Notes under the pieces: generated by a model | What the model was told of the DNA's origin: nothing | The model's database searches: none | What the model saw: the letters and a program-made list of their open reading frames with translations, nothing else | Position numbers and translations under genes: made by a program | In this document: one piece after another, positions 1-57,840 of the stretch | Position numbering within the stretch: position 1 is the stretch's first letter | Layout: every line of letters begins with the position of its first letter | From: Bacillus sp. (in: firmicutes) | GTDB taxonomy: Bacteria; Bacillota; Bacilli; Bacillales; Cytobacillaceae | Direction of reading: 5' to 3' | Length of the DNA stretch: 57,840 nucleotides | NCBI GenBank assembly: GCA_031177865.1 | Contig: JAPSKD010000006.1 | Span: forward strand, 1 to 57,840

Positions 1-126
1 GGAAATATCGATTCCATTTCCTCTTTATTCGGGTACACCGTAAGCATGTCCAAGGCTAAACCGACAAACTCAGAGTTTATTGCTATGGTTGCGGATAAAC
101 TACGTTTAGAGCATAAGGCCTCTTGA
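1..126 (+). CDS. spo0A: Spo0A, C-terminal end (partial)
   Basis: The first 41 codons read in frame from base 1 to TGA at 124-126 and match the end of the DNA-binding domain of the sporulation master response regulator Spo0A, finishing in KLRLEHKAS. The segment [19 protein letters not shown] is a hallmark of the Spo0A effector domain. Only the tail is present; the receiver domain and most of the helix-turn-helix lie outside the window. A hairpin terminator follows at once. Spo0A activates or represses early sporulation genes after phosphorelay phosphorylation. Confidence 0.93.
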
Positions 127-148
127 AGAGATCAATAATAGAAAGAAC

Positions 149-180
149 AAGCCTTCATCTTTAGAATGAGGGCTTTTTTC
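149..180 (+). terminator. Terminator of spo0A
   Basis: Arms 149-158 and 166-175 pair over 10 bp (one G-T wobble) and are followed by a T run, 22 bases after the spo0A stop. Confidence 0.85.
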
Positions 181-191
181 GTGGATTACTA

Positions 192-329
192 TTATTTATT
201 TTCTTTTTCAAGTTCCATTAATTTTTGAATAAGTATATGTTGAGGCATATGCATTAGTTGTTCTATCGGAACATTTAATTTTTCGGCAAGCTTAATAGCT
301 GTTTCAGGCGATAATTGTAAAGGTTTCAT
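192..329 (-). CDS. yycC: YycC family small protein
   Basis: A 45-residue protein (MKPLQLSPETA..., ending LEKENK) resembling the YycC family of Bacillaceae, whose function is not established. The open frame extends further upstream, but the ATG at 329 is the likely start: GGAGG lies 12 bases before it on the minus strand, and the family begins with MKPLQ/MRPLQ. The gene is divergent from the yqiK-like phosphodiesterase, with only about 40 bases between starts. The LSPETAIKLAEKLNV stretch looks helical, possibly HTH-like, but no function can be inferred. Confidence 0.8.
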   Translation of the reverse strand: MKPLQLSPETAIKLAEKLNVPIEQLMHMPQHILIQKLMELEKENK

Positions 330-370
330 TGCAAGTTCATACCTCCATTCTTTAGTTAGGAAGTGAAAAA

Positions 371-1099
371 ATGACACAAATTTTTGCTCATCGGGGTTAT
401 TCCGCCGTCTTTGCAGAAAATACTATGAGTGCATTTGAAGCAGCAGAAAAGGCAAATGCAGACGGTTTAGAGCTCGATGTCCAATTAACCAAAGATGGTG
501 AAGTGGTGGTTATTCATGATGAAAAAGTTGACCGGACAACAAGTGGTTCCGGCATTGTTAAAAATTTTACTTTTAATGAGATACGAAAGTTGAATGCCAA
601 TAAAAAGGGTGTGAAAAAAGAACCAATCCCGTCTTTAATTGAGGTTCTTGAATGGATGCAATCCAATCAATTAGTTTGTAACATAGAACTGAAAAATAAC
701 CTATTACCATATGAAGGCATGGAAGAAAAGGTGATTAGGCTTGTTCGAAAATATAATTTAATGGATCGGATTATCATTTCTTCTTTTAATCATTACAGTA
801 TCGTCCTATGTTATCGGACAGCACCCGAAATCGAGACAGCGCCACTATTTAATGAGCGAATTTATATGCCATGGGTGTATGCACAATCCATTCGCTCTAA
901 AGGTATTCATCCAAAACTAGCGTCGATATCAGATGAAATTATCCAAGGTGCAATGGAAAATGGAGTAGCAGTTAGACCATACACGGTCAATAAAGATGCA
1001 GACATTAACAGGCTTTTAAAAATTAACTGTACAGCGCTGATCACAGACGATCCGGTAAAGGCATTAAAAATTAAAAACCAATTTGAAAAGAGACCGTAA
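371..1099 (+). CDS. yqiK: Glycerophosphodiester phosphodiesterase
   Basis: A 242-residue cytoplasmic enzyme of the GDPD/PLC-like TIM-barrel family that hydrolyses glycerophosphodiesters to glycerol-3-phosphate and an alcohol. The N-terminus has the family signature AHRGYSAVFAENT (catalytic His in HRG and the ENT loop), followed by ELDVQLTKDGEVVVIHDEKVDRTT with the ExD metal ligands and HD. The length is normal for bacterial cytoplasmic GDPDs and there is no signal peptide. It occupies the B. subtilis yqiK position upstream of yqzF and bkdR. The start is preceded by GGAAG at an appropriate distance. Confidence 0.92.
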   Translation: MTQIFAHRGYSAVFAENTMSAFEAAEKANADGLELDVQLTKDGEVVVIHDEKVDRTTSGSGIVKNFTFNEIRKLNANKKGVKKEPIPSLIEVLEWMQSNQLVCNIELKNNLLPYEGMEEKVIRLVRKYNLMDRIIISSFNHYSIVLCYRTAPEIETAPLFNERIYMPWVYAQSIRSKGIHPKLASISDEIIQGAMENGVAVRPYTVNKDADINRLLKINCTALITDDPVKALKIKNQFEKRP

Positions 1100-1119
1100 A
1101 TGGCCTCTTTTATTTTTTT
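1086..1119. terminator. Shared terminator between yqiK and yqzF
   Basis: AAAGAG at the end of yqiK pairs with CTCTTT across the stop codon, with adjoining CC/GG pairs, and a T run follows. It lies between two convergent genes and overlaps both coding ends. Confidence 0.6.
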
Positions 1120-1352
1120 GTGTTTGAAAACCTCGATTGTACTTTATTTCTCTTTCTGTCACGATGAAAAATGAATCCCGCGACAAACCCTAAACCACCA
1201 ATGAATAGAATCAGGCCTAATAGAAATTGGAGCCATAAAAAAGGGATTGGGCTTTGCAGAATTCCAAATGTCATATCGCGCATTAATTTAATCCCATAGC
1301 CAGCTAAAAAACCTGGAATAACCAATATAAGTAGAGCAATAATCCGCCTCAT
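1110..1352 (-). CDS. yqzF: YqzF, DUF2627 membrane protein
   Basis: An 80-residue protein with two hydrophobic segments (about residues 4-22 and 38-62) and a basic C-terminal tail (HRDRKRNKVQSR), so a small two-pass membrane protein with a positively charged cytoplasmic end. It matches the DUF2627/YqzF family, which sits between the GDPD gene and bkdR in Bacillus. Function unknown. It is convergent with yqiK and divergent from bkdR. Confidence 0.85.
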   Translation of the reverse strand: MRRIIALLILVIPGFLAGYGIKLMRDMTFGILQSPIPFLWLQFLLGLILFIGGLGFVAGFIFHRDRKRNKVQSRFSNTKK

Positions 1353-1538
1353 AATTAAATCCTTCCAATTGATTAATAAGTCATAAGAATTATACCTTCA
1401 AAAGAAATATTAGTACAAGGATATAATTTGTCAAGGAAAGGAAAAAAATATAGAATAGATAATGAAAAATATTGCATGTTTTCGATTATGTTGGTGTGAA
1501 AGAGTTTTCTTTTTCAAATATAATAAAGGGGCGAAAAA

Positions 1539-3614
1539 ATGCAAAATGTTATGATTGTTGGTGCCGGTAAGGGTGGTACAGCGATCCTTAAATTACTCAA
1601 TGAGACAGAAGTTCTGAATGTTCAGGTTGTGATTGATAGAAACTTTGATGCACCGGGGATAGTATTGGCACAAAGTGAGGGGATAAAGACCGGGACGGAC
1701 TGGAAACCATATATAAACGAACAAATTGATATCATCATAGAGGTAACCGGTGATGAACATGTTTTTCAAGAGTTAAGGAGCACTAAGGACAAGAAAACGG
1801 TTTTAATTCCTGGTAGTGTTGCATTTCTTCTAGCAAAGCTTTTAGAAGAAAAGGAAGAATTAATCGTTAAGCACCAGAATGCTTCCTATCAACAAGAACT
1901 AATCTTTAATGCAACGAATGATGGGATGTTGGTAATAGATTCTAAGGGGATTGTGATTTTATTTAATCGTCGATCCGAGGAAATGACCGGTGTAAAACGG
2001 GACCAAGCGATTGGGAAAAACGTTGTTGAAGTCATTCCTGAAAGTAGACTTCCTTTAATTCTTGAAACGAGAAGAATAGAGAAGAATCAAGAAATGACTT
2101 TGGGGAATGGGCGAAAAATTATCACAACCCGTATCCCTATTATTGAAGAGAATGGAACGTTAATTGGTGCATTTGCAGTTTTTAAAGATATCACAGAAGT
2201 AGTGAATCTTGCTGAAGAAATTACGAATTTAAAAGAAATTCAAACCATGCTCCAGGCAATCATCCACTCTAGTGATGATGCTATTTCCGTAGTGGATGAA
2301 AGCGGAAGGGGTCTTCTCATTAATCCGGCGTATACCCGACTAACCGGGCTAACACAAGAACAAGTGATTGGACACCCAGCAACTGCTGATATATCAGAAG
2401 GCGAAAGTATGCATATGAAGGTTCTACAAACAAGAAGAGCAGTCCGTGGAGTCCCGATGAGAGTAGGGGCAAATAAACGAGAAGTCATTGTTAATGTGGC
2501 TCCGATTATTGTAAAAGGGAAACTAAAAGGCAGTGTTGGCGTTATTCATGATATGTCAGAAATTAAATCTCTAAACCGGGAATTAAACCGCGCACGACAA
2601 ATCATCCGCACGCTTGAAGCCAAGTATACCTTTGAGGATATTATCGGCAGTTCTGAGGAAATGATGCTTGCAATTGAGCAGGCTAAGCTTGGCGCAAAAA
2701 CGCCTGCAACCGTCCTTTTACGAGGTGAGTCCGGTACAGGGAAAGAATTGTTTGCCCATGCTATACATAATGCAAGTGATCGAAAATACAACAAATTTAT
2801 ACGTGTTAATTGTGCTGCCATTTCAGAGACCCTTCTAGAAAGTGAATTATTTGGATATGAAGAGGGAGCGTTTTCTGGGGCGAAAAGAGGAGGAAAAAGG
2901 GGTTTTTTTGAAGAGGCGAATAATGGGAGTATTTTTCTAGATGAAATAGGTGAACTTTCAGCTAATACTCAGGCGAAATTACTAAGGGTCTTGCAAGAAA
3001 ATGAAATCATCAGAGTAGGCGGCACAAAGCCAGTACCGATAAATGTTAGAATCATTGCCGCGACCCATGTGAATCTTGAAAAAGGAATTGCAAAAGGTTC
3101 TTTTAGGGAAGACTTATACTATCGTTTAAATCGTATGCCTATACATATACCTCCACTCCGGAATCGAAAAGAAGAGATCCCTGTTTTGTGTAAAAGGCTT
3201 ATCCAAAAAATTAATCGTGATTATGGAAGGAATGTGGAGGGCGTTGCCCAGGCTGCGCTCCTGAAATTAATGAATTATGATTGGCCGGGGAATGTAAGGG
3301 AACTAGAGAATATTCTTGGCCGGGCAATGATTTTTATGAATTATTATGAGACATTGATTAATATACATCACCTCCCTGAACTAAGGCCTAAAAAAACGGG
3401 AACGGAGCTGCAAGTATCGGACCATAGTGAATCAATCCAGCAGGATCGTTCCTTAACTGCAATGGTTGAAGATTATGAATCTGAAATCATCCAACAAACA
3501 CTTCAACGTTTTAATGGAAATAAGACGGCCGCTGCTAAAGCCCTTGGTTTATCCGTAAGGAATCTTTATTATAAGTTAGAAAAATACAAACTTGAAAATA
3601 ATAGCATGCAGTAA
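1539..3614 (+). CDS. bkdR: BkdR, sigma-54-dependent activator of the bkd operon
   Basis: A 691-residue enhancer-binding protein. In order: an N-terminal Rossmann-like segment ([11 protein letters not shown]), two PAS domains (about 117-225 and 235-345), a sigma-54 AAA+ domain (about 365-600) with Walker A GESGTGKE near residue 394 and Walker B-type FLDEIGE, and a C-terminal Fis-type helix-turn-helix ([20 protein letters not shown]). The sigma-54-contacting loop reads GAFSGA rather than GAFTGA. The next genes are the bkd operon behind a -24/-12 promoter, so it most likely activates them with SigL in response to branched-chain amino acids or their 2-oxo acids. The PAS ligand is unknown. Confidence 0.95.
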
Positions 3615-3615
3615 A

Positions 3616-3630
3616 TTTCATAGTATGAAA
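3616..3630. promoter_or_regulatory. Candidate BkdR upstream activating site
   Basis: A perfect 7-bp inverted repeat with one central base (TTTCATA-G-TATGAAA) starts two bases after the bkdR stop. Its centre is about 85 bp upstream of the predicted sigma-54 start site, a usual distance for an enhancer. A further half-site, TTTTCATAG, occurs at 3664-3672. Binding by BkdR is inferred. Confidence 0.65.
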
Positions 3631-3680
3631 ATAATTGCACTATCTATTCTGAGTGATAAAGCGTTTTCATAGGATTTAAC

Positions 3681-3698
3681 TTGGCACGGATTTTGCAT
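3681..3698 (+). promoter_or_regulatory. Sigma-54 (SigL) -24/-12 promoter of ptb-bcd-buk-lpdV-bkd
   Basis: TTGGCAC at 3681-3687 and TTTTGCAT at 3691-3698 place GG (3683-3684) and GC (3695-3696) exactly 12 bases apart, which is the sigma-54 consensus. The transcript would start near 3708. This rules out any ptb start upstream of that point and fits the enhancer-binding regulator encoded next door. Confidence 0.93.
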
Positions 3699-3746
3699 AT
3701 TACATTAATGGAGTTGGAGTTGAAGAGAGAAAGGGTTGATGACAAC

Positions 3747-4655
3747 TTGTTGCTTGAATCACTAATAAACAAAGCAACCCAACTGGATAATATCACGGTA
3801 GCTGTTGCAGTGGCAGAAGATGAAGAAGTCATAGAAGCAGTTATCGAGGCATTAAACCGAAATCTTGCCAATTTTATATTATTTGGTGATAATGAAAAAA
3901 TTAATACGATATTGAATGTGAAACACAAAGACCAACAAAAAAGTAATAAGAGTCTTACTGTTGTTCATGCTGATTCCAATACGATGGCTGCAGAACTGGC
4001 GGTTAGGGCTGTATCGACTAAGGAAGCAACTGTGTTAATGAAAGGGAATATCCCTACGAGCGTTCTTTTAAAATCAGTTTTAAATAAAGAATACGGTTTA
4101 AGAACGGGAAAAATTTTATCACACGTGGCTGTTTTTGAGATTCCAGATTACAATCGATTTACCATCGTTACGGATGCAGGGATGAATATTGCTCCAGATT
4201 TAGAGGAAAAAGCGCAAATGATAAGAAATGCTGCAGCCATAGCAAGAGCGATTGGAATAGAATATCCTAAAGTGGCTCCTATAGCCGCCGTTGAAGTAGT
4301 AAATCCAGCGATGCAAGCGACTATTGATGCGGCTGCATTAACCATTATGAATAAACGCGGGCAGATTACAGGCTGTATTGTAGATGGTCCATTAGCATTA
4401 GATAACGCCGTTTCTACTTTAGCTGCTGAACACAAAGGAATTCATAGTGAAGTAGCGGGAAGAGCTGATATATTATTAGTTCCCGCCATTGAGGTTGGAA
4501 ATGTCTTATATAAGTCATTAATTTATTTTGCAAAAGCAAAAGTAGGGGCTGTCATTGCTGGGGCGAAGGCTCCAATTGTATTAACCTCAAGAGCCGATTC
4601 AGCTGAAAGTAAACTATATTCACTTGCACTCGCTATCTGCTCTGTTACCAAATAG
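3747..4655 (+). CDS. ptb: Phosphate butyryltransferase
   Basis: Converts butyryl- or branched-chain acyl-CoA plus phosphate to acyl phosphate and CoA, the first of the two steps that recover ATP from BKD products. The protein belongs to the PTA/PTB family and contains the conserved stretches VLMKGNIPTS, ITGCIVDGPLALDNAVS and ILLVPAIEVGN. The reading frame is open back to 3681, but the sigma-54 promoter lies inside that stretch and the transcript should start near 3708. The TTG at 3747, with AAAGGG 11 bases upstream, is therefore preferred, giving 302 residues, close to the B. subtilis protein. TTG at 3750 is the alternative. Confidence 0.9.
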   Translation: MLLESLINKATQLDNITVAVAVAEDEEVIEAVIEALNRNLANFILFGDNEKINTILNVKHKDQQKSNKSLTVVHADSNTMAAELAVRAVSTKEATVLMKGNIPTSVLLKSVLNKEYGLRTGKILSHVAVFEIPDYNRFTIVTDAGMNIAPDLEEKAQMIRNAAAIARAIGIEYPKVAPIAAVEVVNPAMQATIDAAALTIMNKRGQITGCIVDGPLALDNAVSTLAAEHKGIHSEVAGRADILLVPAIEVGNVLYKSLIYFAKAKVGAVIAGAKAPIVLTSRADSAESKLYSLALAICSVTK

Positions 4656-4685
4656 ATTTTTTTTACTAAAGGGAGGATTTTTTTC

Positions 4686-5780
4686 ATGGAAATTTTTAAG
4701 TACTTAGAACAATACGATTACGAGCAAGTTGTATTTTGCCAGGATAAACAATCTGGATTAAAAGCAATTATTGCTATTCATGATACAACATTAGGTCCTG
4801 CCCTTGGCGGTACTCGTATGTGGACATATGAATCAGAAGAAGCAGCCATCATTGATGCATTGCGTTTAGCAAAAGGGATGACGTATAAAAACGCAGCAGC
4901 AGGGCTAAATCTTGGTGGTGGTAAAACCGTTATTATTGGTGATCCGCGTAAGGATAAAAATGAAGAAATGTTCCGTGCCTTCGGCCGCTATATTCAAGGG
5001 TTAAACGGAAGATATATTACTGCAGAAGATGTTGGAACAACGGTTGCAGATATGGATTTAATTCATGAAGAAACAGACTATGTAACGGGTATTTCGCCAG
5101 CATTTGGTTCCTCTGGTAATCCTTCACCTGTTACGGCTTATGGTGTTTATCGCGGGATGAAAGCCGCTGCTAAAGCAGCCTTTGGTTCTGATTCTCTTGA
5201 AGGAAAAGTGATAGCAGTTCAAGGTGTTGGAAACGTTGCTTTTAATCTTTGCCGTCATCTTCACGAAGAAGGTGCACAATTAATCGTAACGGATATTAAT
5301 AAAGAAGCTGTCCAGCGTGCAGTTGAAGAATTTGGAGCACGTGCAGTAGATCCAAATGAAATCTATGGTGTGGAATGTGATATTTATGCTCCATGCGCTC
5401 TTGGTGCAACGGTAAATGACGATACCATTCCACAGTTAAAAGCAAAAGTAATTGCTGGAGCAGCCAATAACCAGTTAAAGGATACTCGCCATGGTGATCT
5501 CATTCATGAAATGGGTATTATTTATGCTCCTGACTATGTTATAAATGCTGGCGGCGTTATCAATGTAGCTGATGAGCTTTATGGCTATAACCGTGATCGT
5601 GCCTTGAAGAAAGTCGAGACAATTTATGCAAATATTGAAAAAGTTATTGAAATTTCTAAACGTGATGGTATTCCTACCTATTTAGCAGCAGATCGTATGG
5701 CAGAGGAAAGAATTGAAAGGATGCGTAATTCTCGCAGTCAATTCCTCCAAAATGGTCATCATATTTTAAGCCGTCGTTAA
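4686..5780 (+). CDS. bcd: Leucine dehydrogenase
   Basis: NAD-dependent oxidative deamination of Leu, Val and Ile to 2-oxo acids, feeding the BKD complex. It has 364 residues, the usual length. The catalytic lysine is K80 in [11 protein letters not shown], the position known in Bacillus and Geobacillus leucine dehydrogenases. The Rossmann motif [11 protein letters not shown] (residues around 180) and the GAANNQL segment of the Glu/Leu/Phe/Val dehydrogenase family are present. It follows ptb after 30 bases with RBS GGGAGG and is followed by a strong hairpin before buk. Confidence 0.96.
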
Positions 5781-5787
5781 AAAGCAG

Positions 5788-5832
5788 AAAGGGCAGAGCG
5801 CTGAATGAGTAATTCAGCGTCTTTTCCCCTTT
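5788..5832 (+). terminator. Intercistronic hairpin between bcd and buk
   Basis: Perfect 8-bp stem, 5799-5806 with 5812-5819, inside a longer fold in which AAAGGG at 5788-5793 can pair with CCCTTT just before buk. The following T-rich run is interrupted by C residues, so it is more likely a partial terminator or processing/stability element than a full stop. Confidence 0.55.
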
Positions 5833-5870
5833 ACTAAATGTCAAATGTAAAAAAATGGAGGTCGAATACG

Positions 5871-6974
5871 TTGCCTGATACTAAATATCGAATACTCGTT
5901 ATCAATCCAGGTTCCACTTCCACCAAGATCGGGGTCTTCGATAATGAAGTTTCCATTTTTGAGAAAACAATCCGTCATGATTCAGAAGTGATTAATTCAT
6001 TTGATAATATTATTGATCAATATGAATTTAGAAAAAATACAATCCTAGAAACACTGGATCATGCAGGGATTAATATATCGAAGCTGAGTGCTGTTTGTGG
6101 ACGCGGTGGTTTGCTTCGTCCAATCGAAGGTGGCACCTATGCAGTCAATAGCACTATGCTTGAAGATTTGCGGACTGGTTTTGCTGGGCAGCATGCTTCA
6201 AATCTAGGTGGTATTATTGCCTTCGAAATTGCTTCTGGTTTAAATATTCCTTCCTTTATTGTCGACCCCGTTGTTGTGGATGAACTAGAACCCATTGCTA
6301 GAATTTCTGGTTTTTCCTTAATTGAGCGGGTGAGTATTTTTCATGCTCTTAATCAAAAAGCTGTTGCACGAAGAGTAGCAAAAGAATTAGGAAAAAAATA
6401 TACCGAATTAAACCTTATTGTTACCCATATGGGAGGCGGCATTACGGTTGGGGTACATAAGCAAGGCAAAGTCATTGATGTAAACAACGGCCTCCATGGT
6501 GATGGTCCTTTTAGCCCAGAACGAGCTGGAACTGTTCCGGTAGGAGATTTAGTTGCGCTATGTTATTCAGGTCAGTACTACCGTGATGAAATAATGAAGA
6601 AACTTGTCGGTCAAGGGGGGCTTGTTGGTTACCTTGGAACCAACGATGCTGTCGAAGTTGAAAAAAGAATTGAAGCTGGCGATAAACAGGCGTCCCTAAT
6701 TTACGAAGCAATGGCATACCAAGTCGCAAAGGAAATAGGAGCAGCCAGTGCCGTATTAGCTGGAAAAGTAGATGCCATTGTGTTAACTGGCGGTCTCGCG
6801 TATGGTAAAGGATTTGTGAAATCCATCACCGATAGGATAAATTGGATTGCAGATACCATTGTCCATCCAGGTGAAAATGAACTTCAAGCATTAGCTGAAG
6901 GTGCACTAAGAGTTTTACGTGGAGAGGAAAAGGTAAAAGAGTATCCTGGTACATTCAAAACAGCAAAAATCTAA
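5871..6974 (+). CDS. buk: Butyrate kinase
   Basis: Transfers phosphate from butyryl or isovaleryl phosphate to ADP, making ATP and the free acid. It is an ASKHA-fold acetokinase family enzyme: [15 protein letters not shown] (phosphate 1) at the N-terminus, GRGG and [12 protein letters not shown] motifs, and [10 protein letters not shown] near the C-terminus. An in-frame ATG exists at 5838, but TTG at 5871 has GGAGG nine bases upstream and yields 367 residues beginning just before [10 protein letters not shown] as in the family, so it is preferred. Confidence 0.93.
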
Positions 6975-6994
6975 CGATTTGGGGAGGAAATAAA

Positions 6995-8416
6995 GTGTCA
7001 CAAGAATACGATTTAGTCATTCTTGGCGGTGGAACAGGCGGTTATGTGGCTGCCATTCGTGCCTCTCAGCTTGGCTTAAAAACAGCAATAGTTGAAAAAG
7101 GAAAACTTGGAGGAACATGTCTTCATAAAGGATGTATCCCAAGTAAGGCTCTGCTTAGAAGTGCTGAGGTTTATGCGACAGCTAAGCATAGCGAAGATTT
7201 CGGTGTGATTACAAGTGATGTCTCCTATAACTTTGGAAAAGTACAGGAAAGAAAAAATAAAATCATTGAACAACTTCATAAAGGTGTTCAACATCTCATG
7301 AAGCAAGGGAAAATCGATGTTTATGAAGGGCTTGGCAGAATATTAGGTCCATCAATTTTTTCACCAATGCCTGGAACGATTTCGGTTGAAATGAATAATG
7401 GCGAAGAAAATGAAATGCTCATTCCGAAAAATGTTGTTATTGCGACAGGTTCGAGACCAAGAACACTTCCTGGACTAGAAATTGATGGAGAATTAGTCAT
7501 TACCTCTGACGAAGCACTAGAGCTAACGAACTTACCTTCTTCTATCATTATTGTCGGAGGCGGTGTTATTGGAATTGAATGGGCTTCTATGTTATCTGAT
7601 TTCGGGGTCGAAGTCACGGTTATTGAATATGCAGATCGCATTATTCCAACTGAAGACCAAGAAATCTCCAAAGAAATGCAGCGCCTCATGAAGAAAAAGG
7701 GAATTAAACTTGTAACAGGAGCAAAGGTCCTTCCTGAAACACTGGTAAAAGGTGATGGTGTAACCATTTCTGCTGAAGTGAAGTCTGGCATGAAAGAATT
7801 TAAGGCTGAAAAACTTCTCGTATCAGTAGGGCGACAAGCAAATGTTGAAGGAATTGGATTGGAAAATACAGAAATCCAGGTTGAAAAAGGTTTTATCGTT
7901 ACCAATGAATTCTACCAAACAAAGGAATCTCATATTTACGCAATTGGTGATGTGATTGGCGGTCTGCAGTTAGCACATGTTGCCTCCCATGAAGGTATAA
8001 TTGCAGTTGAACATATTGCTAGAAAAGATCCTTCCGAGCTTAATTACAATCTAGTTTCTAGATGTATATATAGCAATCCTGAGGTTTCGAGTGTTGGGAT
8101 TACCGAGGAACAGGCAAAAGAAAAGGGCCATAAAGTAAAAGTGGGCAAATTTTCATTCCGAGCAATCGGGAAGGCTCTCGTGTTTGGAGAATCCGATGGT
8201 TTTGTCAAGATTGTCGCTGATGAAGATACCAATGATATTCTAGGGGTGCATATGATTGGTCCGCATGTGACTGATATGATAACAGAGGCAGGATTGGCAA
8301 TGGTATTGGATGCAACACCATGGGAAATTGCTCATACGATTCATCCACATCCTACGCTTTCTGAGGCAATTGGAGAAGCTGCACTAGCAGTCGATGGTAG
8401 AGCAATCCATTCTTAA
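6995..8416 (+). CDS. lpdV: Dihydrolipoyl dehydrogenase of BKD complex (E3)
   Basis: FAD- and NAD-dependent E3 subunit that reoxidises the dihydrolipoyl groups of BkdB. 473 residues. It has the N-terminal FAD motif GGGTGGYVAA, the redox disulfide C42/C47 in GGTCLHKGCIPSK, a second NAD Rossmann motif IIVGGGVIGIEWA, and the C-terminal dimer-interface catalytic segment HTIHPHPTLSEA. It starts with GTG after GGGGAGG. It is the dedicated E3 of this operon, between buk and the E1 genes. Confidence 0.96.
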   Translation: MSQEYDLVILGGGTGGYVAAIRASQLGLKTAIVEKGKLGGTCLHKGCIPSKALLRSAEVYATAKHSEDFGVITSDVSYNFGKVQERKNKIIEQLHKGVQHLMKQGKIDVYEGLGRILGPSIFSPMPGTISVEMNNGEENEMLIPKNVVIATGSRPRTLPGLEIDGELVITSDEALELTNLPSSIIIVGGGVIGIEWASMLSDFGVEVTVIEYADRIIPTEDQEISKEMQRLMKKKGIKLVTGAKVLPETLVKGDGVTISAEVKSGMKEFKAEKLLVSVGRQANVEGIGLENTEIQVEKGFIVTNEFYQTKESHIYAIGDVIGGLQLAHVASHEGIIAVEHIARKDPSELNYNLVSRCIYSNPEVSSVGITEEQAKEKGHKVKVGKFSFRAIGKALVFGESDGFVKIVADEDTNDILGVHMIGPHVTDMITEAGLAMVLDATPWEIAHTIHPHPTLSEAIGEAALAVDGRAIHS

Positions 8417-8456
8417 GTATGAATGTACGTACGAACATATGGGAGGTAAAAAATAA

Positions 8457-9452
8457 ATGGCTGAAAATCGTCATCATGCATTAGGTTTAAGTGATGAAAA
8501 GGTTTTGGAAATGTATGAAACTATGCTTCTAGCCCGCCGGATTGATGAACGGATGTGGTTGTTGAATCGTGCTGGTAAAATACCATTTGTTATTTCATGT
8601 CAAGGACAAGAAGCAGCACAAGTTGGTGCGGCATTTGCACTTGATAAGGAAAAAGATTATGTACTGCCATATTACCGCGATATGGGCGTAGTCTTAACAT
8701 TTGGAATGACACCCAAAGAACTAATGCTATCAGGTTTTGCTAAAGCGGAGGACCCAAACTCAGGCGGCCGGCAAATGCCTGGGCACTTTGGGCAAAAGCG
8801 AAATCGCATCGTTACTGGATCCTCTCCTGTAACAACTCAGGTTCCACATGCGGTCGGGGTAGCGTTAGCAGGGAAAATGGAACGAAAGGATCTTGTGACC
8901 TTCGTAACCTTCGGTGAGGGTTCCTCAAACCAAGGTGATTTCCATGAAGGAGCTAACTTTGCCGGAGTTCATAAGTTACCAGTCATATTCATGTGTGAAA
9001 ACAATAAATATGCCATTTCTGTTCCAATTGAGAAGCAATTGGGATGTGAAAAAGTATCTGATCGTGCAATCGGATACGGTATGCCAGGATTTACTGTTGA
9101 TGGAAACGACCCATTAGAAGTGTATAAAGTCGTGAAGGAAGCAGTAGAGCGCGGCCGCCGCGGTGAGGGTCCTTCACTAATAGAAACAGTCTCTTACAGA
9201 CTGACACCACACTCTTCTGACGATGATGACCGTTCGTACCGCGCCCCTGATGAAGTGGCTAAAGCGAAAACGAAGGATCCGATTATTACTTTTGGTGCCT
9301 ATTTAAAAGAAACAGGTGTAATGAATGATGAGTTGGAAAAAGAAATTAACGTTCGTGTGATGAAGCAAGTGAACGAAGCCACTGATTATGCTGAGAATGC
9401 ACCGTATGCAGCACCTGAACACGCGTTGAAATATGTTTATGGTGATAAGTAA
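8457..9452 (+). CDS. bkdAA: Branched-chain 2-oxoacid dehydrogenase E1 alpha
   Basis: Thiamine-diphosphate E1 alpha subunit that decarboxylates branched-chain 2-oxo acids. 331 residues. The ThDP/Mg motif is GEGSSNQGDFHEGANFAGV followed by ENNKYA, and the phosphorylation-loop-like stretch YRLTPHSSDDDD is present. It partners BkdAB, which starts 12 bases after its stop. The start has GGGAGG upstream. Confidence 0.95.
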   Translation: MAENRHHALGLSDEKVLEMYETMLLARRIDERMWLLNRAGKIPFVISCQGQEAAQVGAAFALDKEKDYVLPYYRDMGVVLTFGMTPKELMLSGFAKAEDPNSGGRQMPGHFGQKRNRIVTGSSPVTTQVPHAVGVALAGKMERKDLVTFVTFGEGSSNQGDFHEGANFAGVHKLPVIFMCENNKYAISVPIEKQLGCEKVSDRAIGYGMPGFTVDGNDPLEVYKVVKEAVERGRRGEGPSLIETVSYRLTPHSSDDDDRSYRAPDEVAKAKTKDPIITFGAYLKETGVMNDELEKEINVRVMKQVNEATDYAENAPYAAPEHALKYVYGDK

Positions 9453-9464
9453 GGGGGATGTAAC

Positions 9465-10448
9465 ATGGCAGTAATTTCTTATATAGACGCGGTCACAATG
9501 GCCATTCGGGAAGAAATGGAACGTGATCCAAAGGTTTTTGTACTTGGTGAAGACGTAGGGGTAAAAGGCGGAGTTTTTAAAGCTACTCAGGGATTATACG
9601 AACAATTTGGTGAAGAGCGTGTAATTGATACACCGCTTGCTGAATCTGCGATTGCGGGGGTGGGAATCGGTGCAGCGATGTATGGAATGAGACCAATTGC
9701 TGAAATGCAATTTGCTGATTTTATTATGCCTGCTGTAAATCAAATTATCTCAGAAGCGGCAAAAATTCGCTATCGTTCAAATAACGATTGGAGCTGTCCA
9801 ATGGTTATTCGTGCTCCATATGGCGGCGGCGTACATGGTGCCCTTTATCATTCGCAATCAGTTGAGGCGGTTTTTGCGAATACACCAGGATTGAAAATTG
9901 TAATGCCATCAACACCTTATGATGTGAAGGGGTTATTAAAAGCAGCTATTCGTGATAATGATCCAGTACTATTCTTCGAGCATAAGCGGGCATACCGGTT
10001 AATTAAAGGAGAAGTCCCAGCCGATGATTACACATTGCCAATTGGAAAAGCAGATGTGAAGCGTGAAGGTGAAGACATTACGGTTATTACTTATGGGCTT
10101 TGTGTTCATTTTGCCCTCCAGGCAGCTGAAAAATTAGCCAAGGATGGTATTTCTGCACATATTCTTGACCTAAGAACTGTATACCCGTTAGATAAAGAAG
10201 CAATCATTGAAGCAGCCTCTAAGACTGGTAAAGTGTTACTTGTTACCGAGGATAATAAAGAAGGCAGTATTATTAGTGAAGTATCTGCCATCATTGCTGA
10301 AAATTGCTTATTTGAGTTAGATGCGCCAATTATGCGTCTGGCAGGACCAGATGTCCCAGCAATGCCATATGCACCAACAATGGAGAAGTTCTTTATGGTC
10401 AATCCAGACAAAGTTGAAAAAGCAATGCGTGAGCTAGCTGAATATTAA
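9465..10448 (+). CDS. bkdAB: Branched-chain 2-oxoacid dehydrogenase E1 beta
   Basis: E1 beta subunit of the BKD complex, 327 residues, transketolase central and C-terminal domains. Characteristic segments are VFVLGEDVGVKGGVFKAT, IDTPLAESAIAGVGIGAA and YGLCVHFALQAAEKL. It forms the alpha2beta2 E1 with BkdAA. The gene is immediately followed by a 150-bp dispersed repeat that separates it from bkdB. Confidence 0.95.
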   Translation: MAVISYIDAVTMAIREEMERDPKVFVLGEDVGVKGGVFKATQGLYEQFGEERVIDTPLAESAIAGVGIGAAMYGMRPIAEMQFADFIMPAVNQIISEAAKIRYRSNNDWSCPMVIRAPYGGGVHGALYHSQSVEAVFANTPGLKIVMPSTPYDVKGLLKAAIRDNDPVLFFEHKRAYRLIKGEVPADDYTLPIGKADVKREGEDITVITYGLCVHFALQAAEKLAKDGISAHILDLRTVYPLDKEAIIEAASKTGKVLLVTEDNKEGSIISEVSAIIAENCLFELDAPIMRLAGPDVPAMPYAPTMEKFFMVNPDKVEKAMRELAEY

Positions 10449-10450
10449 AT

Positions 10451-10600
10451 GAAAAGCGGAGGCGACTTGGGCAGCCCCGACAAGCGTAAGACGAGCCCGC
10501 ATGAAGATTGCTTTTTATCCTTCTTGACGGATTGGCTTATGACGAGGAAAAAGTGATTTATCTTTTTCCCTCGAGGGGCTAGGCGCCGCAATTAGACAGT
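10451..10600 (+). repeat. Dispersed modular repeat inside the bkd operon
   Basis: The bkdAB-bkdB gap is filled by a repeat of the same family as those at about 36.5 and 57.6 kb. Shared modules are the GCGGAGGCG-type left end, CCTTCTTGACGGATTG, a foldback GAGGAAAAAGTGAT...CTTTTTCCCTC, and the right end GGGGCTAGGCGCCG...TAGACAG. It has no coding capacity and several hairpins. Confidence 0.8.
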
Positions 10601-10613
10601 AGGAGGTAAAATC

Positions 10614-11927
10614 TTGGTTATTGAACAAATTAAAATGCCTCAGTTAGGGGAAAGTGTAACCGAAGGAACAATCTCTAAGTGGCTGGTTTCTGTTGGAGAT
10701 AAAGTAAACAAATACGATCCATTAGCTGAAGTAATGACCGATAAAGTAAACGCAGAAGTTCCTTCTTCTTTCACAGGTACAATTAAAGAACTAGTTGCAG
10801 AAGATGGTGACACACTCGCGGTCGGAGAAATCATTTGTACCATTGAAATCGAGGGCAGCAATGCTGAAGAAGTAAGCGTAAGTGAGCAAAAAGAGGATGT
10901 GTCTGAAACAGTTGCAGTTACCCAACAAACTGAGCAAGGTCACAAAGCCCGTTATTCACCTGCTGTTCTAAAGATTTCTCAAGAACATGGAATTGATTTA
11001 ACACAGGTGACAGGCACGGGTGCAGGCGGCCGCATTACACGAAAAGATTTATTGAAATTAATTGAATCTGGTAATATCCCAACTACAGGAGCAAAAATAG
11101 AAGTACCTAAGAAGGAAGAGGAGGCTCAACCTGCTGCAGCACAAGAAACCGTACCATCTGTTTCAACTCAGGCAGCTGTAGCTCCGAAGCAACCTGTTCC
11201 TGCTCCGAGTATCCCTGTTGCAGCAGGTGATATCGAAATACCTGTAACAGGAATCCGTAAAGCAATTGCAGCAAATATGCTTCGCAGTAAGCATGAAGCA
11301 CCTCATGCCTGGACCATGATAGAAGTGGACGCAACCAATCTTGTAGAATACCGCAATTCCTTGAAGGACGAATTTAAGCAAAAAGAAGGCTTCAATTTAA
11401 CTTTCTTTGCTTTTTTCGTAAAAGCTGTCGCACAAGCCTTAAAAGAGTTCCCACAGATCAATTCCATGTGGGCTGGGGATAAGATTATTCAAAAGAAAGA
11501 CATAAATATCTCTATTGCAGTTGCAACTGATGATGCATTGTATGTACCTGTCATCAAGCATGCCGATGAGAAAACAATAAAGGGAATTGCCCGCGAAATA
11601 TCTGAACTAGCTGTTAAAGTAAGGACCAATAAACTTCGCTCAGAAGATATGCAGGGTGGAACGTTTACCGTCAACAATACTGGTTCATTTGGTTCGGTAC
11701 AATCAATGGGAATCATCAACTACCCGCAGGCAGCAATCCTTCAGGTAGAATCAATTGTCAAACGCCCTGTCGTGATGAACAATGGAATGATTGCCGTTCG
11801 CGATATGGTGAATCTATGTATGTCACTCGACCACAGAGTATTAGATGGACTAGTTTGCGGTCGATTCCTGCAAAGGGTTAAGGAAATCCTAGAGAATACT
11901 TCGAAATCAACAACTTCAATTTATTAA
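10614..11927 (+). CDS. bkdB: Branched-chain 2-oxoacid dehydrogenase E2 (lipoamide acyltransferase)
   Basis: Core E2 subunit of BKD, 437 residues. Order: one lipoyl domain (1-77, lipoylated K44 in MTDKVNAEV), a linker, a peripheral-subunit-binding domain (about 113-150, YSPAVLKISQEHGIDLTQVTG), an Ala/Pro-rich linker, and the C-terminal acyltransferase domain with SLDHRVLDG. It starts with TTG behind AGGAGG, nine bases upstream. The 165-bp gap from bkdAB holds a dispersed repeat, so expression relative to E1 may differ from the standard operon. A terminator follows. Confidence 0.95.
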   Translation: MVIEQIKMPQLGESVTEGTISKWLVSVGDKVNKYDPLAEVMTDKVNAEVPSSFTGTIKELVAEDGDTLAVGEIICTIEIEGSNAEEVSVSEQKEDVSETVAVTQQTEQGHKARYSPAVLKISQEHGIDLTQVTGTGAGGRITRKDLLKLIESGNIPTTGAKIEVPKKEEEAQPAAAQETVPSVSTQAAVAPKQPVPAPSIPVAAGDIEIPVTGIRKAIAANMLRSKHEAPHAWTMIEVDATNLVEYRNSLKDEFKQKEGFNLTFFAFFVKAVAQALKEFPQINSMWAGDKIIQKKDINISIAVATDDALYVPVIKHADEKTIKGIAREISELAVKVRTNKLRSEDMQGGTFTVNNTGSFGSVQSMGIINYPQAAILQVESIVKRPVVMNNGMIAVRDMVNLCMSLDHRVLDGLVCGRFLQRVKEILENTSKSTTSIY

Positions 11928-11933
11928 TAAAAT

Positions 11934-11963
11934 AACCGCTGCCGGAATGGTCGGCGGTTTTTT
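11934..11963 (+). terminator. Terminator of the bkd operon
   Basis: GC-rich hairpin (AACCGCTGCC against GGCGGTT) followed by six T, seven bases after the bkdB stop. Confidence 0.85.
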
Positions 11964-12043
11964 CATTGCTTGAAATGAAATAGTGTCCTAAAATAAATAG
12001 TAATAAGAATTTAAAGAATATTATGTATTTGAGGGGGGAGTTT

Positions 12044-13936
12044 ATGAGTTTAGACAACCTGCGGAATCAATCTTTTCTTATAAAGACGAAAGAGGACTGG
12101 AAAGCAAAAGCCGAGGAATCTTTAAATGGTAAAAGTATTGAGACGTTAAAAAGTAGTACATACGAAAATATAATTTTGAAACCGCTTTATTCTCGGCAGG
12201 ATGCTCAGAACGCACCGGACTATCCAGGAGGTTCAGATTTTCGCAGAGGCATTGATCCATTAGGATATGTAACAAATGATTGGAAGATAGCACAGCGAAT
12301 TTCATATCATTCGGTTGACGAATTAAAGGAAAAGCTCCATTGGAGCGTTGAAAAAGGACAAACCGCGCTCTCATTTGAAGTTTCAGAGGCTCTTTTTGAA
12401 TCAAAAGAAACGATATATGACATAGTGGGAGATTTACCTTCTAGATTCCCGTTTGCAATTAATGGGAGAGGCTTGCAATCAGCGTTGTTAGCATCATTAA
12501 CAGAACGTGAGACAAGCGCTAATCAAGTTAGTGGCTATGTTGGCAGCGACCCATTCTCTTTGTTTGCGGAGGAAGGATTCATCGTAGAAGAATTTTTCAA
12601 GGGTTGGATGGATGATATAAAGCTTGCAAATGAAAAACTACCAAAGTTACGGACAGTATTAATAAATAGCTCAACCTACCATCAAGGCGGTGCCAATGCC
12701 GTTCAAGAGCTGGGAATTGCAGCCGCAACCGGTACATTCTATCTTCAGAGTCTATTAGATAGAGGTATGAAGTTAGAGGATGTTCTTAGAAAAATGATTT
12801 TTCAATTCTCAATTGGCAGCAATTTCTTTATGGAGCTAGCCAAGATGCGTGCAGCACGTATTCTATGGAATAGAATTACTCAAGTTTCTGGGGCTGATCC
12901 TAAGGACCGGGGAATGCATATTGCTGCAGAAACGTCTTCGTTCACAAAAACAGTTTATGACCCACATGTTAACCTTCTTCGTGCTGGAAATGAGGGATTC
13001 GCAGCAGTAGTTGGAGGAGTCCAATATCTTCACATAACTCCATTTGATGATATAACAGGCAGTTCTCAACTTTCAGAACGAATTGCGAGAAACACGCAAA
13101 ACATTCTAAAAGAAGAAGCATATTTAAAAAAAGTGGTCGACCCTGCCGGCGGGTCCTGGTACGTAGAAGCGCTGACAAAAGAGCTAGCAGAAAAAGCATG
13201 GCAGTATTTTCAGCAGATTGAAGCAAAAGGCGGTTTGTTGGAAGTATTAAAATCGGGCTGGTTACAAGACGAAATAGAATCTGTCCAGACCAAACGGGAA
13301 CAAAATGTTTTTACGAGAAAACAAAGTATTGTTGGAACTAACGTGTATGCTAATCTTGCTGAAGTGGCTGGTTCCGCTACAGTAAAAACATTTCATAACC
13401 CTATTAGTGTTGATTGTACTAATAAAATTAACATTAGAAAAATTAACAACGTGAGATTATCAGAACCATTTGAAAAACTGCGTAAAATGAGTGAAGAGAT
13501 TGTAAGTAAATCTGGTTCTAAACCAGAAATCGCCATGATTTGTCTAGGCGAGTTAAAATACTATAAACCTAGGTTAGATTTCATGAGAGGATTCGCTGCT
13601 GCTGGGGGAATTGAAGCGGTCGATAGTGGTGCTATTGCTATTACCTCTCTAGAATCTGCCAAACAATTTGTTTTAAGGCAAAACACAAAATATTTTTGCT
13701 TGTGTGGAAGCAATGACCAATATGAATCATTGGGACACGAAATTCTATCGACACTAAATAAAGAATTTCCGGATCGGACTTTTTACTTAGCGGGTTTGCC
13801 AGAAAAAGACTTGCAAACAAAATGGGCAAATGAAGGGATAAAGCAGTTTATCCATATAAAAAGTAACTGTTATGAAATACTTTCAACCATTCTTGCAGAA
13901 ATGGAGGTAGCACTAGATGAGCGCACAAAAGCCTGA
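12044..13936 (+). CDS. mutA: Methylmalonyl-CoA mutase small subunit
   Basis: The 630-residue beta (small) subunit of adenosylcobalamin-dependent methylmalonyl-CoA mutase. The N-terminal TIM barrel carries [25 protein letters not shown] and [18 protein letters not shown]. The C-terminal domain keeps the flavodoxin-like fold ([12 protein letters not shown]) but has no D-x-H-x-x-G cobalamin motif, as expected for the non-catalytic subunit. ATG at 12044 with GGGGGGA just upstream is preferred over the in-frame ATG at 12023. The end overlaps the large-subunit gene by 20 bases, indicating coupled translation. Confidence 0.93.
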
Positions 13937-16115
13937 TTTCCAAAATATTTCCTTGTTTGATGAACAAGACTTCATAACGAAAGAACAATGGCAGGAACAG
14001 GTTAATAAAGAGATAGATACCTCCATGGATGATTTATTGTTTGGAACGAATGAACAAATTCAACTAAAACCACTCTATACATCTGATGACCGTGTAGGGA
14101 TTCAGCATTTAGATGACCTGCCAGGTATTCCTCCATTTACTCGTGGACCCTATCCGACGATGTATGTGAATCGTCCATGGACGGTAAGACAATATGCAGG
14201 GTTTTCGACGGCTGAGGAGAGCAATGCATTCTATCGCCGTAATCTAGCGATGGGTCAAAAGGGCTTGTCCGTGGCATTTGATTTAGCGACACATCGCGGC
14301 TATGATTCTGACCATCCGCGCGTTGTTGGGGATGTAGGCAAGGCAGGGGTTGCTATTGATTCGATTCTTGATATGAAGACCCTTTTTGACGGGATTCCCT
14401 TGGATCAAATGTCCGTATCCATGACCATGAATGGTGCCGTTTTACCGATTCTTGCTTTTTTCATCGTTACAGCTGAGGAACAGGGAGTTACACAGGATAA
14501 GCTGTCCGGAACGATTCAAAATGATATTTTAAAAGAGTATATGGTCCGAAACACGTATATTTATCCACCTGAGATGTCAATGAAAATTATCGCAGATATT
14601 TTTGAGTATACCTCCAAATATATGCCGAAATTTAATAGTATCAGTATTTCTGGCTATCATATGCAGGAGGCTGGGGCGCCTGCTGACCTGGAATTAGCTT
14701 ATACCCTTGCTGATGGATTGGAGTATGTAAGGACTGGGCTGAAGGCAGGAATTGACATTGATAAATTTGCGCCAAGATTGTCCTTTTTCTGGGCAATAGG
14801 GATGAATTATTTTATGGAAGTTGCTAAAATGCGGGCTGCTCGTTTAATCTGGGCAAAAATGATGAAATCATTTCAGCCGAAAAATGAGAAATCAATGGCA
14901 CTGAGAACTCATTCCCAAACATCAGGGTGGAGTTTGACCGAGCAAGACCCATTTAATAATGTCATTCGTACCTTACTTGAAGCACATGCTGCGGCAATGG
15001 GACATACGCAATCCCTCCATACCAATGCTCTGGACGAAGCCATTGCCCTGCCAACTGATTTCTCAGCTAGAATTGCCCGTAATACGCAATTATTTTTACA
15101 AGAAGAAACGGGTATCACCAATGTAATTGATCCTTGGGCTGGATCATATTATGTTGAAAAGCTAACACAAGAATTGGTAGAAAGAGCTTGGACACATATT
15201 GAGGAAATTGAAAATCTAGGCGGTATGGCCAAAGCGATTGAGACAGGTCTTCCAAAAATGAGAATTGAAGAGGCTGCTGCCAGGAGACAAGCGCAAATCG
15301 ATTCAGGAAAAGAAACAATTATCGGTGTAAATCGATACCGCCTTGAAAAGGAAGAAGCCATTGATATATTGGATATTGATAATACAGCAGTTCGATTAAA
15401 ACAAATTGAGAAATTAACTAGCTTAAAAACGGGTCGTGATGATGCAAAGGTGGCAGCAGCTTTGGCAGCTTTGACAAAGGGTGCTGAAACGGGCGAAGGT
15501 AATTTGTTAGAGCTTGCAGTTCAAGCTGCAAGAGTTCGTGCCACCCTAGGTGAAATTTCCGATGCGATTGAGAAGGTTTCCAGCAGACATAAAGCTGTGA
15601 TTCGCTCCATTAGCGGGGTCTATAGTAAGGCATTTTCAAATGAAGAGGAAATTAGCGAAGTGAAAAAGATGACTGATGAATTCCTCGAGAATGAAGGCAG
15701 ACGACCAAGAATTCTAATTGCAAAAATGGGTCAGGACGGACATGACCGTGGTGCCAAGGTCATTGCCACCGCCTTCGCTGATCTAGGGTTTGATGTTGAT
15801 ATCGGTCCATTATTCCAGACCCCGGAAGAAACGGCCTTGCAGGCAGTAGAAAACGATGTTCATGTTATCGGAATGAGCTCATTGGCCGCAGGTCACAAGA
15901 CCTTATTGCCACAACTTGCGCTTGAGTTAAAAAAACTCGGTCGTGAAGACATTTTAATCGTCATTGGCGGCGTTATCCCAGCACAGGACTATCAATTTTT
16001 ATATGACAATGGAGCATCTGCTATTTTCGGGCCAGGAACGATTATCCCAGTAGCTGCCCAAAAGGTGATTAAGGAAATTTATAAGCAGCTTGGCTATGAG
16101 GAAGTGGAAAAATAG
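13917..16115 (+). CDS. mutB: Methylmalonyl-CoA mutase large (catalytic) subunit
   Basis: Isomerises (R)-methylmalonyl-CoA to succinyl-CoA. 732 residues. The substrate barrel has [18 protein letters not shown] and [15 protein letters not shown]. The C-terminal B12 domain has the base-off ligand motif D607-x-H609-x-x-G612 ([11 protein letters not shown]), then [15 protein letters not shown] and GGVIPAQDY. It forms a heterodimer with the upstream small subunit. The meaB gene starts directly after its stop codon. The symbol scpA is used in some species. Confidence 0.96.
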
Positions 16116-17240
16116 ATGTCTGAGGATCTGAAACCGGAGTGGAGCGACCCGAATGAACCGGATAAATTCTCGAAGCTAATTAAACGGGGAAAGGAGCTGG
16201 AAGGTCAGCCAGTCACCATTGAAAGAAACACCGTCTTTCAGAAACGCAAGTCTATGGAACCAACGATTGAAGCATTAGTTGATGGGGTTCTCTCGGGAAA
16301 TAGAGGCCAGCTCGCTCGCGCCATCACACTAGTTGAAAGTAATGCTGAACAACATTTTCATAAGGCACAGGAGCTTCTCCAAAAGCTCCTGGCCCACAGT
16401 GGTAAAGCGATCAGAATTGGGATAACGGGTGTGCCTGGTGCTGGAAAAAGTACATTTATCGAAGCGTTTGGCACCTACCTTTGTGATCTAGGTTTACGAG
16501 TGGCAGTACTAGCAATCGATCCGAGTTCGAGTCTCTCGGGTGGTAGTATTCTTGGAGATAAAACGAGGATGGAGCAATTGTCGAGAAATCCAAGGGCTTT
16601 TATCCGACCATCACCAACGGCTGGAAAGCTGGGTGGAGTACATCGAAAAACTAGAGAAGCGATGTTAATTTGCGAAGCTGCTGGCTTTGATGTGATTTTA
16701 ATCGAAACTGTCGGAGTGGGCCAAAGCGAAGTGATTATTAGAGACATGGTCGACTTCTTCATGCTTCTCGTCCTAACTGGTGCGGGTGATGAATTACAGG
16801 GTATGAAGAAAGGAATCATGGAGCTAGCCGACGCCGTCCTTGTTCATAAAGCAGATGGATCTAATAAAGAAAAAGCGGAGCAGACAAGAAAAGAGTATAG
16901 CCGTATCCTTCATTTCCTTCTGCCAGCTACAAAGGGTTGGGCGTCCAAGGCTTATACCTGCTCCTCTATAACAGGGGAGGGTATTAAAGAGGTTTGGGAT
17001 GTTATTAAGGATTTTGAGGAGAAAGGAAAATCATCTGGAGTGTTTGCTGAGAGACGAAAAGGACAGCAGCGTAATTGGATATATTCTCTCATAACCGATC
17101 AGCTGCACTATAGCTTCTTTCACCATCCGGAAGTTAAACTCAAATTACCTCAATTAGAAAATGAAGTAATGGCTGGAGAAAAAACTGCTGCAACGGCCGT
17201 GGATATACTCTTCCATACATTTCTATCAGGTGAAAAGTAG
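16116..17240 (+). CDS. meaB: Methylmalonyl-CoA mutase-associated GTPase (MeaB/ArgK family)
   Basis: G3E-family P-loop GTPase that protects and reloads methylmalonyl-CoA mutase with adenosylcobalamin. 374 residues. Walker A is GVPGAGKST at 105-113, then AIDPSSSLSGGSILGDKTRM, the switch segment ETVGVGQSE, and base recognition in the VHKADG stretch. Old names (ArgK, LAO/AO transport kinase) are misleading. It abuts mutB with no gap and is surely cotranscribed. Confidence 0.95.
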   Translation: MSEDLKPEWSDPNEPDKFSKLIKRGKELEGQPVTIERNTVFQKRKSMEPTIEALVDGVLSGNRGQLARAITLVESNAEQHFHKAQELLQKLLAHSGKAIRIGITGVPGAGKSTFIEAFGTYLCDLGLRVAVLAIDPSSSLSGGSILGDKTRMEQLSRNPRAFIRPSPTAGKLGGVHRKTREAMLICEAAGFDVILIETVGVGQSEVIIRDMVDFFMLLVLTGAGDELQGMKKGIMELADAVLVHKADGSNKEKAEQTRKEYSRILHFLLPATKGWASKAYTCSSITGEGIKEVWDVIKDFEEKGKSSGVFAERRKGQQRNWIYSLITDQLHYSFFHHPEVKLKLPQLENEVMAGEKTAATAVDILFHTFLSGEK

Positions 17241-17244
17241 TGAC

Positions 17245-17260
17245 TGTCAATTTATTGACA
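17245..17260 (+). terminator. Short inverted repeat after meaB, possible weak terminator
   Basis: TGTCAAT at 17245-17251 and ATTGACA at 17254-17260 form a perfect stem with a 2-base gap, five bases after the meaB stop, followed by ATCTTTCTTCTT. The stem is AT-rich and the loop very tight, so this could equally be an operator-like palindrome. Confidence 0.35.
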
Positions 17261-17354
17261 ATCTTTCTTCTTGAAAAAGTTCCTATTTATTTGAAAGAAA
17301 CACATTTTTACTGTTATCATGTAGTTATATCGACTTAAATTAGGAGTGAAAAGT

Positions 17355-17792
17355 ATGAGCATGGATTTCAATTTTTTCATGAATGATGTTGTAACTCAAG
17401 CACGTAATGAGATTACAGCAGCTGGCTATAAAGAATTAAAAACACCTGAAGAGGTTGAACAAGCGCTTGAACAAAAAGGAACAACCTTAGTGATGATTAA
17501 CTCTGTATGTGGTTGTGCGGGCGGCATTGCACGTCCAGCAGCGGCTCATGCCCTTCATTATGATAAACGTCCTGATCATCTTGTTACAGTTTTTGCAGGA
17601 CAGGACAAAGAAGCAACAGAAAAAGCACGCAGCTATTTCACAGGTTATCCACCATCCTCACCATCTTTTGCCTTATTAAAAGACGGAAAGATCGTTTCAA
17701 TGGTAGAAAGACACCAAATTGAAGGCTACGATCCAGCAACAGTTGTAGCTAGACTGCAAAAAGAATTCGAAGAAAACTGCGAAGAACTTTAA
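17355..17792 (+). CDS. brxB: Bacilliredoxin, BrxA/BrxB (YqiW) family
   Basis: Small thioredoxin-fold protein that removes bacillithiol from S-bacillithiolated proteins. The active-site motif is C52-G-C54 in NSVCGCAGG, diagnostic of the BrxA/BrxB (DUF1094) family, with [12 protein letters not shown] and PPSSPS further on. 145 residues from ATG at 17355, which has AGGAG eight bases upstream; the in-frame GTG at 17346 overlaps that RBS and is rejected. The locus matches B. subtilis yqiW, so BrxB is likelier than BrxA. Confidence 0.9.
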
Positions 17793-17803
17793 AAAGTAGC
17801 TGG

Positions 17804-17843
17804 AAAGGGCTGATTTCCTTGATAGGAGGTTAGCCTTTTTTTT
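17804..17843 (+). terminator. Terminator of brxB
   Basis: AAAGGGCT at 17804-17811 pairs with AGCCTTT at 17832-17838, followed by a run of eight T. Confidence 0.75.
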
Positions 17844-17880
17844 ATATTAAAAAAGTAATTATAAATTTTAATAAATATAC

Positions 17881-17949
17881 TTGCATAATTATTCTACCTC
17901 GTGTTAAAATTCATTACGTTGCATAAATATTAAATTTTAACTCTATAAT
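17881..17949 (+). promoter_or_regulatory. artPQR promoter with two ARG-box-like sites
   Basis: TTGCATAATTATTCT at 17881-17895 and TTGCATAAATATTAA at 17919-17933 resemble the arginine-repressor (AhrC/ArgR) half-site pair TGAAT-N-ATTATTCA. The second overlaps a possible -35 (TTGCAT) with a -10 TATAAT at 17944-17949, spacer 19. Regulation by AhrC is inferred. Confidence 0.5.
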
Positions 17950-18011
17950 GTTAGTAAAAGTTGTTTTGATTTTTAAATTTCAATTTTCAGAAAAATATAG
18001 GAGGAAAACAT

Positions 18012-18788
18012 ATGAAAAAGGTAATTGGTTTATTCTTAACAATGATTTTAGCTGTGGGTGTACTTGCAGCATGTGGTGAAACGAAAGATGCTAATGAAGG
18101 TGATAAAAAGACACTAGTGATGGCAACTTCAGCCGATTATGCGCCGTTTGAATATATTGAATCAGATAAAAGTGACGAAATTATTGGCTTTGATGTTGAT
18201 TTAGCTAATGCGATTGCTGGAAAACTTGGCTATGAAGTTGAAATAAAAGATATGGATTTTGGTGGTTTGATTCAGTCACTTAAATCTGGACAAGCAGACT
18301 TTGTATTAGCGGGAATGACTCCAACGGAAAAAAGAAAGAAAAATGTAGATTTCAGTGATATCTACTATACAGCACAACACATGGTTATCTCTAAAAAAGA
18401 AAGTGGAATTGTAACAGTAGAAGATTTAAAAGGTAAAACAGTTGGCGTTCAGTTAGGTTCTATTCAAGAAGGTAAAGCAGAAGAAATTAATAAAAATGTA
18501 GCTATTAAAGTAGAAAATCGTAACCGTATCCCAGAGCTTATTCAAGAACTGAAAGCCGGCCGTTTTGACGCTATCATTATCGAAGACACAGTGGCGAAAG
18601 GATATCTTGATAAGGAAGCGGATTTAACTAGCTTCACAATCAGCGATGACCCAGAAGAAGCAGGATCAGCGATTGCATTTCCAAAGGATAGCGATTTAAC
18701 AGAGAAGTTTAACCAAGAGCTTCAAAAAATGAAAGAAAACGGTGAGCTACAAGAATTGATTGTTAAGTGGTTTGGTGGGGAAAACTAA
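18012..18788 (+). CDS. artP: Arginine-type amino acid ABC transporter, binding lipoprotein
   Basis: A 258-residue extracellular solute-binding lipoprotein of family 3 (SBP_bac_3). The signal peptide ends in the lipobox L18-A-A-C21. The mature part has TSADYAPFEY, GFDVDLANAIAGKLGY, DFGGLIQSLKSGQADFVLAGMTPT and a second-lobe motif EDLKGKTVGVQLGS typical of polar amino acid binding proteins. Position and partners match B. subtilis yqiXYZ (artPQR). Substrate (arginine) is inferred from synteny and ARG-box-like sites upstream. Confidence 0.88.
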   Translation: MKKVIGLFLTMILAVGVLAACGETKDANEGDKKTLVMATSADYAPFEYIESDKSDEIIGFDVDLANAIAGKLGYEVEIKDMDFGGLIQSLKSGQADFVLAGMTPTEKRKKNVDFSDIYYTAQHMVISKKESGIVTVEDLKGKTVGVQLGSIQEGKAEEINKNVAIKVENRNRIPELIQELKAGRFDAIIIEDTVAKGYLDKEADLTSFTISDDPEEAGSAIAFPKDSDLTEKFNQELQKMKENGELQELIVKWFGGEN

Positions 18789-18798
18789 TTCTACAACC

Positions 18799-18828
18799 AA
18801 GACGTTCAGAAAGTCTTCTGAACGTCTT
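18799..18828 (+). terminator. Intercistronic hairpin between artP and artQ
   Basis: Perfect 12-bp stem (18799-18810 with 18817-18828, 6-base loop), followed by only a weak T stretch. It probably acts as a partial terminator or 3' stabiliser giving more binding protein than permease. Confidence 0.7.
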
Positions 18829-18862
18829 ACTCATTTTATTATTTAGAGAGGACGGCAGATGA

Positions 18863-19522
18863 ATGAACTTAGATTTCACGCAATTCATTCCTTCTTTGCC
18901 ATACATTTTAGAGGGAATATTTGTTACACTTAAAATTGTCATTCTGGCAGGGATATTAGGCTTTATTTTAGGAATTATCCTATCTTTGTTTAAAATTAGC
19001 AAATTCAAATTTCTTGGTTGGTTTGCGGACGTCTATACCTCGATTTTTCGTGGTACTCCATTAGTTTTACAGTTGATGTTAATCTATTATGGCTCGCCAC
19101 AGTTGATTGGGTATCAAATTGAACCATACACAGCTGCGATATTATCCTTTGCTCTTAATTCTGGTGCTTACATATCTGAAATTATCAGAGCAGGGATTCA
19201 GGCGATTGATAAAGGGCAGCAGGAAGCCGCAATGGCTCTAGGTGTGCCTTACACCAAAATGATGTGGGATATCATCCTGCCGCAAGCCCTTAAAAATATC
19301 CTTCCAGCATTAATGAATGAATTTATTACATTAACCAAAGAATCTGCGATTGTTACTACAATCGGAGTAATGGATATTATGCGTCGTTCTTATCAGGTTG
19401 GGGCAGAAAATTATTCATTCTTCGAACCATTATTGATTGCTGGTCTAATCTATTACTTAATGGTCGTGACTTTGACCTTCCTAGGAAAAGCGGTTGAAAG
19501 GAGAATGAGACGCAGTGATTAA
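18863..19522 (+). CDS. artQ: Arginine-type amino acid ABC transporter, permease
   Basis: A 219-residue His/Glu/Gln/Arg/opine-type permease (HisMQ family) with about five membrane segments. Signature parts are the N-terminal [40 protein letters not shown], the EAA-loop [29 protein letters not shown], and [15 protein letters not shown]. It assembles with ArtR. The final bases overlap artR by 8 bp. Confidence 0.93.
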
Positions 19523-20237
19523 GGTAGAAAATTTGCATAAAAACTACGGTAAGCTTGAAGTTTTAAAGGGCATCACCACGACAATTAAAGCTGGAGAAGT
19601 GGTTGCGATTATTGGACCTTCGGGTTCAGGAAAGTCAACCTTCCTGCGCTGTATGAACCTTCTTGAAAACCCAACAAGCGGAAGAATTCTAGTAGGGGAC
19701 CAAGATGTTACTGATAAAAAGACTAATATCATGAAGGTGCGGCAGAATGTTGGTATGGTTTTTCAACATTTTCATTTATTCCCGCATAAAACTGTCTTGG
19801 AGAACCTTACCTATGCACCAATAAAAGTTAAAGGATTATCAAAAGCAGAAGCAGAAAAGATTGCTTTTGACTTGTTAGATAGAGTTGGATTAGCGGAAAA
19901 AGCAAAAGAATACCCGACGAGATTATCTGGCGGACAAAAGCAGCGGGTTGCGATTGCAAGAGCATTGGCAATGGAGCCTGAGGTTATGCTTTTTGATGAA
20001 CCAACCTCTGCTCTTGACCCAGAAATGGTAAAGGAAGTATTAGAGGTTATGAAATCCCTCGCGCATACTGGGATGACAATGGCTATTGTGACACACGAAA
20101 TGGGCTTTGCCCGTGAGGTAGCTGACCGGGTACTTTTCCTTGATGGAGGAGTGCTGGTAGAAGACGCAAAGCCGCAAGAATTTTTCACAAATCCCAAGAG
20201 CAAGCGTGCACAAGATTTCTTGCAAAAAATGCTATAA
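19515..20237 (+). CDS. artR: Arginine-type amino acid ABC transporter, ATPase
   Basis: A 240-residue ABC ATPase of the GlnQ/HisP type that powers uptake. Walker [11 protein letters not shown]-loop [14 protein letters not shown], signature [15 protein letters not shown], Walker [15 protein letters not shown] and the H-loop VTHEMGF are all intact. It starts with GTG, with AAGGAG twelve bases upstream, inside the end of artQ. A clear terminator follows. Confidence 0.95.
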
Positions 20238-20250
20238 AAAGGATAAGCTA

Positions 20251-20280
20251 AAGATGGTCAATACTGATCATCTTTTTTTA
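20251..20280 (+). terminator. Terminator of artPQR
   Basis: Arms 20251-20260 and 20265-20274 pair over 10 bp (one wobble) followed by seven T. Confidence 0.85.
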
Positions 20281-20295
20281 TTTAGGAGAATTTTT

Positions 20296-21279
20296 ATGAA
20301 ATTTCGTATTGGTTACAGGACTTTAAAAACTGCGGCAGGTACTGCCATTTCCATTCTAATTGCCCAACAGCTCGGTCTAGATAACTTTGCTTCTGCAGGT
20401 ATATTAACTATTCTTTGTATTCAAGTAACGAAAAGAAGATCATTACGAACAGCTTGGGACCGTTTTTTAGCCTGTGTTTTGGTTATGCCCTTTTCTGCCC
20501 TCTTTTTTGAAGGGATTGCCTATCATCCAATCGTCATTGGTGTCATGCTGTTATTCTTTATCCCGACAGTGGTTATGCTTAAAGCAACCGATGGAGTCGT
20601 TACTAGTAGTGTTATTATCTTACATATCTATTTGGCTAACAAGATTACGATAGATCTTTTAATTAATGAGCTTGGTGTTATTGTCACCGGTATTGGTGTA
20701 GCGCTTTTGATAAATGTCTATATGCCAAGCGTAGATCAAAAATTAAGGTATTACCAAAGTAGAATTGAGGGCAATTTTAAAGTCATTTTTTGTGAGATGG
20801 TTAATTATCTGAGAACCGGTGATAGTCAATGGTCTGGTAAAGAAATAACGGAAACAGCACAAGTTCTGGATGAGGCAAAATCAATTGCACTTCTAGATGT
20901 AGAAAATCACGTGTTAAGAGAAGAAAATGACTATTATTACTACTTTAGAATGAGAGAGAAGCAATTTGAAATACTAGAACGGGTATTACCAATTGTAACT
21001 TCACTTACAGTTACGTTACCACAAGGAAAAATGATTGCTGAATTCCTCCAAGAATTATCCCAAAATATTCAACCTGGGAATACGGCCCATATTTATCTTG
21101 AAAAATTAAAAGAGATGAAAAAGGAATTTGAAGAAATGGAGCTGCCTAAGACAAGAGAAGAATTTGAAGTGCGTGCTGCACTGCTTCAATTAGTAAAAGA
21201 GATGAATGAATATCTCATCATTAAAAGTACCTTTAATACAACAAGATGGAATAAATTGAGAAAAATAGAAGCAAACTAA
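20296..21279 (+). CDS. yqjA: YqjA, aromatic acid exporter family protein
   Basis: A 327-residue membrane protein with an N-terminal hydrophobic region of roughly four to five helices (about residues 10-140) and a long hydrophilic C-terminal half rich in Glu/Lys helices, the layout of the DUF939/ArAE_1 family. The motif GYRTLKTAAGTAISILIAQ is typical. ATG at 20296 with TAGGAGA upstream is preferred; the open frame extends back into artR and its terminator. Substrate unknown. The L,D-transpeptidase gene begins 24 bases later. Confidence 0.85.
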   Translation: MKFRIGYRTLKTAAGTAISILIAQQLGLDNFASAGILTILCIQVTKRRSLRTAWDRFLACVLVMPFSALFFEGIAYHPIVIGVMLLFFIPTVVMLKATDGVVTSSVIILHIYLANKITIDLLINELGVIVTGIGVALLINVYMPSVDQKLRYYQSRIEGNFKVIFCEMVNYLRTGDSQWSGKEITETAQVLDEAKSIALLDVENHVLREENDYYYYFRMREKQFEILERVLPIVTSLTVTLPQGKMIAEFLQELSQNIQPGNTAHIYLEKLKEMKKEFEEMELPKTREEFEVRAALLQLVKEMNEYLIIKSTFNTTRWNKLRKIEAN

Positions 21280-21302
21280 GGAAAAAATGGCAGGTGGATT
21301 TT

Positions 21303-21815
21303 ATGATAAAGATACTATCGCCAATCCTGTTTGCTTTTTTTATTTCACCTCTATGGCCGCTAGGTCCAAATCCTCTCCCTGGTGACCCTTTTGTTATTGT
21401 CAATAAAACTACTAATGAATTAGCTTTTATTGATGAAAATAAGGTCCAAACCGTTGTGAGTGTTGGTACTGGTAAGACGAAAGAGTTAACACCAGAAGGT
21501 TTATTTACGATAACAGTAAAAGCGATAGACCCATACTATCGCCGTAAGGATATTCCTGGAGGTGACCCAAATAACCCACTTGGTTCTAGATGGATTGGCT
21601 TTGATGCAGTGGAAACAGATGGACGAATTTATGGTATTCATGGTACCAATCAGCCTGCCTCCATCGGAAGATATGTTTCGCAAGGCTGTATTCGTACACA
21701 GAATGAAGTCATTTCTTCCTTGTACCCCTTAATTCCATTAGGTACGAAAATATTGGTCACTTCAACGAAAAAATCTTTTGAGCAGATTGCAAAAGAACAT
21801 GGAGCTATACAATAA
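21303..21815 (+). CDS. L,D-transpeptidase (YkuD domain), secreted
   Basis: A 170-residue protein with an N-terminal hydrophobic signal/anchor and a YkuD catalytic domain. The active-site motif is HGTNQPASIGRYVSQGCIRT (His plus the S-x-G-C-x-R nucleophile Cys). Such enzymes make or edit L,D cross-links in peptidoglycan, and in Bacillus some act on spore cortex or wall. There is no LysM domain. ATG at 21303 with AGGTGG five bases upstream is preferred to GTG at 21294. It occupies the B. subtilis yqjB position between yqjA and yqjC; equivalence is not certain. Confidence 0.88.
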   Translation: MIKILSPILFAFFISPLWPLGPNPLPGDPFVIVNKTTNELAFIDENKVQTVVSVGTGKTKELTPEGLFTITVKAIDPYYRRKDIPGGDPNNPLGSRWIGFDAVETDGRIYGIHGTNQPASIGRYVSQGCIRTQNEVISSLYPLIPLGTKILVTSTKKSFEQIAKEHGAIQ

Positions 21816-21821
21816 ATATCA

Positions 21822-21856
21822 AAAGGGACTGTTCATTAGGACAGTCCCTTTGTCTA
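21822..21856. terminator. Bidirectional terminator between L,D-transpeptidase and prli42
   Basis: Perfect 11-bp stem (21822-21832 with 21841-21851) with T tracts in both directions, between convergent genes. Confidence 0.9.
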
Positions 21857-21864
21857 TGTTTTAA

Positions 21865-21960
21865 TTAAATAAATTGAGCAATCCCAATTAAGAGAGTTGA
21901 GGCTAACATAGCGATTAGCATTAAATACACGACTATTTTTCTTGTTCTCTTCTTATTCAA
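21865..21960 (-). CDS. prli42: Stressosome-associated miniprotein Prli42
   Basis: A 31-residue minus-strand reading frame, MNKKRTRKIVVYLMLIAML..., consisting of a basic N-terminus (KKRTRK) and one transmembrane helix (about residues 9-31). It closely resembles Prli42 of Firmicutes, which in Listeria anchors the stressosome RsbR proteins to the membrane and senses oxidative stress. It starts with TTG, with AAGGGGG eight bases upstream, and ends before a shared terminator. Recognition rests on the residue pattern and size. Confidence 0.85.
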   Translation of the reverse strand: MNKKRTRKIVVYLMLIAMLASTLLIGIAQFI

Positions 21961-22121
21961 AGTGGGTTCCCCCTTTATTTTATTAGCTTTCTTTATATTT
22001 TACAGGGAAAAGCCCAATTGAACAATGGAACAACATCTCATTTTGGGAAGGAATTATGAATTTTTTAGCGAATATGGTAATTGTCGAAACTATTTAAATT
22101 ATGAAAAATAGAGGGGTATAA

Positions 22122-22526
22122 ATGATTAAAAAAGTGGATCACATTGGAATTGCTGTTCGATCGCTTGAGACCACCCTGCCTTTTTATACGGAGGTCCTCA
22201 AGCTTCCTTTATTAGGGATTGAAGAAGTCGAAAGTCAAAAAGTTAGAGTTGCGTTTCTGAAAGCAGGGGAAACGAAACTAGAGCTCTTAGAACCAACAAC
22301 AGAGGAAAGTACAATAGCCCAATTTATTGAAAAACGTGGTGAGGGGATGCACCATATCGCTTTGGGTGTTAACTCTATTGAAGAAAGAATAATAGAAATG
22401 AAAGAAAAAGGGATTCGTATGATTGATGAAGAGCCAAGGATTGGTGCTGGAGGAGCACATATTGCCTTCATGCATCCCAAGTCAGCATCGGGTGTATTAG
22501 TCGAGCTATGCGAAAAGAAGGGGTGA
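22122..22526 (+). CDS. mce: Methylmalonyl-CoA epimerase
   Basis: A 134-residue vicinal-oxygen-chelate (glyoxalase-fold) enzyme that interconverts (S)- and (R)-methylmalonyl-CoA. The metal ligands appear in KVDHIGIAV, MHHIALGV and the C-terminal VELCE, and LELLEP is the family glutamate strand. It is followed after 8 bases by the carboxyltransferase gene, so the pair supplies (R)-methylmalonyl-CoA to the mutase at 12-16 kb. Equivalent to B. subtilis yqjC. Confidence 0.92.
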   Translation: MIKKVDHIGIAVRSLETTLPFYTEVLKLPLLGIEEVESQKVRVAFLKAGETKLELLEPTTEESTIAQFIEKRGEGMHHIALGVNSIEERIIEMKEKGIRMIDEEPRIGAGGAHIAFMHPKSASGVLVELCEKKG

Positions 22527-22534
22527 TGGGGTAA

Positions 22535-24085
22535 ATGATAGACATCTACGAGAAAATAAATGAATTATATGATAAACGCCGGGAAGTGGAGCTTGGCGGC
22601 GGTGACGAAAGAATCGAAAAACAGCATGAGAAGGGAAAATTAACAGCAAGAGAACGAATTGAGCTTTTGGTAGATAAAGGGTCATTCGTTGAACTAAGCC
22701 CATTTATTGAGCACAGGACGAACGATTTTGGTCTAGATGAACAGAAAGGTCCCGGTGATGGTGTTGTTACTGGTTACGGAAAAGTAAATGGCCGGCCAAT
22801 CTACTTATTTTCACAGGATTTTACCGTATTTGGCGGTGCCCTTGGGGAAATGCATGCCAAAAAAATTGCCAATGTTATGGATTTAGCTGCTAAAAACGGT
22901 ACACCGTTTGTTGGCCTAAATGATTCTGGAGGAGCACGAATTCAAGAAGGTGTGGTTTCACTAGACGGTTATGGCCATATCTTTTATCGAAATGCTATTT
23001 ATTCTGGGGTAATTCCGCAAATTTCTGTCATCATGGGACCTTGCGCCGGAGGAGCTGTCTATTCACCTGCGATTACTGATTTCGTATTTATGGTTGAAAA
23101 AACCAGTCAAATGTTTATTACTGGTCCAAAAGTAATCGAAACGGTAACAGGTGAGAAGATATCTGCCGAAGACCTTGGCGGTGCTCATGTTCATAATAGT
23201 ATTAGTGGCAATGCACATTTTGAAGCTTCTTCAGAGCAGGAGGTATTAGAAGAGGTTCGAAAGCTTCTTAGTTATCTTCCGCAAAATAACGAAGAAAAGC
23301 CTCCAAGACTTGTGGTAAATGAAGAAAATGATTATCGTCCAGACTTGACGGACGTTATTCCCTTCGATGCTGTTCGTCCCTATGACGTTCGAAAAGTAAT
23401 TGAACAAGTTTGTGATGCGGACTCTTTTATGGAAACTCAAAAGAACTTTGCGAAAAATATCGTGGTTGGATTTGCGAGGATTAAGGGAGAAACAGTAGGA
23501 CTCGTTTGTAATCAGCCAAAGGTTATGGCAGGCGGGCTTGACATTAATTCCTCTGATAAAGCGGCAAGATTTATCCGCACTTGCGACTCGTTTAATATTC
23601 CGATTATTACATTTGAAGATGTAACCGGCTTCTTCCCCGGTGTAAAACAGGAGCACGGAGGTATTATCCGCCACGGTGCAAAGATTCTGTATGCCTATTC
23701 AGAGGCGACTGTTCCGAAGTTGACTGTTATTTTAAGAAAAGCTTATGGAGGCGCATATGTAGCACTTAATAGTAAGTCTATCGGCGCAGATTTAGTGTTT
23801 GCGTGGCCAAATGCTGAAATTGCGGTAATGGGACCACAAGGAGCTGCTAATATCATTTTTGCGAAGGAAATTCAAAATAGCGATAATCCAGAGCAGGTAA
23901 GACAGCAAAAGATTGAAGAATACCGTGAAAAGTTTGCCAATCCATATGTGGCTGCAAGCAGAGGAATGGTTGATGATGTCATTGACCCTCGTGAAACGAG
24001 AATAAAGATTATTCAAGCATTAGAGATGCTTCGAAATAAAAAAGAATCTAGACCTTTCAAGAAACACGGGAATATCCCACTTTAA
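22535..24085 (+). CDS. yqjD: Acyl-CoA carboxylase carboxyltransferase subunit (PccB/YqjD type)
   Basis: A 516-residue biotin-dependent carboxyltransferase beta subunit, probably using propionyl-CoA/methylmalonyl-CoA. The crotonase-like halves carry the acyl-CoA site GGALGEMHAKKI and NDSGGARIQEGV, GPCAGGAVYSPA, and the carboxybiotin site DVTGFFPGVKQEHGGIIRHGAK and RKAYGGAYVALNSKSIGAD. No biotin carboxylase or carrier-protein gene is nearby, so its partner must be encoded elsewhere, or it works as a decarboxylase/transcarboxylase subunit. Confidence 0.9.
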   Translation: MIDIYEKINELYDKRREVELGGGDERIEKQHEKGKLTARERIELLVDKGSFVELSPFIEHRTNDFGLDEQKGPGDGVVTGYGKVNGRPIYLFSQDFTVFGGALGEMHAKKIANVMDLAAKNGTPFVGLNDSGGARIQEGVVSLDGYGHIFYRNAIYSGVIPQISVIMGPCAGGAVYSPAITDFVFMVEKTSQMFITGPKVIETVTGEKISAEDLGGAHVHNSISGNAHFEASSEQEVLEEVRKLLSYLPQNNEEKPPRLVVNEENDYRPDLTDVIPFDAVRPYDVRKVIEQVCDADSFMETQKNFAKNIVVGFARIKGETVGLVCNQPKVMAGGLDINSSDKAARFIRTCDSFNIPIITFEDVTGFFPGVKQEHGGIIRHGAKILYAYSEATVPKLTVILRKAYGGAYVALNSKSIGADLVFAWPNAEIAVMGPQGAANIIFAKEIQNSDNPEQVRQQKIEEYREKFANPYVAASRGMVDDVIDPRETRIKIIQALEMLRNKKESRPFKKHGNIPL

Positions 24086-24124
24086 AGCAATCATTTGAAG
24101 GCAGGTTTATGAAGGAGTATACTG

Positions 24125-24272
24125 AGAAAAGCAGAAGCGACCGTTTAGCGACGTATGAACTGGACCGCTCCGAATGAGATAAAGGAAACACGGAGCTCAA
24201 GTCGATCCGATGTTGACTTATCGTAAGGAGGAGAAGGGAAGTTCACTAGTCGTTGGTCGCTGGAGCTCGACA
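24125..24272 (+). repeat. Dispersed foldback repeat between yqjD and yqjE
   Basis: About 148 bp bounded by AAAAGCAGAAGCG on the left and CGCTGGAGCTCGACA on the right, the same kind of ends as the other repeats here. Inner ends AGCGACC and GGTCGCT are perfect inverted repeats, so the element can fold on itself. The internal sequence differs from the 36.5 and 57.6 kb copies, indicating a second subfamily. The 223-bp gap holds nothing else apart from the yqjE RBS. Confidence 0.75.
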
Positions 24273-24308
24273 TGTAGTAGTGAGTACATAAAACGGAGGG
24301 TTATTCAG

Positions 24309-25430
24309 ATGATTAATCATGAGCGTCTTTTGAATGAATTTTTAGAACTAGTACAAATTGATTCTGAAACAAAATACGAGACTGAAATTGCTAAAGTGTT
24401 AAAACAAAAGTTTACAGATTTAGGTCTTGACGTGTTTGAAGATGATACAACCGCTGTAACAGGACATGGAGCAGGTAACTTAGTTTGTACACTTGCTGCC
24501 ACAAAAGATGGTGTTGATCCTATTTACTTCACTTCCCATATGGATACAGTCGTTCCTGCAAGAGGTGTTAAACCCACTATCAAAGACGGTTATGTTGTAA
24601 CCGATGGAACTACGATTTTAGGTGCCGATGATAAAACGGGTTTAGCAGTCATGCTAGAAACGATTCGTGTCTTAAAAGAACAAAATATTCCTCATGGTCA
24701 AATCCAATTTGTCATCACAGTTGGAGAAGAATCTGGTCTTGTAGGAGCTAAAGCACTTGACTCTTCCTTATTAAAGGCGAAGTATGGCTACGCACTCGAC
24801 AGCGATGGATTAGTTGGAAATGTGGTCGTTGCCGCTCCAACCCAAGCTAAGATTAAAGCGGTCATTTACGGAAGAACTGCTCATGCTGGTGTTGCACCTG
24901 AAAAAGGAGTTTCTGCGATTACGATTGCAGCAAAATCGATTGCGAGAATGCCATTAGGCAGAATTGACTCAGAAACAACGGCAAATATCGGCCGCTTTGA
25001 AGGTGGCACACAAACGAATATCGTTTGCGACCGTGTAGATATTCTTGCAGAAGCCCGTTCCCTTATTGCCGAAAAGATGGAAGCGCAAGCCGCCAAAATG
25101 AAGCAAGCCTTTGAAACAGTTGCAGCCGAGATGGGCGGTAGAGCAGAAGTTGATATTGAAATCATGTACCCAGGATTTAAATTTGGTGAAGGTGATCAAG
25201 TCGTTGAGATTGCACGTAAAGCGGCAGCGAAAATTGGCCGCAGCTGTGAATTGCAGCATAGCGGCGGCGGAAGCGATGCCAACGTTATTGCAGGCTTTAA
25301 CATTCCAACCGTTAACCTAGCTGTCGGTTATGAAGATATCCATACTACAAATGAACGTATGCCGATTGAAGAATTAAACAAGCTTGCAGAAATGACAATT
25401 GCCATTATTGAAGAAGTGACAAATCAATAA
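24309..25430 (+). CDS. yqjE: M20 family metallopeptidase (PepT-like, YqjE)
   Basis: A 373-residue M20/M25/M40 di-zinc exopeptidase of the tripeptidase PepT-like group. Metal-site motifs are TSHMDTV, LGADDKTGLAV, GEESGLVGA and the C-terminal HSGGGSDAN, with the dimerisation lid in between (GRTAHAG). ATG at 24309 is preferred, with GGAGG ten bases upstream; the open frame extends 33 codons upstream into the repeat element. Cytoplasmic, probably in peptide turnover. Confidence 0.92.
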   Translation: MINHERLLNEFLELVQIDSETKYETEIAKVLKQKFTDLGLDVFEDDTTAVTGHGAGNLVCTLAATKDGVDPIYFTSHMDTVVPARGVKPTIKDGYVVTDGTTILGADDKTGLAVMLETIRVLKEQNIPHGQIQFVITVGEESGLVGAKALDSSLLKAKYGYALDSDGLVGNVVVAAPTQAKIKAVIYGRTAHAGVAPEKGVSAITIAAKSIARMPLGRIDSETTANIGRFEGGTQTNIVCDRVDILAEARSLIAEKMEAQAAKMKQAFETVAAEMGGRAEVDIEIMYPGFKFGEGDQVVEIARKAAAKIGRSCELQHSGGGSDANVIAGFNIPTVNLAVGYEDIHTTNERMPIEELNKLAEMTIAIIEEVTNQ

Positions 25431-25442
25431 GGATATGTAAGA

Positions 25443-25467
25443 GGGGAGCCAACTGGTTCTCCTTTTT
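25443..25467 (+). terminator. Terminator of yqjE
   Basis: Stem 25443-25450 with 25455-25462 (eight pairs, including wobbles) followed by TTTTT. Confidence 0.7.
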
Positions 25468-25509
25468 GCTATACTAAAGATACTATTGTTTATAGGAGAA
25501 GTGTCACGC

Positions 25510-26787
25510 ATGAAGGAAATGTATCCGAAAAAGGGAAGAGTCATTCTACATGTAGATATGAACAGCTTTTACGCCTCCGTGGAGATGGCTTATGAACCAG
25601 AATTGAAGGGGAAGCCCGTAGCAATTGCCGGAAACGTGGAGGAACGCAGGGGGATTATTATTACCTGCAGCTATGAAGCTAGAAAGTTTGGCGTCAAGAC
25701 TACGATGCCGCTGTGGGAAGCGAAAAAGCTTTGTCCTCAGTTAATCATTAGGAAACCAAATTTTGAACGTTACCGGACTGCGTCTATCGCTATGTTTGAG
25801 ATTCTTAGGAATTACACAGAACTTGTAGAACCTGTATCGATTGATGAAGGGTATATGGATATTACCGATTCCTTTGAACTTGGCAGTCCAATCGAAATCG
25901 CACAAAGTATTCAAAAAAGGGTTCTTGAACAGCTTGATTTGCCGTGCAGTATTGGTATTGCTCCGAATAAGTTTTTGGCAAAAACAGCTTCTGATATGAA
26001 AAAACCAATGGGAATTACGATACTGAGAAAGCGTGACATCCCTTCCGTTTTGTGGCCGTTAAACACGAGTGAGATGCATGGTATTGGTAAAAAGACTGCT
26101 GAAAAGTTAACAACAATTGGCATTCATACCATTGGAGAATTAGCATCTGGCAATGAGATACAGCTTAAATCACTGCTCGGCATTAATGGAATTCGCATAA
26201 AAGAACGGGCAAATGGAATCGATAATCGATCCGTCGATCCTGAGTCGGTGTCTGATTTTAAAAGTATTGGAAACTCCACAACGCTGCCAAAGGATACGAG
26301 CAATCAACAAGAATTGTACCGGGTATTGGAAGCATTGGCAGAAACGGTTTCAGTAAGGTTAAAGCGAAAAACTGTCCTAGCAACAACGCTGGGCATTACC
26401 ATTCGTTTTAAAGATCGAAAAACAATTACCCGCAGTAAGAAACTCTCCAACCCCATTCAGCACAAAGAAGATATTGCTTCACTTTCGAAGCAAATTTTTC
26501 TCAAAGCTTGGAATGGAGACCCTGTCCGTTTATTAGGAATTACAGGCTATGATTTAGTAGAGCAGGATTTAGCCTTTAAACAGCTTGATTTATTTTCATT
26601 TGAAAAAGACGCTAAAAAGGAACCGTTATTGAAAACACTATCCACATTACGTGATAAATATGGGAAAAGTATTATTGAAAATGCCGGCACCCGTAAAGTA
26701 AACAATGTTCATAATGTTGGTACCGGAACGAGCTTCAATAAAGATTTTCTCCGTTCTTTTCCGCAAAAAAAGAAGGAAGATGATTAA
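25510..26787 (+). CDS. dinB: DNA polymerase IV (Y family, YqjH)
   Basis: A 425-residue translesion polymerase. The catalytic palm has HVDMNSFYASVEMA and VSIDEGYMDIT (metal-binding Asp and DE pair), then thumb helix-hairpin-helix HGIGKKTAEKLTTIGI, a little-finger domain, and QLDLFSFE near the C-terminus, which resembles a beta-clamp-binding QLxLF motif. ATG at 25510 lies 10 bases after AGGAGA; an in-frame TTG at 25486 precedes the RBS. No SOS box was seen upstream, unlike the second Y-family polymerase at 35.3 kb. Confidence 0.94.
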   Translation: MKEMYPKKGRVILHVDMNSFYASVEMAYEPELKGKPVAIAGNVEERRGIIITCSYEARKFGVKTTMPLWEAKKLCPQLIIRKPNFERYRTASIAMFEILRNYTELVEPVSIDEGYMDITDSFELGSPIEIAQSIQKRVLEQLDLPCSIGIAPNKFLAKTASDMKKPMGITILRKRDIPSVLWPLNTSEMHGIGKKTAEKLTTIGIHTIGELASGNEIQLKSLLGINGIRIKERANGIDNRSVDPESVSDFKSIGNSTTLPKDTSNQQELYRVLEALAETVSVRLKRKTVLATTLGITIRFKDRKTITRSKKLSNPIQHKEDIASLSKQIFLKAWNGDPVRLLGITGYDLVEQDLAFKQLDLFSFEKDAKKEPLLKTLSTLRDKYGKSIIENAGTRKVNNVHNVGTGTSFNKDFLRSFPQKKKEDD

Positions 26788-26827
26788 AAGCTCCGCTATT
26801 GTTTTATAAACAAATGCGGAGCTTTTT
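26786..26827. terminator. Bidirectional terminator between dinB and zwf
   Basis: Perfect 11-bp stem, 26786-26796 with 26816-26826, A tract on one side and T tract on the other, between convergent genes. Confidence 0.9.
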
Positions 26828-26833
26828 AATGTA

Positions 26834-28336
26834 TTATTTACAGATATCTACATCTAAATCCGTTACAGGCCACCAGAAAAATCCATCTTTTTCTAACAGT
26901 TCATCAGCAGCTTTGGGTCCCATTGAACCAGATTCATAATTTGGATACTCTTCGGCTTTCGTTTTTTCCCATACTTCAGAAATATTATCAACAAAGGCCC
27001 AAGAATAGGCGACTTCATCCCAATGTGTAAAGTTAGTTGCATCACCGCGCATACAATCATACAGGAGCTTTTCATACCCTTCAGGCGTGTTCATTGCATG
27101 AATTCCTGTGTTAGCAAAACTTAATTTAACTTCTTGGGCATCGAGATGTCCACCAGCTTTTTTAGCGTTGAGATGAAGGGTGATTCCTTCCTCAGGCTGA
27201 ATATGGATGACAAGCAGATTAGGGTTCAACAGTTTTTCCGGCTGATAATAAAGGTTCATCGGAATGTCTTTAAATTGAACAACAATCTTTGTTGATTTTG
27301 TTGTCATTCTTTTTCCAGTTCGAATGTAAAAAGGCACACCAGCCCAGCGGAAATTATCAATCATAATTTTCCCGGCTACAAAAGTCTCTGTATTGGACTC
27401 GTTGTCAACCATTGGTTCTGCGCGATATTCAGGGACCTGTTTATCTTCGATCAAACCGGCACCATACTGGCCCCGGACAAAATATTTATTTATATTTTCG
27501 CCTTTGATCATTCTTAACGAACGAAATACTCGTACCTTCTCAGAACGAACCTCATCTGTTGTCAATTTAATCGGAGGCTCCATTGCAAGGAGTGCTACCA
27601 TTTGCATGATATGGTTTTGAACCATATCCCGGAGAGCCCCGCTCGTTTCATAATAACGGCCGCGTTCTTCCACTCCAAGTACTTCACTTGAGGTAATTTG
27701 AATATTGGAGATATAACGGTTGTTCCACAAAGGTTCAAAAATGGCATTCGCAAAACGAATAACTTCGATATTCCGAACCATTTCTTTTCCTAAATAGTGA
27801 TCAATTCGGTACACCTCTTTCTCTGAAAAAGCAGTTCGAATTTGCTGATTCAACTCTTTTGCAGATTCTAAATTATGACCGAATGGTTTTTCTATTACAA
27901 GACGTTTATACCCTTTAACATCTGTCAATCCATCTGATTTTAAATGTAGGGCAATTGGGCCGAAAAATTCAGGTGCCATCGCAAGATAGAAAATACGATT
28001 TCCTTCTAAATCATATTTATCATCAATTTGCTGTGCTAAATTTTTTAGGTTTTGGTATGAGCTGGAATCGGCTACATCGTGTGACTGATAATAGAAATGA
28101 GAGATAAACTCGTCAATTTTTTCCTTTTTGCCGAGAGCAGTTAGTACCGAGTCCTTTACAGAGTTCTGAAACTCTTCCGTAGATAAGGGTCTTCTTGCTA
28201 CTCCTATAACTGCGAATTTGTCTAATTTTCCTTTCTGAAACAATCGGTAAAGGGACGGAAATAGTTTCCGAACGGCTAAATCTCCCGTTGCACCAAATAT
28301 CATAATTAATGAAGTCATATTTTTAGATTGTTCCAC
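26834..28336 (-). CDS. zwf: Glucose-6-phosphate 1-dehydrogenase
   Basis: A 500-residue NADP-dependent enzyme that starts the oxidative pentose phosphate pathway. The N-terminal Rossmann motif is FGATGDLAVRKLFPSLY, EKPFGHNLESAKELN carries the conserved EKPFG, and the catalytic signature is RIDHYLGKEMVRN. In B. subtilis a 6-phosphogluconate dehydrogenase gene (gndA) sits between dinB and zwf; it is absent here. Divergent from rnz. Confidence 0.96.
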   Translation of the reverse strand: MEQSKNMTSLIMIFGATGDLAVRKLFPSLYRLFQKGKLDKFAVIGVARRPLSTEEFQNSVKDSVLTALGKKEKIDEFISHFYYQSHDVADSSSYQNLKNLAQQIDDKYDLEGNRIFYLAMAPEFFGPIALHLKSDGLTDVKGYKRLVIEKPFGHNLESAKELNQQIRTAFSEKEVYRIDHYLGKEMVRNIEVIRFANAIFEPLWNNRYISNIQITSSEVLGVEERGRYYETSGALRDMVQNHIMQMVALLAMEPPIKLTTDEVRSEKVRVFRSLRMIKGENINKYFVRGQYGAGLIEDKQVPEYRAEPMVDNESNTETFVAGKIMIDNFRWAGVPFYIRTGKRMTTKSTKIVVQFKDIPMNLYYQPEKLLNPNLLVIHIQPEEGITLHLNAKKAGGHLDAQEVKLSFANTGIHAMNTPEGYEKLLYDCMRGDATNFTHWDEVAYSWAFVDNISEVWEKTKAEEYPNYESGSMGPKAADELLEKDGFFWWPVTDLDVDICK

Positions 28337-28497
28337 GATAAATACCTCTCTTTATATGTATTCAATTTATATTTCGCAAAAAACAACTGAAGCATGTATT
28401 CAAATCTGTTCCTTTAAAAGAGAATATACGCACAAAGGGCAATTGTGCAAGCGATATGCTATATTATTTATATTATTATTCGGAAGGCGGGTTTATA

Positions 28498-29421
28498 TTG
28501 GACATATTATTTTTAGGCACTGGTGCTGGAATTCCAGCTAAGCTTCGGAATGTTACCTCTATTGCCTTAAAATTACTCGAAGAACGAGGAGCCATATGGT
28601 TGTTCGACGCAGGTGAAGCGACCCAGCACCAAATTTTACATACTTCGATCAGACCGCGCAGGATCGAGAAAATTTTCATTACCCACCTTCATGGTGATCA
28701 CATCTATGGTCTTCCTGGACTATTAGCCAGCCGTTCTTTTCAAGGCGGAGAAACAGAAGTGATTGTCTATGGACCCAAAGGTCTAAAAGAATATATCACC
28801 ATAAGCCTTACAGTCAACCAAACCTACTTAAAATACCCATTAAAAATCGTCGAAATAGGCGAAGGGGTTATTTTTGAAGATGAACAGTTTACTGTCGAAG
28901 CTCGACTTTTAGATCACGGCATTCCTTCATATGGATATCGGATTATTGAGAAGGATAAACCAGGAACTCTATTAGCGGACAAGCTTATCGAGGCGGGCGT
29001 ACAGCCAGGACCGATTTTCCGGAAAATTAAAGAAGGTGAAACAGTTACGCTTGATGATGGCACCATTATCGTACCAGCAGATTTTCTCGGTCCGGATATA
29101 AAGGGTCGGATTGTAACGATTCTTGGAGATACAAGATACTGTGACAACGCAATTCTTTTAGCCAAGGACGCAGATTTATTAATCCATGAAGCAACCTTTT
29201 CAAAAGGAGAAGAGAAGCTTGCCTTTGATTATTTCCACTCCACCACCCATCAGGCTGCTGAAGTGGCGAAACTATCCGGCAGTAAGCAGCTCTGTTTAAC
29301 CCACATTAGCTCACGCTACGATCGACAAGCCTGGGGTGAATTAGTTGCGGAAGCACAGGAAGTCTTTCTGGATACACACATTGCAGAAGACTTTAAAGAA
29401 ATAAATATACCTAGTAAATGA
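28498..29421 (+). CDS. rnz: Ribonuclease Z
   Basis: A 307-residue metallo-beta-lactamase endonuclease that matures the 3' ends of tRNAs lacking encoded CCA. It begins [21 protein letters not shown], then has the zinc motif [13 protein letters not shown] and later GDTRYCDN and HEATF. TTG at 28498 with GGAAGGCGGG upstream is preferred because the family starts right at this strand; the frame extends further back without support. Divergent from zwf, convergent with namA. Confidence 0.94.
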
Positions 29422-29469
29422 ATGATTTCAGGTTACATCAATATATCCGCCATGACTATATTCCAGATT

Positions 29470-29494
29470 AAGACGGCCAAATGCCGTCTTTATT
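29470..29494. terminator. Bidirectional terminator between rnz and namA
   Basis: Stem AAGACGGC/GCCGTCTT, 29470-29477 with 29483-29490, 5-base loop, between convergent genes. Confidence 0.85.
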
Positions 29495-29496
29495 CG

Positions 29497-30516
29497 TTAT
29501 TTCCAGCCCAGTACATATTGTTCGGGCCCTTCAATCGATACCCCCAGTTCCTTGGCTGCAGTTCTTGGCCAGTAGGGGTCACGTAATAATTCCCGAGCTA
29601 AAAATACTAAATCGGCACGCTCATTTTGAAGAATTTCCTCTGCTTGAATACCAGTTGTAATTAATCCTACTGCTCCTGTAGATATTTCTGCACCATTCCT
29701 AATGGTTTCCGAGTAAGGGACTTGATAGCCGGGATACACATTAATCTGTGCTGGTACGACTCCTCCAGAGCTTGGGTCTATTAAATCTACGCCTTGTTCC
29801 TTCATCCATTGGCTGAAAAATACGTAATCTAACGGAGTTAATCCCTCTTCATGATATTCGTGTGCTGAAACTCGCACAAATAGCACTCCATTCCAGACTG
29901 TTTTGATTGCTTCGATTACTTCACGAAGGAAGCGGTACCGATTTTCAGAAGAACCACCGTATTCATCGGTTCTTTTATTTGATAACGGTGAGAGGAACTC
30001 ATTAATTAAATAGCCATGAGCACCATGTATCTCAATAACATCAAAACCAGCCTTTGCTGCCCGTTCCGCTCCTTTTTTAAAAGCTTCAACGGTTTCAATA
30101 ATATCCTCTTTTGTCATTTCTTTAGGCTTTTTCATTTTTTCATTAAAAGCTAAGGGCGAAGGGGCGATGATTTCACCTTCTAGGACTGCCTTTCTACCCG
30201 CATGTGCAAGCTGGATACCCGTCTTAGCACCATGCTCCTTCATCAAGTTGACAAGTTCTGTCAAACCTTCAATGTGATCATCACTCCAAATTCCTAAATC
30301 CCTAGTCGAAATCCTGCCTTGTGGAGTGACTGCAGTTGCTTCAATGATAATAAGCCCAACTTGTCCAACTGCTCTGCTAGTATAATGGGTACGATGCCAG
30401 TTTTGAATTTGACCATCTTCGTTATGACTTGAATACATGCACATCGGCGCCATTACAATTCGATTTTTCAACGTAACACCTTTTATCGTATAAGGAGAAA
30501 ATAATTTTGCAGACAT
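29497..30516 (-). CDS. namA: NADPH dehydrogenase NamA (Old Yellow Enzyme, YqjM)
   Basis: A 339-residue FMN-dependent ene-reductase that reduces activated alkenes and nitro compounds. Family features: [12 protein letters not shown] (Cys and Tyr near the flavin), [22 protein letters not shown] with the paired substrate-binding His residues, and the C-terminal [14 protein letters not shown]. Its length equals that of B. subtilis YqjM. The start is preceded by GGAGG. Confidence 0.95.
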
Positions 30517-30604
30517 TATGGACCTCCTACATCATTAATTTTTCGGTCACTATACCACTAAAGTGCATTTTAGTATAGCAATAGGCTCTCTTTTATAAAA
30601 AACT

Positions 30605-31753
30605 TCACTCTTTGTCTCTTAATTCTCTTAATTTGTATAAGGTACCTCTCCACATGATGCCGCCACGTTTATAGGTTAGATAGCTGGCACGGATGATCGA
30701 ATAGATAAACAGCAAAGCTGTCACAGGCAATACTAGAAACATAGAGGGGGAGAATATGGTCATTTTTTTGATGACCATAACGTAATGAATCCCGCTTAAC
30801 AAAATAATTCCTAAGCTTAAGAGGGCGACTATTTTATCAGAAGAAAATATCGTAATAAAGGGCAGGACATTCGTAATAAAAACGCCGAATATCGCAAAAA
30901 ACACCATACTTATCCGGTAATGTAATCCAGCAAATGTATTCTTTTCGAGGCCGATAAATGCTTCCTGCAAACTTCCGTACCATTCTACTTCAATCAGTTT
31001 AAGAGCTGTAACAATCCTCTGAGCGTAGCCGGCTTGTTTCATTCTCATTCCAAGCTGTAAATCATCATCCGGCCGCATTTTCACCATTTCATGTGTTCCA
31101 AAGCTGCTATATGCTGCTTTCGAAACGAGGTTAAAGGCTCCAATTCCAGTCCCAATTTTTGATTTTGGGTTATTGGCAGCCCACGGTCTTTTAAAATAAG
31201 AAAACCCGAATAGAAAAAAGGCAACAAACGATTTTAACCAAAACTTTTTTGCGCTCAGGTTTGGTGCAGCTGTTAAATGGTCAAGCTCATGATTCTCAAA
31301 ATAATGAAGAGCCTTTGCAAATGCCTCTTTTTCAAACTTTACATCCGCATCGGTGAACAATAGCCATTTTCCAGACGCTTTAAGGAAACCTTGATATAAG
31401 GCGTTATTTTTCCCAAGCCACCCTTCAGGCAATTCTGCTATGTGAATAACAGATATTCGCTGGTCTTCCATTGTTAATTCTTCCATCACAAGCCCAGTGG
31501 CATCGGTTGACCGATCATTAACGAGAATCCATTCAACGTTACTATAAGTTTGCGCCAATTGACTGAGGATACTTGCTCTTATTTGATATTCTTCATTGCG
31601 TGCAGCTACAATGACCGATAACAAAGGTCCATTTTCTAAGCAATCCTCATCTTCTAAAGCGTCTATTTTCCGTAAACCTATTAGCCCGTCTATGAGAAAA
31701 ACAGTCCAGACCAGGATACCCATTGAAAATAATACCGTTAGCATCTTGTACAC
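30605..31753 (-). CDS. Membrane-anchored family 2 glycosyltransferase
   Basis: A 382-residue GT2 enzyme: an N-terminal membrane segment, a GT-A domain with SVIVAARNEE, LVNDRSTDATG and FTDADVKFE (DxD metal site), and the acceptor-side motif RPDDDLQLGMRMKQAGY, followed by about three C-terminal transmembrane helices. It resembles the CrtQ-like group that acts on carotenoid or lipid acceptors, but the acceptor cannot be deduced. It lies between namA and proI on the same strand. Confidence 0.85.
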   Translation of the reverse strand: MYKMLTVLFSMGILVWTVFLIDGLIGLRKIDALEDEDCLENGPLLSVIVAARNEEYQIRASILSQLAQTYSNVEWILVNDRSTDATGLVMEELTMEDQRISVIHIAELPEGWLGKNNALYQGFLKASGKWLLFTDADVKFEKEAFAKALHYFENHELDHLTAAPNLSAKKFWLKSFVAFFLFGFSYFKRPWAANNPKSKIGTGIGAFNLVSKAAYSSFGTHEMVKMRPDDDLQLGMRMKQAGYAQRIVTALKLIEVEWYGSLQEAFIGLEKNTFAGLHYRISMVFFAIFGVFITNVLPFITIFSSDKIVALLSLGIILLSGIHYVMVIKKMTIFSPSMFLVLPVTALLFIYSIIRASYLTYKRGGIMWRGTLYKLRELRDKE

Positions 31754-31795
31754 TTCCTAGTCTTTTTTACCCTAGTTTAAATCAATAGAGACGAA

Positions 31796-32641
31796 TTAGG
31801 AAGTTGGTTCCGTAACTTCTAGCTGTTCACGTAATGCGGCTCCCATTTTTTTCGATTGGGCTGTTGCAGCCTTAATGCAAGAAATGAACGCTTGCTGGAC
31901 CTGATGTTCTTCGAGTACTTTGACTCCTGCCTCTGTTGTACCGCCTGGGCTTGTTACATCTCTTCGTAACTGTTCAGATGATTTAGTGGAGTTTTTCACC
32001 ATCTCAGCTGCTCCAATTAACGTTTGTACGATTAATTCACTCGCCATATCCTTATCGAGTCCAACCTCAACAGCACTTTTTTCCATTGCTTCTATAAGGT
32101 AATAAATATACGCAGGTCCGCTGCCGGAGAGTCCTGTAACAGCGTCAAGCTGTTCCTCTTCTACAAAAGTAGTCAAGCCGACCGTTCCAAACAAATCTTT
32201 CATTAATTCAATTTGCTGAGGGGTAACTCGTTCATTTACGGCAACGGCAGTGGCAGATTTACCAACGGCTGCTGATGTATTTGGCATTGCTCTAACAACC
32301 GCAATCGGTAATCTTGCTAATGTCTCAATCGTACTCATCGACACACCAGCTAACACAGAAACGACCAGCATTTTTTCGGTTAAATATTCACGAATATATT
32401 GGATGGCGGTTGCGGCATCCTTTGGCTTCATCGATAAAATGACGATGTCAGCTCTTGCAAACAATTCGTTTAAATCGTAAGTGGTACGGACGCCATACGT
32501 ATCACTTAGCCTCTTCAACCGCTCTTCATTTGAGTTATTTGTAACCCATACATTCTTTCTATCAATCAAACTATTTTCAAGAATCCCTGAAATAAATGCT
32601 TCAGCCATCGAACCGGCACCGATAAATGCTATTTTTTTCAT
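31796..32641 (-). CDS. proI: Pyrroline-5-carboxylate reductase
   Basis: Last step of proline synthesis: NAD(P)H reduction of pyrroline-5-carboxylate. 281 residues from ATG at 32641, which is preceded by AAAGGGGGC; the frame continues 16 codons further upstream without need. It starts with the Rossmann motif KKIAFIGAGSMAEAFISG and carries ILSMKPKD, VRAMPNT and the proline-enzyme signature GLSGSGPAY...TSPGGTTEAGV. A T-box leader upstream indicates control by uncharged tRNA-Pro. Named for the B. subtilis yqjO (proI) position; it is proC in other genomes. Confidence 0.95.
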   Translation of the reverse strand: MKKIAFIGAGSMAEAFISGILENSLIDRKNVWVTNNSNEERLKRLSDTYGVRTTYDLNELFARADIVILSMKPKDAATAIQYIREYLTEKMLVVSVLAGVSMSTIETLARLPIAVVRAMPNTSAAVGKSATAVAVNERVTPQQIELMKDLFGTVGLTTFVEEEQLDAVTGLSGSGPAYIYYLIEAMEKSAVEVGLDKDMASELIVQTLIGAAEMVKNSTKSSEQLRRDVTSPGGTTEAGVKVLEEHQVQQAFISCIKAATAQSKKMGAALREQLEVTEPTS

Positions 32642-32671
32642 GAATATTGCCCCCTTTAACTTGTTTATAAA

Positions 32672-32926
32672 AACAAAAAGAACCCTCATCCGAAAAGGAC
32701 GAAAGGTCTCGCTTCCGTGGTACCACCTTCATTTACCCAAACCAAATTCATGTCAGGGTTCACTCGACTCCGATAACGCCGGATTACGTTAGGTTTTCCT
32801 AAGTGCTCATAAGGTAGGTTCAATGATAAAGAGGGCTGTGAAGCCTTTCAGCCGATGGACTTCACTCTCTTTTGCCATTTTTCATTTACTGGTCTTAATC
32901 ATCGCGAATGTTCGAATCAAATTTTA
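32672..32926 (-). promoter_or_regulatory. T-box riboswitch leader of proI (tRNA-Pro)
   Basis: Read on the minus strand: stem I with AGUA (opposite GAA), specifier segment GAACCUA, stem base UAAG/CUUA, then the T-box core AGGTGGTACCACGG (centred near 32720) and a terminator hairpin GTCCTTTTCGGAT... ending in TTTTT at about 32675. The specifier reads best as CCU (Pro), followed by A as is usual; CUA (Leu) one base on is the weaker alternative. Low charged tRNA-Pro should allow read-through. Confidence 0.92.
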
Positions 32927-32932
32927 ATAGTG

Positions 32933-32961
32933 ATTATCCAAGATAACGGCCTTTCTGTCAA
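32933..32961 (-). promoter_or_regulatory. SigA promoter of the proI T-box transcript
   Basis: On the minus strand TTGACA (32956-32961) and GATAAT (32933-32938) are separated by exactly 17 bases, placing the start near 32926, just upstream of stem I. Confidence 0.88.
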
Positions 32962-33107
32962 GTGATAAAATCTGAATTTTTTATTTATTTTAAATTCATT
33001 ATGCAAAAATAATGACAATGGAAAGAGAAATTCGTTACACTTACTATATAAATAATTGACAAAAAATGTTCACATTCTATTTAAAAATAACGATAGGAGT
33101 TTTTTGA

Positions 33108-34070
33108 ATGGCAGAATGGAAAGACGATATCGCAAAAATAATTTTGCCGACTCCTTATGCAGTCGGGGACGTTAATGTTTACTTAATTAAAGGTGAGCGG
33201 CTGACACTTGTCGATTGTGGTGTGAAAACCAAGGAGTCGTGGATTGCATTTAAGGCTCAGTTGTCTCAATTACAATTAAGCCCGGATGATATTGAACAGG
33301 TGATAATTACCCATCATCACGCTGATCATGTTGGAATGCTTGATTTTTTATCAGATCAGGTAGAGGTTTACGGGCACCCGCTGAATGAACGATGGATTAA
33401 ACCAACGGAGGCTTTTTTTCAAGAACAAGAGGATTTTTTTCGAAGACAATTTGTTGACTTTGGAATCCCCTCAGAATATTTTTCGTCGCTCTTACATTTA
33501 AGACAAACATTCAGGTACTCCTGTAACCGCTCATTGACGGGAGAACTGGTTGAAGGGATGATCCCGCCGGGGTTAAGGGAATGGAAGGTCATAGAGACAC
33601 CTGGCCATGCCCAGAGTCAAATCGCTCTATTTCGGGAAAGTGATGGAATTCTTATTGGAGGGGATTTGATTCTTGCACATATCTCACCGAATCCATTCCT
33701 AGAGACGCCAGCACCAGGTGAAGTAAAAAGACCGAAGCCGCAACTGCAGCATAATCATTCGATGAAAAAGCTGTTATCTTATCCAATTCAATTCGTTTAC
33801 ACAGGTCATGGCGAGGAAGTTTTCCAATTAAAAGAGCTAATTGAAAAAAGACTGATTCATCAACACGAACGTGCAATGAAGGTTAATAAATGGCTAAAAG
33901 AGGAGCAGCTTACTGTATTTGAACTTTGCAAGCGGCTTTTTCCTACTGCGTATAAGCGTGAATTGATATTAACTTTATCGGAAACCGTGGGCCAGCTTGA
34001 CTATTTGGCCTCAATCGGCGAGATTAGTAGTAGTGAGGATCATCAACCAGTCCTTTATCAAGCTAGATGA
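33108..34070 (+). CDS. yqjP: MBL-fold hydrolase (YqjP)
   Basis: A 320-residue metallo-beta-lactamase-fold protein with zinc motif THHHADHVG near residue 67, ETPGHAQSQIALF and later GGDLIL and YTGHGEEV. The C-terminal 80 residues are helical and probably a substrate lid. Matches the yqjP position; physiological substrate unknown. RBS GATAGGAG precedes the ATG. The SDR gene starts nine bases after the stop, so the two are likely cotranscribed. Confidence 0.88.
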   Translation: MAEWKDDIAKIILPTPYAVGDVNVYLIKGERLTLVDCGVKTKESWIAFKAQLSQLQLSPDDIEQVIITHHHADHVGMLDFLSDQVEVYGHPLNERWIKPTEAFFQEQEDFFRRQFVDFGIPSEYFSSLLHLRQTFRYSCNRSLTGELVEGMIPPGLREWKVIETPGHAQSQIALFRESDGILIGGDLILAHISPNPFLETPAPGEVKRPKPQLQHNHSMKKLLSYPIQFVYTGHGEEVFQLKELIEKRLIHQHERAMKVNKWLKEEQLTVFELCKRLFPTAYKRELILTLSETVGQLDYLASIGEISSSEDHQPVLYQAR

Positions 34071-34079
34071 GGTGTGAGT

Positions 34080-34877
34080 ATGGTTAGGGAACAACTTAAG
34101 GGGAAAAATATAGTCATTACCGGTGCATCCGGGGGGATAGGTGCTGAAATCGCCAAGCTTTGTGCCGAAAGTGGTGCCAACCTTGTCCTAATTGCAAGAA
34201 GCATTGAAAAGTTGAAGCAGCTGCAAATGGAATTGCAGCAAAAGCATCAAGTAAGGGTAGAGGTCTATCAATTAGATGTCTCTGATACGGAAAAAGTGAA
34301 GGAAGTTTTTACGGCTATTTTTGCGGAGATTGGTGAGGTAGATATCCTGGTTAATAATGCGGGGTTCGGTGTGTTCCGTGAAGCCCATGCAGCAACAATG
34401 GATGAAATTAAAGGTATGTTCAATGTCAATGTTGTCGGACTAATGGCGTGCACAAGCATGGTGCTCCCGAAAATGCGTGAACGCCGGTTTGGCCATATCA
34501 TTAATATTGCCTCCCAGGCGGGAAAAATCGCAACGCCAAAATCAAGTGTGTATTCGGCTACTAAGCATGCCGTTCTTGGCTACACGAATTCGCTTAGAAT
34601 GGAGCTTAGTGATTACAATGTTCTCGTAACGTCTGTGAATCCAGGGCCTATTGCAACGAACTTTTTTAACATTGCTGATGAAAAAGGCACGTATGTTAAA
34701 AATGTTCAAAAGTTTATGCTTCAGCCTAATTATGTTGCTCGGAAAGTTGTTGACAGCATGCTGACGAAAACGAGAGAAATTAATCTACCGCGCTGGATGA
34801 ACATGGGTAGCGTTGTTTATGTTCTCTTTCCAAGACTTTTTGAGCGGATAGGAAAAAAGGCATTTAACAAAAAGTAA
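34080..34877 (+). CDS. yqjQ: Short-chain dehydrogenase/reductase (YqjQ)
   Basis: A 265-residue classical SDR: cofactor motif TGASGGIGAEIA, NNAG strand (ILVNNAGFGVF), catalytic Ser in IINIASQAG and YSATKHAV (YxxxK), then SVNPGPIATNF. ATG at 34080 is chosen because the alternative GTG at 34074 leaves no room for an RBS. It follows yqjP closely, and a terminator follows. Substrate unknown. Confidence 0.9.
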   Translation: MVREQLKGKNIVITGASGGIGAEIAKLCAESGANLVLIARSIEKLKQLQMELQQKHQVRVEVYQLDVSDTEKVKEVFTAIFAEIGEVDILVNNAGFGVFREAHAATMDEIKGMFNVNVVGLMACTSMVLPKMRERRFGHIINIASQAGKIATPKSSVYSATKHAVLGYTNSLRMELSDYNVLVTSVNPGPIATNFFNIADEKGTYVKNVQKFMLQPNYVARKVVDSMLTKTREINLPRWMNMGSVVYVLFPRLFERIGKKAFNKK

Positions 34878-34898
34878 AACCGCAATCAGCGGTTTTTT
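34876..34898 (+). terminator. Terminator of yqjP-yqjQ
   Basis: Stem AAACCGC/GCGGTTT with loop AATCA, followed by a T run. Confidence 0.85.
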
Positions 34899-34915
34899 GT
34901 TTTGATTAAATGCTT

Positions 34916-35110
34916 TCATCCTGTTAAAAATTCGTAGACAGTATCATTTACAGCATCGTATAAATCTACATTGGGCTGTTCTACTTTTATTTGAATAATC
35001 CGATCTGCGAGTTCCTCTAAATCATCACTGCTCATAGGCAGTGATTCTACTTCGGAATAATATTGTTTAAAGCAATTTTTTATCATTTTAATAATCAATT
35101 TTTTCTCCAT
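34916..35110 (-). CDS. yqzH: YqzH-like small protein
   Basis: A 64-residue acidic helical protein (MEKKLIIKMIKNCFKQYY..., ending VYEFLTG). Size, composition and position beside the Y-family polymerase gene fit the YqzH family of Bacillus; function unknown. RBS on the minus strand is AGGTGC. Divergent from yqjW. Confidence 0.65.
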   Translation of the reverse strand: MEKKLIIKMIKNCFKQYYSEVESLPMSSDDLEELADRIIQIKVEQPNVDLYDAVNDTVYEFLTG

Positions 35111-35197
35111 TTATTGCACCTCACCCATAATTATACCGTTTTTTCCTCTAGAAAAATAACCAAAATCATGAAATATGTCGAAAATTTCCATTGAATG

Positions 35198-35211
35198 CGA
35201 ACGCATATTCG
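35198..35211. promoter_or_regulatory. SOS (LexA/DinR) box 1 upstream of yqjW
   Basis: CGAACGCATATTCG matches the Bacillus SOS box (CGAAC-N4-GTTCG palindrome) at 13 of 14 positions; it lies in the -35 region of the promoter with -10 TATAAT at 35225-35230. Confidence 0.75.
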
Positions 35212-35234
35212 CTTAAGATGTGTGTATAATATAA

Positions 35235-35248
35235 GGAACAGACGTTCG
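35235..35248. promoter_or_regulatory. SOS (LexA/DinR) box 2 upstream of yqjW
   Basis: GGAACAGACGTTCG matches the same palindrome at 13 of 14 positions and lies just after the -10, at the expected transcript start. Confidence 0.75.
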
Positions 35249-35271
35249 ATGTTTAAATGGAGGGAAAAGTC

Positions 35272-36531
35272 ATGGTTGATTACAGCACGTTACCGCACAA
35301 TCATATTTTATGCGTCGACATGAAGAGCTTTTATGCCAGCTGTTCCGCTGTCATGCATGGTCTTGATCCCTTGACTTGCTATCTAGCTGTGGCCGGTAAC
35401 AAAGAACGGAATGGAAGTGTTGTGCTAGCTGCATCACCACGTTTGAAGAAAGAATTTGGAATTAAAACAGGTTCCAGACTATTTGAGATTCCCGATGATC
35501 CACGCATTCAAGTAGTCGAGCCAAAAATGGCAACTTATTTGCGTATTTCTACTGAAATCACTCGCGTATTTAATCGTTATGTACCAAAGGAAGCCATTCA
35601 TACGTATAGCGTTGATGAAAGTTTTATCAAGGTGGATGGGGCACTTCATTTGTGGGGGGACGCCTTTACGATTGCAGAGAAAATTAAGAATGATATTGAA
35701 CGTGAATTCCAGCTTCCCTGTGCGGTCGGAATTGGCCCGAATATGTTACTGTCGAAGCTTTGCCTGGATCTCGAAGCAAAGAAGCATGGAATTGCTGAAT
35801 GGAAGTATGAGGACGTCCAGAAGAAGCTTTGGAAGGTTTCACCGCTAAGAGAAATGTGGGGAATCGGCAGGCGTGTTGAAAAAACCCTAAATGGGATGGG
35901 CATTTTTACGGTTGGTCAGCTGGCTCGCTATGATTTAGAAGCACTGGAAAAGAAATTCGGAATCATGGGCAATCAGCTTTATCATCATGCCTGGGGAGTA
36001 GACCTTTCAGACTTGGGAGCACCCCTGGTTGAGGGGCAAATCAGCTTTGGAAAAAGCCAAATTCTTTTAAGAGATTATAAAGAAGAAGAAGAGATAAAGC
36101 ATGTAATTTTAGAAATGTGTGAGGAAGTAGCCCGAAGAGCGAGATCTCGCCGTAAGGCTGGGAGGACAATCAGCCTTAGCATTGGCTATAGTCAGGATGA
36201 ACTTGGCGGCGGCTTTCATCGTTCAAGAACCATTAAGCAGCCAACCAATGTAACGATGGATATTTACCGAGTCTGTCTCGAATTATTCCACGAACATTAT
36301 ACAGGAAAGACGGTAAGGCAAATTGCAATTAGTATTGGAAATATCGTCGACGATTATGAGTTTCAGCTCGACCTGTTTGACATGGGCGCGGTAAAGCGGC
36401 GGGACCTTGGCTATGTAGTTGATTCTATCCGCAGACGCTTTGGCTCAGGTTCTCTGCTGCGGGCTGTTTCCTATACTGCTGCTGGAACGGCAAAGCACCG
36501 GGCAACTCTTGTTGGGGGACATAAGAGGTAG
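35272..36531 (+). CDS. yqjW: Y-family DNA polymerase, UvrX/YqjW (PolY2) type
   Basis: A 419-residue UmuC-like translesion polymerase. Palm motifs CVDMKSFYASCSAV and YSVDESFIKVD, thumb HhH WGIGRRVEKTLNGMGI, little finger, and FQLDLFD as a possible clamp-binding site. ATG at 35272 with GGAGGG seven bases upstream is preferred over ATG at 35257, which overlaps the RBS. Two SOS boxes flank the promoter, so damage induction is expected. A YolD-like gene follows 358 bp later beyond a repeat cluster. Confidence 0.93.
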   Translation: MVDYSTLPHNHILCVDMKSFYASCSAVMHGLDPLTCYLAVAGNKERNGSVVLAASPRLKKEFGIKTGSRLFEIPDDPRIQVVEPKMATYLRISTEITRVFNRYVPKEAIHTYSVDESFIKVDGALHLWGDAFTIAEKIKNDIEREFQLPCAVGIGPNMLLSKLCLDLEAKKHGIAEWKYEDVQKKLWKVSPLREMWGIGRRVEKTLNGMGIFTVGQLARYDLEALEKKFGIMGNQLYHHAWGVDLSDLGAPLVEGQISFGKSQILLRDYKEEEEIKHVILEMCEEVARRARSRRKAGRTISLSIGYSQDELGGGFHRSRTIKQPTNVTMDIYRVCLELFHEHYTGKTVRQIAISIGNIVDDYEFQLDLFDMGAVKRRDLGYVVDSIRRRFGSGSLLRAVSYTAAGTAKHRATLVGGHKR

Positions 36532-36540
36532 TAAGAAAGG

Positions 36541-36805
36541 CGGAAGCGCCTTGAACAGAGGCGACAGGCATTAAGGCGAGCCGGCGAGAAGGTTGTTTTT
36601 TAACCTTCTTGACGGATTGTCGGAAATGTGGAGGCGACTGCCCTGGGACGTGAGTCTAGACGAACCCTGCAAGAAGGCGCTCTTTGCCTTCTTTAGGGAA
36701 AAATGCAGTTCAATTTTTCCTAGGGGGCGGCTTATGACTCGAGTCCCAAGGAGCCGAAACTAGACAAGCTTATGACCCCGAGCCTCTAGGCGCTGGAGCG
36801 AGACA
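36541..36805 (+). repeat. Long composite dispersed repeat
   Basis: Begins CGGAAGCGCC and ends CGCTGGAGCGAGACA. It contains nested hairpins (GAAGGTTGTTTTTTAACCTTC, GAAGGCGCTCTTTGCCTTC, GGGAAAAATGC...TTTTTCC). The part from about 36600 to 36650 is nearly identical to the reverse complement of 57780-57840. Non-coding. Confidence 0.85.
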
Positions 36806-36809
36806 GTAA

Positions 36810-36868
36810 GAAAAGCAGAAGCGATTTTCTTTTTCCACCGATCCCCTAGGAGCTGGAGCTGGACAACC
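36810..36868 (+). repeat. Short copy of the dispersed repeat, in tandem with the long one
   Basis: AAAAGCAGAAGCG ... CTGGAGCTGGACAA, about 60 bp, matching the reverse complement of 57628-57690 almost base for base. Together with the long copy it fills the 358-bp yqjW-yolD gap. Confidence 0.85.
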
Positions 36869-36889
36869 GAAGTAAGGAGGAGAATGTGA

Positions 36890-37219
36890 ATGATTCGCGA
36901 CCGCGGAAGAATCAAATGGGTTTCGATGATGCTTCCTGAGCATATTAAATTGCTTAAAGACTGGGTGAAGGAAGATCAATATGAGGAGCGGAAAGAAATC
37001 GATGAGCAGCAGCTTGAACTCATGAATATGACGTTAACTGAAGCAATCGAATTCGACCAATTCGTCACTATTACTCACTATCGAAATCGAAATTATGAAA
37101 TCGTCATTGGAAAAATTCATTATTGGGACGGAATGGCGCAAAAGCTTCATATTATCGATCACTTTGAAGAAGTACACCGTATCCCGATTACAGCCATTGC
37201 GGATATCCGATTGACATAG
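36890..37219 (+). CDS. yqjX: YolD-like protein (YqjX)
   Basis: A 109-residue YolD-like family protein: RDRGRIKWVSMMLPEHIKLLKDW at the start and a beta-rich end (RIPITAIADIRLT). The family typically sits next to UvrX/YqjW-type Y-family polymerases and belongs to SOS operons; the molecular role is not established. AAGGAGG precedes the ATG. The repeat cluster between it and yqjW means co-transcription from the SOS promoter is plausible but not assured. Confidence 0.88.
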   Translation: MIRDRGRIKWVSMMLPEHIKLLKDWVKEDQYEERKEIDEQQLELMNMTLTEAIEFDQFVTITHYRNRNYEIVIGKIHYWDGMAQKLHIIDHFEEVHRIPITAIADIRLT

Positions 37220-37220
37220 A

Positions 37221-37256
37221 AAAAAGCGGCCTCACAAACATCAGAGGCCGCTTTTT
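37221..37256. terminator. Bidirectional terminator between yqjX and gentisate dioxygenase
   Basis: Perfect 13-bp stem (37221-37233 with 37244-37256) with A and T tracts, between convergent genes. Confidence 0.92.
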
Positions 37257-37303
37257 TTTACATATTAATTTTCTGTTGAATACATCTGTGATTTGAACTT
37301 TCC

Positions 37304-38428
37304 TTAACGGAAATCGGCTTTAAATTCACCAGTAATTTTTTGGTAGCCATTATTTTCTTCAAACGATTGCTCTTGTTCTAAGTCAAATCGGTTCATAATT
37401 GGTAAATCGTTGACTGAGAATAGGTAAGAGTCTTCTGAAGCAGTGTGTTCGTACCAGGCCCAGTTTGGAACAACGAAGTAATCGCCTTTTTTCCAATCGA
37501 AGCGAATGCCATTAATGACTGTGTGACCTGAACCTTTGTGTACTTGGTAAACGGTTGAGTGTGTATGGCGCAATGCCTTGGTTTTGAAACCATGTGGCAA
37601 ATGCTGCATTCTAGTGCCAAGCGTCGGGTTCGCCGATTTACCTGTAGATGGGTTAATGTACTCTACTGCATATCCGTGGTGAGGATCTGGATCAAACTCC
37701 ATCAAGCCTTTAATTCCTTCTACTGTGCGATCCCATTTGTAATTAGCAAGGGGAGCAACTGTATATTTATCATCACCAACAGGACGAACCATGCCGCCGC
37801 GATAACGTCTCTCTGAAAAATTATCTGGAATAGCTGGCTGCTGTAAACCATCTTCATACGGTTCAAAGAAGGTACCGCCGATTGCATAAATAGTTGGAAT
37901 ATCTAAGGCATCCATCCAATACATAGGCTCTGTTCCTAAATGGGCATGCCCATGCCATAAATTCTTTGGAGTAATTAAAAAGTCGCCTTCTTCCATAAAG
38001 ATACGTTCGCCCTGCACAATCGTGTATGCGCCAGAGCCTTCAGAAATGAAGCGCAGTGCACTTTGTGAATGACGGTGAGATGGCGCTTTTTCACCAGGTA
38101 ATAACATTTGTACAGCTGTATAAATCGTTTGAGTAGTAGAGCCCCATCCCCAAGGTTCACGATATGTTAAACCTGGATTTTGGAAATAAATCGCACGACG
38201 TTCTCCACCTCGGTCAGGTGTGAAGATTTGTGCTGCTTCCGCCATTTTCTTTTTGATTAGTTCATCGCTCCAAAGATAAGCTTGAGCTTGAGGCTTTGGC
38301 GTTTTGTGCATAATTGTAGGAATTGCTTCCCATAGAGGTCCTAAGTTGTATTGTTGAATATCTCTTGTGTAATCGGTTACAATTGAGCTTTTCATAAACT
38401 CTTGAACTTCTGGATTTACTTCCGCCAT
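37304..38428 (-). CDS. Gentisate 1,2-dioxygenase
   Basis: A 374-residue bicupin Fe(II) ring-cleavage dioxygenase, probably converting gentisate to maleylpyruvate. The first cupin has PSHRHSQSALRFISEGSGAYT (H-x-H metal ligands) with GDFLITPKNLWHGHAH; the second has LRHTHSTVYQVHKGSGHTVI and GDYFVVPNWAWYEH. The ATG at 38428 has AAAGGAG eight bases upstream, better placed than the ATG at 38452. The fumarylpyruvate hydrolase gene lies directly upstream on the same strand. A close alternative in this family is 1-hydroxy-2-naphthoate dioxygenase, but the neighbours favour gentisate. Confidence 0.88.
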   Translation of the reverse strand: MAEVNPEVQEFMKSSIVTDYTRDIQQYNLGPLWEAIPTIMHKTPKPQAQAYLWSDELIKKKMAEAAQIFTPDRGGERRAIYFQNPGLTYREPWGWGSTTQTIYTAVQMLLPGEKAPSHRHSQSALRFISEGSGAYTIVQGERIFMEEGDFLITPKNLWHGHAHLGTEPMYWMDALDIPTIYAIGGTFFEPYEDGLQQPAIPDNFSERRYRGGMVRPVGDDKYTVAPLANYKWDRTVEGIKGLMEFDPDPHHGYAVEYINPSTGKSANPTLGTRMQHLPHGFKTKALRHTHSTVYQVHKGSGHTVINGIRFDWKKGDYFVVPNWAWYEHTASEDSYLFSVNDLPIMNRFDLEQEQSFEENNGYQKITGEFKADFR

Positions 38429-38509
38429 TTTACATTCTCCTTTATCCTTCAAATTTTATAGAGAAAAGGGGAGCAGCGTAATTGCTGCCTGACCCCTAGC
38501 AATGTCTAA

Positions 38510-39460
38510 TTAAACAGTGACTACCGCTTCCGTTGCCTTAACTTTATTTTCCAGTGCACCGATTTTGTCGATTTCAATACGAACTACGTCTCCATCTTTT
38601 AAGAATTGCGGAGGATTCATCGCAACTCCAACGCCTCCAGGAGTTCCTGTTAAGACAACATCTCCAGGCTCTAACGTCATTAAGTTGGATAAGAAAGCTA
38701 CTAATTTTTGAACAGAGAATACTAGATTAGCAGTATTCGTTTTTTGACGCACTTCACCATTTACTTTTAGGACAACATCTAAGCCAGATGGATTTTGTAG
38801 TTCATCGGAAGTTACCAAATATGGTCCCATTGGTGCGCTGCCATCTACTGATTTTCCTTGTAACCATTGAAGCGTGCGTCGTTGGATATCACGATAGGTT
38901 ACGTCATTTGTAATGGTATAACCCGCTACATAGTCTAATGCATCTTCTTCAGCAACATTGCGAGCTTGTTTACCTACTACAAAGGTAAATTCTGCCTCAT
39001 AGTCAAGTTGATCAGAAATCGGATAGTGTGGAATATCGTCCTCTGGACCTAAAATTGTATTAGCGAATTTCGCGAAAATGACAGGGTTCGATGGGAGTTC
39101 ACGACCCATTTCTAAAATGTGCTCACGGTAGTTGTGACCAACACAAATAATTTTGCCTGGACGTCCGACTGGAGCTTCTACTTTAACTTCCTCAATAGTG
39201 TAAATCACTTTTTTATCAAGGCTTTCAGGATTAGCGAGAATGAAATCGATTGCATTTTGCGCGAGAATCAGTGATTCTTTGCCACCTTGGTATAATTCGT
39301 CGGTATTATCCGGCACATATGCTTTTGCAATTGCTTCATATCGGTATTTTCCTTCTGCTTTTAACTGTGCTTGGTAAGCATAGTTTAAGTCGATTACTTT
39401 GTTATCAACGATTGCCCCTGCACGTGTATGTCCAGCGACAGAAAAATTAATAAGTTTCAT
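38510..39460 (-). CDS. Fumarylpyruvate hydrolase (FAH family)
   Basis: A 316-residue fumarylacetoacetate-hydrolase-fold enzyme expected to split fumarylpyruvate into fumarate and pyruvate, the last step of the gentisate route. Motifs: GKIICVGHNYREHILEMG, VIFAKFANTILGPEDDI, the metal ligands DYEAEFTFVVG, RRTLQWLQGKSVDGSAPMGPYLV and LTGTPGGVGVA. AAGGAGG precedes the ATG. First gene of a two-gene minus-strand operon with the dioxygenase. Other 2,4-dioxo-acid hydrolases share the fold, so the substrate is taken from context. Confidence 0.85.
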   Translation of the reverse strand: MKLINFSVAGHTRAGAIVDNKVIDLNYAYQAQLKAEGKYRYEAIAKAYVPDNTDELYQGGKESLILAQNAIDFILANPESLDKKVIYTIEEVKVEAPVGRPGKIICVGHNYREHILEMGRELPSNPVIFAKFANTILGPEDDIPHYPISDQLDYEAEFTFVVGKQARNVAEEDALDYVAGYTITNDVTYRDIQRRTLQWLQGKSVDGSAPMGPYLVTSDELQNPSGLDVVLKVNGEVRQKTNTANLVFSVQKLVAFLSNLMTLEPGDVVLTGTPGGVGVAMNPPQFLKDGDVVRIEIDKIGALENKVKATEAVVTV

Positions 39461-39563
39461 GGTTTGCCTCCTTGTTTTTTCACTAATTATGAAACTAGTT
39501 CACTATTTATAAAAATATTAAAATATTTTAAAATGATTGTCAATATTATTTGTTTTCAGAAAT

Positions 39564-39950
39564 TTATTTTATAAAACCGAAATACTCTGAAATTTCCTTT
39601 GCAACATTGAGAACATATTTTCCAGTCGGATGGTCCGCTGATTTTGACACAGTATCAGTAATACCAACGACGGTTATGGCACCAAATAGTCCGTAATTGA
39701 TTTAATATAGGGACACTAAAAGAAGAGAAGTGCTTTACTAGAGGTTCCGTTTTTGATACAAAAAACAATTCTCTTGTTTTTTCTTTTTCACTTTGAAATT
39801 GCTGTAGTTCACTTTCATTAAACTTCGATAATTCATCTTCTTCCTATTCTTTCATTAGGACGTCTTTTTCAAAAGCAGAAAAAACAACGCCAGTCGAGGA
39901 GGAGAGCGGTATGTGTGTCCTTATTTGTGCACCGATATTAATAGAAATTT
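39564..39950 (-). pseudogene. Decayed IclR-family regulator remnant
   Basis: Minus-strand translation recovers the effector-binding domain of an IclR regulator: INIGAQIRTHIPLSSSTGVVFSAFEKDVLMKE, a stop (TAG at 39844-39846), further matching sequence, a frameshift near 39690-39700, then YGLFGAITVVGITDTVSKSA and LNVAKEISEYFGFIK before the natural stop at 39564. The N-terminal helix-turn-helix is missing. IclR regulators commonly control gentisate and hydroxybenzoate operons, so this is probably the lost local regulator. It sits in the divergent spacer 39461-40060; the rest of that 600-bp gap shows no gene. Confidence 0.85.
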
Positions 39951-40060
39951 CTAAACTTTAAAAGTTTTGGTTGACGAATTGGTGAAAAATGATTTAAAGT
40001 TTTCTCATAAGGTAACAAAGTTCTCTATTTGTAGAAAATAATAACTCAGTCGGAGGGGAA

Positions 40061-41260
40061 ATGTCAATGACTAATGTAAGCGACATCATTATAGTAGGTG
40101 GAGGAATTGGTGGTTTAGCAGCAGCACTATCAATCCAAGAAACAGGTAAATCAGTAGCAATTTTTGAGCAAGCGCCTGAATTTGGGGAAGTCGGAGCTGG
40201 TATTCAGTTAGCACCAAATGCATTAGAGGTTTTAGATCGTTTAGGTGTAAAGGAAGAAATCTTAAAACATGCGGTAGTACCAAAACGCCTTGTCCTAAAA
40301 GATGTTTATACTGCAAAAGAATTAGCAACTCTTGATTTAGGGGAAGGTTTCCAAAAAGAATTTGGCCAGCCATATATCGTATTACATCGCTCTGACTTAC
40401 ACAGAGTTCTTTATGAAGCATGTCAAAAAAGTAGCAATATCCAATTCTTTACAAACCAATGTATTCAAACTGCAGAACAAAATGGTGATACTGTAACCAT
40501 TGTTAACCAAAATGGTGAAACGTTTAGTGCAGATGCAGTTATTGGTGCAGATGGGGTAAAATCAAACATACGTAAGCAGCTAGTTGATGATAAACCTGTA
40601 AACTCTGCGTATGTAGCTTACCGTGGAACGATTCCAATTGAAGAAGTGGCTACTACCGCAAACTTAGACTTAGACGATGTAATCATGTGGATTGGACCAA
40701 ACCTGCACATGGTACAATACCCAGTTCGTCGCGGAGAGCTTTACAACCAAGTAGTCGTATTTAAATCATATGATGCGACTGTAGAAGACTGGGGAACACC
40801 AGAAGAAATGGCTCGTCGTTTTGAAAATTGTCATCCAAAAGTTGAAAACGCTTTAGCTTATATTAACCGTCAATTCCGTTGGCAAATGTATGACCGTGAA
40901 CCAATTGACAATTGGACAAATGGCAACATTACACTATTAGGAGATTCTGGTCATGCAATGCTTCAATATTTAGCACAAGGCGGCGTTCAAGCTCTCGAAG
41001 ATGCGTTTGTATTAGGTGAGAAATTAAAAGAACATAAATCCTACGAGGAAGCATTTAAAGCATATCAAGAAATTCGAATCCCACGTTCTGCAATGGTACA
41101 AGGATCAGCACGCAGATGGGGTGAAATTATTCATGCGGAGGCCCCAACTGCACTTGCACTTCGTAACTTCATTTTCGAACAACACAAGCCAACTGACTAC
41201 CATGTTATTGATTTCCTATATGGCTATTTCAAGAAAAATTATGAACGTGTAAATTGCTAA
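40061..41260 (+). CDS. FAD-dependent hydroxylase, probable 3-hydroxybenzoate 6-monooxygenase
   Basis: A 399-residue class A flavoprotein monooxygenase. FAD motif IIVGGGIGGLAAALSI, middle DG motif VIGADGVKSNIRKQL, and GD motif LLGDSGHAMLQYLAQGGVQALEDA. Next to a gentisate dioxygenase, the best substrate is 3-hydroxybenzoate (giving gentisate); salicylate 5-hydroxylation is chemically possible but usually uses other enzymes. GGAGGGG lies 2-9 bases before two ATGs, at 40061 and 40067; the second has the better spacing. Divergent from the dioxygenase operon. Confidence 0.85.
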   Translation: MSMTNVSDIIIVGGGIGGLAAALSIQETGKSVAIFEQAPEFGEVGAGIQLAPNALEVLDRLGVKEEILKHAVVPKRLVLKDVYTAKELATLDLGEGFQKEFGQPYIVLHRSDLHRVLYEACQKSSNIQFFTNQCIQTAEQNGDTVTIVNQNGETFSADAVIGADGVKSNIRKQLVDDKPVNSAYVAYRGTIPIEEVATTANLDLDDVIMWIGPNLHMVQYPVRRGELYNQVVVFKSYDATVEDWGTPEEMARRFENCHPKVENALAYINRQFRWQMYDREPIDNWTNGNITLLGDSGHAMLQYLAQGGVQALEDAFVLGEKLKEHKSYEEAFKAYQEIRIPRSAMVQGSARRWGEIIHAEAPTALALRNFIFEQHKPTDYHVIDFLYGYFKKNYERVNC

Positions 41261-41262
41261 TT

Positions 41263-41299
41263 AAAAAACGCGTTAGGGCTGGCTCTAACGCATTTTTTA
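41263..41299 (+). terminator. Terminator after the FAD hydroxylase
   Basis: Stem with core GCGTTAG/CTAACGC and flanking A/T tracts, just after the stop at 41260. Confidence 0.85.
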
Positions 41300-41337
41300 A
41301 ATTTATGTATTAAGTGATTTGAAGGAGGACGTAAACG

Positions 41338-41832
41338 ATGGTAAAAGCAGTACTGAATGAAAAATTGGAATTGTTTAAAAAGAGTATAGATCATATTGCA
41401 GCGGTATTGAAAAATACGGGAGAGGGTGCACTTTATGTTAAACCTTCTGAAACAGAATGGTCCGCCATGCAAATTGTTTCTCATATTTTAGAAGCTGTAA
41501 ATTTTTGGGTTGAAGATTTGGAAGCGCTGCTAGTAGTTCCTGGTGCAAAATGGGGACGTAATCATGAACATGTGCGCCGTTTAGCTGCAGTAGATGAAAC
41601 GGTTGTATCACGTATTAAGAAAGAGGATGCTATAACTGCACTTCAAAACTTAGTACCGAAAGTAGAGGAAGCACTATTAAAAGTGAAAGAAGAGGATTTA
41701 GTAAAAACAGCTCCAAGTTATAATCCCAATTTTGACGGAAAACCGTTATCATTTTTAGTCGACCATTTAATCGTTAAGCATGTAACGGGTCATTACGGGC
41801 AACTGGTACGTCATTTAGAAAAAATTCAATAA
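41338..41832 (+). CDS. DinB-fold metal protein, candidate maleylpyruvate isomerase
   Basis: A 164-residue four-helix-bundle protein of the DinB/YfiT superfamily. The metal triad is visible as H49 (VSHILEA), H148 and H152 (KHVTGHYGQL). This superfamily includes mycothiol-dependent maleylpyruvate isomerase of actinobacteria. Here the gene sits in a gentisate island that otherwise lacks an isomerase, and the host has a bacilliredoxin, so a bacillithiol-dependent isomerase is a reasonable inference, not a demonstrated role. AAGGAGG precedes the ATG. Alternatively a generic DinB-family thiol S-transferase. Confidence 0.7.
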   Translation: MVKAVLNEKLELFKKSIDHIAAVLKNTGEGALYVKPSETEWSAMQIVSHILEAVNFWVEDLEALLVVPGAKWGRNHEHVRRLAAVDETVVSRIKKEDAITALQNLVPKVEEALLKVKEEDLVKTAPSYNPNFDGKPLSFLVDHLIVKHVTGHYGQLVRHLEKIQ

Positions 41833-41840
41833 TTGATCAG

Positions 41841-41870
41841 AAAAAGGACTCCATTACGGAAGTCCTTTTT
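41841..41870. terminator. Bidirectional terminator
   Basis: Perfect 10-bp stem AAAAAGGACT/AGTCCTTTTT between the DinB-fold gene and the convergent CDGSH gene. Confidence 0.9.
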
Positions 41871-41882
41871 CTATAGAAGACA

Positions 41883-42089
41883 TTACTCTTCTTTTGCAAC
41901 TCGCACTTGAGAGTCAAATTTCCCTTTATGAGAACCATCACAAAAAGGTTTGTTGTTGGAAAGCCCGCAGCGGCAAAGAGAAAAGGCTGGCTTCGTTTCC
42001 ATGACATTTCCAGCACCATCTAGCAATTCTACCTCACCAGTAATCCGCAGTGACCCATTATCGTTTACTTTAATTTGTACCTTTGACAT
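41883..42089 (-). CDS. CDGSH iron-sulfur domain protein
   Basis: A 68-residue protein with one CDGSH-type 2Fe-2S motif: SLCRCGLSNNKPFCDGSH supplies the three Cys and one His. Small soluble redox or Fe-S transfer protein; the partner is unknown. ATG at 42089 has AAGGAGTG upstream; an in-frame upstream ATG at 42155 would add an unusual N-terminus and is rejected. Confidence 0.9.
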   Translation of the reverse strand: MSKVQIKVNDNGSLRITGEVELLDGAGNVMETKPAFSLCRCGLSNNKPFCDGSHKGKFDSQVRVAKEE

Positions 42090-42228
42090 TCTTGACACTC
42101 CTTTTAAAAGTATATGTACTATTTTCACAATATATTGAATAGGAGGAAAACGCAAGTAAGCAGAAATTCCAGCACCTGCAAAAAATTATGTTACAATCAG
42201 CGTATGCCAACTAGGGGGAGATTTAAAC

Positions 42229-42561
42229 ATGGAGATTATGATAACCGCGGAAGCTTCTGAGAAGCTTAATAAGAAAATAAATGGCCGGGAAGGTTACTTA
42301 AAGCTTAAGTACGATACAGAGGATTGCGGATGTGCCGTAAACGGTGTGATTGCATTGTGGTATGTACCGGAAGTTGATAGAGACGATATTACGATTGAGA
42401 CAAACGAACGAAATGTATATATGGAAAAGTCGAAAGCAGTTTTCTTTGATGAAAAGATGACGATTGATTTTTCAAAAGGAACGAATAGCTTTCAATTAAA
42501 AAGTCCACAGCAAATCTTAAACGGATACATGAGTTTTGTTGTGACAGAAAAGACAGACTGA
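42229..42561 (+). CDS. yqkB: YqkB, HesB-like Fe-S biosynthesis family protein
   Basis: A 110-residue HesB/IscA-like fold protein (MEIMITAEASEKLNKKI...), with EDCGCAVNGV near residue 32 rather than the C-terminal C-G-C of true A-type carriers, as in the Bacillus YqkB family. Role presumed in Fe-S metabolism. RBS GGGGGAG. The terminator overlaps its stop codon. Confidence 0.88.
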   Translation: MEIMITAEASEKLNKKINGREGYLKLKYDTEDCGCAVNGVIALWYVPEVDRDDITIETNERNVYMEKSKAVFFDEKMTIDFSKGTNSFQLKSPQQILNGYMSFVVTEKTD

Positions 42562-42584
42562 CCCACTTGGGCAGTCTGTTTTTT
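42553..42584 (+). terminator. Terminator of yqkB
   Basis: ACAGACTG-A-CCC against GGG-CAGTCTGT with a 4-base loop (ACTT), then TTTTTT; overlaps the stop codon. Confidence 0.85.
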
Positions 42585-42619
42585 AGGAAACGCAGATAAA
42601 TCTCAAAAAATTATTTGAG

Positions 42620-43531
42620 TTAAGCTTTCTCAACGTATTTTTGCAAAAATTTGTCTATGACAGTTCGATATTCTTCAGGGTTCTCATTAAAAGACTGGGC
42701 ATGACGGCCATTTGCAGCGAGATAAAGCATTTTCGGACCTTGTTTTTTTTCATATAATTCCTTTGTCATGGCCGGAAGTATAAAATCATCGTTCTCGCTG
42801 TGAATAAATAAAATAGGATGTTTAATATTTTCGATAACTGAAATGGGCGAGACGTGACGAATCGAATATTTTTCACGGAGGCGCAAAATGAAGTCAGCAA
42901 TGGGAATTAATAATGTTGAAACATTCTTAAATTCTTTTTTTAGTTGATAAGATACTTGCTCTTTCAAGTCAGAGAACGGACAGTCTGCTATATAAAAATC
43001 AGCGCCATCCTCAAGCATTCCAGCGTACAGAAGCATTGTAGCTGCCCCCATCGATTCCCCATGAATTCCGAGCGTAAGTGTTGGTCCCTTCTCTTTTTTT
43101 AACCAATCAATAACTGCCTTTAGATCGAATTTTTCATAGTGACCAAAGCTGGTTGTCTTTCCACCTGATTCACCGTGTCTGCGATGGTCGTAAATCATCG
43201 CATTAAAACCACGCTCTAAGAAAAGGTTCATATATTTTATCGAATTAATCTTTGTTTCTGTTACACCGTGGGAAATAATGACATAGCGATTGGAATCGTG
43301 TGGTTCTACCAGCAGAGCTTTAATGGGATAGCCAAAAGGGGAATCGATGATTACCTCCCGCTTAGGAAGTGATTCGAAATGCTCGGGGTTAAATCTGCCG
43401 GCTTCCTTTTCCCGCTGTACTATAAATTGTTCATCCTTCTTTTTCATATAAATAAGCCTATTTGTAAAATAAAAACCTAAAGAAAATGTAATTAAGAATG
43501 AAATTAGAAGAGCTCGCAACGCCTTTCTCAC
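42620..43531 (-). CDS. yqkD: YqkD, membrane-anchored alpha/beta hydrolase
   Basis: A 303-residue protein with an N-terminal membrane segment (ALLISFLITFSLGFYFT) and an alpha/beta-hydrolase domain: nucleophile elbow GIHGESMGAATM, oxyanion region VIISHGVTE, and C-terminal His in NGRHAQSF. GTG at 43531 with GGAGG seven bases upstream is preferred over ATG at 43564. Substrate unknown; a lipase/esterase-type reaction is the broad expectation. Confidence 0.87.
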   Translation of the reverse strand: MRKALRALLISFLITFSLGFYFTNRLIYMKKKDEQFIVQREKEAGRFNPEHFESLPKREVIIDSPFGYPIKALLVEPHDSNRYVIISHGVTETKINSIKYMNLFLERGFNAMIYDHRRHGESGGKTTSFGHYEKFDLKAVIDWLKKEKGPTLTLGIHGESMGAATMLLYAGMLEDGADFYIADCPFSDLKEQVSYQLKKEFKNVSTLLIPIADFILRLREKYSIRHVSPISVIENIKHPILFIHSENDDFILPAMTKELYEKKQGPKMLYLAANGRHAQSFNENPEEYRTVIDKFLQKYVEKA

Positions 43532-43604
43532 AAGTACACCTCCAAAAGGTTCGTTAGTAGTCATTATTTGGTAATTAATGTTGTCTTTTATTTTAACATA
43601 GGAA

Positions 43605-43630
43605 AAGCCGCTAACTCCATTTAGCGGCTT
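43605..43630 (-). terminator. Terminator of the 46-residue small gene
   Basis: Perfect 10-bp stem AAGCCGCTAA/TTAGCGGCTT, followed on the minus strand by TTTTCC. Confidence 0.75.
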
Positions 43631-43670
43631 AATGAGATAAAAAGATATTTATTTTGAACTTCACAAACTA

Positions 43671-43700
43671 TCTAGCTTCAGCGCGTAGAGGCGCTTCCGC
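43671..43700 (-). repeat. Minimal fragment of the dispersed repeat
   Basis: On the minus strand GCGGAAGCGCC...CGCGCTGAAGCTAGA, i.e. the left and right ends of the repeat family joined with almost nothing between, directly after the small gene's stop. Confidence 0.65.
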
Positions 43701-43705
43701 ATTTC

Positions 43706-43846
43706 TTATTGCTCAGCATTTTGTCTCTTCGTAGGATGAAGTGCTTTTTCTAGTTCCTCAGCGGCAATGATTCGTTTATCTGTACCGGCAGATTCTGCAT
43801 AATCCTTACCTTTTTGGCTGTATCCCTTATCGCGTTTTTGGCTCAT
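43706..43846 (-). CDS. Uncharacterised 46-residue hydrophilic protein
   Basis: A complete small frame, MSQKRDKGYSQKGKDYAESAG..., ending KRQNAEQ, rich in Lys, Glu and Ala with no hydrophobic segment. GGGAG lies about 12 bases upstream of the ATG on the minus strand, and a terminator follows the stop. I do not recognise the family with confidence. Codon use and signals support a real gene. It lies between yqkD and the thiolase operon; the 283 bp between it and the thiolase start show no other gene. Confidence 0.65.
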   Translation of the reverse strand: MSQKRDKGYSQKGKDYAESAGTDKRIIAAEELEKALHPTKRQNAEQ

Positions 43847-44129
43847 TATCGTCAGACTCCCTTCGAAGTGGTTTCATTAAATAAGGTGCATATATGTGAG
43901 CTTGATTATTCATGTGAAAAAACTATACCAGAGGTATCAAACCGGTCAATCCCGAATCATTAGGTTTTATGTGAATTAGACATCATTTTCCCCCTCGAGC
44001 CTTCATACCTTCATTGTAGGTGCTGAAATCTAATAATCAAGAATAATATAAATTTTGACAAAATAAGAGGGTTTTCTGTGCTTGTACTCGAAATAGTAAA
44101 GGTAAAACCGCTAAAAGGAGAGGGTAAAA

Positions 44130-45317
44130 ATGAGTCAAACAGAAGTAGTAATTGTTAGCGCAGTTCGTACGGCACTAGGTAATTTTAACGGGGGTTTAAA
44201 AAATGTATCGGCACCACAATTAGGAGCGACGGTCATCAAAGGAGCGCTCGAACAAGCCGGAGTAAAGCCGGAGCAAGTGGACGAAGTTATTTTAGGTAAT
44301 GTCTTGCAAGCAGGACTTGGTCAGAATCCAGCTAGACAGGCAGCCATTGGCGCAGGAATTCCCGAAAGTGTTTCCTCAATGACGATTAACAAGGTATGCG
44401 GTTCTGGATTAAAGGCTGTACACCTAGCAACGCAGGCAATTCTAGCAGGAGATGCTGAGATTGTTGTTGCTGGAGGCATGGAGAATATGAGCCAAGCCCC
44501 TTATCTATTAAAAAATGCACGTGATGGCTTTAAAATGGGTGATCAAAAATTAGTGGACACGTTGACAGGTGACGGACTGACATGTGTTTTTAATCAATAT
44601 CATATGGGTGTTACAGCTGAAAACTTGGCTGATAAATATTCGATTACAAGAGAAGAACAAGACCAATTCTCAGCATGGAGTCAGGAAAAGGCTGTTAAGG
44701 CAATTGAAGCAGGTAAATTTAAAGATGAGATTGTCCCTGTCGTCATTCCACAGCGCAAAGGTGATCCAATTGTTTTTGATACAGATGAATATCCAAAAAA
44801 AGGGACAACAGCCGAAAAACTCGGAGGATTACGTCCAGCATTCAAAAAAGATGGCAGCGTAACAGCTGGTAATGCATCCGGAATCAATGATGGAGCAGCA
44901 GTTGTAATCGTAATGAGCAGGAAAAAAGCGGACGAATTAGGGATTAAACCTTTAGTAACGATTAAGGGAAATGCAAGTGCTGGTGTTGATCCAAGCATCA
45001 TGGGTATCGGTCCAGTTCCAGCGGTGAAAAAGGTTCTGGAAAAAACGTCTATTTCTATGGAAGAGCTTGAGTTAATTGAAGCGAATGAGGCATTTGCTGC
45101 ACAAGCACTAGCAGTTGACCGAGAACTTCATTTTAATAAAGAAATCTTGAATGTTAATGGCGGGGCTATCGCCCTTGGTCACCCAATCGGTGCAAGTGGC
45201 GCAAGAATTCTCGTTACGCTGATTCATGAAATGAAAAGACGGAATGCACAGAAGGGATTAGCAACACTTTGTATTGGCGGCGGCCAAGGGGTAGCAACGG
45301 TCGTTGAGCTAGCTTAA
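44130..45317 (+). CDS. Acetyl-CoA C-acetyltransferase (thiolase)
   Basis: A 395-residue biosynthetic-type thiolase that condenses or cleaves acetoacetyl-CoA. Active-site Cys near residue 88 in [25 protein letters not shown], catalytic His in [18 protein letters not shown], and second Cys in [10 protein letters not shown]. First gene of an operon with a 3-oxoacid CoA-transferase, so together they turn acetoacetate into two acetyl-CoA. Confidence 0.95.
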
Positions 45318-45344
45318 GCCAACAATGAGGGGAGAAAGAGCACG

Positions 45345-46034
45345 ATGAAGAAGATTAGTACATCCTTCCAGGAAGCAGTCGCGGATATTCAAGATGGAGC
45401 GACGTTGATGGTCGGCGGTTTCGGTTTGTGCGGTATACCTGAAAATCTAATCCAAGCATTGGTTGATAAGGGCGTAAAGGATTTAACGGTTATCTCCAAT
45501 AACTGTGGGATTGATGATTGGGGTCTTGGGCCTCTTTTAAAAAATAAACAGATTAAAAAAATGATAGGTTCCTATGTGGGGGAGAACAAGGAGTTTGAAA
45601 GACAGGTTTTGGCAGGGGAACTTGAAGTAGAGCTGACACCACAAGGTACATTAGCGGAAAAAATAAGAGCAGGCGGAGCAGGTATACCAGCTTTTTATAC
45701 TCCTGCAGGGGTAGGAACACCGATTGCAGAAGGCAAGGAAACAAAAATTTTTAATGGAAGAGAGTATCTGCTAGAAGAAGCTTTGACAGCTGATTTTAGT
45801 TTTGTCAGGGCATGGAAGGGAGACAAGATGGGAAATCTTGTTTACCACAAAACAGCACGAAACTTTAACCCGATGATAGCGGCAGCAGGAAAAGTAACGA
45901 TTGCCGAAGTGGAGACACTCTGTGAAATCGGGGAACTCGATCCGAATTTCATCCATACTCCGAGCGTTTATGTTCAGATGATTATTGAAGGAAAGCAGGA
46001 AAAAAGAATTGAGAGATTGACAGTTAGAAAATAA
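45345..46034 (+). CDS. scoA: 3-oxoacid CoA-transferase subunit A
   Basis: A 229-residue CoA-transferase family I alpha subunit with the N-terminal glycine-rich signature [18 protein letters not shown] and [16 protein letters not shown]. It pairs with the next gene; succinyl-CoA or acetate is the likely CoA partner. RBS GGGGAGA. Operon with thiolase 28 bases upstream. Confidence 0.92.
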
Positions 46035-46051
46035 AATGGTGGAGGGAGAGA

Positions 46052-46714
46052 GTGCCAATGGTCTCTGTTAGAGAAAGAATTGCAATACGGGCAGAGAAAG
46101 AAATCAAAAACGGTTTTTATGTGAACTTAGGAATCGGGATGCCGACGCTGGTTGCGAATTATATATCGGATAATAAACAAGTTGTTCTGCAATCGGAAAA
46201 TGGACTACTGGGAATTGGTCCATACCCAACGGAGGAAGAAGTAGACCCGGATTTAATCAATGCTGGAAAAGAGACCGTAACTGCAATTAACGGTGCAGCC
46301 TATTTTGATAGTGCTGAATCATTTGCCATGATACGTGGGGGTCATATCGACATAGCAATTCTTGGCGGGATGGAGGTTTCTGAAACAGGAGACCTTGCAA
46401 ACTGGATGATACCAGGTAAAATGATAAAAGGAATGGGTGGTGCCATGGATCTTGTCCATGGAGCACAAAAAATCATTGTCATCATGGAGCATGTGAACAA
46501 GCGCGGTGAATCAAAAATCTTAAAACAATGCACCCTCCCGCTAACCGGAAAAGGTGTGGTTAACCGAATTATTACAGAACGTGCAGTAATGGATGTAACG
46601 GACACCGGTTTAAAATTAGTTGAAGTTGCAAAAGGGTTTACTCTCGAAGATGTAGTAAACTCGACAGAGGCAACACTAGCAGTGGACGAAAACGTGGTTA
46701 TAGAAGCTTATTAA
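46052..46714 (+). CDS. scoB: 3-oxoacid CoA-transferase subunit B
   Basis: A 220-residue CoA-transferase family I beta subunit. The catalytic Glu that forms the CoA thioester is in [14 protein letters not shown], and [14 protein letters not shown] is conserved. GTG at 46052 lies six bases after GGAGG; ATG at 46058 (12 bases) is an alternative, and the protein is otherwise the same. Confidence 0.92.
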
Positions 46715-46720
46715 AAAGTA

Positions 46721-46755
46721 TGGCAGGCTGATTAGCATAACAGCCTGCTTTTTCA
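46721..46755 (+). terminator. Terminator of thiolase-scoAB
   Basis: GCAGGCTG/CAGCCTGC stem (46723-46730 with 46741-46748) followed by TTTTTC. Confidence 0.85.
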
Positions 46756-46808
46756 ATCAAAAATAATGCTATAATACATATGGAATAATGATTATGGGGG
46801 AGTTTAGG

Positions 46809-47063
46809 ATGAAAAAGAAATCGAAACAAAAAAATCAATCTAAACCAAAAAAAGAAGAAGCAGCGGTTACGCTTAAAGATATGATCAATCCGGAATTAAT
46901 CAAGCAATTAAAAGAACAGCAGGACCAGTTGAAGGCAAGAGAGGAGCGTAAACGAGCTGAAGAAGAGCTGCGTAAACGCGAGGAACGCCGCTTAAAAGAA
47001 AAAAATAAATCGTTTGAAGAGCTGCTTAACGAAAGCGGCATGAACTGGAAGGAATTTAAATAG
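46809..47063 (+). CDS. yqkE: YqkE family coiled-coil protein
   Basis: An 84-residue, extremely Lys/Glu-rich protein with a long predicted coiled coil (about residues 25-70) and a C-terminal FEELLNESGMNWKEFK, typical of the YqkE/DUF3886 family. Function unknown. ATG at 46809 lies eight bases after GGGGGAG; the in-frame start at 46788 precedes that RBS. Confidence 0.88.
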   Translation: MKKKSKQKNQSKPKKEEAAVTLKDMINPELIKQLKEQQDQLKAREERKRAEEELRKREERRLKEKNKSFEELLNESGMNWKEFK

Positions 47064-47088
47064 GAGAGCCAAAAGGCTCTCCTATTTT
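47061..47088. terminator. Bidirectional terminator between yqkE and yqkF
   Basis: Perfect 10-bp stem TAGGAGAGCC/GGCTCTCCTA with AAAA loop between convergent genes. Confidence 0.88.
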
Positions 47089-48001
47089 AACGATGTTCTT
47101 TATATTGCCCAGCCTTTGAAATCTCTTTAATCAATGTAACTTCTTCTTCTGTCAGGTGTTGGCTTCTTATCGCCCTAGCATTGCTTCTTACTTGTTCAGG
47201 ACTGCTAGCTCCAGCAACGACCGTGGCCACGGCAGGGTGCGCCAAATTATATTGAAGAGCAATTTCTGTAAAAGAGCGTTGTGCAGCCAGCTTATCCTTC
47301 AATGCAGGTAACACTTCAAGCAGCTCTTCCTGACTATAGTCTGGATATCCTTTTGGAGAAATCTTTTCTAGCATTTTATCACTTAACAGCCCTTTTGCTA
47401 GAGGACCGCGGGTTACTACACTGATTCCATGCTCATGCAGATATGGCAATGCTTCTTCTTCCGGCCGTCGATCTAAAATACTATATTGCATCATGACAGA
47501 AACAATATCGGATTTCTTTACATACTCACGGATGACATTGGGACGAATCGATGAAATCCCATAATAGCGGATATAGCCTTCTGACTTTAATTCATCAAAA
47601 GCTTCTATTGTTTCATCAATAGTATCTTCGATTGTGCCGCCATGCAGCTGGTATAAATCGATATAGTCTGTCCCAAGTCGTTTCAAACTTTGTTTGACTG
47701 CTTCCTTTATGTACGATTTGGACGGATCCCAAGACCACCCTGTTTTATCTGGATTCCAGCGGTTTCCTACCTTTGTCGCAATAATGACCTTTTCACGTAC
47801 ATCCTTTAAAGCAGCCCCGACGATTTTTTCATTGTCACCAAAATCATACAAATCAGCACTATCAAAATAATTGATTCCTTCATCCAAGGCAGTCTCAATA
47901 ATCTCTCGAGCTTTTTTTTCCTCTGTGCCAATTGACATGCAACCTAAGCCTAATTCAGTAACCCATAAATCTGATTTTCCCAGTTTTCTTTTTTTCAACA
48001 C
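47087..48001 (-). CDS. yqkF: Aldo/keto reductase (YqkF)
   Basis: A 304-residue TIM-barrel NADPH-dependent oxidoreductase. Catalytic tetrad in FDSADLYDFGDNE (Asp, Tyr), IIATKVGNRW (Lys) and LYQLHGG (His); C-terminal cofactor site VVAGASSPEQVRSNA. Substrate unknown. mciZ lies just upstream on the same strand. Confidence 0.93.
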   Translation of the reverse strand: MLKKRKLGKSDLWVTELGLGCMSIGTEEKKAREIIETALDEGINYFDSADLYDFGDNEKIVGAALKDVREKVIIATKVGNRWNPDKTGWSWDPSKSYIKEAVKQSLKRLGTDYIDLYQLHGGTIEDTIDETIEAFDELKSEGYIRYYGISSIRPNVIREYVKKSDIVSVMMQYSILDRRPEEEALPYLHEHGISVVTRGPLAKGLLSDKMLEKISPKGYPDYSQEELLEVLPALKDKLAAQRSFTEIALQYNLAHPAVATVVAGASSPEQVRSNARAIRSQHLTEEEVTLIKEISKAGQYKEHR

Positions 48002-48062
48002 ATATCACCCCGTCCTTTAATATAATTTTACGAGAGTCCGGGGAAGACTACAAACGGAAAGG

Positions 48063-48194
48063 TTATTTAGGAGCGACTTTTTCTACCCATTCGGCAACGC
48101 TGGAATAATCCTTATTGTATTCTTTAAGTTTTTGGATAATCTCCCATCCCTTACCTACAAGAATAATTCCCTTATCATGCACGTATACCTTCAT
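48063..48194 (-). CDS. mciZ: Z-ring inhibitor MciZ
   Basis: A 43-residue frame, MKVYVHDKGIILVGKGWEI... then KLKEYNKDYSSVAEWVEKV, that aligns along its whole length with the MciZ peptide of B. subtilis (MKVHRMPKGVVLVGKAWEI...). MciZ is made in the mother cell under SigE and caps FtsZ filaments to stop further division during sporulation. GGAGGGG lies five bases before the ATG. It sits between yqkF and nudF, as in Bacillus. Confidence 0.9.
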   Translation of the reverse strand: MKVYVHDKGIILVGKGWEIIQKLKEYNKDYSSVAEWVEKVAPK

Positions 48195-48267
48195 CCATAC
48201 CCCTCCAAATAATGTATGGTAAAATGTATGAGCAGCATATAGCGAATTAGAACAGGAGTTGACTTGG

Positions 48268-48822
48268 ATGACTAATCTTCATGAAAAAACGATACATAGC
48301 GAAGAAATATTTTCAGGAAAAATTATTAGCCTTCATCTACAGGATGTTGAGCTTCCGAATGGAAAACAGTCGAAAAGAGAAATTATTAAACACCCAGGGG
48401 CAGTCGCTATTTTGGCTATCACCGATGATAAAAAAATTGTTATGGTTGAACAATATCGTAAAGCTCTTGAACGGACAATTGTTGAAATCCCAGCAGGAAA
48501 GTTAGAAAAGGATGAGGAACCAGCTCTCTGTGCACGACGGGAGTTAGAGGAAGAGACAGGTTATGTTTGTGAAAGTTTGGAGCTGCTAATCTCTTTTTAT
48601 ACCTCCCCAGGATTTGCAGATGAAATCGTACATCTATTTGTAGCCAAAGGACTAACAAAGAAAGAAAATGCGGCGGCACTTGATGAAGATGAGTTTGTAA
48701 ACATAGAGGAATTAACGCTGGATCAAGCGATTCAATATATAAAGGAACAAAAAATTTATGATGCCAAAACCGCTTATGCTGTTCAATACTTACAGCTCCA
48801 AGAGGCAGTAGAAAGTAAATGA
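48268..48822 (+). CDS. nudF: ADP-ribose pyrophosphatase (Nudix, NudF)
   Basis: A 184-residue Nudix hydrolase cleaving ADP-ribose to AMP and ribose-5-phosphate. The Nudix box is complete: GKLEKDEEPALCARRELEEETGY, preceded by the family EIPAG segment. ATG at 48268 is nine bases after AGGAG; the in-frame TTG at 48259 directly follows that RBS. The stop codon overlaps the next start (ATGA), implying translational coupling to the EndoQ-like gene. Confidence 0.93.
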   Translation: MTNLHEKTIHSEEIFSGKIISLHLQDVELPNGKQSKREIIKHPGAVAILAITDDKKIVMVEQYRKALERTIVEIPAGKLEKDEEPALCARRELEEETGYVCESLELLISFYTSPGFADEIVHLFVAKGLTKKENAAALDEDEFVNIEELTLDQAIQYIKEQKIYDAKTAYAVQYLQLQEAVESK

Positions 48823-49982
48823 AACGCTATTATGTAGATTTACATATTCATATCGGAAGAACCTGGACTGGCAAGCCTGTAAAAATAACCGGCGCTAAAT
48901 CATTAACGTTTACCAATATCATTGAGCATGCGCTGCATGAAAAAGGGCTGAATATGATTGGGATTATTGACAGCCACTCACCAGAAGTAATCCTTGAAAT
49001 GGAAAGCCTCGTTTCAAGTGGAGACATGATGGAACATCCGGATGGCGGCTTAGCATTCGGTGATTTAACGGTAATTCCAGGTTCGGAGTTAGAAATCTAT
49101 GATGAACAATGCAATGGTCCGATACATGTGCTTGTGTTTCTTCCTACAATCTCAATCATGGAGGAATTCTCTAATTGGCTTTCTGGGCATTTGAAAAATG
49201 TTCAGTTGAGTTCGCAGCGGATATATGCATCAGGTCTCGATTTGCAGAAAAAGGTAAAGGAATTAGGCGGGATCTTTATTCCAGCACATGTTTTTACTCC
49301 TTTTAAAAGCCTATATGGTAAAGGTGTCAATAAATCGTTAACAGAAGTATTCGACCCTTCTTTGATTGATGGGATTGAGCTTGGGTTAAGTTCTGATACG
49401 TTGATGGCAGATCAGATAAAAGAATTACACAACTATACCTTTGTGACCAATTCCGACGCTCACTCCTTAGCGAAAATTGCCCGCGAATATCAGGTGATAT
49501 CGATGAAGGAACCATCGTTTAAAGAATTGGAAATGGCATTAAGGAAAGAGGACGGACGACATATCCTAGCGAATTACGGATTAGATCCTCTCCTTGGTAA
49601 GTATCACAAGACTGTCTGTGCAGAATGTTTACATCCAGCTGCTGAGGAAGACCAAATTTGTACTCTTTGTGGAAAAAATAAGATTATAAAAGGCGTAGCA
49701 GACCGGATTCTTGAGTTGAAGACAGCAGAACAGAGTCCTGACGGGCGTCCTCCTTATATCCACCAAGTTCCACTGGAGTTTATTCCAGGATTGGGACCAA
49801 AGTTACTCGAAAAGCTTGTCAATCATTTTGGTTCTGAAATGGCTATATTGCATGAAGTTCCATATCAGGCATTGACCGAAGTGGTTCCACCAAAGATTGC
49901 TGATATGATTATGAATGCAAGAGAAGGAAAAGTCACTTTAGCGGCAGGCGGCGGAGGAAAATACGGAAAAATTGCAGACTAA
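48819..49982 (+). CDS. EndoQ-like PHP-domain nuclease
   Basis: A 387-residue protein with an N-terminal PHP metal-dependent phosphoesterase domain (YYVDLHIHIGRTWTG, IGIIDSHSPEV, FIPAHVFTPF, NSDAHSLAKIA), a Cys4 zinc finger near 267-290 (CAEC...CTLC), and a C-terminal helix-hairpin-helix (IPGLGPKLLEKLVNHFGSE). This order matches endonuclease Q, which nicks 5' of deaminated bases in archaea and some Bacillus. Coupled to nudF by a 4-base overlap. Confidence 0.88.
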   Translation: MKRYYVDLHIHIGRTWTGKPVKITGAKSLTFTNIIEHALHEKGLNMIGIIDSHSPEVILEMESLVSSGDMMEHPDGGLAFGDLTVIPGSELEIYDEQCNGPIHVLVFLPTISIMEEFSNWLSGHLKNVQLSSQRIYASGLDLQKKVKELGGIFIPAHVFTPFKSLYGKGVNKSLTEVFDPSLIDGIELGLSSDTLMADQIKELHNYTFVTNSDAHSLAKIAREYQVISMKEPSFKELEMALRKEDGRHILANYGLDPLLGKYHKTVCAECLHPAAEEDQICTLCGKNKIIKGVADRILELKTAEQSPDGRPPYIHQVPLEFIPGLGPKLLEKLVNHFGSEMAILHEVPYQALTEVVPPKIADMIMNAREGKVTLAAGGGGKYGKIAD

Positions 49983-50000
49983 TATAATATTTTAATAAAA

Positions 50001-50035
50001 AACCTGGCAGAGACACTAATTCTGCCAGGTTTTTT
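50001..50035 (+). terminator. Terminator of nudF-endoQ
   Basis: Perfect 11-bp stem AACCTGGCAGA/TCTGCCAGGTT followed by a T run. Confidence 0.92.
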
Positions 50036-50145
50036 GCCGGAATTTAACTGAAAAACTAATTTATCTGCGAAAAATGAAATATATCTGCGATGCATAACCA
50101 CCTCGCTTTTTCCCTCTTTTAAAAAACAAAATCTATTAATTTATC

Positions 50146-50174
50146 GTCATAGATTTACTAGAAAGGCATAAAAT
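50146..50174 (+). promoter_or_regulatory. Candidate SigE promoter of spoIIM
   Basis: GTCATAG at 50146-50152 and CATAAAAT at 50167-50174, 14 bases apart, resemble the mother-cell SigE -35/-10 elements; spoIIM is known to be SigE-controlled in B. subtilis. Confidence 0.55.
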
Positions 50175-50210
50175 GTAATAACTGATTAGGAGAAGTAGGA
50201 GGGACTGCAG

Positions 50211-50855
50211 ATGAAGAAACGATTGTACCAGAACGATGCCGCCAGTTATTTCCGTGAGCATTCCTCGATTTTTTTATTTATTGTCATTTTATTTTTAATG
50301 GGTGTCATCTTTGGAGCCATAGTCGTGAATAGCATGAGTATTACCCAAAAAGAAGATTTATTTTACTATTTATCACAATTCTTTGGTCAAATACTAAATG
50401 GGAAAGTAGCCGAAAATAATGATTTATTTGCACAAAGCTTTCTTCATAACAGCAAGTTCATTGGGCTGATTTGGATTTTAGGAATCTCAATCATCGGACT
50501 GCCAGTAATCCTTATTCTATTATTTATAAAAGGTTTAGTGGTAGGTTTTACGGTTGGTTTCTTAGTTAGTCAATTGGGCTTGAAAGGATTTTTGCTTGCA
50601 TTTGTGTCGATTCTGCCACAAAATTTGATTATCATTCCCGTTTTCATTTTGATGGCTGCTTTATCCGTTATATTCTCATTGAGAATGATAAAAAAACAAT
50701 TTTTTAAGACCTATGGGCAGCCAATCTTGCCATTTTTTAAAAACTATATTCTCATCTTCATTGTTGCTGTAGTTCTTATTTCTGCTGCTTCAGGAGTGGA
50801 GGCCTACGTATCACCATGGCTCATGAAATCGGTGATGGGGTCACTTGAATTATAA
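50211..50855 (+). CDS. spoIIM: Stage II sporulation protein M
   Basis: A 214-residue polytopic membrane protein (about five transmembrane helices) of the SpoIIM/DUF95 family, part of the DMP (SpoIID-SpoIIM-SpoIIP) machine that degrades septal peptidoglycan and drives forespore engulfment. Conserved SIFLFIVILFLMGVIFGAI at the start and GLVVGFTVGFLVSQLGLKG in the middle. The gene sits upstream of fur as in B. subtilis; a Fur/PerR-type box overlaps its stop codon. Confidence 0.94.
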   Translation: MKKRLYQNDAASYFREHSSIFLFIVILFLMGVIFGAIVVNSMSITQKEDLFYYLSQFFGQILNGKVAENNDLFAQSFLHNSKFIGLIWILGISIIGLPVILILLFIKGLVVGFTVGFLVSQLGLKGFLLAFVSILPQNLIIIPVFILMAALSVIFSLRMIKKQFFKTYGQPILPFFKNYILIFIVAVVLISAASGVEAYVSPWLMKSVMGSLEL

Positions 50856-50864
50856 TTATTATCA
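50850..50864. promoter_or_regulatory. PerR/Fur box upstream of fur
   Basis: TTATAATTATTATCA is a 7-1-7 palindrome that matches the PerR consensus TTATAAT-N-ATTATAA and the Fur consensus TGATAAT-N-ATTATCA at 14 of 15 positions each. A weaker copy, TTATAATAATTTTAT, lies at 50890-50904 beside the -35. PerR control of fur is known in B. subtilis. Confidence 0.75.
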
Positions 50865-50905
50865 TATAAAATTGATTATAATACCTTGTTTATAATAATT
50901 TTATT

Positions 50906-50933
50906 TTGACACCTCTTTCGCATCTGTTATAAT
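50906..50933 (+). promoter_or_regulatory. SigA promoter of fur
   Basis: TTGACA at 50906-50911 and TATAAT at 50928-50933, spacer 16. Confidence 0.8.
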
Positions 50934-50965
50934 GAGAATAGCAGCGGCGAGGGAGGGACTTCGGG

Positions 50966-51430
50966 ATGGAAACTAGGATTGAGAGAATTAAAAAGCAGTT
51001 GCATTCATCAAGCTATAAGCTAACACCTCAACGTGAAGCAACCGTTCGGGTATTGTTAGAGCATGAAGAGGATCATTTAAGTGCAGAAGATGTATACCTC
51101 CTCGTTAAGGAAAAGTCGCCTGAAATCGGATTGGCAACTGTATATCGTACACTTGAATTACTAACTGAATTAAAAATTGTTGATAAAATTAACTTTGGTG
51201 ATGGAGTTTCGCGTTATGACCTTCGCCAAGAAGGAGCAGCACATTTTCATCATCACCTTGTTTGTATTGAATGCGGAGCGGTGGATGAAATCCAAGAGGA
51301 TCTACTTGAAGATGTAGAAGCTGTCGTCGAGCGTAGATGGAATTTTAAGATAAAAGATCATCGCCTAACGTTTCATGGCATCTGCTATCGCTGCCAGGAT
51401 AAAGTAAAAGCTGAGGAAACAGCAGAATAA
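50966..51430 (+). CDS. fur: Ferric uptake regulator Fur
   Basis: A 154-residue Fur-family repressor. N-terminal winged helix (YKLTPQREATVRVLLEHEEDHLSAEDVY ... GLATVYRTLELL), dimerisation domain with the regulatory His cluster AAHFHHHLVCIECGAVDE and a second CxxC (CYRC) completing the structural zinc site. Represses iron acquisition genes with Fe(II). Locus between spoIIM and yqzK-xerD identifies it as Fur rather than PerR or Zur. Confidence 0.93.
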   Translation: METRIERIKKQLHSSSYKLTPQREATVRVLLEHEEDHLSAEDVYLLVKEKSPEIGLATVYRTLELLTELKIVDKINFGDGVSRYDLRQEGAAHFHHHLVCIECGAVDEIQEDLLEDVEAVVERRWNFKIKDHRLTFHGICYRCQDKVKAEETAE

Positions 51431-51435
51431 TAGCC

Positions 51436-51468
51436 AAAAGTCCTTTTTTAGAAAAAGGGCTTTTTTTC
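51436..51468 (+). terminator. Terminator of fur
   Basis: Stem AGTCCTTTTT/AAAAAGGGCT followed by seven T, seven bases after the fur stop. Confidence 0.85.
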
Positions 51469-51578
51469 TTTCTAACAAACTCTAACAAAATTAATTCCTC
51501 CAAAACAGTAACTCTAGGTATAAAAGTTGGACAAATTGGCATATCTTTTACTAGGCTAAACTGTTTGGGGGAAGATAA

Positions 51579-51806
51579 ATGTTCTCTTTTATTAAAGTAG
51601 TACTACAAACCTTAAAGGTTTTTATCATATTCAGTGGATGTACGATACTCTTTTACTATGGTATTATGTGGGTAAATGAGGAGTACCAAAATTATCATCG
51701 CTATGATTCACCGCAAGGATCTGCTTTAAAGGTTTCAACATTAAATAAAGATGAGAATCCAATTTGGCTGGATCGGCTGATTTTGTTTTACTTAAATGGG
51801 GAGTAG
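51579..51806 (+). CDS. yqzK: YqzK, DUF4227 small membrane protein
   Basis: A 75-residue protein with one transmembrane helix (about residues 8-30, [25 protein letters not shown]) and a short exposed C-terminal part. It fits the DUF4227/YqzK family found between fur and xerD. Function unknown. Its last codons carry the RBS of xerD (GGGGAG), so the two genes are coupled. Confidence 0.87.
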
Positions 51807-51811
51807 TATCA

Positions 51812-52765
51812 ATGGATGATTTTTTAAAAAATTTTATGCAGTTTATACTCGTCGAGAAGAGAGTGGCAAAGAATACGCTGCTGTCGTATGAACGAGATTT
51901 AAAAACATATCTTCACTACTTGAAAAATGTTGAAGCGATTGAAACATGTAATCAAGTCCAGCGGGCTCATATTATACATTTCCTTTCTTTTTTGAAGGAA
52001 CAAGGAAAATCCACGAAAACTTTGGCAAGGCACGTTGCTTCTATTCGCGCTTTTCATCAGTTTCTGTTGCGGGCACAAGTATCGAATCAGGATCCTTCTG
52101 TCCTTATTGAGCCTCCAAAGTCTGAGCGGTCAATTCCAAAGGTTTTAAGCTTAAAGGAAGTTGAAAAACTCTTAGATTTCCCTAGTGGTCAAGGGCATTT
52201 CGGTTTAAGGGACAAGGCAATGTTAGAGCTTCTTTATGCTACCGGTATTCGTGTCAGTGAACTTATTCAAATCGATGTAGCGCATGTAAATGTAACGATG
52301 GGTTTTGTCACCGTCAGCGGTAATGGTAATAAAGAGCGAATCATACCAATTGGAAAAACAGCAGCTGAGGCACTAAAGGATTACATTGATAAAGGCAGAA
52401 AAAATTTTGTTTCAAAAAATGAAAATCACTCAGTGAATTTTCAACAGGAAAATCACTCAGTGAATTTTCTAGAGGAAAATCACTCTGATCGTGCATTATT
52501 TTTAAACCATCAAGGAAAAAGATTAACACGTCAAGGATTTTGGAAAATCTTAAAAAAAATGGCTCAAGAGGCTGGTATTGAGAGTGAGTTAACACCGAAC
52601 ACACTTCGACATTCGTTTGCGACACACCTATTGGAAAACGGTGCCGATTTAAAAGCAGTCCAAGAATTGCTTGGACATGCTAATATCTCAACAACACAAA
52701 TATATACCCAAGTAACCAAGACGAGGTTAAAGGACGTCTATAGCAAATACCATCCAAGAGCTTAA
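51812..52765 (+). CDS. xerD: Tyrosine recombinase XerD (variant)
   Basis: Chromosome-dimer resolution recombinase, partner of the XerC-type CodV at dif. 317 residues from ATG at 51812 (GGGGAG upstream), about 20 more than usual. N-terminal SAM-like domain; catalytic Arg in [11 protein letters not shown] (about 147), Lys in [10 protein letters not shown] (about 173), LRHSF (R266), LGHANIST, and Tyr in QIYTQVT. Two oddities: box II reads TPNTLRH, so Asn stands where the catalytic His is expected; and residues 204-226 are a tandem ENHSVNF repeat absent from normal XerD. Probably still XerD by locus; activity is open. Confidence 0.9.
52421..52484 (+). repeat. 27-bp tandem palindromic repeat inside xerD
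   Basis: Units start at 52421 and 52448 with a partial third at 52475. Each has the near-palindrome AAAATCACTCAGTGAATTTT, encodes ENHSVNF plus two variable residues, and keeps frame. Confidence 0.95.
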
Positions 52766-52801
52766 TAGGATACTAGTTACATAAATATTTTTAAAGTGTC
52801 G

Positions 52802-52833
52802 AAAAGCTGCCAAAATTATTGGCAGCTTTTTCT
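52802..52833 (+). terminator. Terminator of xerD
   Basis: Perfect 12-bp stem AAAAGCTGCCAA/TTGGCAGCTTTT followed by TC-rich tail. Confidence 0.9.
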
Positions 52834-52866
52834 TGTAATTTTATAATAGTTTAGTAAAATATAGAG

Positions 52867-52888
52867 GTCAGACTTCTGACGTTATAAT
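52867..52888 (+). promoter_or_regulatory. deoB promoter with palindromic operator
   Basis: GTCAGA-CT-TCTGAC (52867-52880) is a perfect 6-2-6 palindrome ending two bases before -10 TATAAT (52883-52888). No good -35 is seen, which fits a regulated promoter. The regulator is unknown. Confidence 0.55.
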
Positions 52889-52983
52889 ATTAAAAGTGCA
52901 TAATAATCCTATTTTATTAAGGGTAATCTATTTTTATTAATTAGAAATATTTTAATTGGAATAGAAAAAGGAGGAAGACTAGA

Positions 52984-54168
52984 ATGGCAGTACATACATA
53001 TAAACGAGTATTTTTAATCGTAATGGACTCTGTTGGAATTGGTGAATCACCTGATGCAGATAGGTTTGGCGATAAAGGTGCAGATACTCTGGGACATATT
53101 GCTGAAAGAATGAACGGTCTAAACATGCCAAACATGGGTAAGTTAGGTTTAAGCAATATCCGTGAAATTAAAGGGATTGAAAAAGCCTCAAAACCATTAG
53201 CTTACTATACAAAAATGATGGAAGCATCTAACGGTAAGGATACTATGACAGGGCACTGGGAAATAATGGGCTTGAATATTCAAACGCCTTTTCGTGTATT
53301 CCCTGATGGTTTCCCGGATGAGCTTCTTTCAGAACTCGAAGAACGTACAGGCAGAAAAATTATAGGAAATAAACCCGCTAGTGGAACGGAAATACTCGAT
53401 GAACTAGGGGAAGAACATATGAAAACAGGAGCATTGATTGTCTACACTTCTGCAGACTCAGTACTTCAAATTGCTGCACATGAAGAAATCATTCCAATTG
53501 AAGAGCAATATAAGATATGTAAAATCGCTCGTGAGTTAACTCTTGATGAAAAATACATGGTCGGCCGTGTTATTGCTCGTCCATTCTTGGGTGAACCGGA
53601 TAATTTTAAGCGAACAGCTAATCGTCATGACTATGCATTAAAACCGTTTGATAGAACCGTTATGAATGAGATGAAAGACGCTGGCTTAGATGTCATTGCA
53701 ATTGGAAAGATCTCAGATATTTATGATGGAGAGGGAGTTACCCAGTCATTAAGGACGGTCTCCAATATGGATGGTATGGATAAGCTTGTACAGACCCTGG
53801 ATATGGATTTTACGGGAATGAGTTTTTTAAATTTAGTTGATTTTGATGCTTTATATGGTCACCGCCGCGATCCAGAAGGCTATGGGAATGCACTTCAAGA
53901 ATATGATGCTCGCTTGCCGGAAGTGTTTGCAAAGTTAACAGAAGACGATTTGTTAATTATTACAGCTGACCACGGAAATGATCCGGTTGCACCCGGAACG
54001 GATCACACACGTGAATATGTCCCACTAATTGTCTATTCAAAGAAAATGTCAGAGGGTAAAGAACTTCCTATTAGAGAAACATTTGCTGATATTGGAGCAA
54101 CCGTTGCAGATAACTTTAAAGTGAAAATGCCTACCTACGGAAAAAGCTTTTTAAATGAACTAAAATAA
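52984..54168 (+). CDS. deoB: Phosphopentomutase
   Basis: A 394-residue alkaline-phosphatase-superfamily, Mn-dependent enzyme interconverting (deoxy)ribose-1-phosphate and -5-phosphate. Metal and nucleophile motifs: [23 protein letters not shown], the catalytic Thr region [25 protein letters not shown], and [22 protein letters not shown]. First gene of a nucleoside-salvage operon with punA and pdp. RBS AAGGAGG. Called drm in B. subtilis. Confidence 0.96.
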
Positions 54169-54181
54169 AAGGGGTATGAAT

Positions 54182-55000
54182 ATGAATATCGAGAAAATTC
54201 AAAATGCAGCAGGCTTTTTAAAAGAGAAATATTCAAATACACCAAAAATCGGACTTATCTTAGGCTCTGGTCTTGGTGTTCTAGCTGATGAAATTGAAAA
54301 CCCTGTTAAGATACCATACAATGAAATCCCTGATTTCCCAATTTCAACTGTTGAAGGTCATGCCGGACAGCTTGTTTTTGGAGTCTTAGAGGGAGTAGAA
54401 GTGGTTGCGATGCAAGGTCGTTTCCATTTTTATGAAGGGTATGGTATGGACAAAGTAACCTTCCCTGTACGTGTAATGAAAGAATTAGGTGTGGACATGT
54501 TAATCGTAACGAATGCTGCAGGCGGGGTTAATGAAAGTTTTGAAGCGGGAGATTTAATGATTATTAGCGACCATATTAATTTTACAGGAGCTAATCCTTT
54601 AATAGGTCCAAATGATTCGAAATTTGGTCCCCGTTTCCCTGATATGTCAGAAGCCTATACAAAAGAATTACGGAATGCAGCGAAAGAGATTGCATCCCGC
54701 TTAAATATTAATGTAAAAGAAGGCGTATATTTCGGATTTTCAGGACCAGTCTATGAAACTCCAGCAGAAATTAGAATGGTTAGAACTCTCGGAGGCGACG
54801 CTGTTGGTATGTCAACAGTACCTGAAGTGATCGTTGCCCGCCATGGCGGGATGAAGGTCCTTGGAATTTCTTGTATTACGAATATGGCTGCTGGAATTCT
54901 AGACCAACCTTTATCACATGAGGAAGTTATTGAAACAACCGAAAGAGTAAAAGCAAACTTTCTATTATATATTAAAGAAATTGTTAAAAGTATAGCGTAA
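54182..55000 (+). CDS. punA: Purine nucleoside phosphorylase
   Basis: A 272-residue trimeric-type (class II) PNP that phosphorolyses guanosine/inosine-type nucleosides. Phosphate site [45 protein letters not shown], and [15 protein letters not shown] with [16 protein letters not shown] at 54182 is seven bases after AAGGGG; the ATG at 54176 is only one base after it. Follows deoB by 13 bases. Also called pupG or deoD-like; the class II form is PunA. Confidence 0.94.
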
Positions 55001-55025
55001 TAATCTTATAAAAGTGGTGATTAAA

Positions 55026-56330
55026 ATGAGAATGGTTGACTTAATTGAGAAAAAAAGAGATGGGCAAGAACTGACTACTGAAGAAATAAAGTATATTATC
55101 AATGGATACACAGACGGTTCCATACCAGATTATCAGGTTAGTGCCCTGACTATGGCAATCTTTTTCCAAGGGATGACAGAAAAAGAAAGAGCAGATTTAA
55201 CGATGGCCATGGTTGAATCAGGCGATCAAATTGATTTATCACAAATTGAAGGAATAAAAGTAGATAAGCATTCAACCGGCGGGGTTGGGGATACAACAAC
55301 GCTGGTTCTTGGGCCGCTTGTTGCGGCACTGGGTGTTCCAGTTGCAAAAATGTCAGGGCGTGGTTTAGGTCATACCGGGGGAACCATTGATAAATTAGAG
55401 GCAGTAAATGGATTCCATGTTGAAATTGAAAACGAGGAATTTATTGAACTGGTTAACAAAAACAAGATTGCTGTCATCGGACAAAGCGGTAACTTAACTC
55501 CTGCTGATAAAAAGTTATATGCGTTAAGAGATGTAACAGCAACTGTTAATAGTATTCCGCTCATTGCAGGCTCGATCATGAGCAAAAAAATTGCAGCTGG
55601 TGCTGATGCCATTGTTCTAGATGTAAAAACGGGTGCAGGTGCATTCATGAAGACAATTGATGACTCAAGAGAACTGGCAAAAGCAATGGTAAGTATCGGA
55701 AACAATGTTGGAAGACGAACCATGGCAGTTATTTCTGATATGAGTCAGCCGCTTGGGTTTGCGATTGGAAATGCGCTTGAAGTGAAGGAAGCGATTGATA
55801 CTTTAAAGGGTGAAGGTCCAGAGGACTTAACAGAGCTTTGTTTAACTCTTGGCAGTCACATGGTTTACTTAGCGGAAAAAGCAAATTCATTAGCCGAAGC
55901 ACGCGCGATGCTCGAAAATGTCATTAAAGATGGCTCTGCCCTTGAAAAGTTTAAGGTCTTCCTAAGCTCACAAGGCGGAGACGCATCGATTGTAGATGAT
56001 CCTTCTAAAATGCCGCAAGCTCAATTTACATACGAGTTAGAATCGAAAGAAGATGGATATGTATCTGAAATTGTTGCAGATGAAGTTGGAACGGCTGCAA
56101 TGATATTAGGAGCAGGAAGAGCGACGAAAGAATCGGTCATTGATTTAGCTGTTGGGCTTGTTTTAAGAAAGAAAATCGGTGATCAAGTGAAAAAAGGCGA
56201 ATCATTGGTAACGATTTATAGTAACTTTGAAGATGTAAACGAGGTAAAAGAAAAGCTTTATGAAAATATCATTGTATCTCCTGAAAAAGTGGAGGCACCA
56301 ATCCTAATTCATGAAGAAATAACTGAATAG
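55026..56330 (+). CDS. pdp: Pyrimidine-nucleoside phosphorylase
   Basis: A 434-residue homodimeric enzyme of the thymidine/pyrimidine-nucleoside phosphorylase family. N-terminal [15 protein letters not shown], phosphate-binding [38 protein letters not shown], and the C-terminal beta/alpha domain [23 protein letters not shown] at 55026 matches the family start; ATG/GTG codons upstream lack spacing to an RBS. Third gene of the salvage operon and followed by a terminator. Confidence 0.95.
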
Positions 56331-56344
56331 ACGTAGAAGCGATG

Positions 56345-56371
56345 GTCCAGGAAAATATCCTGGACTTTTTT
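56345..56371 (+). terminator. Terminator of deoB-punA-pdp
   Basis: GTCCAGGA/TCCTGGAC stem (56345-56352 with 56358-56365) followed by TTTTTATTTT. Confidence 0.9.
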
Positions 56372-56393
56372 ATTTTATTATCAGGAAAATACT

Positions 56394-56422
56394 GTATAAA
56401 GTTGTTGGATTTGGAAAAAATG
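56394..56422 (+). promoter_or_regulatory. Candidate SigF promoter of dacF
   Basis: GTATA at 56394-56398 and GGAAAAAATG at 56413-56422, 14 bases apart, fit the forespore SigF pattern (GYATA, then GG-N2-A-N-A-M-T-R); dacF is a SigF gene in B. subtilis. Confidence 0.55.
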
Positions 56423-56453
56423 GAATCTATATAAAGAATGGAGGGTTATGCGA

Positions 56454-57623
56454 ATGAAACGATATATCTCTTTACTAGTAATAGCCTTGTTATTAACAAG
56501 TTTATGGATACCATCCGTATCTGCAGAAGAGAAACCAAGTACCGATATCACAGAAAATGTAAGATCCGCGATTTTAATTGAGCGTGATACAGGTCAGATT
56601 CTTTATGAGAAAAATAGTAATGAGGAGCTTCCACCTGCGAGTATGACAAAAATTATGACCATGCTGCTAATTATGGAAGCGATTGACCAAGGGAAACTCA
56701 AATGGGATGAAAGTGTTCGAACAAGTGAGTATGCGGCGTCAATGGGCGGCTCACAAATTTTCCTTGAACCTGGGGAAGAAATGACCGTAAAACAAATGCT
56801 CCAAGGCATTGCGATTGGTTCGGGAAATGATGCTTCTGTTGCTATGGCAGAAAAAATTGCCGGATCTGAAGAAGCCTTTGTTGACATGATGAATAACAAA
56901 GTAAAAGAACTTGGTTTAAAGAATACGATTTTTAAAAATACCACAGGTCTTCCAGGAAGTGGTCATTATAGTTCCGCACATGATATGGCGATTATCGCCA
57001 AGGAACTATTAAAATATGAGGATATAACAAAGTTTACTGGAATGTACGAAGCGTATCTTCGTGAAAATACCGATAAAAAGTTTTGGCTTGTTAATACCAA
57101 TAAACTAGTTCGTTTTTACCCAGGAGTAGATGGTCTAAAAACCGGATTTACTGCTGAAGCAAAATACTGTCTGACAGCCACGGCACAAAAGGATGGTATG
57201 CGTGTCATTGCTGTGGTCTTTGGGGCGCCAACCTCTAAGGAAAGAAATGCTCAAGTGACAAAAATGTTAAATTATGCGTTCGCCCAGTATCAAACACACC
57301 CAATGTTCAAACGAAATGAAGTAATTGGTAACGCCCATGTTAATAAGGGGAAAGACAAAAAGGTTGAAGCAGTAACAAGCGAACCACTTTCTTTACTGAC
57401 TAAAAAAGGCGAAAAGACTGAGGATGTAACACGAAAAGTGACACTTGATAAAAACCTTAACGCCCCTATAAAAAAAGGAGATAAGGTTGGAACCATCCAG
57501 CTTGTAAAAGAAGGAAAAGTACTCCTTGAAAGTGAATTGGTTGCCAAAAATGCTGTTAAAGAAGCAACCTGGTGGACTTTATATAAACGTTCATTCGGGA
57601 TGTTCACAAAAGCAGGTAAGTAG
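56454..57623 (+). CDS. dacF: D-alanyl-D-alanine carboxypeptidase DacF
   Basis: A 389-residue low-molecular-weight penicillin-binding protein that trims peptidoglycan stem peptides, in B. subtilis expressed in the forespore to regulate cortex cross-linking. Signal peptide to about residue 25 (SVSAEEKPS), then the three active-site motifs: S-x-x-K (PASMTKIM), S-x-N (GSGND) and KTG (GLKTGFT), and a C-terminal all-beta domain with a terminal amphipathic stretch. ATG at 56454 is eight bases after GGAGGG. The spoIIA operon normally follows; here a repeat comes first and the window ends. Confidence 0.93.
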   Translation: MKRYISLLVIALLLTSLWIPSVSAEEKPSTDITENVRSAILIERDTGQILYEKNSNEELPPASMTKIMTMLLIMEAIDQGKLKWDESVRTSEYAASMGGSQIFLEPGEEMTVKQMLQGIAIGSGNDASVAMAEKIAGSEEAFVDMMNNKVKELGLKNTIFKNTTGLPGSGHYSSAHDMAIIAKELLKYEDITKFTGMYEAYLRENTDKKFWLVNTNKLVRFYPGVDGLKTGFTAEAKYCLTATAQKDGMRVIAVVFGAPTSKERNAQVTKMLNYAFAQYQTHPMFKRNEVIGNAHVNKGKDKKVEAVTSEPLSLLTKKGEKTEDVTRKVTLDKNLNAPIKKGDKVGTIQLVKEGKVLLESELVAKNAVKEATWWTLYKRSFGMFTKAGK

Positions 57624-57627
57624 CTAA

Positions 57628-57840
57628 TGTCCAGCTCTAGCGCCTAGGGGCTCGGTGGAAAAAGAAAAATCGCTTTTTCCTCGGTCAAAAGCTTGTCTAG
57701 TTGCGGCTCCTTGGGACTCGAGGAATAAGCCACCCCATGAAGAAGGCAAAAAGCGCCTTCTTCGTGGTTCGTCTTATTCCTTCGTCCCAGGGCAGTCGCC
57801 TCCACATTTCTGACAATCCGTCAAGAAGGTTAAAGAGCAC
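57628..57840 (-). repeat. Dispersed composite repeat, running off the window
   Basis: In reverse orientation this matches both elements of the 36.5 kb cluster: the end TGTCCAGCTCTAGCGCCTAGGGG, the AAAAAGCGAT foldback, the AAGAAGGCGC hairpin, and the stretch reading (complement) CCTTCTTGACGGATTGTC. The element continues beyond the last base. Confidence 0.85.

Follow-up and report, generated by a model that had tools for sequence, protein, structure and literature searches.

A XerD protein with two replaced catalytic residues, a rebuilt dif site, and XerS in CodV-less Neobacillus

The xerD gene of a genome of the Neobacillus group encodes a tyrosine recombinase in which two of the six catalytic residues have been replaced (R-N-N-R-H-Y where R-K-H-R-H-Y is expected), and most members of this genus lack CodV, possess a rebuilt dif site and encode a further recombinase, XerS, directly beside it. 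Taken together, these sequence comparisons suggest that XerD may have become mainly a dif-bound, poorly cleaving protein and that XerS may do the chemistry, a reading for which we consider the case to be almost evenly balanced.

Catalytic residues of XerD and their distribution in Neobacillus

The gene lies in the window, by which we mean the whole 57,840-nt stretch of DNA that was analyzed, with fur upstream and deoB downstream. Its product scored 372.4 bits against the TIGR02225 XerD profile, over the curated cut-off of 329.6. We take index 170 of chain 1A0P to be K172 in the usual numbering of E. coli XerD. The gene and its catalytic positions are as follows.

51812..52765, + strand: xerD, 317 aa, XerD-family tyrosine recombinase (TIGR02225; Phage_integrase and SAM-like domains)
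52250..52252, + strand: Arg147, box I arginine, intact (alignment)
52322..52324, + strand: Asn171 (AAT), where E. coli XerD has its catalytic hairpin lysine (K172; index K170 in 1A0P), placed by alignment with E. coli XerD, by multiple alignment and by a table in PMC13239906
52598..52600, + strand: Asn263 (AAC), at the position of the box II histidine (E. coli XerD H244; alignment)
52607..52609, + strand: Arg266, box II arginine, intact (alignment)
52676..52678, + strand: His289, box III histidine, intact (alignment)
52703..52705, + strand: Tyr298, the nucleophile, intact (alignment)

The first of the two Lys in GKGNKER is the catalytic hairpin lysine of E. coli XerD, listed in the table under index 170 of 1A0P (PMC13239906). 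A pairwise alignment with E. coli XerD agreed on this position, and the window hairpin reads GNGNKER. The Lys three residues after Asn171 (K174) is still present and might serve in place of the missing one. This change was overlooked by the initial annotation, which had singled out box II. Its reading there, TPNTLRH with an AAC codon for Asn, was borne out at 52598-52600, and in the alignment Asn263 pairs with the His of LSPHVLRH in E. coli XerD.

Among named organisms, N. niacini strains and Neobacillus sp. DY30 are close to the window genome, and our genus sample comprised 61 Neobacillus genomes, that of the window (G000) included. XerD was found in all 61. The DNA pattern T-P-x-[TVAI]-L-R-H-[ST]-F-A likewise matched in every genome, with Asn (AAC or AAT) in six, which form a niacini group (G000, G008, G016, G017, G039, and G056), and His in the other 55. 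Because of this distribution the Asn is not a sequencing error, and an assembly error was rejected as well since the six genomes spell it with differing synonymous codons. The proposal that Asn is a genuine natural variant is thus upheld: it marks a clade in which XerD dN/dS is about 0.10, as in the sister group with K and H.

At the K172 position the 61 genomes carry K (35), N (13), T (8), S (2), A (1), R (1), and Q (1), although a two-residue hairpin deletion in seven XerD rows makes the alignment there less sure. All 26 replacements occur among the 56 genomes without CodV, 30 of which retain K172, and six genomes of the genus have no Lys anywhere in the hairpin. Compared with the genomes that encode CodV (0 of 5), this difference is not significant on raw counts (Fisher p = 0.066), because only five genomes carry CodV. 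Both K172 and H244 have been lost in four of the six Asn genomes (G000, G008, G016, and G017), and H244 only in G039 and G056. The remaining catalytic residues are invariant, the box I Arg in 61 of 61 genomes and the box II Arg, box III His, and Tyr in all 60 complete XerD rows. Outside the genus, 26 relatives were read; H244 was present in all of them and K172 in 23. Since the three exceptions, all Paenibacillus, also lack K172, its loss may be tolerated generally. The Paenibacillus proteins (L045, L048, and L063) have Thr or Ala at this position.

On a XerD tree of 60 rows, one change to Asn was needed (95/75 support). When the hairpin and the box II residue were masked the tree needed two, although Asn may still have had a single origin. 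To account for the loss of K172, on the other hand, the trees called for 8 or 9 changes, and a single clade for all losses was rejected (p-AU 3.7e-22); the hairpin Lys has been replaced several times independently in Neobacillus. Pairwise dN/dS of XerD, which rests on few pairs with some dS near saturation, was 0.101 in the Asn group and 0.104 in the CodV-less sister group with K and H, so Asn came without measurable relaxation. It was 0.120 in the hairpin-deletion group, 0.069 in the T/S group, and 0.035 in the CodV-positive trio, the last from three pairs. XerD is kept as a protein under purifying selection in all groups. The higher values in the CodV-less groups fit mild relaxation, a comparison that rests on the three CodV-positive pairs.

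A 27-bp tandem repeat in a variable loop

The window XerD is also long. Its extra residues follow a helix that ends in GRP and precede the ALFLNH strand, at the place of a short loop in E. coli XerD, and the corresponding DNA contains the following repeat.

52421..52442, + strand: first 22-nt quasi-palindromic unit (ENHSVNF), exact copy of GAAAATCACTCAGTGAATTTTC
52448..52469, + strand: second 22-nt quasi-palindromic unit (ENHSVNF), 27 bp downstream, exact copy of GAAAATCACTCAGTGAATTTTC
52475..52485, + strand: partial third copy GAAAATCACTC, likely the ancestral sequence; a homologous stretch occurs in insert-less relatives

The initial annotation had explained the length of the protein by a palindromic tandem repeat. 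The repeat is real, with two exact units at a 27-bp period, and so is the additional length (317 aa compared to 295-302 aa for the 54 intact non-Asn XerDs of Neobacillus); the palindrome, however, is imperfect, with a bulged base and a longest exact inverted run of 7 nt.

The repeat had further been likened to the palindromic coding elements of Rickettsia, which are in-frame repeats with inverted symmetry whose copies are dispersed in genes and gaps. It does share the frame and the inverted symmetry, but it is a local 27-bp tandem duplication rather than a dispersed unit. We searched for its 20-nt core. At up to 3 mismatches there was none elsewhere in the window (100 shuffles also gave 0 matches), and in the window genome at up to 2 mismatches it was found in two places, both in xerD. 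Among 60 genus genomes including that of the window, the exact core occurred elsewhere only in xerD of G039, once; four others gave single 2-mismatch hits, compared to 5 hits for a reversed control pattern. Because xerD of G015 holds AATTTTCTACAGGAAAATCACTC without duplication, the insert may represent host sequence that was duplicated locally in tandem, and its inverted symmetry would have arisen at the duplication junction. A mobile palindromic element was rejected, as the unit is not dispersed and repeat-less homologues show a stepwise local origin.

XerD lengths within the Asn group are 317 aa in G000, 308 in G039 (one unit), 308 in G017 (diverged), 306 in G008, 299 in G016, and 298 in G056. 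We rejected the possibility that Asn and insert form one package, since G056 and G016 have Asn without repeat units. Of the two features for which conservation in relatives had been considered, Asn is indeed common to six of 61 genomes while the insert varies independently of it. The closest relatives all carry Asn, with the insert present or absent; none shows His without the insert, which had been associated with an isolated mutation or an assembly error. The insert of about 20 residues is a duplication in a variable loop and distinct from the catalytic changes.

Loss of CodV, XerS, and the rebuilt dif site

To find CodV we used the product of G012 codV, which lies between trmFO-like and hslV-like genes, as the query in a tblastn-type whole-genome search of the 61 genomes. 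Orthologues were present in five: G012 itself, G022 and G028 (at least 88% identity), G052 (72%), and G048 (75-87% in two pieces). No orthologue was found in the other 56, where the best match had at most 41% identity, nor in the window genome among these (assembly 91% complete), where the best match was XerD itself at 32%. The TIGR02224 profile, applied to 12 genomes, agreed, with only G012 over the cut-off. In G048 (L225) the xerD and CodV frames are each broken in two with the pieces conserved, which looks like an assembly error.

A XerS orthologue (at least 80% identity) was present in 58 of 61 genomes. At E 1e-40 there was none in G044 (fragmented, 94% complete) or G052, and G048 had only distant matches. 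XerS of the window genome is a 362-aa protein that scored 397.4 bits against NF003462 (cut-off 267), and the catalytic motifs of XerS were intact in all 30 proteins read. Three genomes, G012, G022, and G028, hold CodV, XerD, and XerS together. Among 11 single-contig genomes, eight have xerS at 0.49-0.58 of the record, a position that would agree with the terminus provided that the records begin at the origin. Upstream of xerS in the window genome (L160 63-1487, G000:C168) there is a transposase-like ORF, identified by eye and seen in this genome only among those viewed. In G052, which has no XerS, a 304-aa XerC/D-like gene (L172 2890-3804) adjoins the classical dif.

A classical 28-bp Bacillus dif within 3 mismatches occurred in three of 61 genomes (G012, G048, and G052), all with CodV; it was not found in the window genome at this threshold. 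The rebuilt dif was located through its position beside xerS. In all 55 CodV-less genomes examined (all except G044, in which no xerS was found), the XerD arm AGTT[T/A]ACATAA lies downstream of xerS, exact in 53 and with one mismatch in two when both spellings are allowed. The window genome is one of the two, and its half-site GGTTTACATAA is on G000:C168 beside xerS. In most of the 55 genomes the arm is followed by TATTAT.

What follows on the far side of the site, bases 18-28, is unlike the CodV arm, with a mean of 8.3 of 11 mismatches compared to 7.3 for shuffled sequence, window genome included. In contrast, these bases resemble an inverted XerD arm (mean of 2.7 mismatches, shuffled 5.8), and 71% of the sites come within 3 mismatches of it, compared to 4% of shuffled ones. 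They are moderately conserved, at a mean of 1.07 bits compared to 0.59 for the next 8 bases. The inverted arm fits better at a 5-bp than at a 6-bp spacing in 51 of 55 genomes; the dif of G018 is a nearly perfect palindrome at 6 bp. As the central region of the usual dif is given as 6-8 bp in the available part of PMC5357621, the 5-bp spacing speaks against ordinary strand exchange. A palindromic-dif pattern was found at up to 3 mismatches in 13 of 61 genomes, a search that proves nothing alone because a reversed control pattern matched in 10. Neither the classical nor the rebuilt dif was found in the approximately 800 bp read beside xerS in G022 and G028, which have both CodV and XerS. At G028:C1:2854232, about 1.35 kb past xerS, there is a dif with its XerD arm cut off, as if by an insertion at dif.

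Beside dif in the same 55 genomes we observed a 33-bp palindrome, TCTCA-N6-AAGTATACTT-N7-TGAGA, with no mismatch in 50 and one in five.

L160 3243 onward (G000:C168 about 7243-7275): 33-bp palindrome of the window genome, at the matching place in 54 other genomes

From the start of the palindrome to the start of the XerD arm the distance is 39-41 bp in 51 genomes and 49-50 bp in four, and beside the classical dif of G012, G048, and G052 the palindrome is 51 bp from the XerD arm. In the class sample of 398 genomes, the exact dif-arm and core pattern matched in 23 including that of the window, compared to 7 for the reversed control. Two of the 22 others look like chance. The remaining 20 resemble dif sites and show gaps of 50-51 (11 genomes), 41 (one), and 31-32 (eight); they belong to a classical dif with a CodV-type arm, diverged in one of them (G311). 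The left arm in the closest-spaced group is often TTTCA or similar and not TCTCA. These steps of about one helical turn suggest, as far as spacing can tell, that a pair of proteins sits on the same side of the DNA.

When the 31-bp difSL was sought beside Neobacillus xerS, this palindrome was what lay near, but it also accompanies dif where no xerS is within 1.5 kb, and no sequence could be assigned to the difSL type with confidence. The idea of a XerS-specific site was given up as a firm claim: the palindrome is present in G048 and G052, which have no XerS orthologue, and in the 20 class genomes, where it stands beside dif, the 1.5-kb flanks contain no XerS-like ORF. Among the matches listed in the literature for the core AAGTATACTT there was no dif paper by title, which is weak evidence of absence.

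Possible roles of XerD and relation to known Xer systems

We infer a loss of cleavage, a hand-over to XerS, and a retained role for XerD from the residues and their distribution, the layout of dif, the loss of CodV, and XerS. CodV has disappeared from most of Neobacillus, and in place of its arm dif now carries an inverted XerD-like one, usually at a 5-bp spacing. XerD would still bind dif sequence-specifically and be competent for synapsis while being slow or unable to cleave, and dimer resolution would be carried out by XerS. XerD could then be kept for roles at the terminus that need binding, as a landing pad for a DNA translocase, in SMC unloading, or as an architectural partner of XerS. 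XerD that binds dif without much chemistry appears to be the most economical explanation because CodV is gone, XerS is intact, and the two XerD-like arms are oddly spaced.

The sections of PMC4381057 available to us describe Cre(K201A), a mutant of the equivalent lysine, as binding and synapsing normally but catalytically inactive, with no cleavage, whereas Cre(H289A) retains recombination at reduced efficiency and Flp(H305A) stalls once cleavage has occurred. Lys is therefore the more telling loss, and His to Asn alone would be weak evidence of lost activity. Altered XerD activity, as initially proposed, is plausible from the residues, and the additional replacement of K172 by Asn strengthens the case; another recombinase could plausibly compensate as well, with XerS beside dif as the candidate. 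As far as the accessible text of PMC5357621 goes, V. cholerae XerD is needed in CTXphi integration but is not catalytic. Unloading of SMC at the B. subtilis terminus depends on XerD (RipX) of that species (PMC13220808, available in part).

A bolder form of this explanation, which we offer tentatively and regard as doubtful, is that XerD is turning from a recombinase into a non-cleaving architectural protein: inverted half-sites 5 bp apart would be unfit for normal exchange, and XerD phased with the 33-bp palindrome would organize the terminus and a XerS-driven reaction. The main argument against any non-cleaving XerD is that the Arg pair, the box III His, and the Tyr are invariant, although a protein that only binds DNA might do without them.

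The same invariance, with purifying selection throughout, favors a serious rival, in which XerD was left as the only catalytic recombinase after the loss of CodV and acts as a homotetramer on a near-palindromic dif, like archaeal XerA, and XerS is a bystander or a parallel system. Asn263 together with the neighboring Lys174, or a changed hairpin, would keep enough activity. The resemblance of bases 18-28 to an inverted XerD arm in CodV-less genomes, the 6-bp palindrome of G018, and the retention of K172 in 35 of 61 genomes are all in line with this. However, most sites prefer a spacing below that of known dif sites, K172 is gone from 26 genomes with no hairpin Lys left in six, and XerS is as conserved as XerD and adjoins dif; on balance we think this explanation somewhat unlikely. 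It could also be speculated that XerS occupies the rebuilt left arm and XerD the right, a XerS-XerD heterotetramer replacing CodV-XerD with XerS performing the first or only strand exchange. The position of xerS directly beside dif in all 55 CodV-less genomes that have it, and the moderate conservation of the left arm, would agree with such a hybrid site; yet this arm is like an inverted XerD arm and, compared by eye, unlike the difSL half-sites in the available part of PMC5357621, and xerS is also beside the classical CodV dif of G012, which has CodV. We consider this improbable.

Another possibility is that Asn is a near-neutral substitution at a variable position, of no functional meaning. 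The box II His is less conserved than the Arg pair, being Tyr or Gln in some enzymes, and several Cre H289 variants keep activity, according to the same incompletely available paper (PMC4381057); unchanged dN/dS points the same way. On the other hand, P-N-[TVAI]-L-R-H-[ST]-F-A was found in one of 398 class-sampled genomes, the window's own (carriers of the His form were not counted), and the Asn lineage also changed K172 in four of its six members, which makes this explanation very improbable. The initial annotation had considered partial loss of XerD function with compensation by CodV and a mobile palindromic element in the gene. The in-frame 27-bp quasi-palindromic tandem repeat exists, but the unit is not dispersed and repeat-less homologues point to its local origin; CodV was found in only five of 61 genomes, and compensation by it is rejected for the window genome as far as its 91% complete assembly goes. 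This version is close to refuted.

Textbook accounts present XerCD-dif as almost universal among bacteria whose chromosomes are circular. In most of Neobacillus one recombinase is gone, dif has been rebuilt, and the other recombinase has repeatedly changed at catalytic residues. Such a natural series allows one to ask which functions XerD has other than cutting (e.g., SMC unloading) and in what way one Xer system gives way to another. If XerD has indeed become architectural, these genomes would be natural intermediates between Xer systems with two recombinases and those with one. The conserved palindrome, phased with dif and shared with other genera of the class, is a terminus element that still lacks an explanation and lends itself to direct tests. 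A literature search returned nothing combining Neobacillus, recombinase, and Xer, and the titles and abstracts on XerS, dif, and Bacillus included none on a CodV-less Bacillaceae genus.

Compared to XerD/RipX and CodV acting at dif in B. subtilis (XerCD in E. coli), Neobacillus has a XerD that scores as the XerD equivalog, the same fur-xerD-deoB neighborhood, and a dif that keeps the XerD arm AGTTTACATAA. It differs in the absence of CodV from 56 of 61 genomes, in the lost CodV arm, and, in the window, in the replaced catalytic Lys and His. Archaeal XerA/dif, with a single Xer recombinase, likewise pairs one XerD-like enzyme with a near-palindromic site, but its catalytic set is R-K-H-R-[H/W]-Y (PMC5357621, available in part) whereas the window XerD lacks K and H and the Neobacillus spacing is mostly 5 bp. 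In streptococci and lactococci, XerS is a 356-aa protein whose gene is adjacent to the 31-bp difSL, according to the same partial source (PMC5357621). The Neobacillus XerS-family protein of 362 aa is similarly encoded immediately beside a dif-type site, but there XerD persists, in 61 of 61 genomes, and its half-site is conserved. A parallel in gene content to G012, G022, and G028 is Lactobacillus helveticus DPC 4571, which has XerC, XerD, and XerS and is described in the accessible text of PMC3025954 as a possible intermediate with both systems. Most of Neobacillus differs from it in representing the next step, with CodV lost and XerD kept.
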